Assembly (NCBI GenBank): GCA_025349905.2
Contig: MU624540.1
Location: forward strand, 1 to 64,000
Direction of reading: 5' to 3'
DNA from: Blastocladiella britannica
Taxonomy: Eukaryota > Blastocladiomycota > Blastocladiomycetes > Blastocladiales > Blastocladiaceae
DNA: 64,000 nucleotides
Shown here: piece after piece, positions 1 to 64,000 of the stretch
Numbering within the stretch: position 1 is the stretch's first letter
Layout: every line of letters begins with the position of its first letter
Translations under genes and position numbers: made by a program
Notes under the pieces: model-generated
Told to the model about the DNA's origin: nothing
Seen by the model: only the letters and a program-made list of their open reading frames with translations
Database searches by the model: none

Positions 1-131
1 TGAGATAATGCTCGTGGAATTCCAGCAAGAAAAAGCAACGAGAAAAACAGCTTGGTTTGGTGCTGGAAACACAAGGACTGAAGAATTCCGTTGGCGATAA
101 AACGGACGTTTTGTTCCACATCACTTCCATC

Positions 132-173
132 TCAGAATTCCAACACCCGAACTCTGTTTAGTGCGCAGCCGTG
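132..173 (+). repeat. Terminal fragment of the dispersed repeat (copy C)
   Basis: This 42-base stretch aligns without gaps to the right end of copy B (26086-26127) with roughly 80% identity by eye. It includes the shared terminal string AGTGCG(C/T)AGCCGTG. The left part of the repeat is not recognisable here. It ends about 40 bases before the ATG of the complex I gene, in the same orientation as copies A and B. Confidence 0.6.
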
Positions 174-213
174 TAGCCAAAAAATATCGCAACCAATTAC
201 GAAAAATACAGCA

Positions 214-830
214 ATGCCGTTCCGCGATATCCAGGGCGACTACCCCATCATCGACGCCGACCCGCACTCTGCGCGCGTTGTCCGCTTCTTCCGGCCCGAG
301 GACTATGCGCTGTGGGCCGTGTCCGGAGCGGCCGCGCCCGCCGCGTACTACTGGGCCGACTTTAAGAAGCCCATTGGCGACCGTTTGATTGGTCTGCGCA
401 GTGCGGGAGCGATCGGGTTCATCGGCGGGTTCTTGCTCGCGTACCAAAAGAGCTCGTGTGCGTTTTGTCTTTATTTATTATGGTGCAGCATACTGAGTGT
501 ATTCAAATGGTAGTCCGGTTCTGGGGCCTGGAGGAGAATGAGCGCGAGCTCATCAAGGACCGCGAAGAGTTCTTGGCTGCGCGTACGGCGGGCAAGTCGC
601 ACCACTTGGGCGAATCGGGCCTGGAGCCTTACCTGCAGGGCGTGTCGGCCCGCCACTCGCGCTACACGGCCCTCAAGTTCTGTACGTTCATTTTTTAATG
701 GTACTTGGGCGGCGTTGCTCACCATGATACAATAACAGCCTGGCTGCCGTGGTTCAACTTTGTCAACCACAACCAGGGCGTCAACTGGAACCTGTACAAG
801 GACCTGGTGGCCAAGGAGTCGTCGGCATAA
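214..830 (+). CDS. NADH:ubiquinone oxidoreductase 21 kDa-type accessory subunit
   Basis: Three exons (214-457, 514-681, 739-830) give a 167-residue protein. The N-terminal half has the YPIIDADPH motif and a hydrophobic region typical of the fungal complex I 21 kDa subunit. The C-terminal half (RFWGLEENER, then LEPYLQGVSARHSRY, then WLPWFNFVNHNQGVNW) matches the matching C-terminal domain of the same family. Both introns are about 55 bp, GT-AG and phase 1, and the joined length is a multiple of three. It should be a small supernumerary subunit of mitochondrial complex I. The start is the first ATG in frame with the conserved N-terminus. The next gene begins 65 bp downstream on the same strand. 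The family call is from recognition, not a search. Confidence 0.85.
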
Positions 831-895
831 TGGTAATGCATAAATATATATTCTCTGTCTTTTCCTCTTGCGACATACCAGCATACACGTTAAGA

Positions 896-2972
896 ATGGA
901 ACAGCCAGCGACCAAACGACGCAAGCAGCACAATGAGAACCTGGAGACCGAGCCCACGGGAGCCGACTACGAGCGCATGTCTGCTTGGCTGCAACGCGAG
1001 GGCGCCGACTTTGCCAATGTCACCATTCACAAGTCTCACGAGTGTACATTTATCACGCGTTTTGTATTCTGGGACAGGACAACTGACAGGGAATCGTACA
1101 CAGCAGAGGGGTACGGCATCTACGCCGCGCGCGCCATCAAAGCCGGCAGCCCCGTCGCGTATTTACCGTCGCACCTGGTCTTGAGCGAGCACGACGCGTT
1201 GGCCTCCCCACTGGGGAAAGCATTCATGGCCTACAACGCGACCATCACCCCGCGCGACCAGTACGCGGAGCGGCACGTGTGCACCAAGACGATTCTGTGG
1301 CTATTTATGATGCACGAGCACTGGGTGCGTGGGCCCGCGTCCAAATGGTGGCCGTACTTGCGAGCATTGCCACGCCAGTACGACACTCCACTGTACTGGA
1401 CGGCGGACGAGCGGCAGTGGTTGGCCGGAACCAATCTCGCGCACGTGGTGGCCGAAAAGCAGCGCGAGCTCGAGCGCGATTTCGATGCGGCCGTCGCAGT
1501 CATGGGTGATAACGGAGAGCTGCGTGTGGCATTTGCGGGCGCGTGGCCGCTCGAGCACCGGACCGCCAGCGCATTGTCGTTCCAGCGGTTCCTGTGGGCC
1601 CGCACCGCGTGCTCGTCGCGCGCGTTCCCGAGCGACCTCAACTTGGTAGCGCAGGGCCGCGTCAAGGCGGCGGCCTCGGCTGCTGCTGCCAACGGCGACG
1701 ATCCGGTCTTGGGAGCCGACGACACGCACGAGACTGCGGGCGAGCGCCGCGCCGACGGATCAGTGGTGCCGTGCAAGTGCCACTTGGCGCTGTGGCCGTT
1801 CTTTGACATGCTCAACCACCGACGCGGGCAGTCCATGACCTGGGACGCGGTGCGGCGGCCGGGTGGGATCACGTTTGTGACGGGCGCTGATATGGCGGAA
1901 GGGGACGAGGTGTTTAATTCGTACGGGCCCAAGGGCAACGATGTACGGTTTCCTCGTTGCTGTCGTCCATGTAAAAAATCAGGACACTGACAACCCCGGA
2001 ATAACACAGGAGCTCCTGCTCTCGTACGGGTTCTGCCTCGACATTCCAAGCAACCCAGACGACTACTACCCGATCAAGCTCAACTTTGACACCGACCCAC
2101 AGCGCGAGCGCAAGCTCTCCGTCCTGTCGCGCCATTCCCTGCTGCCGTACAAGCACCTGTACCTGCTGCGCCACGCCGACCCGTGTCCGGGATCGCTGAT
2201 TGCTGCCATGCGTGTCCTGGTCGCTAGTGCGTCCGAGCTCGCTTCGCTTACATCTCAAACTACGGACCCGACCGCGGGCCCCGTGTCGCCGCGCAACGAG
2301 CTGACGGTGTGGGACACGTTGGCGCAGCTGCTGACGGCCAAGAGCGCGGCCATTCGCGACGCAGACGCGCCACCCGCTTCGCCTGCCGAGGCCGGGTTCC
2401 GAGCTCGTATGGCGACCATATACCGCAACGGGCAGCGCGCTATCTTGGCCACTGCGGTCGCGGTTACTCGCGAGCGCACCGCGGCGTTGGTCGCAGAGAC
2501 ACCGATGTTTGCGCTGGCGGAAGTGGCGGCGGACGAGGCATTTTTCGCGGATCCGCGGATCGAGTCGCTGGCGGAGCGGGTGGTGGCGCTTGCGGATGCG
2601 GATGAGGACGTTGACGATGATGAGGAAGGTCCGTCGCCTGGATGGGATCTCGAGGACTGGGCGGTGGTGTACATTCTGTACGCCAAGCAGCAACAAGAGC
2701 GATTCAGCTTGGTGGGTGCCGAGACTGGTTCCGGTGCTGGCGAACTGGACGAAGACACGCAAGCTGGGTTGCAGCGACTGGCCAGTGTCCTGTGTGCCGA
2801 GGACTCGCCGTTTGCCGTCTCGGAGTCGGATCTGACGGCCACTTACGTGTGGTTGCAGTCGCGTCGCGTCACTATCCGCAGTGTCAAGTTGGGCAGTGAC
2901 GAAAGCGACGACGACGAAGAAGACGAAGACGAGGACGACGATGAACCGACCGTTGTTTTTGTCCTGGTTTAG
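896..2972 (+). CDS. SET-domain protein, SETD3/RuBisCO-LSMT-like methyltransferase
   Basis: Two exons (896-1942, 2010-2972) encode about 669 residues. Residues ~75-350 carry the split SET pattern of the SETD3/LSMT family: GYGIYAARAIKAG near the N-terminus, an inserted middle region, then FFDMLNHR and FNSYGPKGND before the intron and LLLSYGFCL directly after it. The DMLNH and NSYG motifs form the S-adenosylmethionine and catalytic tyrosine site in this family. The remainder resembles the helical substrate-binding region and ends in a strongly acidic Asp/Glu tail. The likely role is lysine or histidine methylation of a protein substrate; the target cannot be told from sequence. The stop is 28 bp from the convergent HemW-like gene. 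Confidence 0.82.
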
Positions 2973-3000
2973 TTCCTGCAACAGTATAAATTATATATGA

Positions 3001-4497
3001 TTAAATCACCAAGTGAAGTATCAGCTCATCCACCACCGCCAGTCCTCGCGGAGTGCATCTTAGCCGCGCCGAGTCATATTCCAGATGCCCCGAGTCGACA
3101 AACCGAGCCACCGCATCCATATCCAGGAACTGTTGCATAATTTATCAGTACTCCGAAATGAAGGGCAAGAGGAATACAAGCGAACCTCGCGTGGATCCAC
3201 GCCCGAGAGCAACCTGGCCGGCTCAAACTGGATGCCTTGAAGCGGCATGCGCAGTCCAAATACAATCAACTCGTGTGCCGCTTCTTTCCGCGACATGACG
3301 GTCGATTTGACGAGCCCATGACCCGAGTCGCCAAGACATGCGGCCTCCCATTGGTTTGGCGGGCGGAGCTTCCATCAAATAAACTGATCAACAGGTGCTC
3401 CGAAGACGAAAGAACGTGAATAACGCACCCGAAACGTCTTGACGCGGCCACGGATCCCGCCGTCCTCGTCCATGATCGATATCCTGCCTTGAAAATAAAA
3501 CGGTCAATTACAGTCAAGTACCAATCCGAAAAGCTGGGAATACCATGAGCACCAGGACCAACGCCGACATAGTCGACGCCGCGCCAGTATGCTGAATTGT
3601 GCCGTCCACGCGTTTCATGGCGACCAAAACTGCTCACCTCGTACTGCTGGAACCCATGCTTGGCCGCAATGGCGATGGTCGCTTCGTACATGTCTGCCAC
3701 CAGATCGTGCGACGGTAGTGACGACGATTCAGCAAAATTGCGAAAGAGTCTGGCTTTTACTAATACTTGAATAGACTGCGTCGTATTCCAATGAAGGAAA
3801 CGTCGTACTTTGTGCCTCGCTCAAATGTCAGCTGGTACAGAGACAAGTGGTTGTCGGCGATGGCCATGATGCGCGCCAGCTCGGCCTCCCAGTCCCGCAG
3901 CGATTGGCCCGGGCGAGCCCAAATGAAATCGGCCGTCACTTGGCCCGGAAACACGGCCTTGGCGTCGTCCAGAGCGCGCAAGGCAAGGTCCACCGAGTGG
4001 TCGCGCTCAAACAAGTCCAGGGTCGGCTGGTCAAGCGCCTGAATCCCCAGCGACAGACGCGTGATTCCGGCTTTTTTCCATTCCAGTAACTTGTCGCGCG
4101 TCACGTCCGAGGGATTGGCTTCCAGTGTCACCTCGCACGGGCTGTCAACGTGGCCATCTTTATGGATGGCGTCCAGACACGCGGCAACCCACGAGACGGG
4201 CGCGAGCGAGGGCGTGCCGCCGCCAAAATATACCGACTGCACGCGGTAATCGGGGAGCGCAATTTTGCCAGTGTAGGGTGCAGCAAGCAAAGTGAGCGGG
4301 TCGCGTGTGAGTGCGGTGCGCAATTCGCGGAGGTACGCGGTGGTCGTGGTCGTTGTCGTATTGACGGTTACGTTGGCCGGCTGTTTGTACACGTTAAACG
4401 CGCAGTAAGAGCAGCGGTGGCGGCAATACGGATAGTGCAGGTAGACGGCGAGGTCGCGCGAGACCCTTGTCGCGTTGCGGACGGCCATTTGTCTCAT
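3001..4497 (-). CDS. RSAD1: HemW/RSAD1-like radical SAM protein (coproporphyrinogen III oxidase-like)
   Basis: The first exon runs from 4497 to about 3770. It has the radical SAM cluster motif YCRHRCSYC (CxxxCxxC), then YFGGGTPSL, and EANPSD with the GITRLSLGIQ motif. Later exons supply YEVSSFGR, RHNSAYW and GVGPGAHG, all typical of HemW. A last small exon ends with a winged-helix-like piece (FLDMDAVARFVDSG) and stops at 3001. HemW proteins bind heme and a 4Fe-4S cluster and act as heme chaperones, usually mitochondrial in eukaryotes; they are not true oxidases. Interior exon limits between 3.0 and 3.77 kb are approximate. The start ATG lies 60 bp from the divergent gene at 4558. Confidence 0.85.
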
Positions 4498-4557
4498 CCA
4501 GTGTCTCGTTCATATTGGTCGAAGACAACTTCTCTTCGCCCATTTGACCAAATCACC

Positions 4558-5453
4558 ATGGACAACTTACTCTCGGATCTGGCCAGCACCGCCAGGAAAT
4601 GGCGCTGGAGCAACCGTTTTGGTGCCAAGATCTTGGCCGCTTTTATTTCGACTATTAAGAACACACACAATCTCAAGATCACCGCAACCACGATTGAGCG
4701 CCTGCAAGCCCTCACCGACGCCATGGAAGGCGAGTCGGCGGTGTCGGTGCTGCTCCGCGCCGATGTGTACAATGCCGAGTTTTATGCCATTGGCCGCCAG
4801 ATGCCGAGTGTCTTGGAACATTTGCCCGGCGCCATTACGGCAGAGATCGCGGCGATTGTGGATATGAGTGACGACGATTTGGATTTGTGCCTGTATATTC
4901 CGCGCGGTCAAAGTCGCCAATTCGGCGCATGAGTTCAACCAGGTGGTGTTGACGTTGGATCTGGTTCCACACGGCCTGCACCGGGCGCTGATCCGCGTGC
5001 ATCAGTTTCTGAACCAATCATCGCGCGTTGGCAGCCTGTCCTCTTCTTCATTCCTTTCTGACAGCGGAATCTCGCTCGCTGCCACCGAGGTATGCTTGCA
5101 CTTTGATTTGTGGTTACATTGATTAACTGGGTATGATCCTTGGACAGGCTGCACCGGTTCCTGCAACTGTCACGACGCTTGCCCCTGCTCCGGTTGCTAC
5201 TGCTCCGATTTTTTTTGAATGGGCCGATCCTTCTCCCGCTCCTACCTCTGCTCCCGCCGGCGTCGCTCCCGCTCCCGCCATTTCTGCGCGTGCACCTCCT
5301 CCTCCTGTCTTTCCTGCTAAAGTTCCTACCCAAACGCTTCGCACCGCAACGGCAACAGCGACGCCTTCTGCGCCAGTTCCTGCTGTAGCGACAGCAGGAA
5401 GGAGGCTCTGCAGACGGCAGGCAAGATGGGGGGGGAGCGGTGGAACCGATTAG
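4558..5453 (+). CDS. Unknown protein with helical N-terminus and Pro/Ala-rich tail (possible frameshift)
   Basis: I do not recognise this gene. The frame from 4558 (MDNLLSDLAST) is protein-like for about 120 residues and has helical, amphipathic character. At about 4890-4910 the convincing reading moves by one base into the frame that reads HEFNQVVLTLDLVPHGL and then a Ser-rich stretch. A GT-AG intron at about 5088-5148 then joins in phase to a Pro/Ala-rich low-complexity tail ending at 5453. I found no splice solution for the frame change, so either an indel (real or assembly) or a missed small intron is present. No catalytic motif is visible. It shares a 60-bp divergent promoter with the HemW-like gene. 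Confidence 0.45.
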
Positions 5454-5497
5454 TTAACAACAGGAATGACACACAACACTGATCCAAAGACTGATCA

Positions 5498-6383
5498 GTG
5501 CGCGTGTGTAATATATTCTTATTTCCAAACGCTACACCTGCAGCTTCCACAAAGCTGAGGGATCCATTCAAAGTCCGCCAACTTTTGTTTTTCGTCTTCA
5601 ACAACAAACACTCAAAACTTACCATTCTGCACCAGGTTCTCGCTCTGAGGTCGACGGCACCCTGCGACGTCGAAATTTGGGATATGCGACGCGAGATTAC
5701 TGACGGAACTGTGGCCAATGTGGTCATCACCGACAAGGAAATCACCATGCAAGGCGTCACGATCCTCAACTTGGCCATGACCCAACCTGGCCAAAAACTA
5801 GAGCACCTCGAGCTCAACAACAACAATCTTGGCGCGAATGAGGCGAAAGCGCTCGCTGCATGCCTCCCGAAATCGCTGACGACCTTGGATCTTCACGGTA
5901 ACCTTATTGGGGATACTGGAGCATCCGCGATTGTCGTCAACATGCCTACGGCTCTGTCCGTACTGTACCTGAGCAACAATGGAATCGACGACGATGGAGC
6001 AACGTCGTTCGCCGCGGTACTGTCATCTACTATGACCGAGTTGTTCCTGAACGGCAACAAGATCGGAGATGCAGGAGCAACATCAATCGCGGCCAATTTA
6101 CCCCGCTCTCTGAAGGAGCTGTCCATGTCGTACAACAAAGTTGGCAATGTCGGAAGCAAGGCGATTGCGGATGCACTGCCGCTGACGTTGACCGATTTTG
6201 TACCTTGATGGCAATACCATCGGAGATCCTGGCGCAAAGGCACTTGCCGCCCGCTTTGACAACATTGTGCCTCCAAAACAATCAATTAGGCACATTTGGT
6301 CGGGGAGCTCTCAAGCGTTCTTGGGCTCCTCGTCGTACAGGCTTGTATTTTTAAGCAGAGACCACTTTGAATTTCTTCAATAA
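5498..6383 (+). pseudogene. Leucine-rich-repeat protein, frameshifted
   Basis: The open frame to 6208 carries at least five ribonuclease-inhibitor-type leucine-rich repeats of about 28 residues. They have the recurrent patterns LxLxxNxIGDxGAxxIA and LEHLELNNNNLGANEAKAL. At about 6198 the frame ends early, while the next repeat (LYLDGNTIGDPGAKALAARF) continues one base out of frame. One T fewer in the TTTT run before GTACC would restore it. No clear start codon with a leader was found, and the first 40 residues look like non-coding sequence. It is either a decaying LRR gene or a good gene with a homopolymer error. LRR proteins of this class are protein-binding scaffolds; no partner is suggested. 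Confidence 0.6.
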
Positions 6384-6404
6384 AACGTTATCCATCATAC
6401 AATA

Positions 6405-7561
6405 ATGGCCGCCCTGACGACGCGCTCACTGCGACTGGAAGTACCGGCCTCCTCTGCGAACCTTGGTCCTGGTTTTGACACGCTCGGCCTGGCGCTGGCG
6501 CTGAACTTAGAGATTGCTGCCGACTTTACGCCCAGCAGCGGCATTAATGGCAATAATAAAAGCGCACCCCTGGCCATCACCATTCAATACAGCGGCTCGG
6601 ACGCTGCCACCGTCCCGGCAGATCCAGCCAAAAACTTGATTTCCAAGACACTTCTGGAACACCTGACGACCGAAACGCGTCAGCGCGTGCATGGCGCGGG
6701 TCTGCATTTGGCGGTGACCAACCCAATCCCACTCGGCCGCGGGCTGGGCTCCTCGGGTTCGGCGGTGGTCGCGGGCGTGGTGCTCGCGCACTGGGTGGCG
6801 CATGTAGCGGCGTCTCCTTCAAGCGGCTCGTTTGCGCCGGACCTCGTGGCAATCCTGGACCAAGTGGTGGCGGAGGAGGGTCACCCGGACAATGTTGCGC
6901 CGTCGTTACTGGGCGGTTTGGTCACGTCGTACATGGCTACCGCCGCCGGTGGCGCCGCCGCATCTCGCGCGTACTCGGTGCAGCTGCCGTTCGACCGCGT
7001 GCGCATCGAGGTGCTGGCGGTGATTCCGGACTACCACACGCCGACAGACTTGGCGCGCGCGGCGCTTCCCGGAACATACTCGACCGCGGAAGTGGTGCAT
7101 TCGTTGCAGCGCGTGGCTACCTTAACGCACGTGCTGTCGGGGAACCCGGCCATGTCGACGCCCGCGGGCCCGCATTTGACTCCGCGCGTGTTTGCCGAGC
7201 TGCTCGACGATGTCGTGCACCAGCCGCATCGCGCTCATTTGGTTTGCATTCTCCCATTTTTTTTTCCTTTACAAGCGAGTGGACTGACGTATGGCAGCAA
7301 CAGATTCCCGGGTTCACGGCCGCGCGCCAAGCTCTCACCGCCCACCAAGGCATTCTCGGCGCCTGTGTTTCGGGAGCGGGCCCAACGGTGCTGGTGTTTG
7401 CGCAGCGCGGCGGCTACAATTTCGACGCGGTCAAGCGAGAAATCGAGAGCGCGTACGCCGGGCTTGCGCATCCCGAGCATCAAGGGCGGGTGGGTATTTC
7501 CGTGGACGTGCGCCGCATGGAGGTGGCCGAGCATGGCACCGTGTGGAACGAGCACTCGTAA
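6405..7561 (+). CDS. THR1: Homoserine kinase
   Basis: Exons 6405-7241 and 7304-7561 encode 364 residues. The GHMP-kinase ATP loop is present as PLGRGLGSSGSAVVAG, preceded by the N-terminal PASSANLGPGFDTLG and followed by EGHPDNVAPSLLGG. The intron joins HRAHL directly to IPGF, restoring the family pattern HxPxRxxLIPGF. The C-terminal GACVSGAGPTVL motif is intact. The enzyme phosphorylates L-homoserine to O-phosphohomoserine in threonine biosynthesis, probably in the cytosol. The length is normal for fungal THR1 (about 350-370). An AATAAA-like signal lies just upstream, probably serving the LRR gene. Confidence 0.95.
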
Positions 7562-7586
7562 ATGTATCTGATTTTATTTGCGCGAT

Positions 7587-8617
7587 CTACGACGACGATG
7601 GTGGTGGTGGTGGTGGCGGGTAGTACGCGTAGTAGCCCGTCTGCTGTTGTGGCGGGTATCCTCCTACCTGCTGTGGATGTTGTTGCTGTTGCTGGACCAC
7701 GTACGGTGGGTATCCCTGCTGCTGCTGGGCATAGCTGTAATCCGGATACGGCATCGAAGGCGGATATCCTCCTCCTGCTACTTGCATCGTCGTCATGGGC
7801 ATCGCCATCGTGGTTGGCATCATCATCATCACGCCAGGAGGAGGCGGGTACGGCGCGTAGACTATCGCCGCCTGCGGCTGAGCAGGAGCAGCAACAAATG
7901 GTGCCAGGTGCGAGCCATGCGGAGCAGGCGATGCGTGCGCTGATCCGTACGTTGACGTGTGAGCTGATCCTGGTGCTGATCCGTGCAACGATCCATGCAC
8001 TGACCCCGCGGGGCTCGGTCCGACACTCTCACCACCGGCCCCGAAATTGATGACCACAGTGCTCCTGGAAGCCGACTAAATACAGCCAATGGTCAACATA
8101 AACCTCCAAAAATGGTATGATGAAGGGTACCTCGGACACAAACCACAGCTTGACCAGCACTTCGCCCTGCACTGAGTCCTTCTTCTCGTGCAACAGTGGC
8201 ACCCACTCGTGAATCTTCCCGGCGCGCGCGGTACCACTCAGCAATGGCGCAAATGGGATCGCGGCCCGGCCCAAGTGCTTGTCGCCGCCAACCAAGCATT
8301 GGTCCAGCACGTCCACGTGCAGAACTGGCCGAACGGTGGCCGGTACGGCAATGGCCAGCGGTTCGCGCGATTCCCAGGACGGCGTGCGGTCGCCGCCGAC
8401 GGCCGCAGGGATCCGGTGCTGATCGCTGGAGGTGATAAAGGCTATAATGTACGGGTCCTGCGCCGAGCGCACCTTGGCCAGGCCCTTTCGGGGTGGGCCA
8501 ATCTCACGTCCGCGTTCTGTTTTTACCATTCGTGAATAATGAAGAAAATGCATTCGGTGGTCGGCCGGTCGCCGTACCAACGTGCACGTATAGAGTGCCG
8601 ACAATCTCTTCGGCCAT
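7587..8617 (-). CDS. C2-domain protein with Gly/Ser/Pro/Gln-rich tail
   Basis: It starts with MAEEIVGTLYVHV. A ~57-bp intron (about 8508-8564) then leads to ERGREIGPPRKGLAKVRSAQDPYIIAF. Beta-strand-like segments (VLHVDVLDQCLVGGDKHLG, EVLVKLWFV) complete a C2-like fold of about 140 residues. Segments such as SAQDPYI and DVLD may carry calcium- or phospholipid-contacting acidic loops, but the full aspartate set is not clear. After a second intron the protein ends in a ~155-residue tail rich in Gly-Ser-His, then Tyr-Pro-Gln and polyproline. This is the layout of small fungal and plant C2 proteins that associate with membranes. The start is 44 bp downstream of the TFC4 stop on the same strand. 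Confidence 0.75.
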
Positions 8618-8661
8618 AATACGAATAAATAATAATGATACTGTGAGAAGAGGAGAACCAT

Positions 8662-11600
8662 TCAGACCGTCAAATGCTCCTCCACCACCTGGCGCGCCAA
8701 GCTCATGGAATTGCTCGCCACGTAAATCAAGCACAGGTTGTACGCGGCGGTGCGCCGGAACGACGCTGCCTGCGGATCGGTCGCGCCCTCGTCCAGCGCC
8801 ATCCGATAGTACCGCGTGGCCAGGCTCACCAGCCCGATCTGGTGGAACCCGCGGGCCACGTTGTAGTAAATCAGCGACTTGGGCTGCTTGCCCTCGGCCC
8901 GCTCCACGTACCGGAACATGAACGCCACGCCTTGTGCGACCTGCAAGTGCCGGTTGTCGGTCTTGCGCTGCATGGCCCGGTGCAGTTGCGCGATCCCAAG
9001 CATCATGTTTACCATTGGGTCGTCGGGCGCGTACGCGAAGGCGCGAATGTAGTGCACTGGTATCATTTTCCATGGTTTGTCAATTTGCGAGGTACAACAT
9101 ACAAGAAGAAAACATACCAAATGCCGGCAAGAAACTCGACCCACAGATCAGAATGTGGCCATACAAGGTCTGCAGCAACGGCTTTGCCGCCCATACTTTT
9201 TCTGGCTCGTCCTTGACAGGCACATTCGGGTTAAGTCCATAGAGCTCCACCTCCTGCGGGGTCATGTGCTTGCGCAGCGGGCCTGCGAACCGCATCTGCA
9301 GTTGGCGGCGAAAGTACTTTTGCAAGTTGGACGACGCAAACTCGAGCCGGTCCAGTGTACCCGAGCACATGGCCGCGCAGTAGATGCGGTACACGTTCGA
9401 GTGGTACGGGTAGTTGGTGATGAGCCATCGGCAATGGTGCACTGCCTGGGACGAGTTGCCCGACGCGACCGCCATCGAGACCCCCATCAGGTGCATCTGG
9501 ATCATCTTGTCGGCGTCTTGCCAAAACACGTTGGCTTGCGAGATCACGTCGAGCGCATCAAAGCCCGTCCTGGACTGGTAGTTGATGACGAGCGAAATGC
9601 AGTACTATATATTCTATTTGTCAATGCAATGGTTGAGCGGCAAGAAAGCAAAAATGGACGTACGCGCAAGAGCTGGTCAAACCACTCGTCCATGGAGTGA
9701 CTCATGTAATGATTGGCAATGAGAATCAAGTGCTCGTCCTGGGCCAGATTGGCCAGATCCTCGGGATCATACTTGGATCGAGGAGCTATAGATGGACACG
9801 CGAGTTAAAAACACAGCCAAAAGAAAGGAAAAAAAGGATGAATAACGAACCAAGAACAACTCGCCGACCAACCTCCTGGTACTCGACATTGTCAACAAAC
9901 TTGGCATTCGCCATCTTGGTATTGCGGATGCGGCCCGACTGGTCCACGCCCGCGTACGTGACGGTACGGTCCGACGGGTAAAACGATGGCGTGTTGCGGA
10001 ACGTTTCAAACAGCGCCTGGCCCGTGGCCAAATACGAGCACCGGCGCGGCGCATTCAGTGACACGAACGCGTCGCCGACAAGGTTGAGTTTGGCGAAATT
10101 GGCCTTGATCTCGCGCTCCTTTTGCGCCAGCGCACGCATGCGGTCGCCACGGCGCATCAGCCGCTGCCGCTCCGACGACGCCGGCGCCGCTTTGTCAAAC
10201 AACAGCGGCTGGCCCGCGGCGCCTCCGGGACCAGGCGTGCCGCCCATACTGCTCGCGGTGTCCACGGTCGAGTGGCGGCGCTGGCGCGCACGTATGCCGC
10301 GGTGGTCGGCCCGACGCGAAAACAGCACGCGGTTCGCGTCTTCGTTCGAAAACAGCATCTCGGCCTCCGTCAACATGTCAAAAGCCTGCTCGCGCTCGCC
10401 CCGCGTAATGTACATTTCGGCCAGATGCTCGCAGGGGTCCACCAGCTCCGGATCGAGCGCACGCGCTTGCATCATGGCCGCCATGGCCGCGGACTCGTGG
10501 GCGGCACCCATCGCCATGTAGCATTTCCCGCGCTTGAGGTGCACCAGGGCCACCGACTGTGGGGATGGCGCGTCAGCGTCCGCCAGCATCGTTTCCATGC
10601 ATTTCAAGCCGAGCGCATGGTGGTCCGCGTCCATGTACGCCTGCCAAATGACGTGGTACAGGCCCTCGGACGCCGGGAACGGCGCCTGCTCGGAGAAGAT
10701 GGCAAAGTGCCGCGCCGCCGCCTCCACGTACCCCTGGTGGATGCGGCACACGCCCAAAAACACACGCACGCGAAGTGGCATGCCGGACCCGCTGTCGGCT
10801 ACCTGCTCGGGCGGCAACAGCGAGTCGCGCGGGTTCTTGACCGGGTCGTACTCGTCGTCAATGTCCCCGAGCGTAGCCACTGCCGACGCGGCGGCCGTAG
10901 ACGCCACGTGCCATTGCTCGGTCTCGGCGACACGGCCCTGCAGGTACCGAAGCACGTCCTTGATGATATCGGCCAGCTTGGCGTAGTGCTTGACCGCGCA
11001 CAGTGCCTCGATCCCCGTCTCGAGGTCCGACAGCGTGCACCCGCCCGTCTCGGCTGTCACGGGGACCACGCTGGCGCGCGCGCGGCGCCGGTGGAACCGT
11101 ACGCCCATGAACATGTTTTGTCCGCCATGCGTGATCACCTCGTCCATGTCCTGTTCGGTAGGCGGGACCCACGGGTGGCAGAAGCTGCCCTTGGCGTGGT
11201 ACTCGAGCGCGTGCGTCCACATGGTCGCCATCTCCTCGGTGTACGGCGGGTCGTTGCCTGCGTGCTTTTCGAGCAAGATGCCAGTGAACCGGCGCATCAG
11301 AAACATGTTGTGCGGCAGCCGCTGCAGCAAGTGCTTGTACACGTCCACTTGCGTCGACACCACCCCGCGCGCCTCGTATTCGGTGATGAGCCGCCACGGC
11401 ATGAGCGTGTCGAGCGGGTCGGCCGACGCGGCGCGGCGCCAGCACAGGAGCCGTTCCGCGTACGTTCCGTGCAGTCTAGCCACCGCCGCGCACTGCCGCC
11501 ACACGCGGTAGTCGCGGCGGCCCGACATGGACGCCATGGTCATGTACAGAGTCAACGCCCCGCGGGTGTTGCCCTCGATCTCGTAAATCAGTGCCAGAAT

Positions 11601-12632
11601 CCGGTACGCGCGGTCCGCAAATGGCTGCAGCACCAGCGCCTGCTGCGCGGCCTGGCGGGCGCCGGCCGTGTCCTCGAACGCAAACCGCTCGTACGCTTGG
11701 TCCACGAGCTCGCGGACGCGCGGGTCGGATGCGTTGGGGTCGATCCGGCGCCGCCCGGTGCCTCGGCGGTGCCGGACCTTCCGGGCACCGACGCCCGAGG
11801 TCGCGCGCAGGGCTTCGCGGCGCATGGCCTCGAACTCGGCCTGGTCGGACGGGTCGTTCATGCCGTCTTCGTCCGAGTCGCCTTCATGGTCGTCTTCGGC
11901 GCCAGAGCCGTCGCTCTCTGACATTTCCGCTTCGCTATCGGGGTCGTCTGGGTACACGTAAGGGGTCGTTGGTCCTGGCACTTCGCGAACTACAAATGGA
12001 ACCGCGGGCTGTGGCTCTGGTTGCGTCGCTGGTTGTTGCTGCCGTTGCTGACGTGGTTGACTGCGCGTCTGAGGAGGTGGGGAGGTGACCGTCGTAGCTG
12101 GGGCCGAGTGTGCAGCACTTGCGGCTGCAGGTGCACCCGATCGGCGCGCGCGTGGTCGAGGCACCGTTACTGTTTGAGACGGGATCGATACCGCCCCTGT
12201 TGCTGGTGCGGGTGCAGGCGTGGATCCCGTTGCGGCGGCAGCCGGGCGGCGTCTGTGCGGCTGCGCGCCCCTACCCGCCTCCATATCATTGACAGGTACC
12301 CGATCGGCATGGACAGACCGGCCCGAGGTCAAGGTCGCATCAGCGGTGGTCAGGGCCGACATGCGCTCCTGGAATGCCAGCAGCTGGGCCGGGTTGCCGC
12401 GAAACAGGAGCTCCTGGACCGTCGGCGAAGTAAGCTCAAACGACGGCGGCTCTTCGACCGGCGGTGCAGTGCGGCGGACGGCGGCCAGGGCCCGTGCTGT
12501 CCGAGCAGCCCCAGTATGACCCTCGTCGTCATCGCTGCTGTAATCCCTTGCGCCGGGTTTGTTACTGCGCCCCGCAGCAGCAGCGGCAGTAGCCTGTGCG
12601 CGGCTCGGACGGCCGCCGTCATCGTCGTCCAT
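8662..12632 (-). CDS. TFC4: Transcription factor IIIC TPR subunit
   Basis: The large first exon (12632 to about 9860) encodes an acidic, low-complexity N-terminus followed by tetratricopeptide repeats, such as AYERFAFEDTAGARQAAQQA and AYRILALIYEIEGNTRGAL. This is the pattern of yeast Tfc4 and human GTF3C3. Later exons continue the TPR array, with QPKSLIYYNVARGFHQIG and RRTAAYNLCLIY, and end at 8662. Total length is about 1,200 residues, comparable to the family. TFIIIC binds the A and B boxes of tRNA genes and this subunit helps recruit TFIIIB for RNA polymerase III. Three introns (near 9.8, 9.6 and 9.1 kb) are placed approximately. The N-terminal ~220 residues are rich in Ala, Pro, Gln and Ser. 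Confidence 0.88.
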
Positions 12633-12704
12633 GTCGTCGAAATCGACGTCCCTGTCGTTATACGAATCACATAAATATACATAGCTCAGGCCTCATTCCT
12701 ATTG

Positions 12705-13490
12705 TTAAATGGTTACACACTCTGGATCGTCCACGTAGTCACTATAGTCGGGATCGGAGCTCAGCGCCAAGTCCTCGGCGCCGCGGGTGGCAGCCATTCC
12801 AATGGTTGACGTTGTTGGTGGGCCAATATCCATTGCGTCACCCGCCGATGCGGCAGCCCTGGTCGCACGGGCAGCATTGCTCGTGCTCTGGCGCGTGCGT
12901 CGAACTGGTTGCATTTCGTTATTTGGTTTGGTTTGGTTGGCCGCAATGAAATAGAAACTCAATATAAAAAGAGGATACATACGTCGCGGAATTGCGGCAT
13001 TTGCTCTTTCGCTTGAAGTATCAACGAGTAGAAGCTGGGGAGAGCAGAGATGGTGATGGGCACCATGCACAAGTTGGAGTCCATCACGGGCATCGCGTAA
13101 AAGTGCTTTACCCCGAGAGCCTTCGCTGGCATCTCCCCGATCGCACTGCAATTGAGCGATGGCGAGGGAGATCCGCTGCGCACCGACGAGGTACTTGTAC
13201 GCGTTCTTGTCGATGAGGGCCGCACCTGTCGCATGTGCACAGGGAAGTTGGCTGCGTACTGGTTCGCCAGTTTGCTGAGGGGCCCACCCAAGCACGACTT
13301 GTCAAAGGCCGCGTTGTACCCGCCAACGTCGCCCTGGTAGTCGGCCAGCAAGCGCACCACACTTCATTTTTGGATGTCCAAAGATTACAACGAGATGCTG
13401 ATCGCCATGCATTCTCGTCCATATGATGTGCCGTCGTTTACAAGTGCTGTGCAAGTCGACCTTGGACCACCCATCCAACGACAAGGTCAC
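12705..13490 (-). pseudogene. Degenerate ORF cluster, possible transposase remnant
   Basis: On the minus strand three overlapping frames alternate in looking protein-like. The first is MTLSLDGWSKVDLHSTC from 13490. The second has LLADYQGDVGGYNAAFDKSC and, lower down, GVKHFYAMPVMDSNLCMVP. The third has LIDKNAYKYLVGAQRISLAI. Moving between them needs several frame changes that I could not explain with GT-AG introns, so this looks like a decayed coding sequence. The TLSLDGWS string faintly recalls the start of hAT-type transposase cores (TLDGWT), but no DDE residues or BED finger are visible. That identification is only a guess. It lies just left of repeat copy A, as the Fanzor fragment lies left of copy B. 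Confidence 0.3.
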
Positions 13491-13710
13491 TGAGGAGTTG
13501 GACGCGGTCCCATCTGTTTCGTGGAGTAGAGTGGTGTCTGTCTTTCATTGGTCTCACTGGCTCCTCAAGGATCGGTCCAAGCGCGATCAACCCACCGACT
13601 GTATGATCCCTCTCGCTCTTTCTTTCCGTCTTGACCTCAAGCGCGCACGCAATTATACTTTCTTCAATTTAATCACCGTCGTTTTGGTGGTCAAAAGTAA
13701 GTTCCAGACC

Positions 13711-14081
13711 GAGTGCAGATCAAGGCCAAGGTCAAGCAGGAATCCAGGATCAAGGACATATGAGAGCGGTTGATGATGACGAGACGAGTGGAACTACGTG
13801 AATGAAAGAATTCTTTTGGAGAAAATATTGGATCCGAGCGCTGGAGCTGGAAAGCTTGGATATCGGAATGACATTGGCAACCCAAGCTGGATATCACATT
13901 ACTGGATCAAAATAAAAAATTGGTCATGGACGGACCGTCCGGAATATCAACGAGAAAGCCGGACTGGTTTGACATTGAAAAGAAAATAGGCATTGGAATT
14001 CGGATGGAAGGATTTGGGACACGGCAAAGTAAATCGTGTTCCGATTTCCATCTCCAAAACCGTGTTCAGTGCGCAGCCGTG
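13711..14081 (+). repeat. Dispersed ~370-bp repeat, copy A
   Basis: This copy is shared with copy B (25763-26127) in the same orientation. Identity is almost complete across the central ~105 bases: the 20-base start ATGGACGGACCGTCCGGAAT at 13926-13945 matches 25950-25969, and the match continues to about 14030/26054. Similarity is patchy over the left half (13711-13920). Copy A lacks the 22 bases that copy B carries between two CCAT tetranucleotides near the right end. No terminal inverted repeats, target-site duplication or TG...CA ends are evident. The right end is 14 bases from the stop of the minus-strand gene at 14096. Confidence 0.85.
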
Positions 14082-14095
14082 GAGGTCCACGGAGG

Positions 14096-16751
14096 TCAGG
14101 ACTTGCGGCCGCCACGGTGCCCCGACCCAACCGGAGCAAGTGAGAGCGTGCGCTTGCGATCAGGCGAGGTGCCTCCGAATCCCCCTCCACCTCCAGCACC
14201 GCCGTACCCGCCACCGTTACCGCGGGACGCGCCGCGAATAAGAGAAATGGTGCCGGCGCCGGGCCCCGTCATGCCCATGGCCGAGTCCACGCCCGCCATC
14301 AGCTCGGCCTCGGCCGCCGCATGAGCACCGCCGTCGTCCGCGTCCATTCCGGCATCGCTCTCGTCTGCATCCCCGCCACCGCCAGCTCCTCCAGTCGATC
14401 CGACGCTGCTCCGTCCCTGCGCCGACCCCGGGATTGCCGACATCATGTGTCCCGACAGCTCGATCGCGTCCAGGTACTCGAGCTCCGAAATGCCCATCCG
14501 CTGCCGCAAGAACTTGACCACCTTTTGCACGCTGTCGGTCATGAACTCGGCGCGGGGCACCAGCTTGAGCATGCGTATGAACTCGACTTTATCGATTGGG
14601 ACATTGTCGCCCAGCAGCGACCGCACGCGCACCAGTAGGATCCGCTCCGCTTCGCAGATCGCCTTTCTTGGGGTCCCACCATTTCGGCCCGGGGAACCTT
14701 GCGTCGTTGTCGTGGTTGGGAATGGGACGGGTGCTCCACCGGGCGTCTCGAGGCCGCCGGGAGTGTTGCTGCTGGGCGACGTGCTGCCAAACACGATCCG
14801 CAGCAGCTCATTGTACCACGGGTGCAGCCGTAGCGTCTTGTTGCGCTCCTGCAGCCGGTGCGTTGCCGCCGCCGATCGCATGTGTTCCAAGTCGGTAGAA
14901 CAAATGCCATTCTATGTTTTTTTTTCCAAATTGTGAGTCTTCATCCACAAGGCGGAGACTAATACGCACGACGCCAATGGAAAACGCCTTGTACTTGTGC
15001 GAAATCACGGTCTTGCGTTGCCGCTCGAACCGATCCAGCTCCTCTTCCAGTCCGTCGTGAAGCTTTCCTTGATCCTGCAAGAATTCGCCGTGAATTGTGC
15101 TCACCTAAAAAATGATTATTGAGTACACTTCTTCTGTGTAGAAAATATAATGTAACATACCATGGAAGCAGGATCGCTGTGTCGAACTTGCTGCATGCCC
15201 AGCGCCAGCTCCAGCTCGTCAATGGTCATGGACCGCGGATCCAATGCTGATGTACGACCACCGCCAGTGGCAGTCGAACTCCGGCGACGATCCGGAGACG
15301 TAGCGCTGGGAGTTGTTGTCCGACGTCCCATGGCTCCTCCATCCCTTGCAGGCGATCGGCGTCCAGCTGGACCAGTGGGGGGTGCAGTCGTTTCCAACAA
15401 CTCTACCATGCCATTATCACTCCCACCGCGATGGTGTTGCTGCTGCTGCTGTGGACAGACGCCGCGCGTGTACGGCACCACGGCAGGCAAGAATCGAAAC
15501 TCGTTCTCCTGCGCCTCGTGCATCATGCGCAGGAAGTAGTGCATCTTGTCGCGGTCGATTCGGCTCGGTTTCCAGTCAAGGTAGGTGCCAGTGTGCGCTT
15601 CGCGCGCCAGCCGCTCCTGCTCGCGCTCGTACTCGGCCTGCTTTTGCGGGTCATTCAACGTGTGCGAGATCGGGATGCCAAACTATTCTTTACTGTCAGG
15701 ATCCAACAAGAGTTGAGAGTGAGGAACATTGCCAACGTACTCGCACGGCCTGGAGTCGCGATTTCGACAGGCCGACTTTGACTTTGAGCAAGTCGCTTCC
15801 ATCGGTGCCGTGCTTATAATGGCCCGAGCTCTTGCGGCTGGGCGATGCCGACTCGGACGGGCTGACATCGCCTCCACCGTCGGTTCCTGCCATTCCACCA
15901 ACACCACCGGTACCATCAGCTCCAGCACCTGTTGGTGTAACCCTTCCGGACAAGGATTGGGGTGTGGACTTGCGCGATCTGGCTCAATCTTTTGATATTA
16001 ATACGATCGATGACTCAGATGAAGGAAGGACAAAGACGCACTCGCGACCCGACTTGGAATCAATCCCCTGTCGCTTGACAGGCACGCTCAGCGCGCCCGA
16101 AACCAGATCCTCTACCTGGAGCACCGGTGCTCCAAGCGGCCGGTACGGCTCGCGCGTCGACGCGTTGAACCCCGTAACCATGACCAGCCCCAACCGGCGC
16201 GTCTTTTCAGTCGCCACGTTCTTGGCATTCCGAGTGACTATCATTTGCACGGTCCGCGTGGCCACCTTTTCGCACACGTGCGGGTGTCGTGCGCGCACCG
16301 CATCGATCTGGGCCGGGGTGATCACCTGATCCGGGAGCAGCGGTGGTGGCAAGATCGCGTGCTTGATGGCGGTGAGCGACGATGTGTCGCGGTCCTGCGC
16401 TTTAGCAAAGTGCGAATGGTGGAACGACAGCGCATGGAACTTTGTCCGGTGCGGCTGCGTTCCACCCGGTGCTTGCTGTTGCTGTTGCTGCTGCTGCTGT
16501 TGCGCTAGCTGAGCGGCTGCATTGGCGCCTCCAGCTGCTACTTCCTCCAGAGCGTGGGTGGCCATGGCCAGCGCTGATGGTGCTTGTTGTTGCATTTCAC
16601 TCTCGTGCATGTCTCCAGGCTCGGCAGTGACCAGATCGGATGGGGTCGGCAGAGGGAACGCGGATCCGGCGGAGGGAGGGGGTTTCCCGACTGACGTGGA
16701 TCGGCGCTGGTGAGCTCCTTCTAATCTTCCTGCAGCGATTTTCGTTGACAT
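14096..16751 (-). CDS. Unknown multi-exon protein with polyQ and conserved helical blocks
   Basis: I do not recognise this gene. It starts at 16751 (MSTKIAAGRLEGA). Early segments are low complexity, including a run of ten glutamines. Conserved-looking blocks follow: RTKFHALSFHHSHFAKAQ, then TPAQIDAVRARHPHVCEKVA, then EYEREQERLAREAHTGTYLD with DRDKMHYFLRMMHEAQENEF. Near the C-terminus come LHPWYNELLRIVFGS and EFMTDSVQKVVKFLRQRMGI. The tail is Gly-rich. At least four introns (near 16.0, 15.67, 15.11 and 14.9 kb) are needed to link the blocks, and the exact limits are uncertain. The charged helical blocks suggest a structural or chromatin/RNA-associated role, but nothing diagnostic is visible. 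Total length is about 800 residues. Confidence 0.55.
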
Positions 16752-16860
16752 TTATAATATTATGGCAACGTATATTGAATATATTTGTTTGTATGCCGGG
16801 ATCTGAAACCCATGTTATTTTTTTGGAAGGGATCAACCAAAAAAATGGAGCTAAATATAT

Positions 16861-18345
16861 TTACTCCTCGGGAACATAGGGATCCTCAATCCCGTGCTCG
16901 GATACATATTTTGCCCACCCAACCAGCACTTCCGGGTGCTCGGCGTTGAGCACCGTTGCAGTCGACGACGACACAGCCGCAGAAGCGCCGCCAATGGCAG
17001 CAGCCTCGGCCTCAGCCTCCTTGAGAATGGTAGACTGGGAGGCGCCATCCAGCGAGTCCGAGAGACAGAGGTCGGCCGGGGTGTACTCGGGAGCCGGGAG
17101 CCGAACACCGTGGGTAGTGAGGAAATCGGCCCACGCGGCATTGTTGCGCAGGACGGCCACCCGCGGATCCGCGGGCCCCGCCATCTTGGACGCCTGCATG
17201 AGCCGCGGGATCAGGATCGGCATATCCGAGTGGTTCTGGTGCGCGAGTCCCTTGAGCGTGACGTGTGCCATCGACTCCTTAGTCCCCGCCGACGCGCGCG
17301 TCCACTCGGCCATTGCCACCGAGTTGGATTTCCAGTGGAACGTCTCGGACGACGAGATGAGGGTCGGGACCGAGATCCCGAGCGACGGGTCCGTTGGCAT
17401 CATCCACGGGTCCATGACCAGCGCCGCGCGGAACGTCAGGTCCTCGTCAGCGTCGGCGCCGGGCACCCGAGCGTGCTGCTGCTGCAGGACTTCGACGGTC
17501 GTGGCCCCACCAAACGAGTGGCCGGCCAGGAGCTGCGTGTCGAGATCGAGGCGTCCCGCCAGCGCCGCCAGTGGGGACGTCGATCCACGGGTGTTGGCCG
17601 GCACCTCCCCGCGTGCAATCCGACGAATCAGCGCCACGGTACGCCGCACTTCGGCCGCGCGGTGCAGCACCTGCGTCCGCCGCAGTTTCACCGCCACTGC
17701 GTCGGTGCCGAGCGTCGAGCCTCGCAGGTAAGGAATGGACCGGTCGGGCGTGTTGCTGTCGTCTGCAAACTTTTCAAACGAAATGCACGCCGACTGGTCC
17801 CGGTGCTCGATGGCAAAGACCACTGCGCCGCGCGAGGCCTACATTTTTTTTTACTTACGGTCAGCCAATCGCATAAATGAAAAATGAAATCAGGTAGGCC
17901 GTACCAAATCGCCAGCAAAGTACTGGTACGTGCCCTTGCACCCGCCGAGTCCGTGCGAGAACACCACCACGGGCAGCTTTTCCGGCAACGCAGGAGATGA
18001 TGATGTCACTGCAGAAGAACCGGCGGGAGCCAACTCGCCATTGGGCACTGTCGGGACTTTGGCCGACCGGAAGATGGTGGAAAACAGTGGGCGCGAGAGG
18101 AAACGTGGCATGCGAATGAAATCGCCATATCCTTGGCCCTCGTGGTCCGAGAGCCACCGTGGCCGCTCGGCCGGGGTGGCCGCGCGCGTGGTCGGGTAAA
18201 ACACGCGCACCAGCAGGGACTGCGGACGCACGCCGTCCAGCGCGAAAAGACGTTCGTCGGTGGGCGAAAACGCGTCGGGCCATTCGTGGTCGGCGACCGC
18301 CACTGGGAACGGGCCGGTGAAGTTGGGGAAATGGGTGAAGACCAT
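16861..18345 (-). CDS. Platelet-activating-factor acetylhydrolase-like serine hydrolase
   Basis: Exon 1 starts with MVFTHFPNFTGPFPVAVADH; an alternative ATG at 18381 would add 12 residues. It carries LLVRVFYPTT and LPVVVFSHGLGG, the oxyanion-hole region. A ~65-bp intron (about 17842-17907) leads to exon 2, with FAIEHRDQSAC and the nucleophile elbow AGHSFGGATT (serine in GHSFGG). A likely acid is the Asp in ALVMDPWM, and the His is in LKGLAHQNHSD. This order fits the plasma/type II PAF-acetylhydrolase family, which removes short or oxidised sn-2 acyl groups from phospholipids. No signal peptide is visible, so it is probably intracellular. Length is about 475 residues. Confidence 0.85.
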
Positions 18346-18752
18346 TTTTCTTGCTGTTTGTTTGGCTACTATGCGGTGCATGAAGTGAGGGAAGGGATTT
18401 GAAGACAGTATAAATGCATGCTCGGCGTGCCCGGCGTGCTAGCTCGGGCCGAGGTGCTGACTGTTGATCCGCACGTACACGCGTGTTGGTGTTTGGCCTG
18501 ACAAAAAACTCAAAACATCGCCACAATCGATCGATCTGGGAAATGGTACATTTTGGGAAAGTTCACGTTTCCGCGTGACGTCTGAAATATGAATGAAAAC
18601 CACCGCCGCGTTTTCGTGGAAAAGAAAAAGGGCGACGACGACTGATCCGCCTTGGTCCACTTATCTTTCGAAAGTGTTGACCGTGCGCGCCTTTGACATA
18701 TTCCTCTCTTCTCTCCTCTCCATCCCGTCTATCCAGCCTCAAACTGACAAGG

Positions 18753-21619
18753 ATGGATTCGCTGGCTTCCGCCCGCAGAACCACTACCACCCACCCCAAC
18801 AACAACAACCACTCTTCCATGTCCGATACTGACTCGGATGCCATGTCTGAATTCGAATTCCTCGACAACTTGAGCCGCTCGGACTCGCCGACGCCCTTGG
18901 CCGGTGCCGCCGATCCGCACGACGGTCATCGCGCGATCCAAGCCCCGGCACCCATGCTCCAGTCCACGGAGCTCTGCCGCCCCTCCACCACTCCCGAAAA
19001 AGTCACCATGTCCGTGTCGTCATCGACGCTTGTTGACGAGGACCAGTTGGCGGCGGCGGCGGCGTCCATGACCCACTCACTGACTCTGACGTCGTCGTCC
19101 TTGTCCATGTCGTCGTCGACTTCATCGCCGTCGCTGGCGTCGTCGTCCTCGTCCACGGAACCCCGTTCCCTGTCGTCCTCGTACCAGTTTCACCATGCCC
19201 TGAAGTTGCCGCCCAAGACCACTTCCGGAATGGAATGCGGCGGTCCGTTTTCGTTTACTTTCATTTCATATGCGAAGTGTTTAGGAAATGCCATTTGGGT
19301 GTCTTGGTTGATCAATCACTTTCACTCTGAGCTGATCACTCACACTCAAATGTGTATGTAATGGATCGCACAGACGATCCCATCCACCTGTCGCAGCTCG
19401 ACATATCGATCACAAGCGAGGAGGAGGACCCGCAAGACACCACCATCCCGGACACGACGCTTTCGAGTTCGTACGGGTCGGCTTCGCTGCATCGCGGGCT
19501 TCTGGGCTCGTTCAACAGTGCCGCAGCCGCTGACAACAAGGACATGGTGCATTTTACCGCGCCCGAGGTCACGATGCTGACCATGGGCTCGCCCATCTCC
19601 AACCTGGTACTCCTGGACGTGGACTCGACTTCCGCCAAGCCTGTCACTGCTGCCGCTGCTGCTGGTACGGTTGCAGTTATCTCCAAGGACGAGGATCAGA
19701 GCGATGTCATCAAGGGCGCTGAAGGGACGTCTTGGGTGCCCCCCACGCCGGTCGAGACCGATAGTGTCGAAGAAACCCGCGCACGGTCGCCTGCATTCTA
19801 CGCGTCCATGGCGCGCTTTACCGCCTCTGCCGAAACGGACAAGATCTTCGGCGGCGGCCGTTCTGCTGCTCGCATTCGTTCCGGAACCGTGGTCAAAGTG
19901 GAGACTGACAAGGGCGATCACGACGCTTCATTCGAGAAGAAACAACAGCAACGCGCGTGTGCTGGTGGCGACGCCAAGTCCGGCGATCTGACCGTCTCCG
20001 GCGACATGAGCGTCTCAACTTCAACCACCACCACATGCAAGACGATCAAGAAGCTTCGCGCCGCGCAGTCTTCGACCATGGGGGCGGCGCCCCAGCTCCC
20101 GACACTTCCTCGCGTCGGTCGTGCCACTGTCCGTCGCGTCACGCCGGTCCCTGCGTGGTTCCCGGCCACTGCCGCCGCCGCCGCCGCCGTTCCGCCCACG
20201 GTCGCCACCCAAGCATCTGGCAACGTATTTACCCGAGCCCTTGCCACTGTATCGACGCAAGCCGAGGCGATCGAGACCCAGCTGCAGGCGTGGATGATTG
20301 CCGCGCTGCAGTATCTGATGGACCTCCCGCTCACAGGCTCGGTGGCGATGCGCACGGCCGCGATTGCTGCGGTGTCGGTGATGATGCTGCCGATGCTGTA
20401 CGAAATGGGCGTGGTCGGGCTCGATGGTCCCCTGGGCGGGCTGGTGGTGTGCTCGGCCGCACTCAAGGGCTCGCCGCGGATTGACGTGCGCGTCCAGCGC
20501 CTTGCGCGCGCCGACGAGCCGGTGCAGCCGGGCAGCGTGGTAGTGGAGGTGTGGACCAATGTGCAAGCGTCGGTGGCGTGGGCGCCCGTGGTGGCAGCGC
20601 CTGCGGACCCTGCAGGTTCTGCCGTCGTCGTGGTTCCTGCGGCTCCGGCGCCAGCGGCGCCTGTGGATGACGATGGCAAGACAGCCGGGGATCGCGCGCA
20701 CCTGGAACGCGACATTGTGTACTCTCTTCTCGACGTGGCCAAGCTTCTCGCGGACAATGCCAAGACCCACAAGCAAATGCTCGATCTCGAGTTCCCGCTG
20801 GCACGCCGCCGCCGCGACGACTACCCAGACATTGTCAGCTCGCTGGCGACGCTGCACACGGACCTGCGGGTCGTGGACGAGCTCCGCAAGAAGATGGAGG
20901 AGCGGCTGGCGGTCACTACCACGGTCACTGTCACTGAAACCGCCACGGTTGTCGCGGCCGCTGCCACCACTGTGCCGCCTGTCCCTGCTGCGGCCAAGCC
21001 GACCGCATCGACTGTACCCGTGTCGCGTGGATGTGTGTCATGCGCTCGTGGGAGTGGCAACGGCTTGCCTGCCAGTGGCATTGTGGAAAAGTCGCTGGCT
21101 GCACGTACCCGCGATGCCGTCGTTCCTCCCCTGATGCAGGAAGTGGTTCAGGATGCTGCGTCTCTGGTGCCGCCGCCATGCAACGGATGTGGCAAATGCG
21201 CCGGGTATCGCGCCAGCCTTGCTGCAGCCGCCGCGGCAGCCGTTGCTGAGTCGGACGACACGAACGACCGTACGGCCCCAATGGCCGAGTCTGTGGCTGA
21301 GAATGATGATCAAGCAGTGACGCGTCCCGCGCCCGAGTTTGACGAGCAGGCAGAGTGCTCTACTGACCATGCCACCACCAAAGAAGAGACGCCGGTGGAC
21401 AAGGTGTGTGCGACGGCGGAAGAGTTTGGCCGGCTGGTGGTCGCGGGCACCGACAAGGTGGTTCGGGCTGCACAGGTGCATGCGCAGCGGATTGGGGACT
21501 CGGCCGCCGTCGCGGGCAAGCAGATCCAGAAGTCGGCGTGGTCCGCGGCCGATTGGGTCTCGGGCAAGATGGCTGCCGCCTACCGTTACGTTGCTCCCGT
21601 TGGCCAGCCGCCGTTGTGA
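18753..21619 (+). CDS. Large unknown protein with one central membrane segment
   Basis: Exons 18753-19242 and 19374-21619 join in phase to give 911 residues. No family is recognised. The N-terminal ~300 residues are Ser/Thr/Asp-rich and disordered. Near residues 500-540 a hydrophobic stretch (AAIAAVSVMMLPMLYEMGVV) is a probable membrane helix, preceded by an amphipathic segment (QLQAWMIAALQYLMDLP). The following part has an immunoglobulin-like run (PGSVVVEVWTNVQASVAW), then a charged helix with LRKKMEERL. Two CxxC clusters follow (CVSCARG and CNGCGKCAG), which could bind metal. The C-terminus (ATAEEFGRLVVAGTDKVVRA) is amphipathic and helical. A membrane-anchored adaptor is possible, but that is inference. 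It diverges from the PAF-hydrolase gene across about 400 bp. Confidence 0.7.
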
Positions 21620-21831
21620 GCTTTTTTTCGTATTTCTTCTCTTCGCCTCGGATCCCCCTTCCTGTTTATACTCACCCCCCTTGGCCACTGTTTTTATTTG
21701 ATATCTGTTATCCCGTTTTCTCACAACCTCCACGCACCCACACATCTGTTTTTCTCATATCTCACGAATGAAGTCCATGATCTTTATCCTTTATTTTTGA
21801 AAAAGAACACATTCATTGAGTACGAAGAACA

Positions 21832-24334
21832 TTATGGCAAGTCCTTGGTGTCCGGATACAAGTGCTTGAACCGGTTCTTTCGCTGGATGGGCACGATCGC
21901 ATCGGACGAGAACCGGATCCCACAGGCATTACTATTATTTTTTGTTCGCAAGTCAGTTCGTGCTGCATCAGAATACAATACAACGCAATACCATAACGTG
22001 CGCGGCCCCATAGGTCCTTTCCGAATCGACATGGTCCGCGTTGAGTCCAAGAAACAGTTGGTGCAGTGCCAGCGCTCGACATCGCCCTGTCCCCACGTTT
22101 TGATCGACTTGTTTTCCGTGATGGGCGGCAACTTGTCAGCCAAGATCGGCTCGAGCCCGCCGCGCGTCGACTGACCGGTGCGGAGCAGCAGCCCACGCTT
22201 GTTATGCAGCGGCGGGCCTGATGCGGGTGCGGCCGCGGACCCGGCGGGAGGGGCAAGGGGCGGTGGCGCGCTCATAGACAAAGTTGCGGCCATGGCGTTG
22301 TGAGCGGCATTGGCGGTGGTCGGCCCTCCGCCGGCCGCGGCAGCAGCAGGACCACCACTGCCCGGCACCAGCACCGCCGAGGCCGGCACCCCACCGGCCG
22401 TCGGCGGCGCCAGCGCGTACACGGCCGCGGCTGTGAGTGGTGTGGCGGCGCGGGCTGCCAGCGCAAACTGGCGGGTGAGGGCGCGCTCGTACGCGGCGAT
22501 CTTGGTCCCCTGGTCCTCGGCGTCGCGGACGCGCGCGTCACGTACCGCCGCGTCCGATTTGGCGAACCGGCGGGCCCGGCGCGCGTCTCGATCGTTGGCT
22601 TCGCCCGACGCGCCCACGGCCGCAGCAGCCGCCATGGCGGACGCGGTGGCCAAGTCCAGGTCCTCAGCATACGCCGCGTACGCGTCGGCCGATGCGCCCA
22701 CGCACACGGCGGTTCCAAATGCCACGGGGTCGCGTGCGGTGAGTGGGACCGAAAGGGTTGATGAGGCGGGCGGCGCGGGTTTGCCGAGCACGGGGACCGA
22801 GGGTGCGTCGCGCGGGCCAGGGACACTCAGCAAGTGCTCGCGCACGTACGCTACCAGCTGGCCGCGGACGGACGCCGCATAAATCGGCGCGAGTTCGCGC
22901 GGTAGGCCCAGGTCGGCGACGGTCTGCATCGCTAGCTGTTCGGGAGTCAGGGTGGTCCGTGGGTCCCAGTCGAACCGGTCGCGCAAGTGGATGCGGCCCA
23001 CCACCAGATCGATCTGTTTGGAATTGAATGGTGAGTACAATCGAAAAAAAAAAAAGGGAAAGGGAGCGCGCACCTCGATCGGAATCAGCACCGAGTCCTC
23101 CTCGTCCGCGGCCTCCACCGCAGCTGCCGCAACTACGGACTCAGCTGCCTCAGCCTCACCCTCCAACCAAGTAATGGCCGCATCCCCGCCACCACTGGCA
23201 TCCCCGGCCCACTCGTCGACCTGCAACCGGATCGCCGCCGCAATCACCGGCACCAGTCGCGGCGGCAGCAGCAAGTCCGTGCACAGTATTTCGGCAAACT
23301 TTTCAGCCGTGACCATCGGGTCGCGTGCGTTCCACAGAAACGCGTCCCGGAGCCGCGCCGTCCCGGCCGCCATCGAGTGCCCGCCCGACGAGCCCGCGTA
23401 CATGGGAATGTCCAAGTCCAGGACCACAGGCACCAGTGCCTCGCCGTAGGCTGCAGCGGCGCGGCGTTGCGCCGGTGAGAATGCCAGGTGGTACAGGTGG
23501 TTGGTGCGGGTGATCACGCGCTTGTCGGACCGCGGGACCCGCACATCGAACTGCGACGTCACGTCGAATGGACGGGACGGGTCCTGGTACGTCGGTGGGA
23601 CTGGGAGCGATGGGGGAGGCGGTTGTTGCTGCTGTGCAGGGGTGGCCGTTGTGGGGAGACTGCTGGACGAGCCGCGGTCGCGATCGGACCGGGACATGGC
23701 GTGGGCAGCTGCACGGGCGGCGGTCCGGCGCGAGCGTAGAGGGACCGCGTCCGAGTCGCTCTCCGATGCGTCTATGATAGTAATGTTCGTCAATCCAAGC
23801 TGGTGCCCAATCCAATACTTGGAAAAAAAGTTAGAGTAAGGTACAGTCGTCGTCGGGCCCGTCGCGATCACCGCCAGCACCATCAGCACCCGTGGCAGTG
23901 GTAGTGGGCGCATCGAGTGCACGTGGACCTACCATCACCAGGCCGTTGGGCAGACACCGCGCGCGGTTGTGCAAGTCCGACTCGATGCCGGCCACTGGGC
24001 GGCGAGGGGGCATGGCCATCGGGTGCTGCATCTGCTGTTGTCTCTGCTGCTGCAGCTGGAGAGCCGCTGCTGCCCGTTGTTGTTGTTGTTGCTGTTGCAT
24101 TTGAATCTGCTGCTGCAGTTGCTGCTGATTGGGGTACGGCGAGGGAGCGGTGGTCGCAGGCTGCATTCCGTAGAACGAGGCGACCGGGACCGGCGCGGGG
24201 GGTACCGTCGTCGAAGACGAGGGCGAGGACGAAGACAAGGAGGAGGAGCGCATCAAGCTCAGGCCGCCAATGGAGAGCGTCGGAAGCGACGAGGAGGGCG
24301 GCGGTGGAGGCGGGGGCGGGGCAGGAGCGCCCAT
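21832..24334 (-). CDS. SNF5: SNF5/SFH1 SWI/SNF-RSC subunit with C-terminal GATA-type finger
   Basis: Exon 1 (from 24334) encodes a polyproline and glutamine-rich N-terminus. An intron of about 30 bp near 23.82-23.85 kb leads to the core. Two SNF5 repeats are clear: LVPVVLDLDIP...LRDAFLWNARDP...EILCTDLLLPPRLVP, and HLRDRFDWDPRT...ADLGLPRELAPIYAASVRGQL. A third intron interrupts a GATA-type finger that reads CTNC, 20 residues, then CNAC after splicing. SNF5/SMARCB1 proteins are core subunits of SWI/SNF or RSC remodellers and contact the nucleosome acidic patch. The fusion to a GATA finger is known in some fungal SNF5/SFH1 proteins. An internal intron sits in a poly-Phe-like T run near 23.05 kb. 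The stop at 21832 follows LYPDTKDLP. Confidence 0.9.
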
Positions 24335-24547
24335 GTGTGTATGTGTGAGATCCTTTTTCTGTATACGGCTGCTTGGGCTTGCTATACGGTCGCTGCCTTG
24401 AGTGTGTCGTGTTGAATTTACCGTACAAGGCAAGTCTGCGCACATCTGATTCAACCAAACCAAAAATCCACCGGAAAAGCTGAAACTCGTGATCTCGACC
24501 CTGCACTTAAACAAGCACGCCAAAAGAAAAGGCCTAATCGAGAAAGG

Positions 24548-24672
24548 GTGGGTGTGATCCCAGATAAAAGAGGGGAGGAGGGGAAGGGCAACAGAAAAAA
24601 GTGGAAGAAAAGTACGAGGACAGCAAAAGAAGAAAAAAACGAGAGCAAAAACAAGAGGACAGGAAAAAAAAA
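24548..24672 (+). other. Polypurine tract downstream of the Fanzor ORF
   Basis: About 125 bases of the plus strand are almost all A and G, for example GAGGGGAGGAGGGGAAGGG followed by A-rich blocks. The tract sits immediately 3' of the Fanzor reading frame, whose minus-strand stop is at 24675. The minus-strand transcript would therefore carry a long polypyrimidine run there. In TnpB and Fanzor loci the guide RNA is usually encoded in this position, but I see no obvious hairpin here. The rest of the ~340-bp gap to the SNF5 start shows no gene. Confidence 0.6.
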
Positions 24673-24674
24673 CC

Positions 24675-25680
24675 CTACGGCGTCACCACGGCCGCCTCGG
24701 TCGGGGCCACCAGAGCCGCGATGGCATTGGCCCTGATCTTGGCCTCGACCGCTGTCGCCTTCGCACCAAGACGGCGCAACAACTCCAACGGCACGTTCAC
24801 CAACTGGGCCGCCTCACGCATTTGGTGGACCTGCTTCAGCGCATGCGCCGGCCCGCATCTCTCGCCAACTGCCACCGCCTCCTCCATCATGCGGGTCCAC
24901 CAGTCCGGCAGCAACCAACAACACGCCATGTCCGCCTCGGTCGCAGCTTTACCACCGGCAAGCAGCCCACCGTCCCGCTCGAACTCGCCGATCATCACCG
25001 ACCACTGCTGATCGTGGTGCTTGCGGAACACGGCGAGCTTGGCGAGGAGGTCGTTGCACTTGGCAATGACAGGGCCCATCCGGAAGCACCTCGTCGCCAA
25101 AGTGAGCCGCTTCCGTTGCCAACGGAGAGCCTTGACGAGACCAGCCCGCGTGCGCGTCTTGGGGCAGCACGGCATGGCCTTCCAGTCGATGCGGGGCCGC
25201 CGAATGGCGCACCACTCCATCTTGCCAGAGACCGGGGCGGGCGGCTTCTTGGTGCGCGAGAACGGGTCCGGCCGCGCGCCGCCAAAGCATTCCATGTACA
25301 GGAAGAGACCGATCATGTTGCGAGCGGCATTCGCATCACGATCAATCACAAACTTGCACACCCGGCAGGCGCGCGTCCCCCACAGCTTGCCCGGCACGGT
25401 AACATCCACAACAGAGCTTGGACGTCCGACACTCGTCCATCCGGACGACCGTGTACCCGCGGCGGAGGCACGTGGGCTCGAACCAGCCCACCGCCGCCGG
25501 CGCAAATCCGCGAAGCGTCGCGAACCGACCCGAGTCGCCCGTCACGACGATCACGCCGGCGCGCTCGCATGGCGTGCGGCACTCCGGCGCAAGACTCCTC
25601 ACAAATTCTTCCTGGAACTGCTTCCTCTGGACCTCGTTGCGACGCTTGATGCGCGCTTGGATAGGTATTTTTTTTTTGGC
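24675..25680 (-). pseudogene. Fanzor-type (eukaryotic TnpB-like) RNA-guided nuclease, C-terminal fragment
   Basis: Reading leftwards from about 25.67 kb, IKRRNEVQRKQFQEEFVRSL leads into VIVVTGDSGRFATLRGFAP. MDECRTSKLCCGC follows (first CxxC of the zinc finger). Then, one base out of frame, come RACRVC (second CxxC) and IDRDANAARN, the RuvC-III motif with the last catalytic Asp. This order (GD-x-F-like strand, DE-x-RTSK-x-C, CxxC, DRDxNAARN) is that of Fanzor proteins. The N-terminal wedge/REC domains and RuvC-I are absent; non-coding sequence and repeat copy B lie where they should be. The frame continues about 210 residues past DRDANAARN, longer than usual. The frame break is an extra G in a five-G run (25377-25381, minus-strand sense). 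As assembled it cannot make a functional nuclease. Known family members cut DNA with a guide RNA and are carried by transposons. Confidence 0.85.
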
Positions 25681-25762
25681 GGGCGATCGCGTGTTGTATA
25701 TGGTATTCTTTCCCCTTCGCTTCACATTGTATTTTTTGATAGGTCGAGAATAAGCAATAAGT

Positions 25763-26127
25763 GAGCGCGGATCAAGGCCAAGATCAATCTGGAATCCAGG
25801 ATCAAAGTACCAAACGGGCCGGATCGGGAGCGGTCGGCGGGATCGGGATGAGTGGAAATTGCTGGAATGTAAGAAATCTATTGGAAATATTGGATCCCTG
25901 GAAAGCTGGGTTGGCGGAATGACATTGGTAACGCGGCCATTGGGTATCATGGACGGACCGTCCGGAATATCAACGAGAAAGCCGGACTGGTTTGACATTG
26001 AAAAGAAAATAGGCATTGGAATTCGGATGGAAGGATTTGGGACACGGCAATGTAAATCGTGCTCCGATTTCCATGGCAGGCCAGCTCGGAATTCCATCTC
26101 CAAAACCGTGTTCAGTGCGTAGCCGTG
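25763..26127 (+). repeat. Dispersed ~370-bp repeat, copy B
   Basis: This is the most complete copy. It matches copy A (13711-14081) from GATCAAGGCCAAG at the left to AGCCGTG at the right, and copy C at its right end. Its minus-strand reading is open and overlaps the upstream extension of the Fanzor frame, but the translation is not Fanzor-like and the same DNA occurs without Fanzor at copy A. It therefore looks like separate or flanking element sequence. The right end is 67 bases before the ATG of the SRA1-like gene. Confidence 0.85.
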
Positions 26128-26194
26128 CGCTTCAATAAAAATGATCACTTTTTAAAGAGAGAATTCCTGCTCTCGTACTGCAGCGTATTACACT

Positions 26195-26702
26195 ATGAGC
26201 GACCAACAACAACAACCACCACAGCACCATGAGCCCGGGTGGAACGACCCCTCGGCCGAAATCTTTATTGGTCACGCCACAACGTCAACCGACGCGGTGG
26301 TAGCCGTTGCCCAGGACCAGCTGCACGCCAAACTGACGGCCATTCTGGACGCCAAACGAACCACCATGGCTGTACTTATATACCCCTTTTGTAATGGAAC
26401 TCATCAATTCACATTGGATCAACAGGATCGCATGTTCAAGGACTCGGAGCAGCGGCTGGCTCCGCTGTTGGAACGACTGCACGCTCACCAGGTAGCTTCT
26501 CCACTCGCTAGTCTTTTAGACCAGGTGGTGGAATGTGCGTCATATATACGTGGTTCATATCTTCTTGGAGACTGATCTTGTAATTATAACAGCCTACAAT
26601 AGCCAGAACCAGGACGAGACAGGTAGGCTGCTGCAAACGCTGTCCACGCTGTACATGGACGAGGCCAAGTGGACCGTTGGGCTGCGGCGGCTGTTGTCGT
26701 GA
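26195..26702 (+). CDS. SRA1: SRA1-like protein (steroid receptor RNA activator / Sec31 C-terminal fold)
   Basis: Four exons (26195-26371, 26426-26491, 26525-26534, 26593-26702) sum to 363 bases, giving 120 residues. The N-terminus has the PGWNDP motif seen in SRA1 proteins. The C-terminal helical bundle has LLERLHAHQ and ends in MDEAKWTVGLRRLL, close to the family ending (WxVGxKRL). The third exon is only 10 bases. The family fold also occurs at the C-terminus of COPII Sec31, and stand-alone SRA1 proteins have roles in RNA and transcription co-regulation. The specific role in fungi is unclear. The start follows a CAATAAAA-containing leader just right of repeat copy B. The protein is short, so the family call is moderate. 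Confidence 0.7.
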
Positions 26703-26946
26703 TTGACTACCAAATAACATTTTTTCGATATATTCTTCTTGTTTTTTGCGATCGACACGTCGTGGATATGGTGGGCGTGCCACCGTCCCTCTCTTCGCGC
26801 CCATTTGCCGTTGGCGTCGCGTTCGTTGGATGGAGTTGAGCGCCACCCAAAACATGTTCGCGCCGCCCTTGACAACTTTTTCTCTTTGGCCGATCAGCGA
26901 CCCAAGCTTTTTCTTGTTTAACGACCCACCAACCATCCAACCAACC

Positions 26947-28534
26947 ATGGTACGTTATTGTCATGGGTTTGAGACCGGCCCTTGCGACCTATGCCGCCCA
27001 TCCTTTTCTCTCTTACGTCCTCTTGCTCCCCACCATGTTTAACGCCTCCCTTTTTTTGTAACTAAAGAACGAGAACTACGACGTCATTGTCCTCGGCACC
27101 GGCCTCACCGAGTGCATCCTCTCGGGCCTGCTCTCGGTCGAGGGCAAGAAGGTCCTGCACATGGACCGCAACGACTACTATGGCGGTGACTGCGCGTCGC
27201 TCAACCTGACCCAGGTCTGTTTCTTTATCTGTTTCTTTACTTTATTCATATTTATATGCCTCATTTAATGTTTAAAAAATACAGATCTTCCGCAAGTTCC
27301 GGTCCGGCGCCAACCCGCCCGAGTCGTTTGGCCGCGACCGCGACTACGCGATCGACCTGATCCCCAAGTTCATGATGGCCAATGGCGCGTTTGTGCGCAT
27401 GCTCTCGCACTGCGAGGTGACCAACTACCTCGAGTTCAAGCAGATCGCCGGGTCCTACGTGTTCCGCGACGCGGCCATCTCCAAGGTGCCCGCCAACGAA
27501 ATGGAGGCCGTCAAGTCGCCGCTCATGGGTCTCTTTGAGAAGCGCCGCGCAAAGAAGTTCTTTGAGTGGGTGCAGAACTACAAGGCCGAGGACCCGGCCA
27601 CCCACGGTGGGGTCGACGTGGAGAAGATGACTATGCAGCAGGTGTACACCCACTTTGGCCTTGAGTCGGGCACCCAGGACTTTATCGGTCACGCCATGGC
27701 GCTGTACCTTGACGACTCGTATGTCTTTATTTTTCACCTTTTACTTGAAAATACTGATCACAAAAACCCATAAAAAGGTACATCAACAAGCCCGCCAAGG
27801 AGGCCATTGAGCGCATCGTCATGTACACGCTCTCGGTCCTGCGCTACGGCAAGTCGCCGTACGTGTACCCGCTGTACGGCCTGGGCGAGCTCCCGCAGGC
27901 GTTTGCGCGCCGTTCGGCGCTGTACGGTGGAACGTACATGCTCAGCAAGCCGATCGACGAGGTGGTGTACGGTGCCGACGGGAAAGTGACCGGCGTCAAG
28001 TCCGAGGGCGAGGAGGCCCATGCTCCCATTGTGATTGGCGACCCGTCGTACTTTACGTCCAAGGTCAAGGCCACCGGCAAGATTGTGCGGTCGATCTGCC
28101 TGCTCAAGCACCCGGTTCCCAAGACCGACGACTCGGACTCGGTGCAGATCATCATCCCTCAGAACCAGGTCAAGCGCAAGTCGGACATTTACATTGCGTG
28201 CGTGTCGTCGGCACACAAGGTGTGCGCCGAGGGCTACTACGTGGCGATCGTGTCCACCACCATTGAGACGTCGACCCCCGAGCTGGAGCTCGATCCCGCG
28301 TACAACCTGCTGGGCCCGATCACCGAGAAGTTTGTGTCGATTGTGGACGTGCACGAGCCGCTTGCCGACGGGTCGGCCGACGGTGTGTTCATCTCCAAGT
28401 CGTACGACGCCACGTCGCACTTTGAGACGGTGTGCGAGGATGTGTTCTCGCTGTACAAGCGCATCACGGGCAAGGACCTGCACCTGGCCACCTGGGAGGA
28501 GCTGCAGGCCAAGCAGGACGCGGCCAACCAGTAA
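26947..28534 (+). CDS. GDI1: Rab GDP-dissociation inhibitor
   Basis: Exons 26947-26949 (ATG only), 27068-27214, 27285-27718 and 27778-28534 give 446 residues, the normal GDI length. Exon 2 opens the FAD-like fold with [20 protein letters not shown] and [29 protein letters not shown] and [20 protein letters not shown], with YGGTYML, are the conserved Rab-binding and mobile effector-loop motifs. The protein extracts GDP-bound prenylated Rab GTPases from membranes and recycles them; it is cytosolic and essential in yeast. The initiator ATG is directly followed by a 118-bp intron, about twice the usual size here. Confidence 0.96.
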
Positions 28535-28790
28535 TTCTTTTCTGAAAAAAATATTTTTTCGTTTTTTTTTTTTTTTCACACACTTGCTCTCTTTGGACCA
28601 TTCTTTCCTGACAGCGGCACCGATTGCCAGATTTGGCCACTATCACCCATCTCCTTCAAAAATATTACGCCCTGGGGGTCGCTCGCCATCGTTGGACCAC
28701 CCACGTTCTCTTTCCGCGCACCTGAAGGCCAAAGCCAATAATTTTCAAAAAATTATCGACTCTTTTTTTCGCGATTAATTTAAGAGGACA

Positions 28791-31700
28791 ATGTCCGATC
28801 CAACATCCGCGCCCGAGCCGCTCGTGAGCCCGCCATCTCTGGCCCACATTGTCCAGGGCGACAGCAGCGGCGTGCTGCCGTCGTCGCCGCGATTGGGACG
28901 CGCCACGATCCCCGCACCGGTTCACGCGGCGCCGGAATCGTTTGGTCCGGCACGCACCGCCACTGCCGCTGTTGGCGGCCCCGGGTCGCTCGGTATGGCC
29001 CGCACCCCCACCGCGCAGTCGGCCCCCCCGGGCATCTCGGCATCGTCGTCGCACGGCTGGATCAAGTCGCTGTCGTCGTCGTCCGGCGCGCCATCACTGT
29101 CTGGGTCGTCGTCCGGTGTTGCGTCGTCCGGCGCGTCAATCATGTCCATGCAGTCCGGATCGGGCGCGTCGGCTCCGGACCCGCTTGACGGCGTCGTGGT
29201 CTCGAGTCGGCCCGAGGACTATGAGCTCGAGGCCACTGTCGGTCCGTTTTAACTTTGTTTTTGCGTGCGCGCGAGCATTTGACCAACACGTTTTTTTTTC
29301 TCTGTCTCGCCAAAAACAACAGGATTCGGCTCTTCTGCAACCGTGTATGCTGCCGTGTACCGGCCCTCGCGGCGGCGCGTGGCCGTCAAGGTCATGGAGC
29401 TGGACATGTTCCAGCGCAATCAAATCGAGGAGCTTCGGGTACGCGTGTTGCCAGTACTCCATCACATTGTAACTGCCTGATTGACCCACTCCTCACGAAC
29501 CCTTTGTAGCGCGAGACGACCGTCATGTCGCTATGCAAGCACCCGAACGTGCTGCGCGTGTACGCGTCGTTTGTGGCCGAATCCAAGCTGTTTATCGTGA
29601 CCCCGTTCCTCTCGGCCGGATCCGTGCTGGATATCATGAAATCCGCGTACCCGCGAGGGATCGACGAGACGTCCACCGCAACGATCCTCAAACAGGCGCT
29701 CCAGGGGCTTGCGTACCTGCACGCGAACTCGCACATTCACCGCGACATCAAGGCCGGGAACATCTTGCTCTCGGAAACGGGGGTGGCCATGCTGGCTGAC
29801 TTTGGAGTGTCGGCATCCATGGAGGCGGCCGAGTCGCGTGGGATGCGGACGCGACGGACGTTTGTGGGCACGCCGTGCTGGTACATCATCCATTTACAAT
29901 ATCTTTAAAAAAAAAACACAACTAACACGAGATATGACAGGATGGCCCCCGAAGTCATGGAACAGGCAGGGTACAGTTTTTCCGCCGACATATGGTCGTT
30001 TGGGATCACCGCGATCGAGCTGGCGATGGGCGCCGCGCCGCTAGCAAAATATCCGCCCATCAAGGTACTGATGCTGACGCTGTCCAACGATCCACCGACA
30101 CTCGATCGCGACGCGACAAAGTACAAGTACTCGAAAGCTGCCAGGGAGTTTGTGGACGCTTGCTTACAAAAGGATCCATCACGCCGCCCCTCGGCCGAAA
30201 GACTCCTGGGCCACGCGTTCATCAAGGCCGCCAAGAAACCCGCTTGGCTGGTGCCCAACTTGATTGCCGAGCTGCCTCCACTGGTGGACCGCGCGCGCGC
30301 TCGCGGGATGGCGCCACCGCCACCTGAAATTGCCGACATGGTGCGTGCCAATGGCGGCGATGCATCTCCAAGTGGCGGTGGCCAAGGCGGGTTGAATGGT
30401 GGAGGAGGTGCGGGCGGAAAGGGCGGCGCAACGGCGCATGTACGCGTGCCAGTGTCATGGGACTTTGGGTCGTCTCCGCCAAGCTCGCCCGTGGACGCGG
30501 TCGCACCACCATCGCAACAACCACCGACCGTGCTTTCATCCACCAGCCCCCTTCCTCTCCCGCCTCTGCCTCCAAATCAAGCGCCACAACCGCAGGCGGC
30601 TCCGTCCAGCGGATTTGTCACTCCTGACGCATCGCCGACGCCGCAGCCTCGTGTCGTCACATTTTCGGTCGTGTCGGGTGCTGTCGGGCTCGGAATTGAC
30701 GCATCTTCGAGTAATGGAGCGACCCCTGATCCTGGCGTGTCGGCGGCCCCAACACCACCACCAATCGCAACATCAGCAGCCCCGTCCAGTGGGCAGTCGG
30801 CATTGGCGCGGAGCGTCAGCATTGGCGGTGGTGGCACGGCATTGCAAGAAATGCGGCGCGGCCGGTTTTCGGTTTCGGACATGGGTGCTGGCCCCGGCGG
30901 TGGTGGCGCCACGGGTCCCGCCAGTCCCAAACCCCTCAACGCGCCGCTGGTAGCATCGCCGCTGGCGTCGTCCATGGGCGCCGGCGTTCCATCTGCAGCA
31001 GCCGGCGCCAGCGGGTACGACGGACAAGCGGCAGCAGGAGCAGCGATGCGCTCGTCGACCGACCCGCTCCCACCACTCCCTCAGCGTCGCGGCCGGTTCG
31101 AGGTCAGTATGGGCGCTAGTGGAGGTGGTGCGTCCTCATCGTCGGCCGCTGCATCGACGACATCGTCGCCCATGTGCGGCAATGGCGGTGGTGGCAGCGC
31201 ACTTGCATCGCCATTGCTTGGCGGCGGCGGTAGCGGTGCTGGTAGCGCTGGTTACCGGTCGGCCAATGCCAGCAATAGCGCCATCAACATGGCAGGACTC
31301 GGGTCCGCCGTGGGCGTCTACAGCACCTCAGTTGCGTCCCCAGCTACGACAGCGGCGGCAACAGCAGCGGCGCTCGAATGGGGAGGTGGCACCACCCCAC
31401 CCCCTCCGCTTTCTTCGACCGCTGCTGCTCCAGGTGGTGGTCCCTCAGTTCCAACCCCGACTAGCAGCGTGTTCTCGCTTCAAACCGTGAACAGTCCGGT
31501 CATGTCAGCCCCTGGCCCGCTCACGTCTCTCTCGCGCCAGGCGTCGGTGACGGCGACGCTGCGGCGCGGCGAAGTGACTCCCGGTGGGCCCGTGGCCACC
31601 ACCGTCACCGGCCCGTCTCTGTCGGGGTCGCTCGCGTCCTTGTCGGGCCCCATGCTCGCTGCTGCTGCCGCCGCGGCCGCCGCGTCATCTTCGTCGCCTT

Positions 31701-32226
31701 CAGCTGCTGCGGCTGCCGCTGCTACTGCCGCATCTGGAGGTCAACAAGGAGGGGCTGGGTCCATGGCCGCACTGGGAGCTGTGGTGGCGGCAAACGGGCC
31801 GTCCGCCATGTCGTCGCATGAAGTCGACTTGCTGCTTCGTAGGCACGAAATGACGTTCCAGCTGCTGTCCAATGTCGCAGACCGCGTGGGCGTGCGTGGT
31901 GGTCCTGTTGCTGGCCGGCCGGTCACGGCGCCCGCAGTGACACTGGTATCTCCCGCCCTGCCAGCACTGGCGGCATCGTCACCAGCAGCAGCGGTGGCGG
32001 CGGTTCCTGGCATTTCTATGAGTGGTGGCACAGATGTCGCTGTATCTTCGTCTGCGTCGCTGCCCAATGTCGCAGCAGCAGCAGCGTCTTCGTCAGCGCT
32101 CGGGCTCGTGGCAACGCTCTCGGCCGCCGCGGTGCAGGTGGACGCGCTTGTCAAGGAGAATGCGCAGTTACGGGCCGAGAACGACCGGCTGCGCCGAGAC
32201 TTGGAGCTGGCCTTGCGGCGGCGGCG

Positions 32227-32260
<34 letters not shown>

Positions 32261-32365
32261 GCATCCGTGGCGGCGGCAGCAGCAGCTGCAGTAGCAGCAT
32301 CCTCTACCAACAAGGAGTCTGGCCCACATGCACCGCCGCCCTCCGCGAGCAGCAGCACCAAATGA
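28791..32365 (+). CDS. Ste20-family (OSR1/SPAK-like) protein kinase with very long low-complexity C-terminus
   Basis: The N-terminal ~150 residues are low complexity. The kinase domain then starts (YELEATV, an intron, [13 protein letters not shown]). VAVKVMELD carries the catalytic lysine, [11 protein letters not shown] the catalytic loop, LADFGVSAS the DFG motif, and [29 protein letters not shown] the activation and APE regions. Introns fall near 29247-29322, 29437-29509 and 29880-29940. The sequence is closest to OSR1/SPAK and Fray kinases of the Ste20 group, which act in osmotic and ion-transport signalling. The last ~680 residues are Ala/Ser/Gly/Pro-rich, with a (TCG)n poly-Ser tract at about 32225-32262 next to a short coiled coil ([19 protein letters not shown]). 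The stop is 42 bp from the convergent TERT stop. Confidence 0.9.
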
Positions 32366-32407
32366 ACACCAACAGTGGATAGTATATATAATAATATATG
32401 ATTGTTT

Positions 32408-35400
32408 TCAATGTGGCCGGACCACGATCCGACGCAGCACAACGTGCCGCGGATCGTACGGAATCCCGACCACCTCTTCGGCCAATCCGCTTCGGTACCG
32501 TGCCGCCACCACTTTCAGTCCTCGACACACCATCGCGTGCTCGCGGCGCCGAGCCAAGACTACCCCAAATGCCTCGGCCGCCAGCCACGAGATCGCGGCC
32601 GCGTGGTCCCGGAACCACTGGCCCCGCCCTTCTCCCGACATGGCGCCCAGTTCGGTAGCCATGAGCCTTGGAAACTGGCGCACGGTAGTCGCGATCGCCG
32701 CCAGCAGCGTCGTTGGCCGAATGCGGCGCGACCCGGTACCGGACCGCACGCCGTAGTGAATGGTCCAGGAGAACGTGCGGATGGCACCGAAGTAGGCCAG
32801 CTGGTAGATGTTGAACAGGACGGTGGGTGTCGGGTACAGGTGCGGGTCAAGGACGAGGGGAGAAGCTTTGCTTTGGCAGAACCGGTGGATGCGGTCGATC
32901 AGGTTGGACCCGGGGGATTTAAAGTCTAAGGCGAACTGAGTGGCCATTTCTGATAAATCAATGGCAAGTTAACCTTACATTTGATCTGGTGCGGGGACGA
33001 ACACGTACGTGCCTTTGCCAGAGTACCGACTGAAATCGTTGGAGATGGTCAGGTCGCGGGTATCAATTACAAGTCCGCACCACGGGATCACTGCCAGACA
33101 AATCATTTCGTCAGTTTTCACAACAAAGGTAGACTCATCAAGAAAAAAATTGAAAGTACCTGGAGACACGATGGTATCTCTCTCTGGCGTCTGGAACGAA
33201 GTCACCGAGTCTGGGCGGTGGATATGAAACCCGGGGATCGGGGTCGACGACATGACGGTCATAAAGCGCAAGGCGCTCGCCTTATCCGTGGTCAAGTACA
33301 AGAAATCGTCTCGCCAGCGCAACAAGACTTGCTGAAAAATATCAATCGAGTGAGCTAACACCTCGACAAAGGCGAAAAGGAAAAAAAAAGAACGGACATG
33401 ACTGCTGCCTCCCGCCTCCAGAATCGACTTCTCGAGCTTGGAAAACACTAAGTCGCACAGCAACGGGGACAAGATCCCGCCCTGGGGCACGCCCACGACT
33501 TGGCGGAACAGCTTACCCGACTTGCGAATCACGGTTCCCGACACGGCGGTACCCAGGCGCCGAATGACGTGTTGCCGGCTTAATGTCAAGTGCTTGACAT
33601 TGACCAAGACCCGCGATCCGGTACTGGGCACAGCTGGCGATCGGTGAACGATCCCGTCCGTGGTCACCCACACGTGCTTGGACCGGCCCTTGGACAGCGG
33701 GACCCAGCACATGCCAACCCCGACGTGTGCGGGCATGGTGGCCAAGTGGCCCAGCGCTAGACTGGCGGCAGTGGTGGCGTCGAGCCGGTCGTACGCCTTG
33801 GTGACGTCAATTTTGATTCCGTACACGGTCGGCATGGGGCCGGTGGTCTGGCGGACGCCGAGTATGAATTCGGAGACTAGTTTGTGCAAAGACGACCAGG
33901 TTGGCGTTGTTCTCGTGTCGGCCTATGTCAATTTTTTTTTAAATCGAGCCAACCAAATATAAAAATACAAACGTACGGTCAGCGACTTTAAGATTGCATT
34001 CACTGGGCGGAAATACGATCGCTGGTCCTGGAATCCGCGCGCGCTGGTGTGCAGTTTGGCGTGGTTGATCAAGAGCCGAGTGCTCGTCGATTTTGGAAGC
34101 ACGCGGTGCTTGTAGTACCCAAAGGCACCTGCTTCGCCTGTGGAAAAAAAAAATGTCAATCAATTGGTCGTGTTTTCCATGAGAAAAGACAAGCGAACCG
34201 CCATCATCATCCAGCGGAGCAAACATGCTCAAGTAGCTCGCCATGGCCGACCGCTCAATATTTCGCCACAGGTGGTGCGGGTAGTAAAAGATCGCGCCCT
34301 TGTACGCCTGGGTTTCCGTCGCGTAGAAATGGGACCGAATCAGCGGCACCACAAAGTCGTACATGAACCAACCGAACCAATCGCGGACCAACGCACGACG
34401 TGCCGCGTAGTCGTCCGCATTGGCAACAGGCGCCACTGGGCCGACCCACTCCATGTCAGTGATCCGCATCGCGTCAATAAACTCCGATAGCCGAAACGCA
34501 TCCCACTGGCCCATGGTCGCGTACGAGTGGATCGCGCGCTTGATCACCGCGAAATTGGCCGCGCTGCCCCACACTGCCAATGGGAAAATGGCTTCGGTGG
34601 CCGTGAAGAGGAACGAGGTGATGGCAGAGTGGGTGAGGTGGCGGCCAAGAGGGTTTCCGGCGGGAAGACCCTGGCAGTAGCGAAAGAGAAGCCGCTTACT
34701 GTTGTAAACGCGGCCGCGGCGGCAGATAGTTTGCCACAGTGGTAAAAACGATGCTCGCAAACGTCCAGCGCCCCGCCGCGAGACCATGGTCGAGACAAAG
34801 ACGGGCCGCAGCGATTCAACCGTGTCGTATGGCTGGAAAAACGCGTCTTTTGTGTTTTGTTTGTGAATTGCGCAGCATTAACGGTAAAAAAAATTACGAA
34901 CGACCAGGCGGAAGCGAGTACCGGCACTTTCGCACAACTCGCTTTCCAAGGCGTCCCCATTGCAGGTGCGGCGGTAGTGCGGTGGTAGTACCGGACTTTG
35001 GCAGATTGCGCGGCCGAGAGTACAATGCGAGTCCCATCGGCATTTTATCGGGACGATCGACCGTCCGCGCTACCTTGGCAACTTTTTGTTCGCGGCCGTT
35101 ACGAGCACTCTTTGCAGCACGACCATTGATCCGACGTCGTTGTGCTGGCAACAGCCGGAGCGACGACGTTTTGCGGAGCGGCAGCGGGCCATAATAGGCA
35201 CCACCCAGCAATGGGCCAGAGATTTGGACGTATGCGCCGGCGTGGTACGTGAATAGTGTCGTTTGCACGAGCAGGAATTCGAGCACGTCCGGTCCCACGC
35301 TAATATTGCAACTGGTATTTTAGACCAACGGTAATGTTTTCCGCATTGGTACCACGTACGCACCACAGCAGGAGGGGCTGCCACACGTCCATGCTTGCAT

Positions 35401-35833
35401 CCAAGATCGCAAGCGCGAGGTTCGGCGGCCCGATCGAGCGATCGCTCTTGGTTCCAATATTAATTTCAATACAAATGCGGACAAGAGGTTGAATAACAAG
35501 TACCCGCGTCGCGCCAACTCCGAGCACGTTTCTTGCTTGTCGTGAAACATGGCCAAGAGCCGCGTCAATGACCGGCCGAGCAGAACACACGTATCCAGCG
35601 GGTGCAACACTTGGCGGTGGGGGTAGGCCAGGCTGGATGGCCGGCGCCGACACGATCGTTTGGACCAGAAACTGATAAAGTCGCGGCGACTCGCGGAATC
35701 GGCGCGCGATTTCGGCCGTCCCGGACAACGCGACGTGTGCGGCCAGGACCGCCGTCAAGTAATCCAAGAGCAGCATGCATCCAGGCAAGCGCTCGACCAG
35801 GGTCCATGGGATCTTCTTTTCAAGAGATTGCAT
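32408..35833 (-). CDS. TERT: Telomerase reverse transcriptase
   Basis: About nine exons encode the whole TERT plan. The TEN-like region has RPVIDAALGHVSRQARNVLG and VGPDVLEFLLVQTTLFTYHA. A basic linker ends in LYSRPRNLPKSG. The RNA-binding domain has LFTATEAIFPLAVWGSAANF and ITDMEWVG (QFP-type), and motif T reads HFYATETQAYKGAIFYY. The RT motifs are HRVLPKSTSTRLLINHAK (1/2), GIKIDVTKAYDRLD (A), VGVPQGGILSPLLCDLVFSK (B), LLRWRDDFLYLTT (C, catalytic Asp pair) and PWCGLVIDTRDL (E). A C-terminal extension ends at 32408. The enzyme copies an RNA template onto chromosome ends. The intron after motif B (near 33.33-33.40 kb) and that before VGPDV close in phase; the one near 32.96 kb is uncertain. 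The start at 35833 is 31 bp below the NOC1 stop. Confidence 0.93.
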
Positions 35834-35864
35834 TTGTACTTGTTATGAAAGAGCGGCAACTCGT

Positions 35865-38800
35865 TCAGTGCCTCCTCCGCTTGCCGCCGCGACTACCACC
35901 ACCACCGCCGCCCCGGCTGCCGCCACCGCTGGGACCGCGCTTGCGCTTCTTGCCACCGCCCACAGCGCTTGATGGCACGAGCTCGCCAAAGTCGTCGTCC
36001 GAGTCCAGGCCCTCGTTGCTCTCCAGCATGCGCGAGAACTCGTCGGCCGACGCAAACACGGACCCGGAAATGGTGTACCCGAGCTTGGTCTTGTCCTTGG
36101 CCATCTTCTTTTTCTTGCGGCGCGACATTGTCTCGTCTATTTCATATAAATGCCGCGTTTTGTTAGTTGTCAGGTAAAAAAACAACGGAAAGGGCATGTA
36201 CCGTCGGAGCCGACATAACCGTCATCGTCGTCCTCAAACCCGCCCGCGTCGTCACCCATGTCGCTGTCCATGGCATCCATGTCGTCCGCAAACGCGGCTT
36301 CCAGATCGCTCTCGTTGCCGCCATCCTCCACCATGTCGTACGCAGCCTCATCATCCTCATCGTCGCCGCCCTCGTCGGCATCGTCGCTATCCATCCCTTG
36401 CGCGTACGCTGCAAGGTCCTCGTCATCCTCGTCCTCGGAGTCGTCTGCTCCAGGATCGTGTTTTTTGGAGAACCCGGCCGACTTGAAAATGGCGTCCTGG
36501 ATCGCGTCCTCGCCCATATCGCTGTCGTTGTCGTCCTCCGGGTCCGGGCCGTCCATTGCCGACATGTCGTACTCGGCCTCTTCGTCCACATTGTCAAAGT
36601 CGTCCCTCATCGACTTGGTCGGGCCCGCCTTTTTGGGGTGGAGCTCTTGCTGCTTGGTAAAGAACCGGTGGAAGAAGACCTGTTTTTTTGTTGTGACAGT
36701 ATTTTGAAAGGTCAGTGCATGGAAACGTACAACGCAAAGTGAAAATAAACAATACCTCATCCGCAGCAACCTCGTTCAGGTGCATGTTGGCAAATGCCGT
36801 CGAGTTGAGCGGTCGGCCAGCGCCAACCACCATCACGTTAGCCGGACCATTGTCGCGTTTCTTGCCATGGTCGCCCTCGGATGCAATGAATCCAATGCGC
36901 TTCGAGTGCAGCATGGACGCGGCGGCAGTGCCACCGGCAGCGGCAGACTTGACCGATTTTTTGGGCTTCTTGTACACAAACTTGTCGAGGAACTTGGTCA
37001 TGGTGTACGTTTCGAGCGGATCGACACCCTCCGGCAACGCCAGCGGCTCGCCGCGCAACATGGCCTGCGCAAACACCTGCACGGACGGGTGGAAGTGGTT
37101 GGCGAGCATGTTGAGTTCCCACAGCCCAGTGGTGCCCGCGTGCGCGTACTCTGGCGTGCGGTGGAACGCGTCATACGGCTTGGCCGACGCCTCCTCGGGC
37201 ACCCGCAGCATTGCCGGCACCAGCGCGGCGCGCGACGTCATCACTTTGGACACGATCCACAGCGATCCAATCACCACTCCAGCATGGCGGTCGTTGAGCG
37301 CCAGCTGCAGCAGCCGCTTGGCAAACGCCACCACGCGGTCGGCCATAGAGTCGCTGCGCATGGCGCGGAACACCAGGTTGAGGAACAGCGCCAGCTGCTT
37401 GGACGACACGGTGCCGCGGTGGTCGAGCAGCGCCGCGTACAGCGACCGGTAGAACCGCGAGACCACGTCGGGCTTGGACTGCATCACCTGGTAGATGAGC
37501 GACAGCGCCTGCACGCGCACCGTGAAGTGGTCGTAGTGCGTGATTTTGAACAGTGTGTCCAGGTGCTTGGTGAGTGTTGACGGCGTTCCCGACAGCGCCG
37601 ACGGTGCCGCGAGTTCCGCTGCCGGAGTAGCTGCTCCCTTGGGGTGAGGCTGCTTCTTGCCCACCTCGATCCGGCCAGCGGCATCGGCCGCATCGGCCGC
37701 CAGGAGCGCCTCCTTGGCGTACGGGAACGCGCGGTTCACGCCCGTCAACAAACCCGAGAGGATCTTGTGGTCGATCGTGGACTTGCCCTGCTTGGCGTCG
37801 GCGGCCAGCTTGTGGAAGAACCCAAAGTACGTGTCTACCAGCATGACGGCCACGTCGGCCTCCTCGTGCGACAGGAGCATCTGGTTGAGCGTGATCACCG
37901 CATAGTAGTGCGCGCGGTCGCCAACGTGCGACCGGAGCATAAACTCTTCGACGGAGCGCACGACAATGGGCTTCATGGCCGGGTGGTGGGTGGTGGTGAG
38001 CTGGTGGATCAGGAACGCGGCTTTGGCGGCCAGCTTGCGCTCGGCGTCGCCCAGCTTGTTGACAAGCAGCTTGAGCAGGTTGTGCTCCTGCTCGGGCTTG
38101 GCCACCAGCATGTCCAGGAACGCGGTGGTGGTCTTGGACCGAATGTACGGCAGCGTGTCGTGCGAGAGCCGCTCCAGGATGCCCAGGAAATCAAACACCA
38201 GCCGCTTGAGCCGGTCCTCGAACGCAAACAGCACCAGCTCGGCGTCGGTCGGGTCGCGCGAGTCTGGAAGCGTCGCCAGCGAGTCGATAAAGAACCGGAG
38301 CTTGCGGTCCGACGGCAACAGACCCTCGGAGGTGCCTGCCGACAGACCGCCGCCCGTCAGCAGATCCTTGAGCGAGTCCACCGCTAGCAACACATAGCGG
38401 CGGTTCTTTTTGCGGGCCAGGTTAAAGAGCTGTTCGAGCGCCGTGAGGTTGTGCAGCGGGGACGACTGCACGAGCAGCGTCAGGGCCGAGACGCGATCCG
38501 ACAAGGTACCGCCAGTCAAGATGGTGCGCATAAAGGACGCATCGCCGCCCGTGTATGATTTGTCTATGTTATTGTCGTATTGAATGGACGTGTCCATTCA
38601 TTGTATTAAAAAAAAAGACGGTACCAGAAGAAAAGCGCTTGCCCTCGTCCTTGAGCAGATCCATGCCGCGCAAGAGCATCGAGTTGACGTCGCGGCGGCC
38701 GCCAGTGCTGACACGGTTGGCGCGCGAAGACGACGTGAGGGCTGCTCCCGGTTGGGTGGCAGCATCCACTGCGTGCCAGCCCGACGTGGGCTTGATCAGG

Positions 38801-38937
38801 TAACGCTCCGACATGGGCGTAGTCGGGCCCGAGTGTGGTGCAGACGATGACGACGGAGCGGTTTTGGCGCCGGCCGCGGCCTTGCCACCGCGCATCGGGC
38901 GGAATTTCGGGTGCTTGTGCACGTCAAACGGGGCCAT
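35865..38937 (-). CDS. NOC1: NOC1/MAK21 (CEBPZ, CBF family) ribosome-biogenesis factor
   Basis: Exon 1 (38937 to about 38628) is a basic leader. Exon 2 has the CBF/MAK21 helical repeats, including LARKKNRRYVLLAVDSLKDL, RLKRLVFDFLGILERLSHDT and PHPSVQ-like HPSVQVFAQAML. Exon 3 begins FFHRFFTKQQELHPKK and becomes strongly acidic (Asp/Glu-rich). A short last exon ends in Gly-Arg and Lys-Arg-rich sequence. Yeast Noc1 pairs with Noc2 and acts in early 60S pre-ribosome assembly in the nucleolus. Length is about 930 residues. Three introns, near 38.57-38.63, 36.68-36.76 and 36.13-36.20 kb, close in phase by eye. The upstream 315 bp is shared with the divergent RPN2 gene and contains no other gene. 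Confidence 0.92.
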
Positions 38938-39252
38938 ATTTCGTTAATTTAACTGCGGATTGAGGGTACACGAAATAAAGGTGGAAATAAATAAAAAATT
39001 CGCCCCTTAATCGCGCCCATTATGCACCTGACACGTCGCGAGGTGAGTGGTGTTCTTGATCGTTCAGTTTTTGAAGGAAACTCATCTGCCTCTTCGCAAG
39101 GCCTGGCAAAACGACGACGATCGACCACCCCCTCGCCGCCAATACCGACAATCGCATTCTCTCCCATTCATTCTCTCTCTACTTGGTGCCTTTGACCACC
39201 GACCGACACAAACCAATATATTTTTTCTGAATTGACCAACCGAGTCAGACAA

Positions 39253-42200
39253 ATGGTCGCCCTGTCATCTGCTGGTACACCTTTTCTTATTCATTTTTTC
39301 ATCATTCGATCGTGTTCCTGCGCCGAGGAGCACGAGGCAACCATACCCATGGCTATATACATGGTCCCAGTGATCGGATCGGCTCAAAAAATGACTGACC
39401 CTCGTATAATGGAAATAAAATATCAATAGCCGGTCTCGTTGCCCTTCTTGACGAGCACGATGAGTCGCTCAAGAACTACGCCCTGGAGAACCTCAATGTT
39501 CTCGTGGACCAGTTCTGGCCCGAGATTGCCGACTCGATCCCGGTGATCGAGGTCCTGTACGAGGACCCAAAGTTCAAGCACCGCCATACCGCGGCCCTGG
39601 TTGCGGCCAAGGTATATTTTATGTTAATTTTTTTTGGCCTTGTCAGTGGTCGCTTATTCACTCCGTATAATGAAAAGGTCTACTACCACCTCGGCGACTT
39701 TGACGAGTCGCTGACATTTGCGCTCGGCGCGGGCCAGCTCTTTGATCTGACCGACAAGTCCCAGTTTGTCGAGACCATCATTGGTACGGTTCATGTCATG
39801 TTATTGACTCCCGAACGAATAACTCATTATTGCACCGATCAGCCAAGTGCATCGACAAGTACATTGCGCTGCGCACCCAGCAGTTTGAATCGTCCGAGCC
39901 CGTCATGATCGACGCGGCCCTCGAGGACGTGGTCGAGCGCATGTTCAAGCGCTGCTTTAGCGACCACGAGTTCAAGCAGGCGATCGGCATTGCGCTCGAG
40001 TCGCGCCGCCTGGACGTGATCCAGGACGCCGTCAAGCTCGGCGACGCCGCAAGTCTGCTCCAGTACGTTCTCGAGTGCAGCTTGAACGTGGTGCAGCACC
40101 GCGGGTTCCGCAACCAGGTATCTTTATTTTAGGTCTGCACACTTTCATACAAAACTGACCAAAAATATAACAATAGATCCTCCGCCTCCTCGTCCAGCTC
40201 TACTCGGAGCTCAGCGAGCCGGATTACCTGTCCATGGGCCAGTGCCTGGTCACGCTCGACGACGCCAACGGGTGCGCTGAGCTGCTCAACAAGCTCACAA
40301 CCGGATCGTCCAAGCACAAGCTGCTGGGCCTGCAGCTAGCATTTGATTTGGAGGACACGGCGACGCAGAAGTTCCTGCGCCGCGTGGACGAAGCCCTGAC
40401 GCCTGCGACGACCCCCGTGGACGCGGCCTCGGCGGCCCCCACGACTGCCGACCACGTGCGGCGCATCTTGACCGGCACCGCCACCATCCAGATGCACCTC
40501 GAGTTTTTGCACCGCAACAACAAGTCGGATCTGCTGATTCTCAAGCAGTCCAAGAACCAGCTCGACGCACGGTCATCGCTCTACCACTCGGCCGTGTCGT
40601 TCTCCAACGCCATCATGAACGCGGGCACCACGTGCGACCAGTTCCTGCGCGACAACCTCGAGTGGCTGTCCCGCGCCAATAACTGGTCCAAGTTCTCGGC
40701 CACGGCGTCGCTGGGCGTGATCCACAAGGGCAACCTGGAGCACTCGATGGCGCTGCTTAAGCCGTACCTGCCGCAGGAGGGCGTCTCCGGGTCGGCGTAC
40801 TCGGAGGGCGGCGCGCTGTTTGCGCTGGGTTTGATGAACGCCAACCACGCCCAGCCGCTCGAGTACCTGCGGGCGGCGCTCAAGGACGCGGGAGACGAGA
40901 CCCGCCAGCACGGCGCGTGCCTGGGTCTGGGTGTGTCGGGCATGTCCACGGGCCACCGCGAGATTTACGAGGAGCTCAAGACCACGCTGTTCACGGACTC
41001 GGCGGTCGCGGGCGAGGCCGCGGGGCTGGCCATGGGCCTGGTGATGGCGGGTACCGGCGATAAGGTTGCGATCGAGGAGATGCTGCAGTACGCGCACGAG
41101 ACGCAGCACGAGAAGATCATTCGCGGCACGTCGCTCGGGATGGCGCTGATTGTCTATGGCCAGGAGGAGGAGGCCGACGCCACCATTGACCGGCTGCTGG
41201 CCGACAAGGACGCGCTGGTGCGGTACGGCGGCATTTACGCGGTGGCGCTGGCCTACGCGGGGACTGGCAACAACAAGGCGCTGCGGCGCCTGCTGCACGT
41301 GGCGGTCTCGGACGTGAATGACGATGTCCGTCGCGCGGCGGTGACGTCGATCGGGTTTGTGCTGTCCAATGTCCCCGCGCACGTTCCCCGCGTAGTGGAG
41401 CTGCTCTCCGAGTCGTTCAACCCCAACGTGCGGTACGGCGCGTGCATGGCGCTGGGCGTGTCGTGCGCGTCCACCAACGATCCCGAGGCGCTGGCGCTGC
41501 TGGAGCCGCTGCTCAAGGATTCGGTGGATTTCGTGCGCCAGGGTGCGGTGATTGCCAACGCCATGATTGTCATGCAGCACACGGGCGCGTCGGTGACCAA
41601 GTTCCGCGAGCACCTGGCGAAAGTGATTTCGGACCGCCACGAGACCCCGCTGGCCAAGTTTGGCGCGGTGCTGGCGCAGGGGATCCTGGACGCGGCGGGC
41701 CGCAACGCGCACATTTCGCTGCGCACCCGGTCGGGCACCAACCCGATGCTGGCAGTGATTGGCATGGTGGTGTTCCTGCAGTACTGGTCGTGGTACCCGC
41801 TGACGCTGTTCCTGTCGCTGACGCTGGCGCCCACGGCGCTCATTGGCGTCGACGCCGAGCTGCGCGTGCCCAAGTTCGAGTTCACGTCCAATGCCCGCCC
41901 GTCGGCGTTCGCGTACCCGCCGCCCACGGTCGTCGAAAAGACCGAGAAGATCGAGAAGGTGCAGATGGCGCTGTCGACCACCGCCAAGGCCAAGGCCCGC
42001 GCCCGCAAGCGCGAAGAGGCCGCGTCGGGCATGGATGTGGACGGCGGGTCGGCGTCGGTCGCGCCCTCGGCGCCCGCGTCGGCGCTGGCGTCGCCCACCA
42101 CCGAGCATCCGCCGGCGTCGGCGTCGGCCGCCAAGTCCGCGGCCGCGGCCCTTGCTGCCGGTGCTGGAGACGGCACTTCTGGCACCAAGCCCAAGTCGGC

Positions 42201-42564
42201 TCCGGGTGCTGGCAAGAGGGCCAAGGAGCCCACGTTCGAAAAGAAGGAGAACTTGTCGCGCGTGGTCCCGCAGCAGGAACAGCACTTGTCGTTTGACGGC
42301 GCAAAGTACGTGCCTGTCAAGCGCACGCGCGTCTCCGGCATTTTGTTGCTGGAGCGGACGACGCCCGTGGCGACGAGCGCGCCGGATGCCATGGACGTGG
42401 ATGAGACGGCGGCGACTGCGGTTGACGAGTTTATCGAGTTGTCGGCGTCCAAGCCCAAGGCCCCCGCAGCGGCAGCCGCTGCGGCCGGTACCGATGGCGC
42501 TGCTGAGGCCGAGGGACCCGAGCCTGCTCCTCCGGCGCCGTTCGAGTTCCCGTTTGACGACTGA
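39253..42564 (+). CDS. RPN2: 26S proteasome regulatory subunit RPN2 (PSMD1)
   Basis: Exons are 39253-39274, 39430-39611, 39678-39783, 39843-40117 and 40177-42564. The N-terminus reads MVALSSAAGLVALLDEHD after splicing. The toroidal proteasome/cyclosome repeats are clear: GGALFALGLMNANH, HGACLGLGVSGMSTG, GAVIANAMIVMQHTG and others. The C-terminus has the hydrophobic MLAVIGMVVFLQYWSWYPLT segment typical of Rpn2, a Lys-rich stretch, and a Pro/Glu tail. Rpn2 is a base scaffold of the 19S particle that docks Rpn13 and contacts the lid. The first coding exon is only 22 bases and precedes a 155-bp intron. Length is about 990 residues, normal for the family. Confidence 0.96.
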
Positions 42565-42742
42565 AGCGCTTCCTGTTTTTCAATTTCTCAAATTTCAAAT
42601 TTTTCTTTTCTGAAGAAGTGAAAGTCTATTCTCATTGGAGGTGGAAACGGAAAAGAAGTCTTGAGAGGCGAGGAGGAGTAAAGGACAGGAGACAAGTGGA
42701 ACATGGAGTGGCAAGAGTAGGGAGTGCACAGACAGATAAAGA

Positions 42743-44406
42743 TTAACCATAGACGGTCGAAATGACATCGGACGCAAACACGCGTGTCGAGTTGAGCCAC
42801 GCGACCTTGGTCGTGGTGTTGGTGCGGTACAGGGTCAGAGCGTCGGTGGTGGCCGACTTGGCCAGGAACCGCGACAGGATCGACGGCGCCATGTTGACCT
42901 GGGCGAGGATCGACGCAATGATCCCGGAAACGTGTGGGGTGGCCATCGATGTTCCCGACATCATGGTCGTCGCGCCCGTGCTATTGACCTTGACCGAAGT
43001 AATAAACTCCCCCGGCGCCAAGATGGTCACGCAGGGCCCGTAGTTGGAGAACGACGAGAACTGGCCCTGCTGGTTCATAGCGCCGACGACATTGAGTGCG
43101 GGGGCGGCCAGCACCGCTGATGCCGGGGACGTGGTGCACGCGTCGGCAGCCGCGTTGCCCGCCGCCACCACCACGTGCACGCCCTGCGCGATCGCCGACT
43201 GGATCGCGCTATTGAGTACCGACGACACGGGGCCCGAGATGGACATGGAGAGCACCGAGGGACGTTTGGTGCTGACTGCACGCGCCACCGCATAGTTGAT
43301 ACCCGCAATGATTCCCGACCACGCGCCCGTACCTTGCGAGTTGAGAACCTTGACGTTCACCAGATTCGCACCCTTAGCCACGCCGTAAATGGTGCCGGCG
43401 GCGGTTCCCGACACGTGGCTCCCGTGGCCTGTTCCGTCGTAGAAGCCTGGATCATTTGAAAAGTTGACTTGATCGACGACGCGGCCGGCGTAGTCGGTTG
43501 GGACTGTTTTGTAATTGTGTTGTCAGTGCATGTCATTTTAATGTGAAAAAAAAAAATCCGTACCAGCCGAAATGCCCGTGTCCAGAATATACACGTCCGC
43601 GCCCGTTCCAGCGCGGGACCAATAGGGAAAGCTCGCGGGCTGGGCGACGGGGTTCCCGCGCTGCGAGATCCGAGCGAGTCCCCAAACGGCGTTGGACTCG
43701 ACGATGGTCCGTTCAGGCACGACCGACGTGGTCGCAGGTGTCTGTGACAGATGCACTTCCTGGTCGCGCTCGACCGACTTGACGATCGGCACCGTGGCCA
43801 GCACCTGAGCGACCAGCGGGTGTAACGTCCCGCAGTACCCCTTGAAAGATCCGGTGTTGCCGTGGTCGTAGTGGTGGTGGATGGATCCGGTCGGCAGGGA
43901 CTTGGTGAGTTCGTTGGTGAGCCAGCTGATGTGAGTTTGGACTGGTTTTTCGATTGGATCGTGTGTGTGAGAAATGTGGCATCCCCTCGCAAAAGTGAAA
44001 AAAAAAACGTACAATCGTCTCCAGTAGCCCAATCGTGCAGCTGTACCAAGTACCGTTCGCCCGAGGTGGCCAAATTCGTGACTGCCTTCCCGAGCCCCGC
44101 CAGTCCAATCGACACTGCCGCGCCGCTGCCACCACCATCGTCCTCCGATGATGATCCGGCGGTGTCCGTGACCGGATCCGAAAGATAGATTTCCTGCGAG
44201 GTGGGCTCGGAAGGCGGATGCATCCCTGCCGCCGTCGCCCCCGGACCCGTCAACATCTGTGGAACCGCGAGAGCCACTGGATCCGGCATGGCGGCCGGAT
44301 TGGGGCCTGGATCCGCACGTGGATCGGGGTTGGCGACGGTTGGGGACGCCATCAGAGTGAGGATTAGCGATCCTGCCGCAAGAATGTGCAACAGTTGTTG
44401 GTGCAT
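42743..44406 (-). CDS. Secreted subtilisin-family serine protease (proteinase K-like)
   Basis: It starts at 44406 with a signal peptide (LLHILAAGSLILTLMASPTVA). An I9-type propeptide follows (RYLVQLHDWATGD, intron, HISWLTNEL). The mature domain has the catalytic triad: Asp in YILDTGI, His in GHGSHVSGT and Ser in GTSMATPHVSG, with the oxyanion Asn in VVAAGNAAAD. Two introns (near 43.94-44.01 and 43.50-43.56 kb) are about 60 bp. The enzyme is synthesised as a pre-pro-protein and should be exported to degrade external protein. The propeptide is preceded by an unusually long Pro-rich linker (residues ~25-75). The stop is about 180 bp from the convergent RPN2 stop. Confidence 0.92.
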
Positions 44407-44722
44407 GCTAAAAATTTGTTCTTGTAATCTATTTTGTTGGATCGGTGCAAATATGTTTCTTGTCTTGGAAGGGGTTCTCTGCTCTATGTTATATGGTGTG
44501 GTCTATGTTTTATATGGTGTCAGTTGGATGGATGTCGGTGTGCACTTGCCGGATCGGGAAGGTGGAGCTTTAAATGTTTATTAACTTGAAAGGGAAGTTC
44601 CCAAACGGCTTGTGGGAACTGAATACCTCGACAGGGAAAAATTACCAGTATAAAAAACAGTTTTTTTATATAATAAAGTACGACCAAAAAAGACGAGTGA
44701 AAGAAAGAAAAAAGACAATTCA

Positions 44723-45540
<818 letters not shown>

Positions 45541-45958
45541 CTATGAGTGGGCTCGCAATGTTAGAAATTTTTTTAATCGAAAGAGAGGGCGAGTGGCGAA
45601 ATATTATATCTGGCTCTCTTTGTATTTGAATTTACGCTTTCTGTGAAAGCGAGAGGCCCTTGGTCTGCCTGTACCGACAGAGGATCGGGTGTATTTTTTT
45701 TCTAATTGCCTCGGTCTGGTTGGCTCGTCGGTCCGGCGTTGGAATGTGGGAAAAAATATGACGCTGAATTATTTGATCGCACCTTCAATATTTGACAGTC
45801 AATCGCAATACCTATTTCCAGTCCGATCAGCAAGGAGAAGGGAATACGAGGGTATTTCAATACCGGATCTCGAGCTTTTTGTTCTGATTGCTCGACAACA
45901 AGGGACATGATCATCTTAAACTCTGACGTGTCACACAACCAATACACGTATATTATTG

Positions 45959-46622
45959 CTAGAGCAGTGTCGAGAGCCACTGTAATCCCTCAAACAGCCC
46001 GTCGCCGGATCGGCCAGCGGCGGCCTGGGTCCACCACTTAATGTTGTACTTGATCAGCCCCATCAGATCCAGCGATTCGGCCACCTCTGCAGTTGCCATG
46101 GCATGCTGATCGTCCTGCTTGTTGGCCAGCACCAGCAATGGTGTATCTCGCAGTTCATCATCGGCCTCGAACAATCGATAGAGTTCAGCGCGCGCCTCAT
46201 GGATCCGCGTGCGATCGGCCGAATCCACCACGAAAATGATGCCCTGAGCGTTTTCCGTGTCTGTAACATGTCGATTGGTGAGTGCTGCTCTGGAATGAAT
46301 GGAAAGGAGTCGGTAAACAACATTGGCGATACTCCTCAGCCGTCAGCCGAGATTGGACGTCGAGATCCCAGACCACGAACTCTAGGTTTTTGTGGGTCAC
46401 CGTATCGACACGAACGCCTGATCAATTATTTTTGTAAATCCTTTGTTGGCGACACAAATGAAGTTAAGTACCATTGGGTGTTGTGATAGTCTCAATGTCG
46501 CCAAGACGGAGCTTGAATAGGACCGTCGACTTGCCAGCTCCACTCAGCCCGACCACCAAAATACGCTTCTTTTGTTGCTGCTGATGCTTTCCAATGCCCA
46601 GAGTGGAGGCGAGATCTCCCAT
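45959..46622 (-). CDS. Divergent ARF-like GTPase with altered switch II
   Basis: The exon plan matches the neighbouring ARFs (introns after the PTxG position and inside switch II). It starts MGDLASTLGIGK, with Gly2 retained. The P-loop is GLSGAGKST, and the base-specificity motif LVLANKQDD is present. The switch II block reads VVWDLDVQSRLTAEEY instead of [13 protein letters not shown], so the DxxG glycine is replaced by valine (DLDV) while a Gln remains next to it. Switch I (ETITTPNG...VRVDT) is also changed. Sequence is far from ARF1 but the order of motifs is intact, and the frame is open throughout. This suggests a functional but unusual nucleotide cycle rather than decay. About 500 bp on its 3' side (45457-45958) hold no gene. 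Confidence 0.8.
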
Positions 46623-46809
46623 ATATCTTTTTGAGTGTTTTTTTTTTTTTGGAGAGAGCCAACTGACGCTTCCAAAATGAACTCAGCTTGACCCGGGTTT
46701 GGATATAACGCCTTCAATAGAAAGAATATATATATATATTTGAAATGTATATATATATATTACAATGCAAGGATCGCGTCCTTGAGGTGAGGAGATGCAA
46801 CAAGAGAGA

Positions 46810-47428
<619 letters not shown>

Positions 47429-47702
47429 TTATTTGGAAGTTTGGTGAGGTTGCAACTTCGTGGGTGGTGGATTGAGTATGAGGATATGAGATCTGTTAGA
47501 ACGGCATACTTGGGCGCTATTTGAATCTATTTGGGTTATTGTGACACATCGCTGGATTGACACGTCGATTTGCCCACTGAACGTCAAAGTACGTGGCGCA
47601 ACACATCCACGTCAAACCAAAAATCAACAAAAACTGGCGTTTCGTGAAATGCCACTGAACTCGATGCTGCGTTCAATTTTACACATATACACATGAGCTT
47701 CT

Positions 47703-48944
47703 TCACGCCAAAGCGCTGCGCACTGCCTCCTTTTGCGTGTCCGACAACCGGTCCGGCCACGTCACCGTATACTTGACCACCAATGCTCCCTTGGTCCCGG
47801 GCGTCTTGGACACGGGCATCCCTTCGCCCGCGTACCGGACCTCGGTGCCGTGCACCGTGACCTTGTCGGACGACACTTTCAGCGTGCGGCCGTCGATGGT
47901 CTTGACGGTCTTGGAGAACCCGGTCAGCGCCTCGACCAGCGACAGCCGGACCTCGGTGTGCAGGTCGTTGCCCACGCGCGTGTAGGACGGGTGCGGTTTC
48001 TCCTCCAGCACGAACCTATTCACATGGTCTTGTCAGTGTTGCCTTCCACAAAACAAGGGAGTAAAGTACGTACTCGATCGCCTGCCGCTGGCCACCCGGC
48101 ATCTCGTCCCCCTGATCCGGGAACTTGATCTTGGTTCCGGCCTTCCACCCAGGCTTGACGTTGATTTCCAGCACGGCCGTGGTGGTCGACCCGTCGTTGT
48201 CGCGGCGCGTGACTTTCAGCTTCTTGGTCACACCCTTGTACAGTTCCTCGAGCGATACGGGAAGCGTGCGGGTGACGGTATCCACGCCGTTCCCATGGCC
48301 GTTGGCGTGGGCGGCGGCGGTGGCGGCGCGATGCCGAGCCTCGTGCCCGGCCATGCCCGGCATTCCACCAAATATGCCGCCCGGCATACCCCCACCGGCA
48401 CCGCCAAGCCCGCCGAGCCCGCCAAAGTCGCCTCCACCGGCACTACCGCCAAACTGCGAAAAGAACTGCGAAAAGATATCTTCGGCGCGCGATGGCCGGA
48501 ACCCACCGCCACCACCGGGCATGCCGGAGGACGAGAACGAGAAAGTGGTACCGCCGCCACCGGGGAATGCGCCGCCGGGTGGGAACCCGCCGCCCGAGGC
48601 GAACCGGGGACCATCAGGGCCGCCAGGATCAGCAGCGTCTGGTGGAACGCCCTTCAACCCTGCCTCGCCGTACCGATCGTAAATCTCGCGCTTGTTGCTG
48701 TCGGAAAGGACTTCGTAGGCTTCACTCAGTTCTGTTTTTTTTTTTTTCAAATGGATCTGTTGAGTACTCGTCGTAGCTGACAAAGTGAATGAGGTGTGGT
48801 GGTACCTTGGAACTTTTTTTTGGCCGCCGGGTCCTGGTTCCGATCTGGATGGTATTTCAGGGCCAGCTTGCGGTACGCTTTGCGAATGTCGTCGTCGGTC
48901 GCGGACTTGGCAATGCCCATGAGCTGGTAGTAGTCTTGTCCCAT
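47703..48944 (-). CDS. SIS1: Type II J-domain co-chaperone (DNAJB1/Sis1-like)
   Basis: It starts with the J domain [20 protein letters not shown] and the HPD motif (YHPDRNQDP), split by an intron near 48.73-48.81 kb. A Gly/Phe-rich linker of about 90 residues follows. The two C-terminal beta domains contain [19 protein letters not shown] and [17 protein letters not shown] and, after a second intron (about 48.02-48.07 kb), [12 protein letters not shown] and [15 protein letters not shown]. There is no CxxCxGxG zinc finger, so it is type II. Such proteins deliver clients to cytosolic Hsp70 and stimulate its ATPase. The gene diverges from the p23 gene over 219 bp that hold a heat-shock element. 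Confidence 0.94.
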
Positions 48945-49071
48945 TATTATAAATTATGATTATCTTGGTATTTTGGAGATCGCGTCGCCGAGAGGGGGAG
49001 GCGAGGAAGCAGGTCTTAAAAGTAAGTTAAGGTGACCGACCAAACAAGGTTGTGGTTCATATTCCACCACG

Positions 49072-49089
49072 TTCGAGAACCTGCTCGAA
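49072..49089. promoter_or_regulatory. Heat-shock element between the J-protein and p23 genes
   Basis: TTCGAGAACCTGCTCGAA lies 75 bp before the p23 ATG and 128 bp from the J-protein ATG. Read in 5-base units it is TTC-GA-GAA-CC-TGC-TC-GAA: four alternating units at exact spacing, three perfect and one (TGC for TTC) with one mismatch. This is the known binding pattern of trimeric HSF1. Both flanking genes encode chaperone partners, which fits. Confidence 0.75.
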
Positions 49090-49163
49090 TAGCCTCACAC
49101 AACAAAACCTCAAGCGGGCAAGCGACCAAGCTCGCACGCTCTTTCAACAACACAAAAAATCAA

Positions 49164-49757
49164 ATGATGACTGCATCCACCCCAAGTACGATTGCCATGC
49201 ACCCGACGGTTCTGTGGGCCCAACGCGCCGATCTGATCTACCTGACGATCGAGGTGCACGACACGCACGCGCCAACGGTCACGATTACCCCGACCACCGT
49301 AACGTTTGAGGCCACGGCCGCCGGTATGGGCGCAGGCAACGACCAGAAGCTGTACAAGGCGTCGTTGGACCTGCATGCGTCGATTGACCCGGACCACTCC
49401 AGTTACACGGTGGGCCCGCGCAACGTGACGTTCACGCTCATCAAGGCCGAGGACTCGGCGACGTTCTGGCCGCGGTTGTTGGCGGGGAAAGCCGGCAAGC
49501 CGGCGTGGCTCAAGACCGACTTTGCGCGCTGGAAGGACGAGGACGACGAGGACGACGAGGAGCCTGCCGCTGCTCCGGCAAACCCTATGGCCGGCATGAT
49601 GGGCGGCGGTGCTGGTGCCGGCGGTGCGGACCCGTTCGCTGGTCTGGACATGAGCCAGTTCAACTTCCCGCCCGGCGCAATGCGTGGCATGGGCGGCGCG
49701 GGCGCCGGCGACTCGGACGACGACGAGGAGAACGAGGACGAGGAGGAGTTGGACTAG
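49164..49757 (+). CDS. SBA1: Hsp90 co-chaperone p23
   Basis: Single exon of 197 residues; an ATG at 49167 is an alternative start. The CS domain begins with MHPTVLWAQRADLIYLTIEV, continues with KLYKASLDLHASID and VTFTLIKAEDSATFWPRL, and ends with the p23 signature PAWLKTDFARWKDEDDEDDE. A Gly/Met-rich linker (NPMAGMMGG, FAGLDMSQFNF) and an acidic tail follow, as in fungal Sba1 and plant p23. The protein binds ATP-bound Hsp90 and slows its ATPase to stabilise client complexes. It is on the plus strand, divergent from the J-protein gene, and probably co-induced by heat through the shared element. Confidence 0.94.
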   Translation: MMTASTPSTIAMHPTVLWAQRADLIYLTIEVHDTHAPTVTITPTTVTFEATAAGMGAGNDQKLYKASLDLHASIDPDHSSYTVGPRNVTFTLIKAEDSATFWPRLLAGKAGKPAWLKTDFARWKDEDDEDDEEPAAAPANPMAGMMGGGAGAGGADPFAGLDMSQFNFPPGAMRGMGGAGAGDSDDDEENEDEEELD

Positions 49758-49899
49758 AGTGGACCAGGACTCGATGAAGCCTGTCCCCTCGCTACCTTGG
49801 TCGGTCAACATGAGACGCCACAATGTTAAATGGGTTCTTTTTTTGTCTTTAGTTTCTCACTCGCACCCAATCCCAAAAATAAAAATAAAAATAAAAAAA

Positions 49900-51113
49900 T
49901 CAAGAAGGAACATGATGCCCACCTGGCAACGTCACGGCCAGCACCAGCGCAACAATCCCCCCAATCGCCAGCAGACACAGCACAAACAGGATCCACTTGT
50001 TTCGGCGCGCGCTCCGAGCCGATGCGTTCGCCTGCTCCACTTGGGCCCCCGCCTGCTCCAGTTCGGTGCCGGCCCCCTCCGCAAACGCCGCGATCGAGTC
50101 CACGGCCGCATCTTGCTCGTTGATCAGCAGCGCCAAGTCGCTAAACAGCACATTGAGTTCCGAGATGGATGCATCCAAGGTCGCCAGCTCGCGGTGTCGT
50201 TCCTGGACTGCGCGGTGCCGATCGCGCTGTTTTCCATTTCACTTGTTTGAGTGTCAATCTGTCCACGTGTGGTTTGAAAAGTCGTACTTCCAACAGCATG
50301 CTATCGGAAAACATGCGTGGAACCGCGGTAGACTGCAGCGCCCATTCCACGTCTTGGTGTGACGCGTCCGGTTTGGCTATTTAACAAAATGGTCATGTTG
50401 CCAATTCCCCATGGATCAAAAAACAGAACATACTGATCTTGAGCATGCGCAAGAACGCCTCGCGCGCGCGTTCCTGCTGCGCCGCCTGCATTCCTCGCAG
50501 CCGACCCGCAACGCCCATCACCTGGTGCAGGAGCATGTGCTGGTGCGCATTGGCAAGGCGTGCGTCGGTGGCCGAGAAATGGGTGCGGACGTTACTGAGA
50601 TCTGTTCTTACGTGGTCAATGTTGTTGTCATTGGATCAAATGGAAAAGAGCGACATACTGTTGACGCGCGCACGCACCGCCTCGATCCGGGCCTGCGCGG
50701 CCGCACCCAATCGAGCCGCGCGCGCCCACTCGTCCTCGCTTCCCGCACTGTCGTCAATCCCACCACCGGCGCGAGTGGAATCAGCCGGATCGGGGCCAAC
50801 CACGCATGCGTGCTGAACGGCTTCCAATGCGTCGAGATCGCGGGTGATGCTCCGCACTTGGGCTTGGACACGAGCGACATCGCGCTTTATCAAGGCGGAA
50901 TGTCAACAATAGAAGAGATCAGTGCGGAAAGGTAAAACGGACCAACCACGCGTCCAGCGACCCGACGCTGATGGTCACATACTCGTCATTTTCGTAGGTC
51001 GGGACGGTGTGTAAGGGCTCGGGCTCGGGCTCGGGCGGCAGCAAGTGTCGCATCTCGGTCACATCTAACGCAGTGGGGGGTGGCACTACTGGTGGTTGGG
51101 GCTGTTGCTGCAT
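49900..51113 (-). CDS. Syntaxin-like Qa-SNARE
   Basis: It starts MQQQPQPPVVPPP at 51113, with four or more exons. The central part forms helices (VARVQAQVRSITRDLDALEA, RIEAVRARVNS, HQVMGVAGRLRGMQ) like an Habc bundle. The SNARE motif is clear at the C-terminus: RHRELATLDASISELNVLF with LALLINEQDAAVDSIAAFAE, with the central-layer Gln in INEQD. A single membrane anchor (WILFVLCLLAIGGIVALVLA) and a short luminal end complete it. The order fits a Qa-SNARE that drives fusion at the plasma membrane or endosome; which one cannot be told. Exon limits between 50.2 and 50.9 kb are approximate. The ~436 bp upstream of the start shows no gene. Confidence 0.82.
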
Positions 51114-51549
51114 CTTTTTCTGATTCTTTCTGTTGTTTGATGATGAGGAAAGAGCCTTCGTAATCATCAAAAAAGTGAGACACGAAAAAAAAGAGCTTTG
51201 ATTCAATGCAGTTGGTTTTGGAGAAAAAATGGGAACTGATCCAACGATAAGAACTACTAAAAGAAGAAAAAAAAATGGTGGGGTATACCACATGAGACGT
51301 TACGAACAAAGGGACGGCGAGGTGTATCAAAAAACAGCAAGCACAAGGAGCGAGAATGGGGGAGAAAAAAATGGACGACGGGCTCGCAGTTGGATCGAGC
51401 CTTTCCTTTTGTTGACTGAACTGAACTGACTGACTGAGACTGACTGAGGATTGCGTCGTGTAAGTGTCATCGCATCGCGAAATGAAGGAGGAAACAACGC
51501 ACCTTCCCTAAGAACAAAAAACTGAGAATGGATTGAATATAAACAAAGG

Positions 51550-52674
51550 TTAGAGAGCATCGAGCGCCCGGCCCGACAAGATAAACTCGCGCATGGGACT
51601 GCTAGGCCGCCGCTTGGGCGCGCGACGCGCCGCTGCTGCCGCCGCTGTTGCTGGTGACGGGTGTGCCGATCCCATCGACCGCGCGCGGGTTACACGAGGT
51701 GCCATTGGGCCCAGAGTCGGGGACGCCGCCACCGGTTCCTCTAGCTCAGCGATCGATGACGCCCGCAGCGGCGGGCCGCCCGTCCCAATTGGCGCCGTGG
51801 CTGCTGGCAAACCACCACTGCTGGCCACCGCGGCGGCCGTCAAAGGTCCCGCAGTCATCCAACCCGTCAGGGACATGGCCGACGACAGGGACTGCACGCG
51901 ACGGCGCACTGCCGGAGCACCACCGCCATCACCACCGCTGTTGTTGCTGGGTGACGTCAGCATCACGTCGGGACTGGTCGGCGCCGACATGAGCGACGAC
52001 GACCGGTACCCGGCAGCGGCCGCCAGCGCACTGAGCAAGCTTCCGTTCGCGCCACCAGGCGGCGATGTACCCGTGCCGGGCAGACCAGGGCCCGGAGCCG
52101 ATGATCTGCGAGCGTGGGCGGCAGCGGCGGAATAGAACCCCGACGACGGCGCCGACGACGGAATGGCCGATGATCCGTTCCCACCATTGGCACCGTCTGG
52201 GCCAGCACTGCGGAAGCGAGCAGCGGCGGCAGCCAGCGCCGAGATGGATCCGGGCGACGACCCAGACATGGGCGACAGCGGGGGCGCGGTCATGGATGAT
52301 GGCTCGGCGGCCGCGGCGGTGGCAGTGGCCGGAGTGCTTGGCGGCGAGGGCACCATGGGCATCAGTGGCGACCGACTGCCGTTTCCGCGCGATAGCGAGT
52401 ATGAGAGTGAACCTGCTCCGTCTTTGAAGCTGCTGCCGGCAGCAGAAGTGGGCGGAGGGGACAGTGCGCCAGCAGAGGCCAGCAAGGATGCCCAGCCGGA
52501 CGAGTCGGGCGCAGTAGACGACAGAGAGAGCGACAGGGCACTGGGACCGCCCCCCGAAGTAGGGGAAGTAGTGGGGATTGACATGGGCTTGGAGTGGTGG
52601 TGGGCCACGCCGCTGTCACAGGGCGCCGGGGAGGCAGTACGAGGGATGGAGGAGGACATGGGATACTCGTGCAT
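51550..52674 (-). CDS. Low-complexity Ser/Ala/Pro-rich protein with a distinct C-terminal motif
   Basis: A single open frame of 374 residues from MHEYPMSSSIPR. Almost all of it is Ser, Ala, Gly, Pro and Thr with many SP dipeptides, for example LMPMVPSPPSTP. No folded domain is visible until the last ~20 residues, which read KRRPSSPMREFILSGRALDA. That block differs in composition and looks like a short linear motif. Multiple SP/TP sites suggest proline-directed phosphorylation, but that is inference. I do not recognise the family. Frame and codon use are those of neighbouring genes, so it is probably real. Confidence 0.6.
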   Translation of the reverse strand: MHEYPMSSSIPRTASPAPCDSGVAHHHSKPMSIPTTSPTSGGGPSALSLSLSSTAPDSSGWASLLASAGALSPPPTSAAGSSFKDGAGSLSYSLSRGNGSRSPLMPMVPSPPSTPATATAAAAEPSSMTAPPLSPMSGSSPGSISALAAAAARFRSAGPDGANGGNGSSAIPSSAPSSGFYSAAAAHARRSSAPGPGLPGTGTSPPGGANGSLLSALAAAAGYRSSSLMSAPTSPDVMLTSPSNNSGGDGGGAPAVRRRVQSLSSAMSLTGWMTAGPLTAAAVASSGGLPAATAPIGTGGPPLRASSIAELEEPVAASPTLGPMAPRVTRARSMGSAHPSPATAAAAAARRAPKRRPSSPMREFILSGRALDAL

Positions 52675-53225
52675 GTATAATTTAACGATATGGTGTATTG
52701 TTGTCAAGGAGGGTTTTTTTTTGCTGTTGTTCATTTTGAGCGGATTGGTGGTGGCGTTGCACATGCAAAGCAGCTGATTAAAAAGATAAGGCATCAGACC
52801 TCTCAGCGGGGAAGTACAAGGACAACGCATCTCATAGGACAGAGCAAGGTGCGCACAATCCATTAACCGGAAGTGCAGCAACCAAAGCCGTTGTGGTTAT
52901 GCCTTTGTTTTCCCCTATTCTCATCATCGCCTTCCTTAAGGTCCACGCGGACAAGACAACAACTCCACAAGGCAACAATGGAGACAAGACAAAAGTGCAT
53001 AATTTTGATCCCTCAAGCGATGGCTGCCAGTGTCAGTCATAATTTTCAGAATTGGCTAAGTATTTTTGAAATCGTCCTCTTCTCCTCCTCTTTAAAAGTA
53101 GAGGAGAATCGGATCCGCAGCCTTCTTTTGTCTTGTCTTATTGCTGTTGCGCTTGCCGTGGTGTTGTCGGACTGTCCTCGCGTCGCCAAATTAAACAAAA
53201 TTGTGTTCAAAGAGAAATATTTAAG

Positions 53226-54660
53226 ATGTCCGCGTTCCGACGTGCTGCCCCAACGACAGCGACAACAGCGACGACGACGGTCCCTACACCTACAGCTGCA
53301 GCACCAAATATAACGGTAACGACACCCCAACGGGCCGCCCTGCCCCCAGGCCTCAAGCTCTCGGCCCACAATGCCGCCGCCCTCCTGTCGACCGGTGTCG
53401 GTTCTCTCGACGACCTGCTAGGCGGCGGCCTCCCGCTCGGCACGCTACTGGTGGTGGCAGAGCAAGCCGATGCCCCGCACGCCGCCCTTTTTCTCGGGTA
53501 CTTTATTGCCCAGGGCCTAGTTCACGGTCACCATGTCCTGGTGGCCTCGGCCGACGCGGATCCACGCGCGATCGCTGGTACTGCTCCTGCTCCCGATGTG
53601 CCTTCTTCTACTGGTTCTGGCTCTGGTCGTAAACGTGTGGGTGCATCTGCTGCTGCTGTTGCTGCCAGTAGCAAGTCAGCCAAGGAGGATGAGGATGGCG
53701 ACAAGCTGACGATTGCTTGGCGGTACAAGAACTTGCCCAAGCGGTCCGAGTCCGCTTCGGATTCTCCTTCAGCTGGTGCTATTGCAACTGGTAGGCTGCT
53801 TTACTTTTGCGTTGGATATGCCGCAATAACAAAGTATATTGTCGCATAGGTCCGGCCGCGTACTGCGGGCAATTCGACATGACCCGGCCTCTGTCAGGTG
53901 CCGCGCTCCCGTCGGGCGTATCGCTCGCATCCCACATACTCTCGTGCGATCTCCGCCACGCCGCCTACCCGTTCGAGGCGCTGTACGCGGACATTAAGCG
54001 CGGGATCGAGCAAGGCGGATACCTGTATGTACAGATACTTTCAACCGCGCAGACTTCTACTGACAAAAAATGATGAAAAAACAAAGTGCATCGGCCCCAC
54101 CGCCAACGGACGGCTCGCCGCGCCCCGTCCTCCGCATCGCGATCCACAATGTGCACTCAGTGTACTGGCCCAGCGACGACAATACTTTGCCTTCGTATCG
54201 GCACGAAGCAGCGCGGTTCCTGCACCGGCTCAAGTCTCTGTTGCGCCGGTCGTACGCGGCGGCAGTCGTGACTTGGTCACTCCCCTCTCCCTCCTCTACA
54301 TCCACGACCACCGCCACCGTGACGGGCACCTCGGGCCGTCTGCTGCCCACGTCTCCCGTCGCAGCGCAAGCTGACTACGCAATGACCTTAGCCCCGTTTA
54401 CCCGCCCGATCCGATCCGGCGCCAGTGATACGTCGGCAGTGACGGGCCTGGTCCACGTATCCAAGCTGGCACGCGTCAATGCTTTGGTCCCCGCCAGCGT
54501 CAAAATCACCTCGGGGGCTGTGGGCGTCGACCGGTCGCTGGCGTTTGCGGTAAGGCGGAAACGGTTGGTGGTCGAGGCGTGGTCGTTGCCGCCGTCGCTG
54601 GGGGATGATCCGAGCGGCAGCGGTGGGGGCACGGCGTGTGCTACGTCGGGTGGGTTCTAG
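53226..54660 (+). CDS. ELP4: Elongator complex subunit ELP4
   Basis: Three exons. Exon 1 (53226 to about 53790) holds LLSTGVGSLDDLLGGGLPLG, the family version of a RecA-like nucleotide-fold opening, and LLVVAEQADAPHAALFLGYF. Exon 2 (about 53850-54024) has YCGQFDMTRPL and YPFEALYADIKRGIEQGGYL. Exon 3 (about 54083-54660) has VLRIAIHNVHSVYWP, FLHRLKSLLRRSYAAAVVTW and a final RKRLVVEAWSLPPSLG. Elp4 forms a hexameric ring with Elp5 and Elp6 in Elongator, which modifies wobble uridines of tRNAs. A Ser/Lys-rich insert in exon 1 extends the protein slightly. Upstream, 52.68-53.22 kb (about 550 bp) contains no recognised gene. Confidence 0.9.
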
Positions 54661-54879
54661 GGTTTAGTGACATGAAAGAGGATAATTTATATACAAAATC
54701 AGACATGCGTCGCGCGGGATCACAAAGAGAAACGAACAAGAAGGGGTTGGTCGTAGGGTGGGGAAGGAATGTGTAAAGGTGGGGAAGGAGTGTAAGACAG
54801 AAGTAAAGATGGAAAACAAACAGAAAAAGTCGAAAGAAAAGACAAAAGTAAAAAAAAAGCAAAAGGGAACGAGAAAGGA

Positions 54880-57800
54880 TCAGTCTAGCTTAGTGGCAGA
54901 CGGCAATGGCGGCGGCAGATCAGGGACCAAGTACGCGGCCAATGACGACACTTGGGCGGCGGCGGTAGCGGGGGGAGCAGTAGCGGCAGTGATGGCGATC
55001 GCGGTCCCGCCGGTGGCCTCCAAGAGCTCGTCCAGCATCGGGTCAACGGCATCTACGCTGACCCCACAGCACCGGGCCACAAGCGTGCGGTACTTGTCGA
55101 GCACTGCTGCCGTGACCGGCGGCGCGAGTGGTGGCGGCACCGAGATCGGTGCTGCTGCCGCAGAGCACAACGACGATGCGGATGACGACGACCCCGTAGA
55201 CGGCGGCGACGGCGGCCGCGTCAGCGCCGGGGCCGGAAGCACGTGCCCTGCGCGCACCACCTCGGCCACCGCCGACGCTACCGAGGGGACCCGCGACGCC
55301 GCTACGGCCGCCAGCGCCACGTCCGGAGTCGGAATCGATCCGGGCCGCGCGGGAGCGCCCGTGGCCGCCACGTTGCACAAGTCGCCCGCGAGCCCTACCA
55401 GCGCTTGTCGGACCGAGCGAAGCAGGTCGGGCCACAGTGCCGTCAGAGCCGGAGCGGTCATGGACGACGCGGGTGGAGCTGCTGGGGATGCGGGCGACGG
55501 GATGCCCGATGCCGGTTCGGTCCGCATTCTAGGAAGGTCCACGTCCATGGCGGTATCGTCGCCTTCATTGGCGGGAAGGACGACTTGACCGTCGTCGTGA
55601 TGAAGAAGCGTAGCGATCCGATTCTCGGCCGGTGGCGTGGCAATCGTCTGCAGGGACACGAGCGCCAACGCCGAGTCGGCGAGCGCGTGCATCGCTGCCG
55701 CCTCCGACGCCATGAACGGAGCGGCCGCGGTGGTGGCTGGCGGGGTCATGGGCGTGATCCCGTTCCCATTGGCGGTTACTGATGATGTCGTCGTTGAAGG
55801 GGGTAAGGATGGCGGCAGCAGGACACCGAGCATCATGGCGTCCTCGTCGCGGGCCCGCGCATCCACCACGTACATGCCTTCCATCAACGCATGCGTTTCC
55901 ACCAGCCGGCCCACCAGGTACGCGACATGCACGTCGGCCGGGATCGCGCCGCGTTGCTGCTGTTGCATGGCTAGGAGCTCAGACGGCGTGCGGAGGAACT
56001 GACCCAGCAGTGGCGGCGGCGGGGCGGTTGCATTTGCTGGCCAGAGTCCATTGATGCCATTCGGAGTGACAGTGGCAGTGGCAGTAGCAGGGTGTTGGTG
56101 ATAAGAGGCGAGCCGGTGGCGCACGTCGAGATCACCCAGCGCATTGGCACGGCCCCGAATCCGACCAGCGGCAAGCACCGCATCGTCGTCGTCCTCATCA
56201 TCGTCGTCCATATCTACATGCATCGCATCACCGTCGTCCAAGTCGGCGGCGGCCCGGAAATGGCTGTCGTCAATAACATCGTAGTCGTCATCATCGTCGT
56301 CGTCGACGTCAAGTGTCCTCGCCGCCGCCGCCGCCGCCCCAGGCAATAGCAACGCGACCGCGGCCCTTCGGCGTCGTTTCTCCGCGACCTGGTCGGCCGT
56401 CATTCCCCGGTCGTTCCGAACCGCCCTGGAAGCGCCCGCATCCAAAAAGATCTGGCCAATCCGCGTGAGTCCCGCCCGCGCAGCCAAATGCAACGCCGTG
56501 TCCCCATTCCGGTCCTGGGCGTCAGTGAATGCGGGCGGCACTCCTCGGCGGTGCATGAGTTCCGTCAAGTAGTATTCGGCGGCGCGGCGTTTCGGCACGT
56601 CGGCGGCGGCTGCGGCAACAATGTGGTGCAGGACCGTCTGGCCCCGATTGTCGGCCACCAGCGTACCCGTATCGCCCACGACCGCCAGCACGTCGCGGAA
56701 CGACCGGTGCGTAAAGTTGTCGTCGAACCGCACCGCCCACATCAGTGGGGTGGTGTCATCGTCGGTTGCTCGCTGCGACAGTAGCCGCGTGGTGGCGGCG
56801 GCGGCTGTTGGTGCAGCAGTGCTCGTCGCCGCCGTTGAAGCAGTGGTAATGAGAGCAGCAGCAGCGCGATCGCTGGCGGTCCGCGCCAGCTGATACATGC
56901 AGTCCGCGCGCGCCAGTGCCGCCGCCCAGTGCATGGCCGAGTGCCCGGCCTCGTCAAGCGGCAAGTCTAAGGGCATGTCCGGCGGCGGGTTGGCCAGCAA
57001 CCGCGGCAGCTCGCCGCGTTCCAGCAGCCCGTGGATCAGTTCCTCGCGCCACTGCATGGACCTAGCCACCGCCGTGGGCGAAATTGACGCCCGGCGGGCC
57101 GTGGCCGCGGACGTGGAGACTGTTCGCGGCCGACCGGAGCCTGCTGTTCCGGCTGCGACAGACGAGACCGAAGTGGCCGACGTGGTGCGTGCGCGCTTGG
57201 TCGCGGGCGCCACGGACCCGATCCCGTCAGCGGCTGTCCGTTTCTTGCGCCGCGGAGTTGGCGGCGACGGCGCGTCGTGATCGTGCATCGGCGGTGGCGG
57301 CGGGGGCGGTGATGATAGTTCCGACGCACTGACGCCGTGGTCGGCTAGCGGCAGCGGTGGTGGCGAGGGCGGCATCGCACCATTTAAGCGTGCGATCCGG
57401 TCGTGGTCCGAAGGCGTGGACCGGCCACCACGGAGCGGCGATGGGTGCACATGCAGTGGGTGGAGGTGATGGCCGGACGACGACGACGTTGACGACGACG
57501 ATGTGGCACTGCTTGCGCGCTCGCGTGCCGAAGCAGCACCGTTCCGCGGTGGAGTCGGGGCCGATGCTCGGGCTGCAGCGGCAGCGGCAGCGGCAGGCGT
57601 GATCCGACGCGTCCGCTCCGTCGGCATGGGCTCGCCATCGCGTTCCGGGTCAAAGTCGATCAGCGGGCCGAGGAACCGACGTACGCGGAACTGGTCCGAG
57701 ATCTCGACGCCGCGTTGGTGGGGGACCCTATCCAAGAAAATATATCATAAATTGGCAAGAAGCTTTTAATGCCATTAAGAGGGGACAGTACCAAGTGCCC

Positions 57801-58881
57801 TGGTACTTGCCGTATCCGCCCTGGACCTTTTCGTGGGTCCCCGTCTGGATCTCGCGCTCGAGAATGCGGGTGCGGTTGGCCTTTTCAATGTTAGCGAGCT
57901 TGAGGATCTGGGTGGCATTGAGCCAGTTGTCCTTGCATCGGCGCATGAGGTCGATTCCTTTTTTTTATAGGGTGTGTGAATGACCATTGCAAGTGTGGAT
58001 CCGTTTGATGAGATGCAAAAAAAGGCAAAGCCACAAAATTTGAGAAAAATACCATTGACGCGCATCTCCCACACATGGATCCCGCTGTAAGTGGCGGTGG
58101 AAATGTGCGGATTACTGGTCGGTACACGCGTCGGCACGCGCTGGTCACCTTTTGGCGCGCGTCCGCGGGCCGACGGCGCGGGTGGCGGCGGTGCCATGGT
58201 CGCATTCGCGGCAATGGTGGCGGAGGATGACTCGGGCGTGCGCACACGCGTTGTTGTCGATGCACTGGCGCTGGCTGCCATATTGCGCGTCGACAATGGC
58301 ACCGCCGACGGTACGGGTGGTGGGGGTGGCGGAGCCGTAGTAGTGGTGATGGTCGGCGGCGACGGCAGTAATGCGGTGCGCAATGGCGTGGAGGTGACGG
58401 TGGTGACGGTGGTGGTGGAGGTGAGTTGAGGAACGTGGAACGCGACCTGTGGCGCCGTCAGTGCAACCGATGACGAAGACGATGAAGACGACGACGGCGC
58501 CAAGGCCAGTGAGGAAAGTGAACGGCCTGGGATAGCAGCCATTGCCGGCAATCCACTGACATTGGTGGTAGAGGTAAGAATGGAAGTAATGGGCGTCAGC
58601 GCATGAAGCGAGCGCATTTGATCGGACACGGCCAAGAGGGATCGCGAGGGACCAGTTGCTGCTGCCGACGCGCTCGCTAGCATTGGTGCAGCCGGTATTG
58701 CGTGGCGGTCAATCACAGTATGGGTGCCGACTGGTGTCACTGTCGGTGGGTCAGGCTCGGCCACCGTGGGGGGAGGGGCGGTCATGACTTTTTTTTTTTT
58801 TCGTGCTTTGGTTTTTTTCTTTTGGGGGTCCTCTTTTTTGCGTCCTTTGAAAGAGGAGGAGTGAGGATTGAAATGAATCAA
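54880..58881 (-). CDS. APSES (KilA-N) transcription factor with ankyrin repeats, Mbp1/Swi4-like
   Basis: The N-terminal ~250 residues are low complexity; the start could also be the ATG at 58785. The DNA-binding domain spans three exons: [12 protein letters not shown], then [20 protein letters not shown] with [10 protein letters not shown], then [15 protein letters not shown]. This is the winged-helix APSES domain found in fungal MBF and SBF factors. Ankyrin repeats follow, including [49 protein letters not shown] and [19 protein letters not shown] long acidic-to-Ala-rich region and a C-terminal helical part complete about 1,280 residues. Such factors control G1/S genes by binding ACGCGT or CNCGAAA. 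Introns lie near 57.73-57.79 and 57.96-58.05 kb. Confidence 0.92.
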
Positions 58882-58925
58882 TTGAGCAGGCGACGCGTTG
58901 CTTTGTTAATTTAAATCGGGTGACG

Positions 58926-58942
58926 CGCGAAATGGGACGCGT
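58926..58942. promoter_or_regulatory. SCB-like and MCB-like sites upstream of the APSES factor
   Basis: CGCGAAA (58926-58932) matches the Swi4/SCB consensus CNCGAAA, and ACGCGT (58937-58942) is the exact Mbp1/MCB core, five bases apart. They lie 45-61 bp above the upstream ATG of the APSES gene at 58881, and 141-157 bp above the ATG at 58785. Six- and seven-base sites occur by chance in GC-rich DNA, so only the pairing and the position make this notable. The rest of the ~390-bp gap to the gene at 59300 shows no other feature. Confidence 0.45.
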
Positions 58943-59299
58943 CAGTCGAAAAGAGTGCGATTTTGGTGATTTCTTTTTTGATGGAAAAGGGTTGGCGGGC
59001 GTGTCCTACGAAAATAGAAAAGAACACGGACGGAATGCGCAAGGAATGAAGAATGAAAAGAGAAAAAAACGCGTGATGCAGGGCGGGAGGAGACAAATGC
59101 CTGGGCGGTGTGGCAAAGGGGAAGGTGGTGGTGTGGCAGTCTCCAAACGTAAATGCTGAGTGCGGCCGCGTGCGAAAGAGTCGACGCTCTTTTCGAATTT
59201 CCCATCAGCACGCACTAAGAATCTATTTTCCCATTCCGCGCGTACTTTGTATTGGCTACGCTGCTTTATACCAAAACCTTAACGTACGCAGCAACATAC

Positions 59300-59856
59300 A
59301 TGTCCGCCGCAATTCGCATTGGCAGCGGCCCACAGTCGCCCCTAGACGCGGCCATGGCAACGGCCCCGACCTCACTGGACGATCGCGAGTCCCTGGGCGT
59401 GCTCTCTGCCCGCACCACCGCCTTGTCGGTCTTGTCACGACCCGACGACCTGCTCTTGATGTCGTTGGCTGCTTCGGCGCCCCTGGCTCCCGAATTGGTC
59501 CTGGCCGCCAAGTCCATGAGCGCACCGCCCGTGGTTCTTTCTCGACGCAGTGCTTCTGGCAACAGTCTGCCCCCTTCATCTGGCCCGGTGGTGCGGCTGT
59601 TGATTTGTTTTTTAGCGTCCGCGTCTCATTATACGATCAACAGTCCGTGACTGCCCTTCGCATGGCCGCCATGCGCCAGCTCAGTGGTATTCCAATGCGA
59701 CACGTCGTTGCTGCCTCGAGTGGACATGTGGCAGCAAGCGCTGGGGTGCGCGGATCGCCATCGGCCGCCATCCAGCTGCCGTACCCTATCACCAACGCGC
59801 CTTCGCCGTCCTCATCCGCTTCTGCCCGAGATACTGGGAGGTATGGGTACCCTTGA
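59300..59856 (+). CDS. Small unknown two-exon protein
   Basis: The exon from 59300 (MSAAIRIGSGPQSP) runs to about 59585. A GTGGTGCGG donor and a CAACAG acceptor (about 59645) then give an in-phase join to TALRMAAMRQLSGIPMRHVV, ending in RDTGRYGYP at 59856. The product is about 165 residues. It has short helical segments (LLLMSLAASAPLAPELVL) but no known domain, signal peptide or membrane helix. Supported only by open frame, plausible splice sites and position between the APSES factor and the convergent F-box gene, whose stop is 20 bp away. Confidence 0.4.
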
Positions 59857-59875
59857 AAGGAATATATATATACCT

Positions 59876-61755
59876 TTACCCCTCCACCTCGGCGAAAAAC
59901 ACCGACAGCGTTGGATGTTTCCACCACCCGACTACGCGATCTCTGGCATTGCCGTCATCCAACCCGACCATGTGGAGCGTGATGCGGTCCAGCAGCGGCG
60001 CGTACGTGCGCGCCCACTCGCTCGCCATGAGTGCTGCCGACGACGCGGCGGCTGCAGCGGCGGTACTGGCTCGCCGATGATCGCTGACGCTGCCTCGCCT
60101 GCTGCCTCCTTGGCCATGAGACTCATTGACGTCCACGTCCACCAATGCAGCCGCTGCGGCCGCCGCTGCCGCCTCGGTGCGTTCAGTCTCTTGCCGGTTC
60201 CAGTCGTCCAGCGACGCGTACAAGTGCACCTCGTTCGGCGACCGGATCCACCCGGCGACCGACAGCGACACGCAACACGCGTCATCATGCAGCTTCGATC
60301 TCTCTCCATCTCCAGGCGGTGTGCCTCGCCCCTGACTGCCGTTACCAGTAGTCCCAAACGACCCGACACCGACGCTAATGGTGATTCGGCCCGAGATATC
60401 GACTCCGCCGGGTCCGGGCCGCCGCAGGATCGTTTGAAACGGGAGCCGATCCAGCGGCGGGCAGTGTCGCGTCAGGTCAATGCGGATCGCTGGTAACAGC
60501 GCCGGCGCGTGCGGGTTGGCTAGAAGGCCGACCAGCGCGATTGAGCGCGGCACCGTGGAATTAGGGCGGGTGAATCCGGCGAGGCGGCGCTGGATGAATG
60601 TTGGTTTGGACCGTTTGCGGTGACCAACAGGAACGGGATTCGAATGCTCTGGTGGTTCCACGTTGGGAGGAGACGGCACGCGATTCAACCGGGTAGCCAG
60701 CACCACGAACGCGCCGCCGAGCCCCGAATCCACCGGCTCAAAAGTGCCCACGATCCACGGCCCGACCGCGATCGCCCGGTACACGGTCGGAAACGAGAGC
60801 GGCACCGCTACCACCGCCGCCAGTGGGGCCGGACCGCCCACATCACCGCCGCCAGTTGTCATCGTGTCTCGGGAATGGTTGTTCATGGCCAAGTCGGCCG
60901 CCGACTCGGACTCGACCCAGCTGACGGCGACCGCGTGCATGCTGCGAATCGACCGCGGAATGCGCGTGCGCTCGCGATGCGACAGATCCGCACAGTGCAT
61001 GTCTGTGAGCCGGGACGCCGTCCCGCCGCCAAGGGTCGGCCATTCGCACGTCCCGCATGTGAACGGCGATGGAGGGAGCGAATGCAACCGCGAGCGCAGG
61101 GACAGGTGCATCGGGTACGGCTCGAACCGGTTCGTGCATCGATCGAGCGCAATGCCCGCGTACTGCCGGTTATGGTGGTGATGTTTTGAGGTGCTGTCTG
61201 CGAGGGGGGACCACGACGACGATGGAAATGATGGCGGAAGAGAGTACCACCGCAGCGACGCACGGTACCGAGCCGAGGCGTCGTGTGCGAGGAGGAACCT
61301 AAATGCGTTATTCATATCAGGTCCATCCATGTCCCAGCACTTGATGAAATTGACCAATACCAGTAGCGCGAGGTCAGAGCCAGATTCAAGTACTCGTCCA
61401 GATCAAGGTAGTTGAGAATGGCGAGGTGCACGTCGCCAGGGAACCCGTCAATGGCCAGTCCCGGCGACAACGTGGTCGTATTGGCGCCATCAACGGCCAA
61501 AAAAGGGTCGGGAACCCAGGATCCGGGCAACTCGGCGCCAGAAAACGCTGGGTGGCGTGTAAGCGAGATGCGCGAGAGCCACGACCGGCGGGGGGACAGG
61601 GGCGAGAGGTGGGCGACGGCGTGGAACCATGGCAGCGGGGGTGGCGCACGCTGGCGCTGTTGGCGTGGTGGGATGTGGAGTGCGACATGATCGTCCACTG
61701 GCGGCCGGGGATCATCATTATCCGTGGCAGCAGCACGGACCAGAAGCTGTCCCAT
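59876..61755 (-). CDS. F-box-like protein
   Basis: The first exon from 61755 contains a basic leader and then DGFPGDVHLAILNYLDLDEY with LNLALTSRYWYW, a good F-box-like helix set (P near the start, L-x-Y-L-x-L, then the R-x-W-type end) at residues ~105-140. After a short intron near 61.33-61.36 kb a long exon encodes about 480 residues without clear repeats. Segments such as FVVLATRLNRVPSPP, DISGRITISVGVGSFG and EVHLYASLDDWNR suggest a beta-rich domain. F-box proteins usually recruit substrates to SCF ubiquitin ligases through Skp1. The substrate domain here is unassigned. It diverges from the PTM1-like gene over 172 bp. Confidence 0.6.
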
Positions 61756-61927
61756 TTTTTTTACCTGCCTCCTTGACCAAGGTTTGGGAAATCAATGAAA
61801 GGTACACGTCAAGAACTTCGAGTTGAGAGTTGGCCTGCCTCTCTTCAAACGTCCACTTGGAGACCACATACTGGCAGGCTAACCTCTGACCACGACAAGC
61901 GAAAGAAAAATAAACAATATACCAATA

Positions 61928-64000
61928 ATGCGCTCTGGACGCGTTGCCAAGTCCCTGGCTCTCGCGCTCGTGATCCTCCTGGTGTCGGTCCTGACCTGGT
62001 CCGCCTCTGCGCGGCCCCAAGGGGACTTGGACCTGCCCCCTCTTGGCTCTGACGATGGCGGCATGGACGTTGATCCGTATGACGGCGTGGACGACGGCCT
62101 TGACTTCCTCGAGGACCTGATTGTATTATTTTTCAGTTATCATCGATCAGGAGGCCACCCTATTAAAATATTGCGACGCCCTGCACGCAACAGGACGAGG
62201 AACTGCTCTCGAACCGTATCTGCTTTGCCATGAACGCCAAAGATCGTATCCCTGGCGGCCAGGATGCTTACGTTGAAGGTATTCATATTTTTTTGGTGGT
62301 TCCACTGCTAGCTCACGCGAAAGCTGTGAAAAAATAGTGAAGTACGTCCCTCCATCGCAGGGCGCTTCCGCGCTGGCCATTTACAACCTGCTCGATCAGC
62401 CCCTCATGGGTCGGGCCTTGGTACTTTAACGACTTTTCCCTACACCGGACCGAAATCGAACCTCACACTCTTGCATACACGAAAAAAAAGACCTCGAACC
62501 AAATCGAATACCTTTGCTCGGATATTGCCGCATCGAGTGGGGACTGCGGGCCGACGGGACAGATCGTGTTTTCCACCTCGTCCAAGACCGTCAAACAGCT
62601 GCACGCCCCCGTGCTGTCCATTGTGACCAATTTCGCCCAGGTCTCGCTGCCGTATGCGGTGCGGTACAATGTCACCAAGACGGGCCTCTACTGTCTCATT
62701 GGCATGCCGCTGGGAGGCCTGTTTGACGAGACCATCTCGGACGCCGAGCTCAAGTACGTCAACGCGCACGGCCTGTTGCCTGCGATCGATTACCCGAAAA
62801 TGCCGGTGCGTCCATTATTTCTTAAATCTTTATCTGTTTGACTAAAGAACGTAAAAAAAAAACAGTTTGTCGGATTCACTTGCCTGATCTACCTCACCGT
62901 GTTTTTGCTTTGGATGGGCAAATCCGCCATGCACTGGAACGAGATCCTGCCCATTCAAAAGTACATTTCGGGTGTGATTGCGTTCCTCGTGTTTGAGACC
63001 GCCATCAACTACTTTTACCTGCTTGACTGGTTCGTTTTTATCGGTTTTCTTTGCTTTCTCGGCAATTCATATATAATCAAATAGGAATAACCGCGGAGAG
63101 CAATCGTGGGCCCTGCTGGTCCTGTCGGCGTTGCTCAACTCGGCACGCAACTCGGTCTCGCTTTTTATCCTGCTGATCGTGTCGCTCGGGTACGGTGTGC
63201 TCAAGCCGTCGCTTGGGGATGACATGAAGCGGTGCCAGATCCTTGCCGCCGTGCACCTGGTGTTTGGAGCGCTGTACACGGGCTTCACGCTCAAGCAATC
63301 GGACCACAAGTCCCCCTTTATCTTGCTGGTAGCGCTGCCGCTGGCAATCACACTGACGGCGTTCTATATCTGGACGCTGACGGCATTGACCGCCACTACA
63401 CAGCACTTGCAGCTGCGGCGCCAGCACTTCAAGCTGCACATGTACACGATCCTGTGGCGAGTGCTGCTGTTTGCCGGAATCAACTTGGCGCTGTACTTTA
63501 TCACCAACGCGGTGTGGTTTGCCCGGCGCGACGACGTGGTGTTTGTGGCGCGGTGGTGGCCGTACCGGTGGTTCGTGGTCGACGGGTGGCTCAACGCCCT
63601 GTACTCGGTGGCGATGCTCGCGGTGTGCTGGCAGTGGCGCCCGACCGAAAACAATGCCCGGTACGGACTGGAAGAGATCTTGGCCGATCCGCTCGAGGAC
63701 GAGTTTGAGCTGGGCGACGGCGAGTACGACGCAGTGGTTGCGCCGTGGGAGACGGGCGCAGCGCAACGCGACCGTCGTGCTGGCGCCGCTGCCGGCGCGT
63801 CCGGTGGCGGTGCTGCCGCTGCCGCTGCTGCTGGCTCGACGGGCAAACCCGAATCCAGTGGCGAGGTGGTGTTTGCGCTCGACTCGGACTCGGAAGACGA
63901 TGACGACCACGATGACGGACAAGGGCACACGTACGGGCCCGGAAACTCCCTGGGAGAGGCCATGTTGCGGTCGCGGTCGCCGAGTCCACAGCGCGGGCGC
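61928..64000 (+). CDS. PTM1/GPR107-like seven-transmembrane protein (3' end cut)
   Basis: It starts with a signal peptide (LALALVILLVSVLTWSASA). The luminal part spans several short exons and includes IVFSTSSKTVKQLH and PYAVRYNVTKTGLYCLIGMP. After an intron near 62.81-62.86 kb the membrane part begins with FVGFTCLIYLTVFLLWMGK. It continues with the conserved IQKYISGVIAFLVFETAINY and SARNSVSLFILLIVSLGYGV. Further helices follow, with LHMYTILWRVLLFAGINLAL and WWPYRWFVVDGWLNALYSVA, then a cytosolic tail with Glu/Asp and Ala-rich runs. This is the lung seven-transmembrane receptor family (yeast Ptm1, human GPR107/108), located in Golgi and endosomes and linked to trafficking. The frame is still open at the window end, and exons between 62.1 and 62.5 kb are uncertain. 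Confidence 0.88.

Follow-up and report, generated by a model that had tools for sequence, protein, structure and literature searches.

A probable dead, non-autonomous member of a Fanzor1-type transposon family in the fungus Blastocladiella britannica

The described Fanzor elements that come closest to the locus studied here are those of Spizellomyces punctatus and those of Allomyces, the latter a genus of the Blastocladiomycota. In the available part of their paper, Bao and Jurka list three Fanzor1 families in Allomyces macrogynus (Table 1, PMC3627910), so the Blastocladiomycota were already a known Fanzor1 host phylum. These families are likened to the one in Blastocladiella, from the same phylum, by that table entry and not by sequence (PMC3627910, in part). 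For S. punctatus, the accessible portion of PMC10432273 counts 134 ghosts next to 42 loci whose Fz genes are complete or partial. A search of the open-access literature for Fanzor together with Blastocladi- found nothing.

We analyzed a 64,000-nucleotide stretch of contig MU624540.1 of Blastocladiella britannica (the window), a species that NCBI taxonomy places in the Blastocladiomycota, Fungi, in line with a preliminary sequence-only reading that had called the genome fungal. Comparison with other copies in the genome leads us to assign a probability of roughly 0.88 to the view that the copy in the window is dead and non-autonomous and belongs to a family of DNA transposons bearing Fanzor1. 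The Fanzor transposon remnant is real, but of an already known type, in a large family whose copies are mostly deleted. As far as the available portions of PMC3627910 and PMC10432273 describe SPu-1/SpuFz1, that system and the Blastocladiella family share a Fanzor1-type core with DEYxTS, an element length near 2 kb (1,926 bp for the copy on contig C37) with repeats at the termini and many gene-less copies that keep the ends and the 3' region, which in Spizellomyces are the ghosts. By the same sources they differ in the terminal repeats, about 8-11 bp in Blastocladiella versus 30-33 in the Spizellomyces elements, and in the 2-bp flanks, which in Blastocladiella are not limited to TA, unlike those of SPu-1. 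SpuFz1 stops at RPxxFxR, whereas the Blastocladiella protein continues past it with a C-terminal extension, and against the SPu-1/SpuFz1 elements, to the extent that these partial sources cover them, the Blastocladiella copies that were translated are mostly broken and the guide RNA is only putative. The novelty is confined to the species as a new host, the structure of the element ends in it and the derivatives formed there by deletion. What is gained is a second Blastocladiomycota genus among the Fanzor1 hosts found in print, and a single genome that combines coding, deleted and ghost copies, shows 2-bp flank matches and bears traces of exchange from copy to copy; with this material one can ask if guides of dead copies act in trans.

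The whole transposon copy is 1,687 bp long and lies on the minus strand (24441..26127), with its limits set by comparing the 5' and 3' ends of the copies. The 5' terminal repeat (26120..26127, minus strand) is CACGGCTA, where many copies have CACGGCTGCGC, and the 3' terminal repeat (24441..24448, minus strand) is CAGATGTG, where relatives have CAGACGTG, CAGGCGTG or GCAGCCGTG. Taken as a pair, the ends are short imperfect inverted repeats, CACGGCTA / CACATCTG, with the 2-bp target duplication CG on both sides (26128..26129 on the 5' side and 24439..24440 on the 3' side, neither assigned a strand). Inside these limits a 5' module comes first, followed by a Fanzor piece that lacks N-lobe and RuvC-I, then by the C-terminal extension and finally by a 3' module, which is conserved. 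The 5' module 'A' (25635..26127, minus strand) was recognized from genome repeats of the module with and without Fanzor sequence; it and both element ends fall outside 24675-25680, the range first given. A first-frame Fanzor fragment (25399..25665, minus strand) starts from between RuvC-I and RuvC-II and holds TGDSGR, the displaced Glu (MDE) and the first CxxC. The second frame (24678..25398, minus strand, stop at 24675-24677) encodes RuvC-III and the C-terminal extension, and the 3' module past the stop (24441..24677, minus strand) is a candidate guide-RNA region. A public gene model, BC828DRAFT_645 (P0002), treats the 5' module as protein; all 224 residues of the model come from the window first frame, in two exact pieces of 46 and 178, and judged by this match it is a transposon artefact. 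The part of the C-terminal extension beyond RPxxFxR (24678-25250, minus strand) is about 50% identical between the window and C37 types, and a Pfam search with it and with its C37 counterpart gave no match. The 5' module occurs once more in the window (13533-14085, minus strand), where neither Fanzor coding sequence nor a 3' end was matched alongside; this second copy is probably a broken ghost element.

The sequence-only reading had noted two motifs in the order and spacing of the zinc finger and RuvC-III site of TnpB/Fanzor. Both are there, in that order, on the minus strand: MDEC-RTSK-L-CCGC (MDECRTSKLCCGC, 25402..25440) carries the displaced RuvC-II Glu and the first zinc pair, and CRVC-KFV-IDRDANAARN (CRVCKFVIDRDANAARN, 25317..25367) the second zinc pair and RuvC-III, and together they are the two halves of a TnpB/Fanzor zinc ribbon. 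They do not, as had been supposed, form one continuous run. The first lies in ORF 25345-26151 and the second in ORF 24678-25541: alignment with the copies on contigs C499, C3 and C37 shows that the window copy has lost 14 nt between the two motifs, which shifts the frame; the deletion site (25398..25399, minus strand) is common to the copy on contig C81. Since the zinc ribbon is split, the window has no match to PF07282 (Cas12f1-like TNB) above the family cut-off, only two pieces below it, at profile positions 11-34 (E 0.11) and 42-60 (E 0.0015). In the whole genome the same search finds 7 undivided matches above the cut-off (best E 7.6e-11), and the window second frame is 86-91% identical to C499, C3 and C81; on both counts the window pieces are more than a chance match. 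The second frame has 54 protein matches in the genome, and at the DNA level 24300-26200 has at least 47 (the best 40 of 117 candidates were scored). The claim that the 5' part is missing stands as well: the first frame aligns to C37 only from residue 165, and so the window copy has no N-lobe and no RuvC-I.

If a once-complete Fanzor gene had simply decayed in place, which would agree with the missing RuvC-I and the broken frame, both the truncation and the frameshift would be unique to the window locus. Instead, 5' module and Fanzor fragment are joined at the same point in the window copy, C499 and C99, although the 5' flanks differ (for C99 the 5' flank was the only one compared), and the window copy shares the 14-nt deletion and one neighbouring base with C81. 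Thus the truncation is repeated at two other loci with other flanks, and the frameshift at one, which makes decay in place unlikely. C81 has a different junction, C499 lacks the 14-nt deletion and C3 and C37 have neither, so that all four combinations of junction and deletion occur among the copies, indicating exchange of sequence between them. Because the truncated and frameshifted forms were each copied to other loci, we read the window copy as a non-autonomous element and not just as a product of decay in place; the deletion derivatives moved as such. The word 'remnant', used for the locus initially, calls for refinement to that extent. C499 and C99 also carry an extra insert (174 and 173 bp, respectively) in the Fanzor fragment, between 5-bp CAACG repeats and with ends TGTGACG / CGTCATA, apparently another small nested transposon.

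In the mechanism that we favor, full-length members of the family would have coded for an RNA-guided RuvC nuclease, whose putative guide would consist of the element 3' end plus flanking DNA. Deleted members, the window copy included, would be unable to make the nuclease and would have been moved in trans by a putative transposase. They would have kept their terminal modules, as 'ghost' elements, and exchange of sequence would have taken place between them and sister copies.

The copies without RuvC-I could alternatively have been retained as a selected, nuclease-dead protein, in which RuvC-II and the zinc ribbon serve an RNA/DNA-binding regulator similar to the TldR proteins, which are derived from TnpB. 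We estimated dN/dS for pairs of copies by the Nei-Gojobori method, using open frames as they stand and excluding pairs with fewer than 50 codons or a low alignment score. Between the window first frame and seven other copies dN/dS is low, 0.16-0.27, as such a regulator would predict, and the element sits just upstream of an SNF5-like gene. However, the window and C81 copies are frameshifted, C499 has a stop and an insert in the same fragment, low dN/dS can predate the deletions, and four pairs compared beyond RuvC-III give 0.54-1.09; we consider a selected regulator quite improbable. The recent pair C37/C215 gives 0.69 and 0.97, and the remaining core pairs reach up to 0.7. Overall, the values fit past constraint on the nuclease core with relaxation in recent copies, an inference limited by recombination, since pairwise dN/dS mixes histories when copies recombine.

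Membership of the family in Fanzor1 is supported by motifs and by structure-database matches. In C37 an open frame of 469 codons contains, in this order, DPG, a Glu six residues ahead of CxxC, CxxC and RD; a frame of 316 codons in C2 repeats the arrangement. Both read MDEYRTSKLC where the window reads MDECRTSKLC, with Glu six residues before the first CxxC, and the suggestion that the Glu of MDECRTSK occupies the displaced RuvC-II position is borne out in all three copies; the RuvC-I DPG is present in C37 and C2 but absent from the window copy, which begins downstream. The Fanzor pattern in the available part of PMC10711439 is DPG-x(120-160)-E with Glu six residues before CxxC. The DPG-to-Glu spacings of 164 in C37 and 165 in C2 are just above this range (PMC10711439, same part), so that this detail does not hold, and the pattern used here allowed 120-175. 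The longer motif of Bao and Jurka, as we rendered it from the accessible text, matches C37 and C2 (PMC3627910), and the distance from the Gly of TGDSG to the Glu of DEY in C37 is 35 residues, beside 36 between the conserved G500 and E536 of SPu-1-1p (PMC3627910, available portion). The C37 ORF matches PF07282 with E 7.5e-10 and the guided_TnpB model NF040570 with E 2.6e-7 (30.3 bits, below that model's cut-off of 100, NCBIfam models being meant for bacterial and archaeal annotation). In PDB searches with the stretch that starts at RuvC-I, runs up to the displaced Glu and omits the zinc ribbon, SpuFz1 (8gkh) is first of 4 matches for a profile of five copies (E 0.00085, resting on about 76-77 residues or profile positions) and first of 2 for C366 alone (E 0.0012), with no TnpB or Cas12 chain listed. 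These matches, with those to PF07282 in the genome, agree with the initial assignment to the Fanzor family. With the whole profile of 8 copies SpuFz1 comes third, its Glu aligned (L79 0.0021, 8hr5 0.02, SpuFz1 0.022), and a further stretch at RuvC-III and RPxxFxR is far below significance. L79 (PDB 9b0l), a TnpB-like protein and a mimivirus Fanzor2, is the first PDB match of the C37 ORF alone (E 0.0047) and of profile A1, with EYxTxK-CxxC and DRDENAAKN aligned; just 53-56 residues align, and outside the zinc ribbon it is unlisted. A bacterial-type TnpB or other zinc-ribbon protein in place of Fanzor is most improbable: the zinc core alone (~60 residues) does match 8hr5 ('Transposase', E 9.3e-5) and L79 (E 0.00037) best with SpuFz1 unlisted, but DPG with Glu six residues before CxxC is the Fanzor pattern in the part of PMC10711439 available, SpuFz1 is best outside the zinc ribbon and the host is eukaryotic.

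The prediction that the family survives elsewhere in intact form is not borne out by the copies translated. Relatives with RuvC-I do occur elsewhere in the genome: in C37 and C2 a single open frame includes each of the three catalytic positions. However, among 7 copies translated upstream of RuvC-I none has N-lobe through RuvC-III in one uninterrupted frame, a result that is not final because it considers uninterrupted frames only, the sequence of C215 is interrupted by a run of N and the assembly may cut short those copies that sit at contig ends. Protein database searches for relatives gave 1, 4 and 2 matches, all from B. britannica (7,996, 7,996 and 160 candidates scored), the best being the hypothetical protein BC828DRAFT_401688. 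A scan of viral contigs for the family pattern yielded 22 stretches with 0 confirmed, and structure prediction for P0001 aligned with P0002-P0004 gave a poor model (mean pLDDT 43.5).

Across the family the 5' end is CACGGCTGCGC, or CACGGCTGGGG in the C37 type, and the 3' ends are ...CAGAYGTG, ...CAGGCGTG or ...GCAGCCGTG; the bounding ends can be written CACGGCTGC...GCAGCCGTG. With ends located by ungapped matching to a reference word, identical 2-bp flanks are found in 8 of 15 ghosts, against 2.9 expected by re-pairing (p 0.002; two ghosts with an exact 3-bp match are counted as 2-bp non-matches), and in 4 of 8 Fanzor-bearing elements against 2.1 expected (p 0.11). The matching Fanzor-bearing elements are the window copy, C37, C38 and C3; in C81, C215, C112 and C499, which do not match, one end is 4-8 mismatches from the reference word and may be eroded. 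The flanks of C197 also match, and pooling everything with C197 gives 13/24 (p 2e-5), a figure favoured by mixing types with different flanks, the 2-bp match being short in any case. For C37 we rejected a 7-bp duplication (CAATACA), as comparison of ends indicates 2 bp. Comparing the copies by eye, we saw no common 5'-flank motif.

Gene-less copies are part of the same picture. The window 3' stretch 24436-24560 occurs at at least 40 places in the genome (best 40 of 44 candidates scored) and the C525-type 3' end likewise at at least 40 (best 40 of 42), versus seven places with an undivided zinc ribbon; several window-type places sit at contig ends, which limits any count of those without the gene. 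Both termini and the 3' region are kept and the gene lost at 15 of 30 fetched C525-type loci, with the 5' end 190-1530 bp upstream, and at C197 for the window type; the other 15 of the 30 have no 5' end in reach. The window copy itself is not a ghost, as part of the gene is retained. Taken singly, C525-type 3' ends fold more stably than their shuffled versions (mean z -2.3; 17 of 30 below -2), and 14 3' ends of the window and C37 types give a weak consensus fold of -7.1 kcal/mol (no control). In the C525-type alignment, reduced from 30 to 27 rows by removing identical ones, 46 of 100 column shuffles reach the observed score and no pair changes on both sides, which gives a conserved guide-RNA fold at the 3' ends no support from covariation. 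We think it doubtful, but worth stating, that ghost and nuclease-dead elements might form a working network, in which 3' modules would be transcribed as guides for a few nuclease-competent copies, the guide of a dead copy would be specific to its own insertion site and so help the whole family persist, and proteins without RuvC-I might bind guides without cutting.

Some copies show a different kind of loss, keeping RuvC-I and the C-terminal extension without RuvC-II and the zinc ribbon (C3:19127-19834, C278:5177-5871, C337 and C112); C3 and C278 have one common internal deletion, and C337 and C112 have others. Five contigs (C22, C43, C211, C413 and C485) stop inside the element, near the equivalent of window 25038-25090, and may be collapsed assembly repeats; the copies are only 85-97% alike. 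In the window, some 107 bp separate the 3' end of the element from an ATG near 24334 (minus strand), which is downstream of it. Provided that ORFs 23834-24682 and 21835-23928 belong to a single gene as exons, this ATG is likely the start of the SNF5-like gene, whose PF04855 match (E 5.3e-28) falls in ORF 21835-23928. On the other side of the element there is a small unnamed ORF on the plus strand, from near 26198, followed by a Rab GDI gene.
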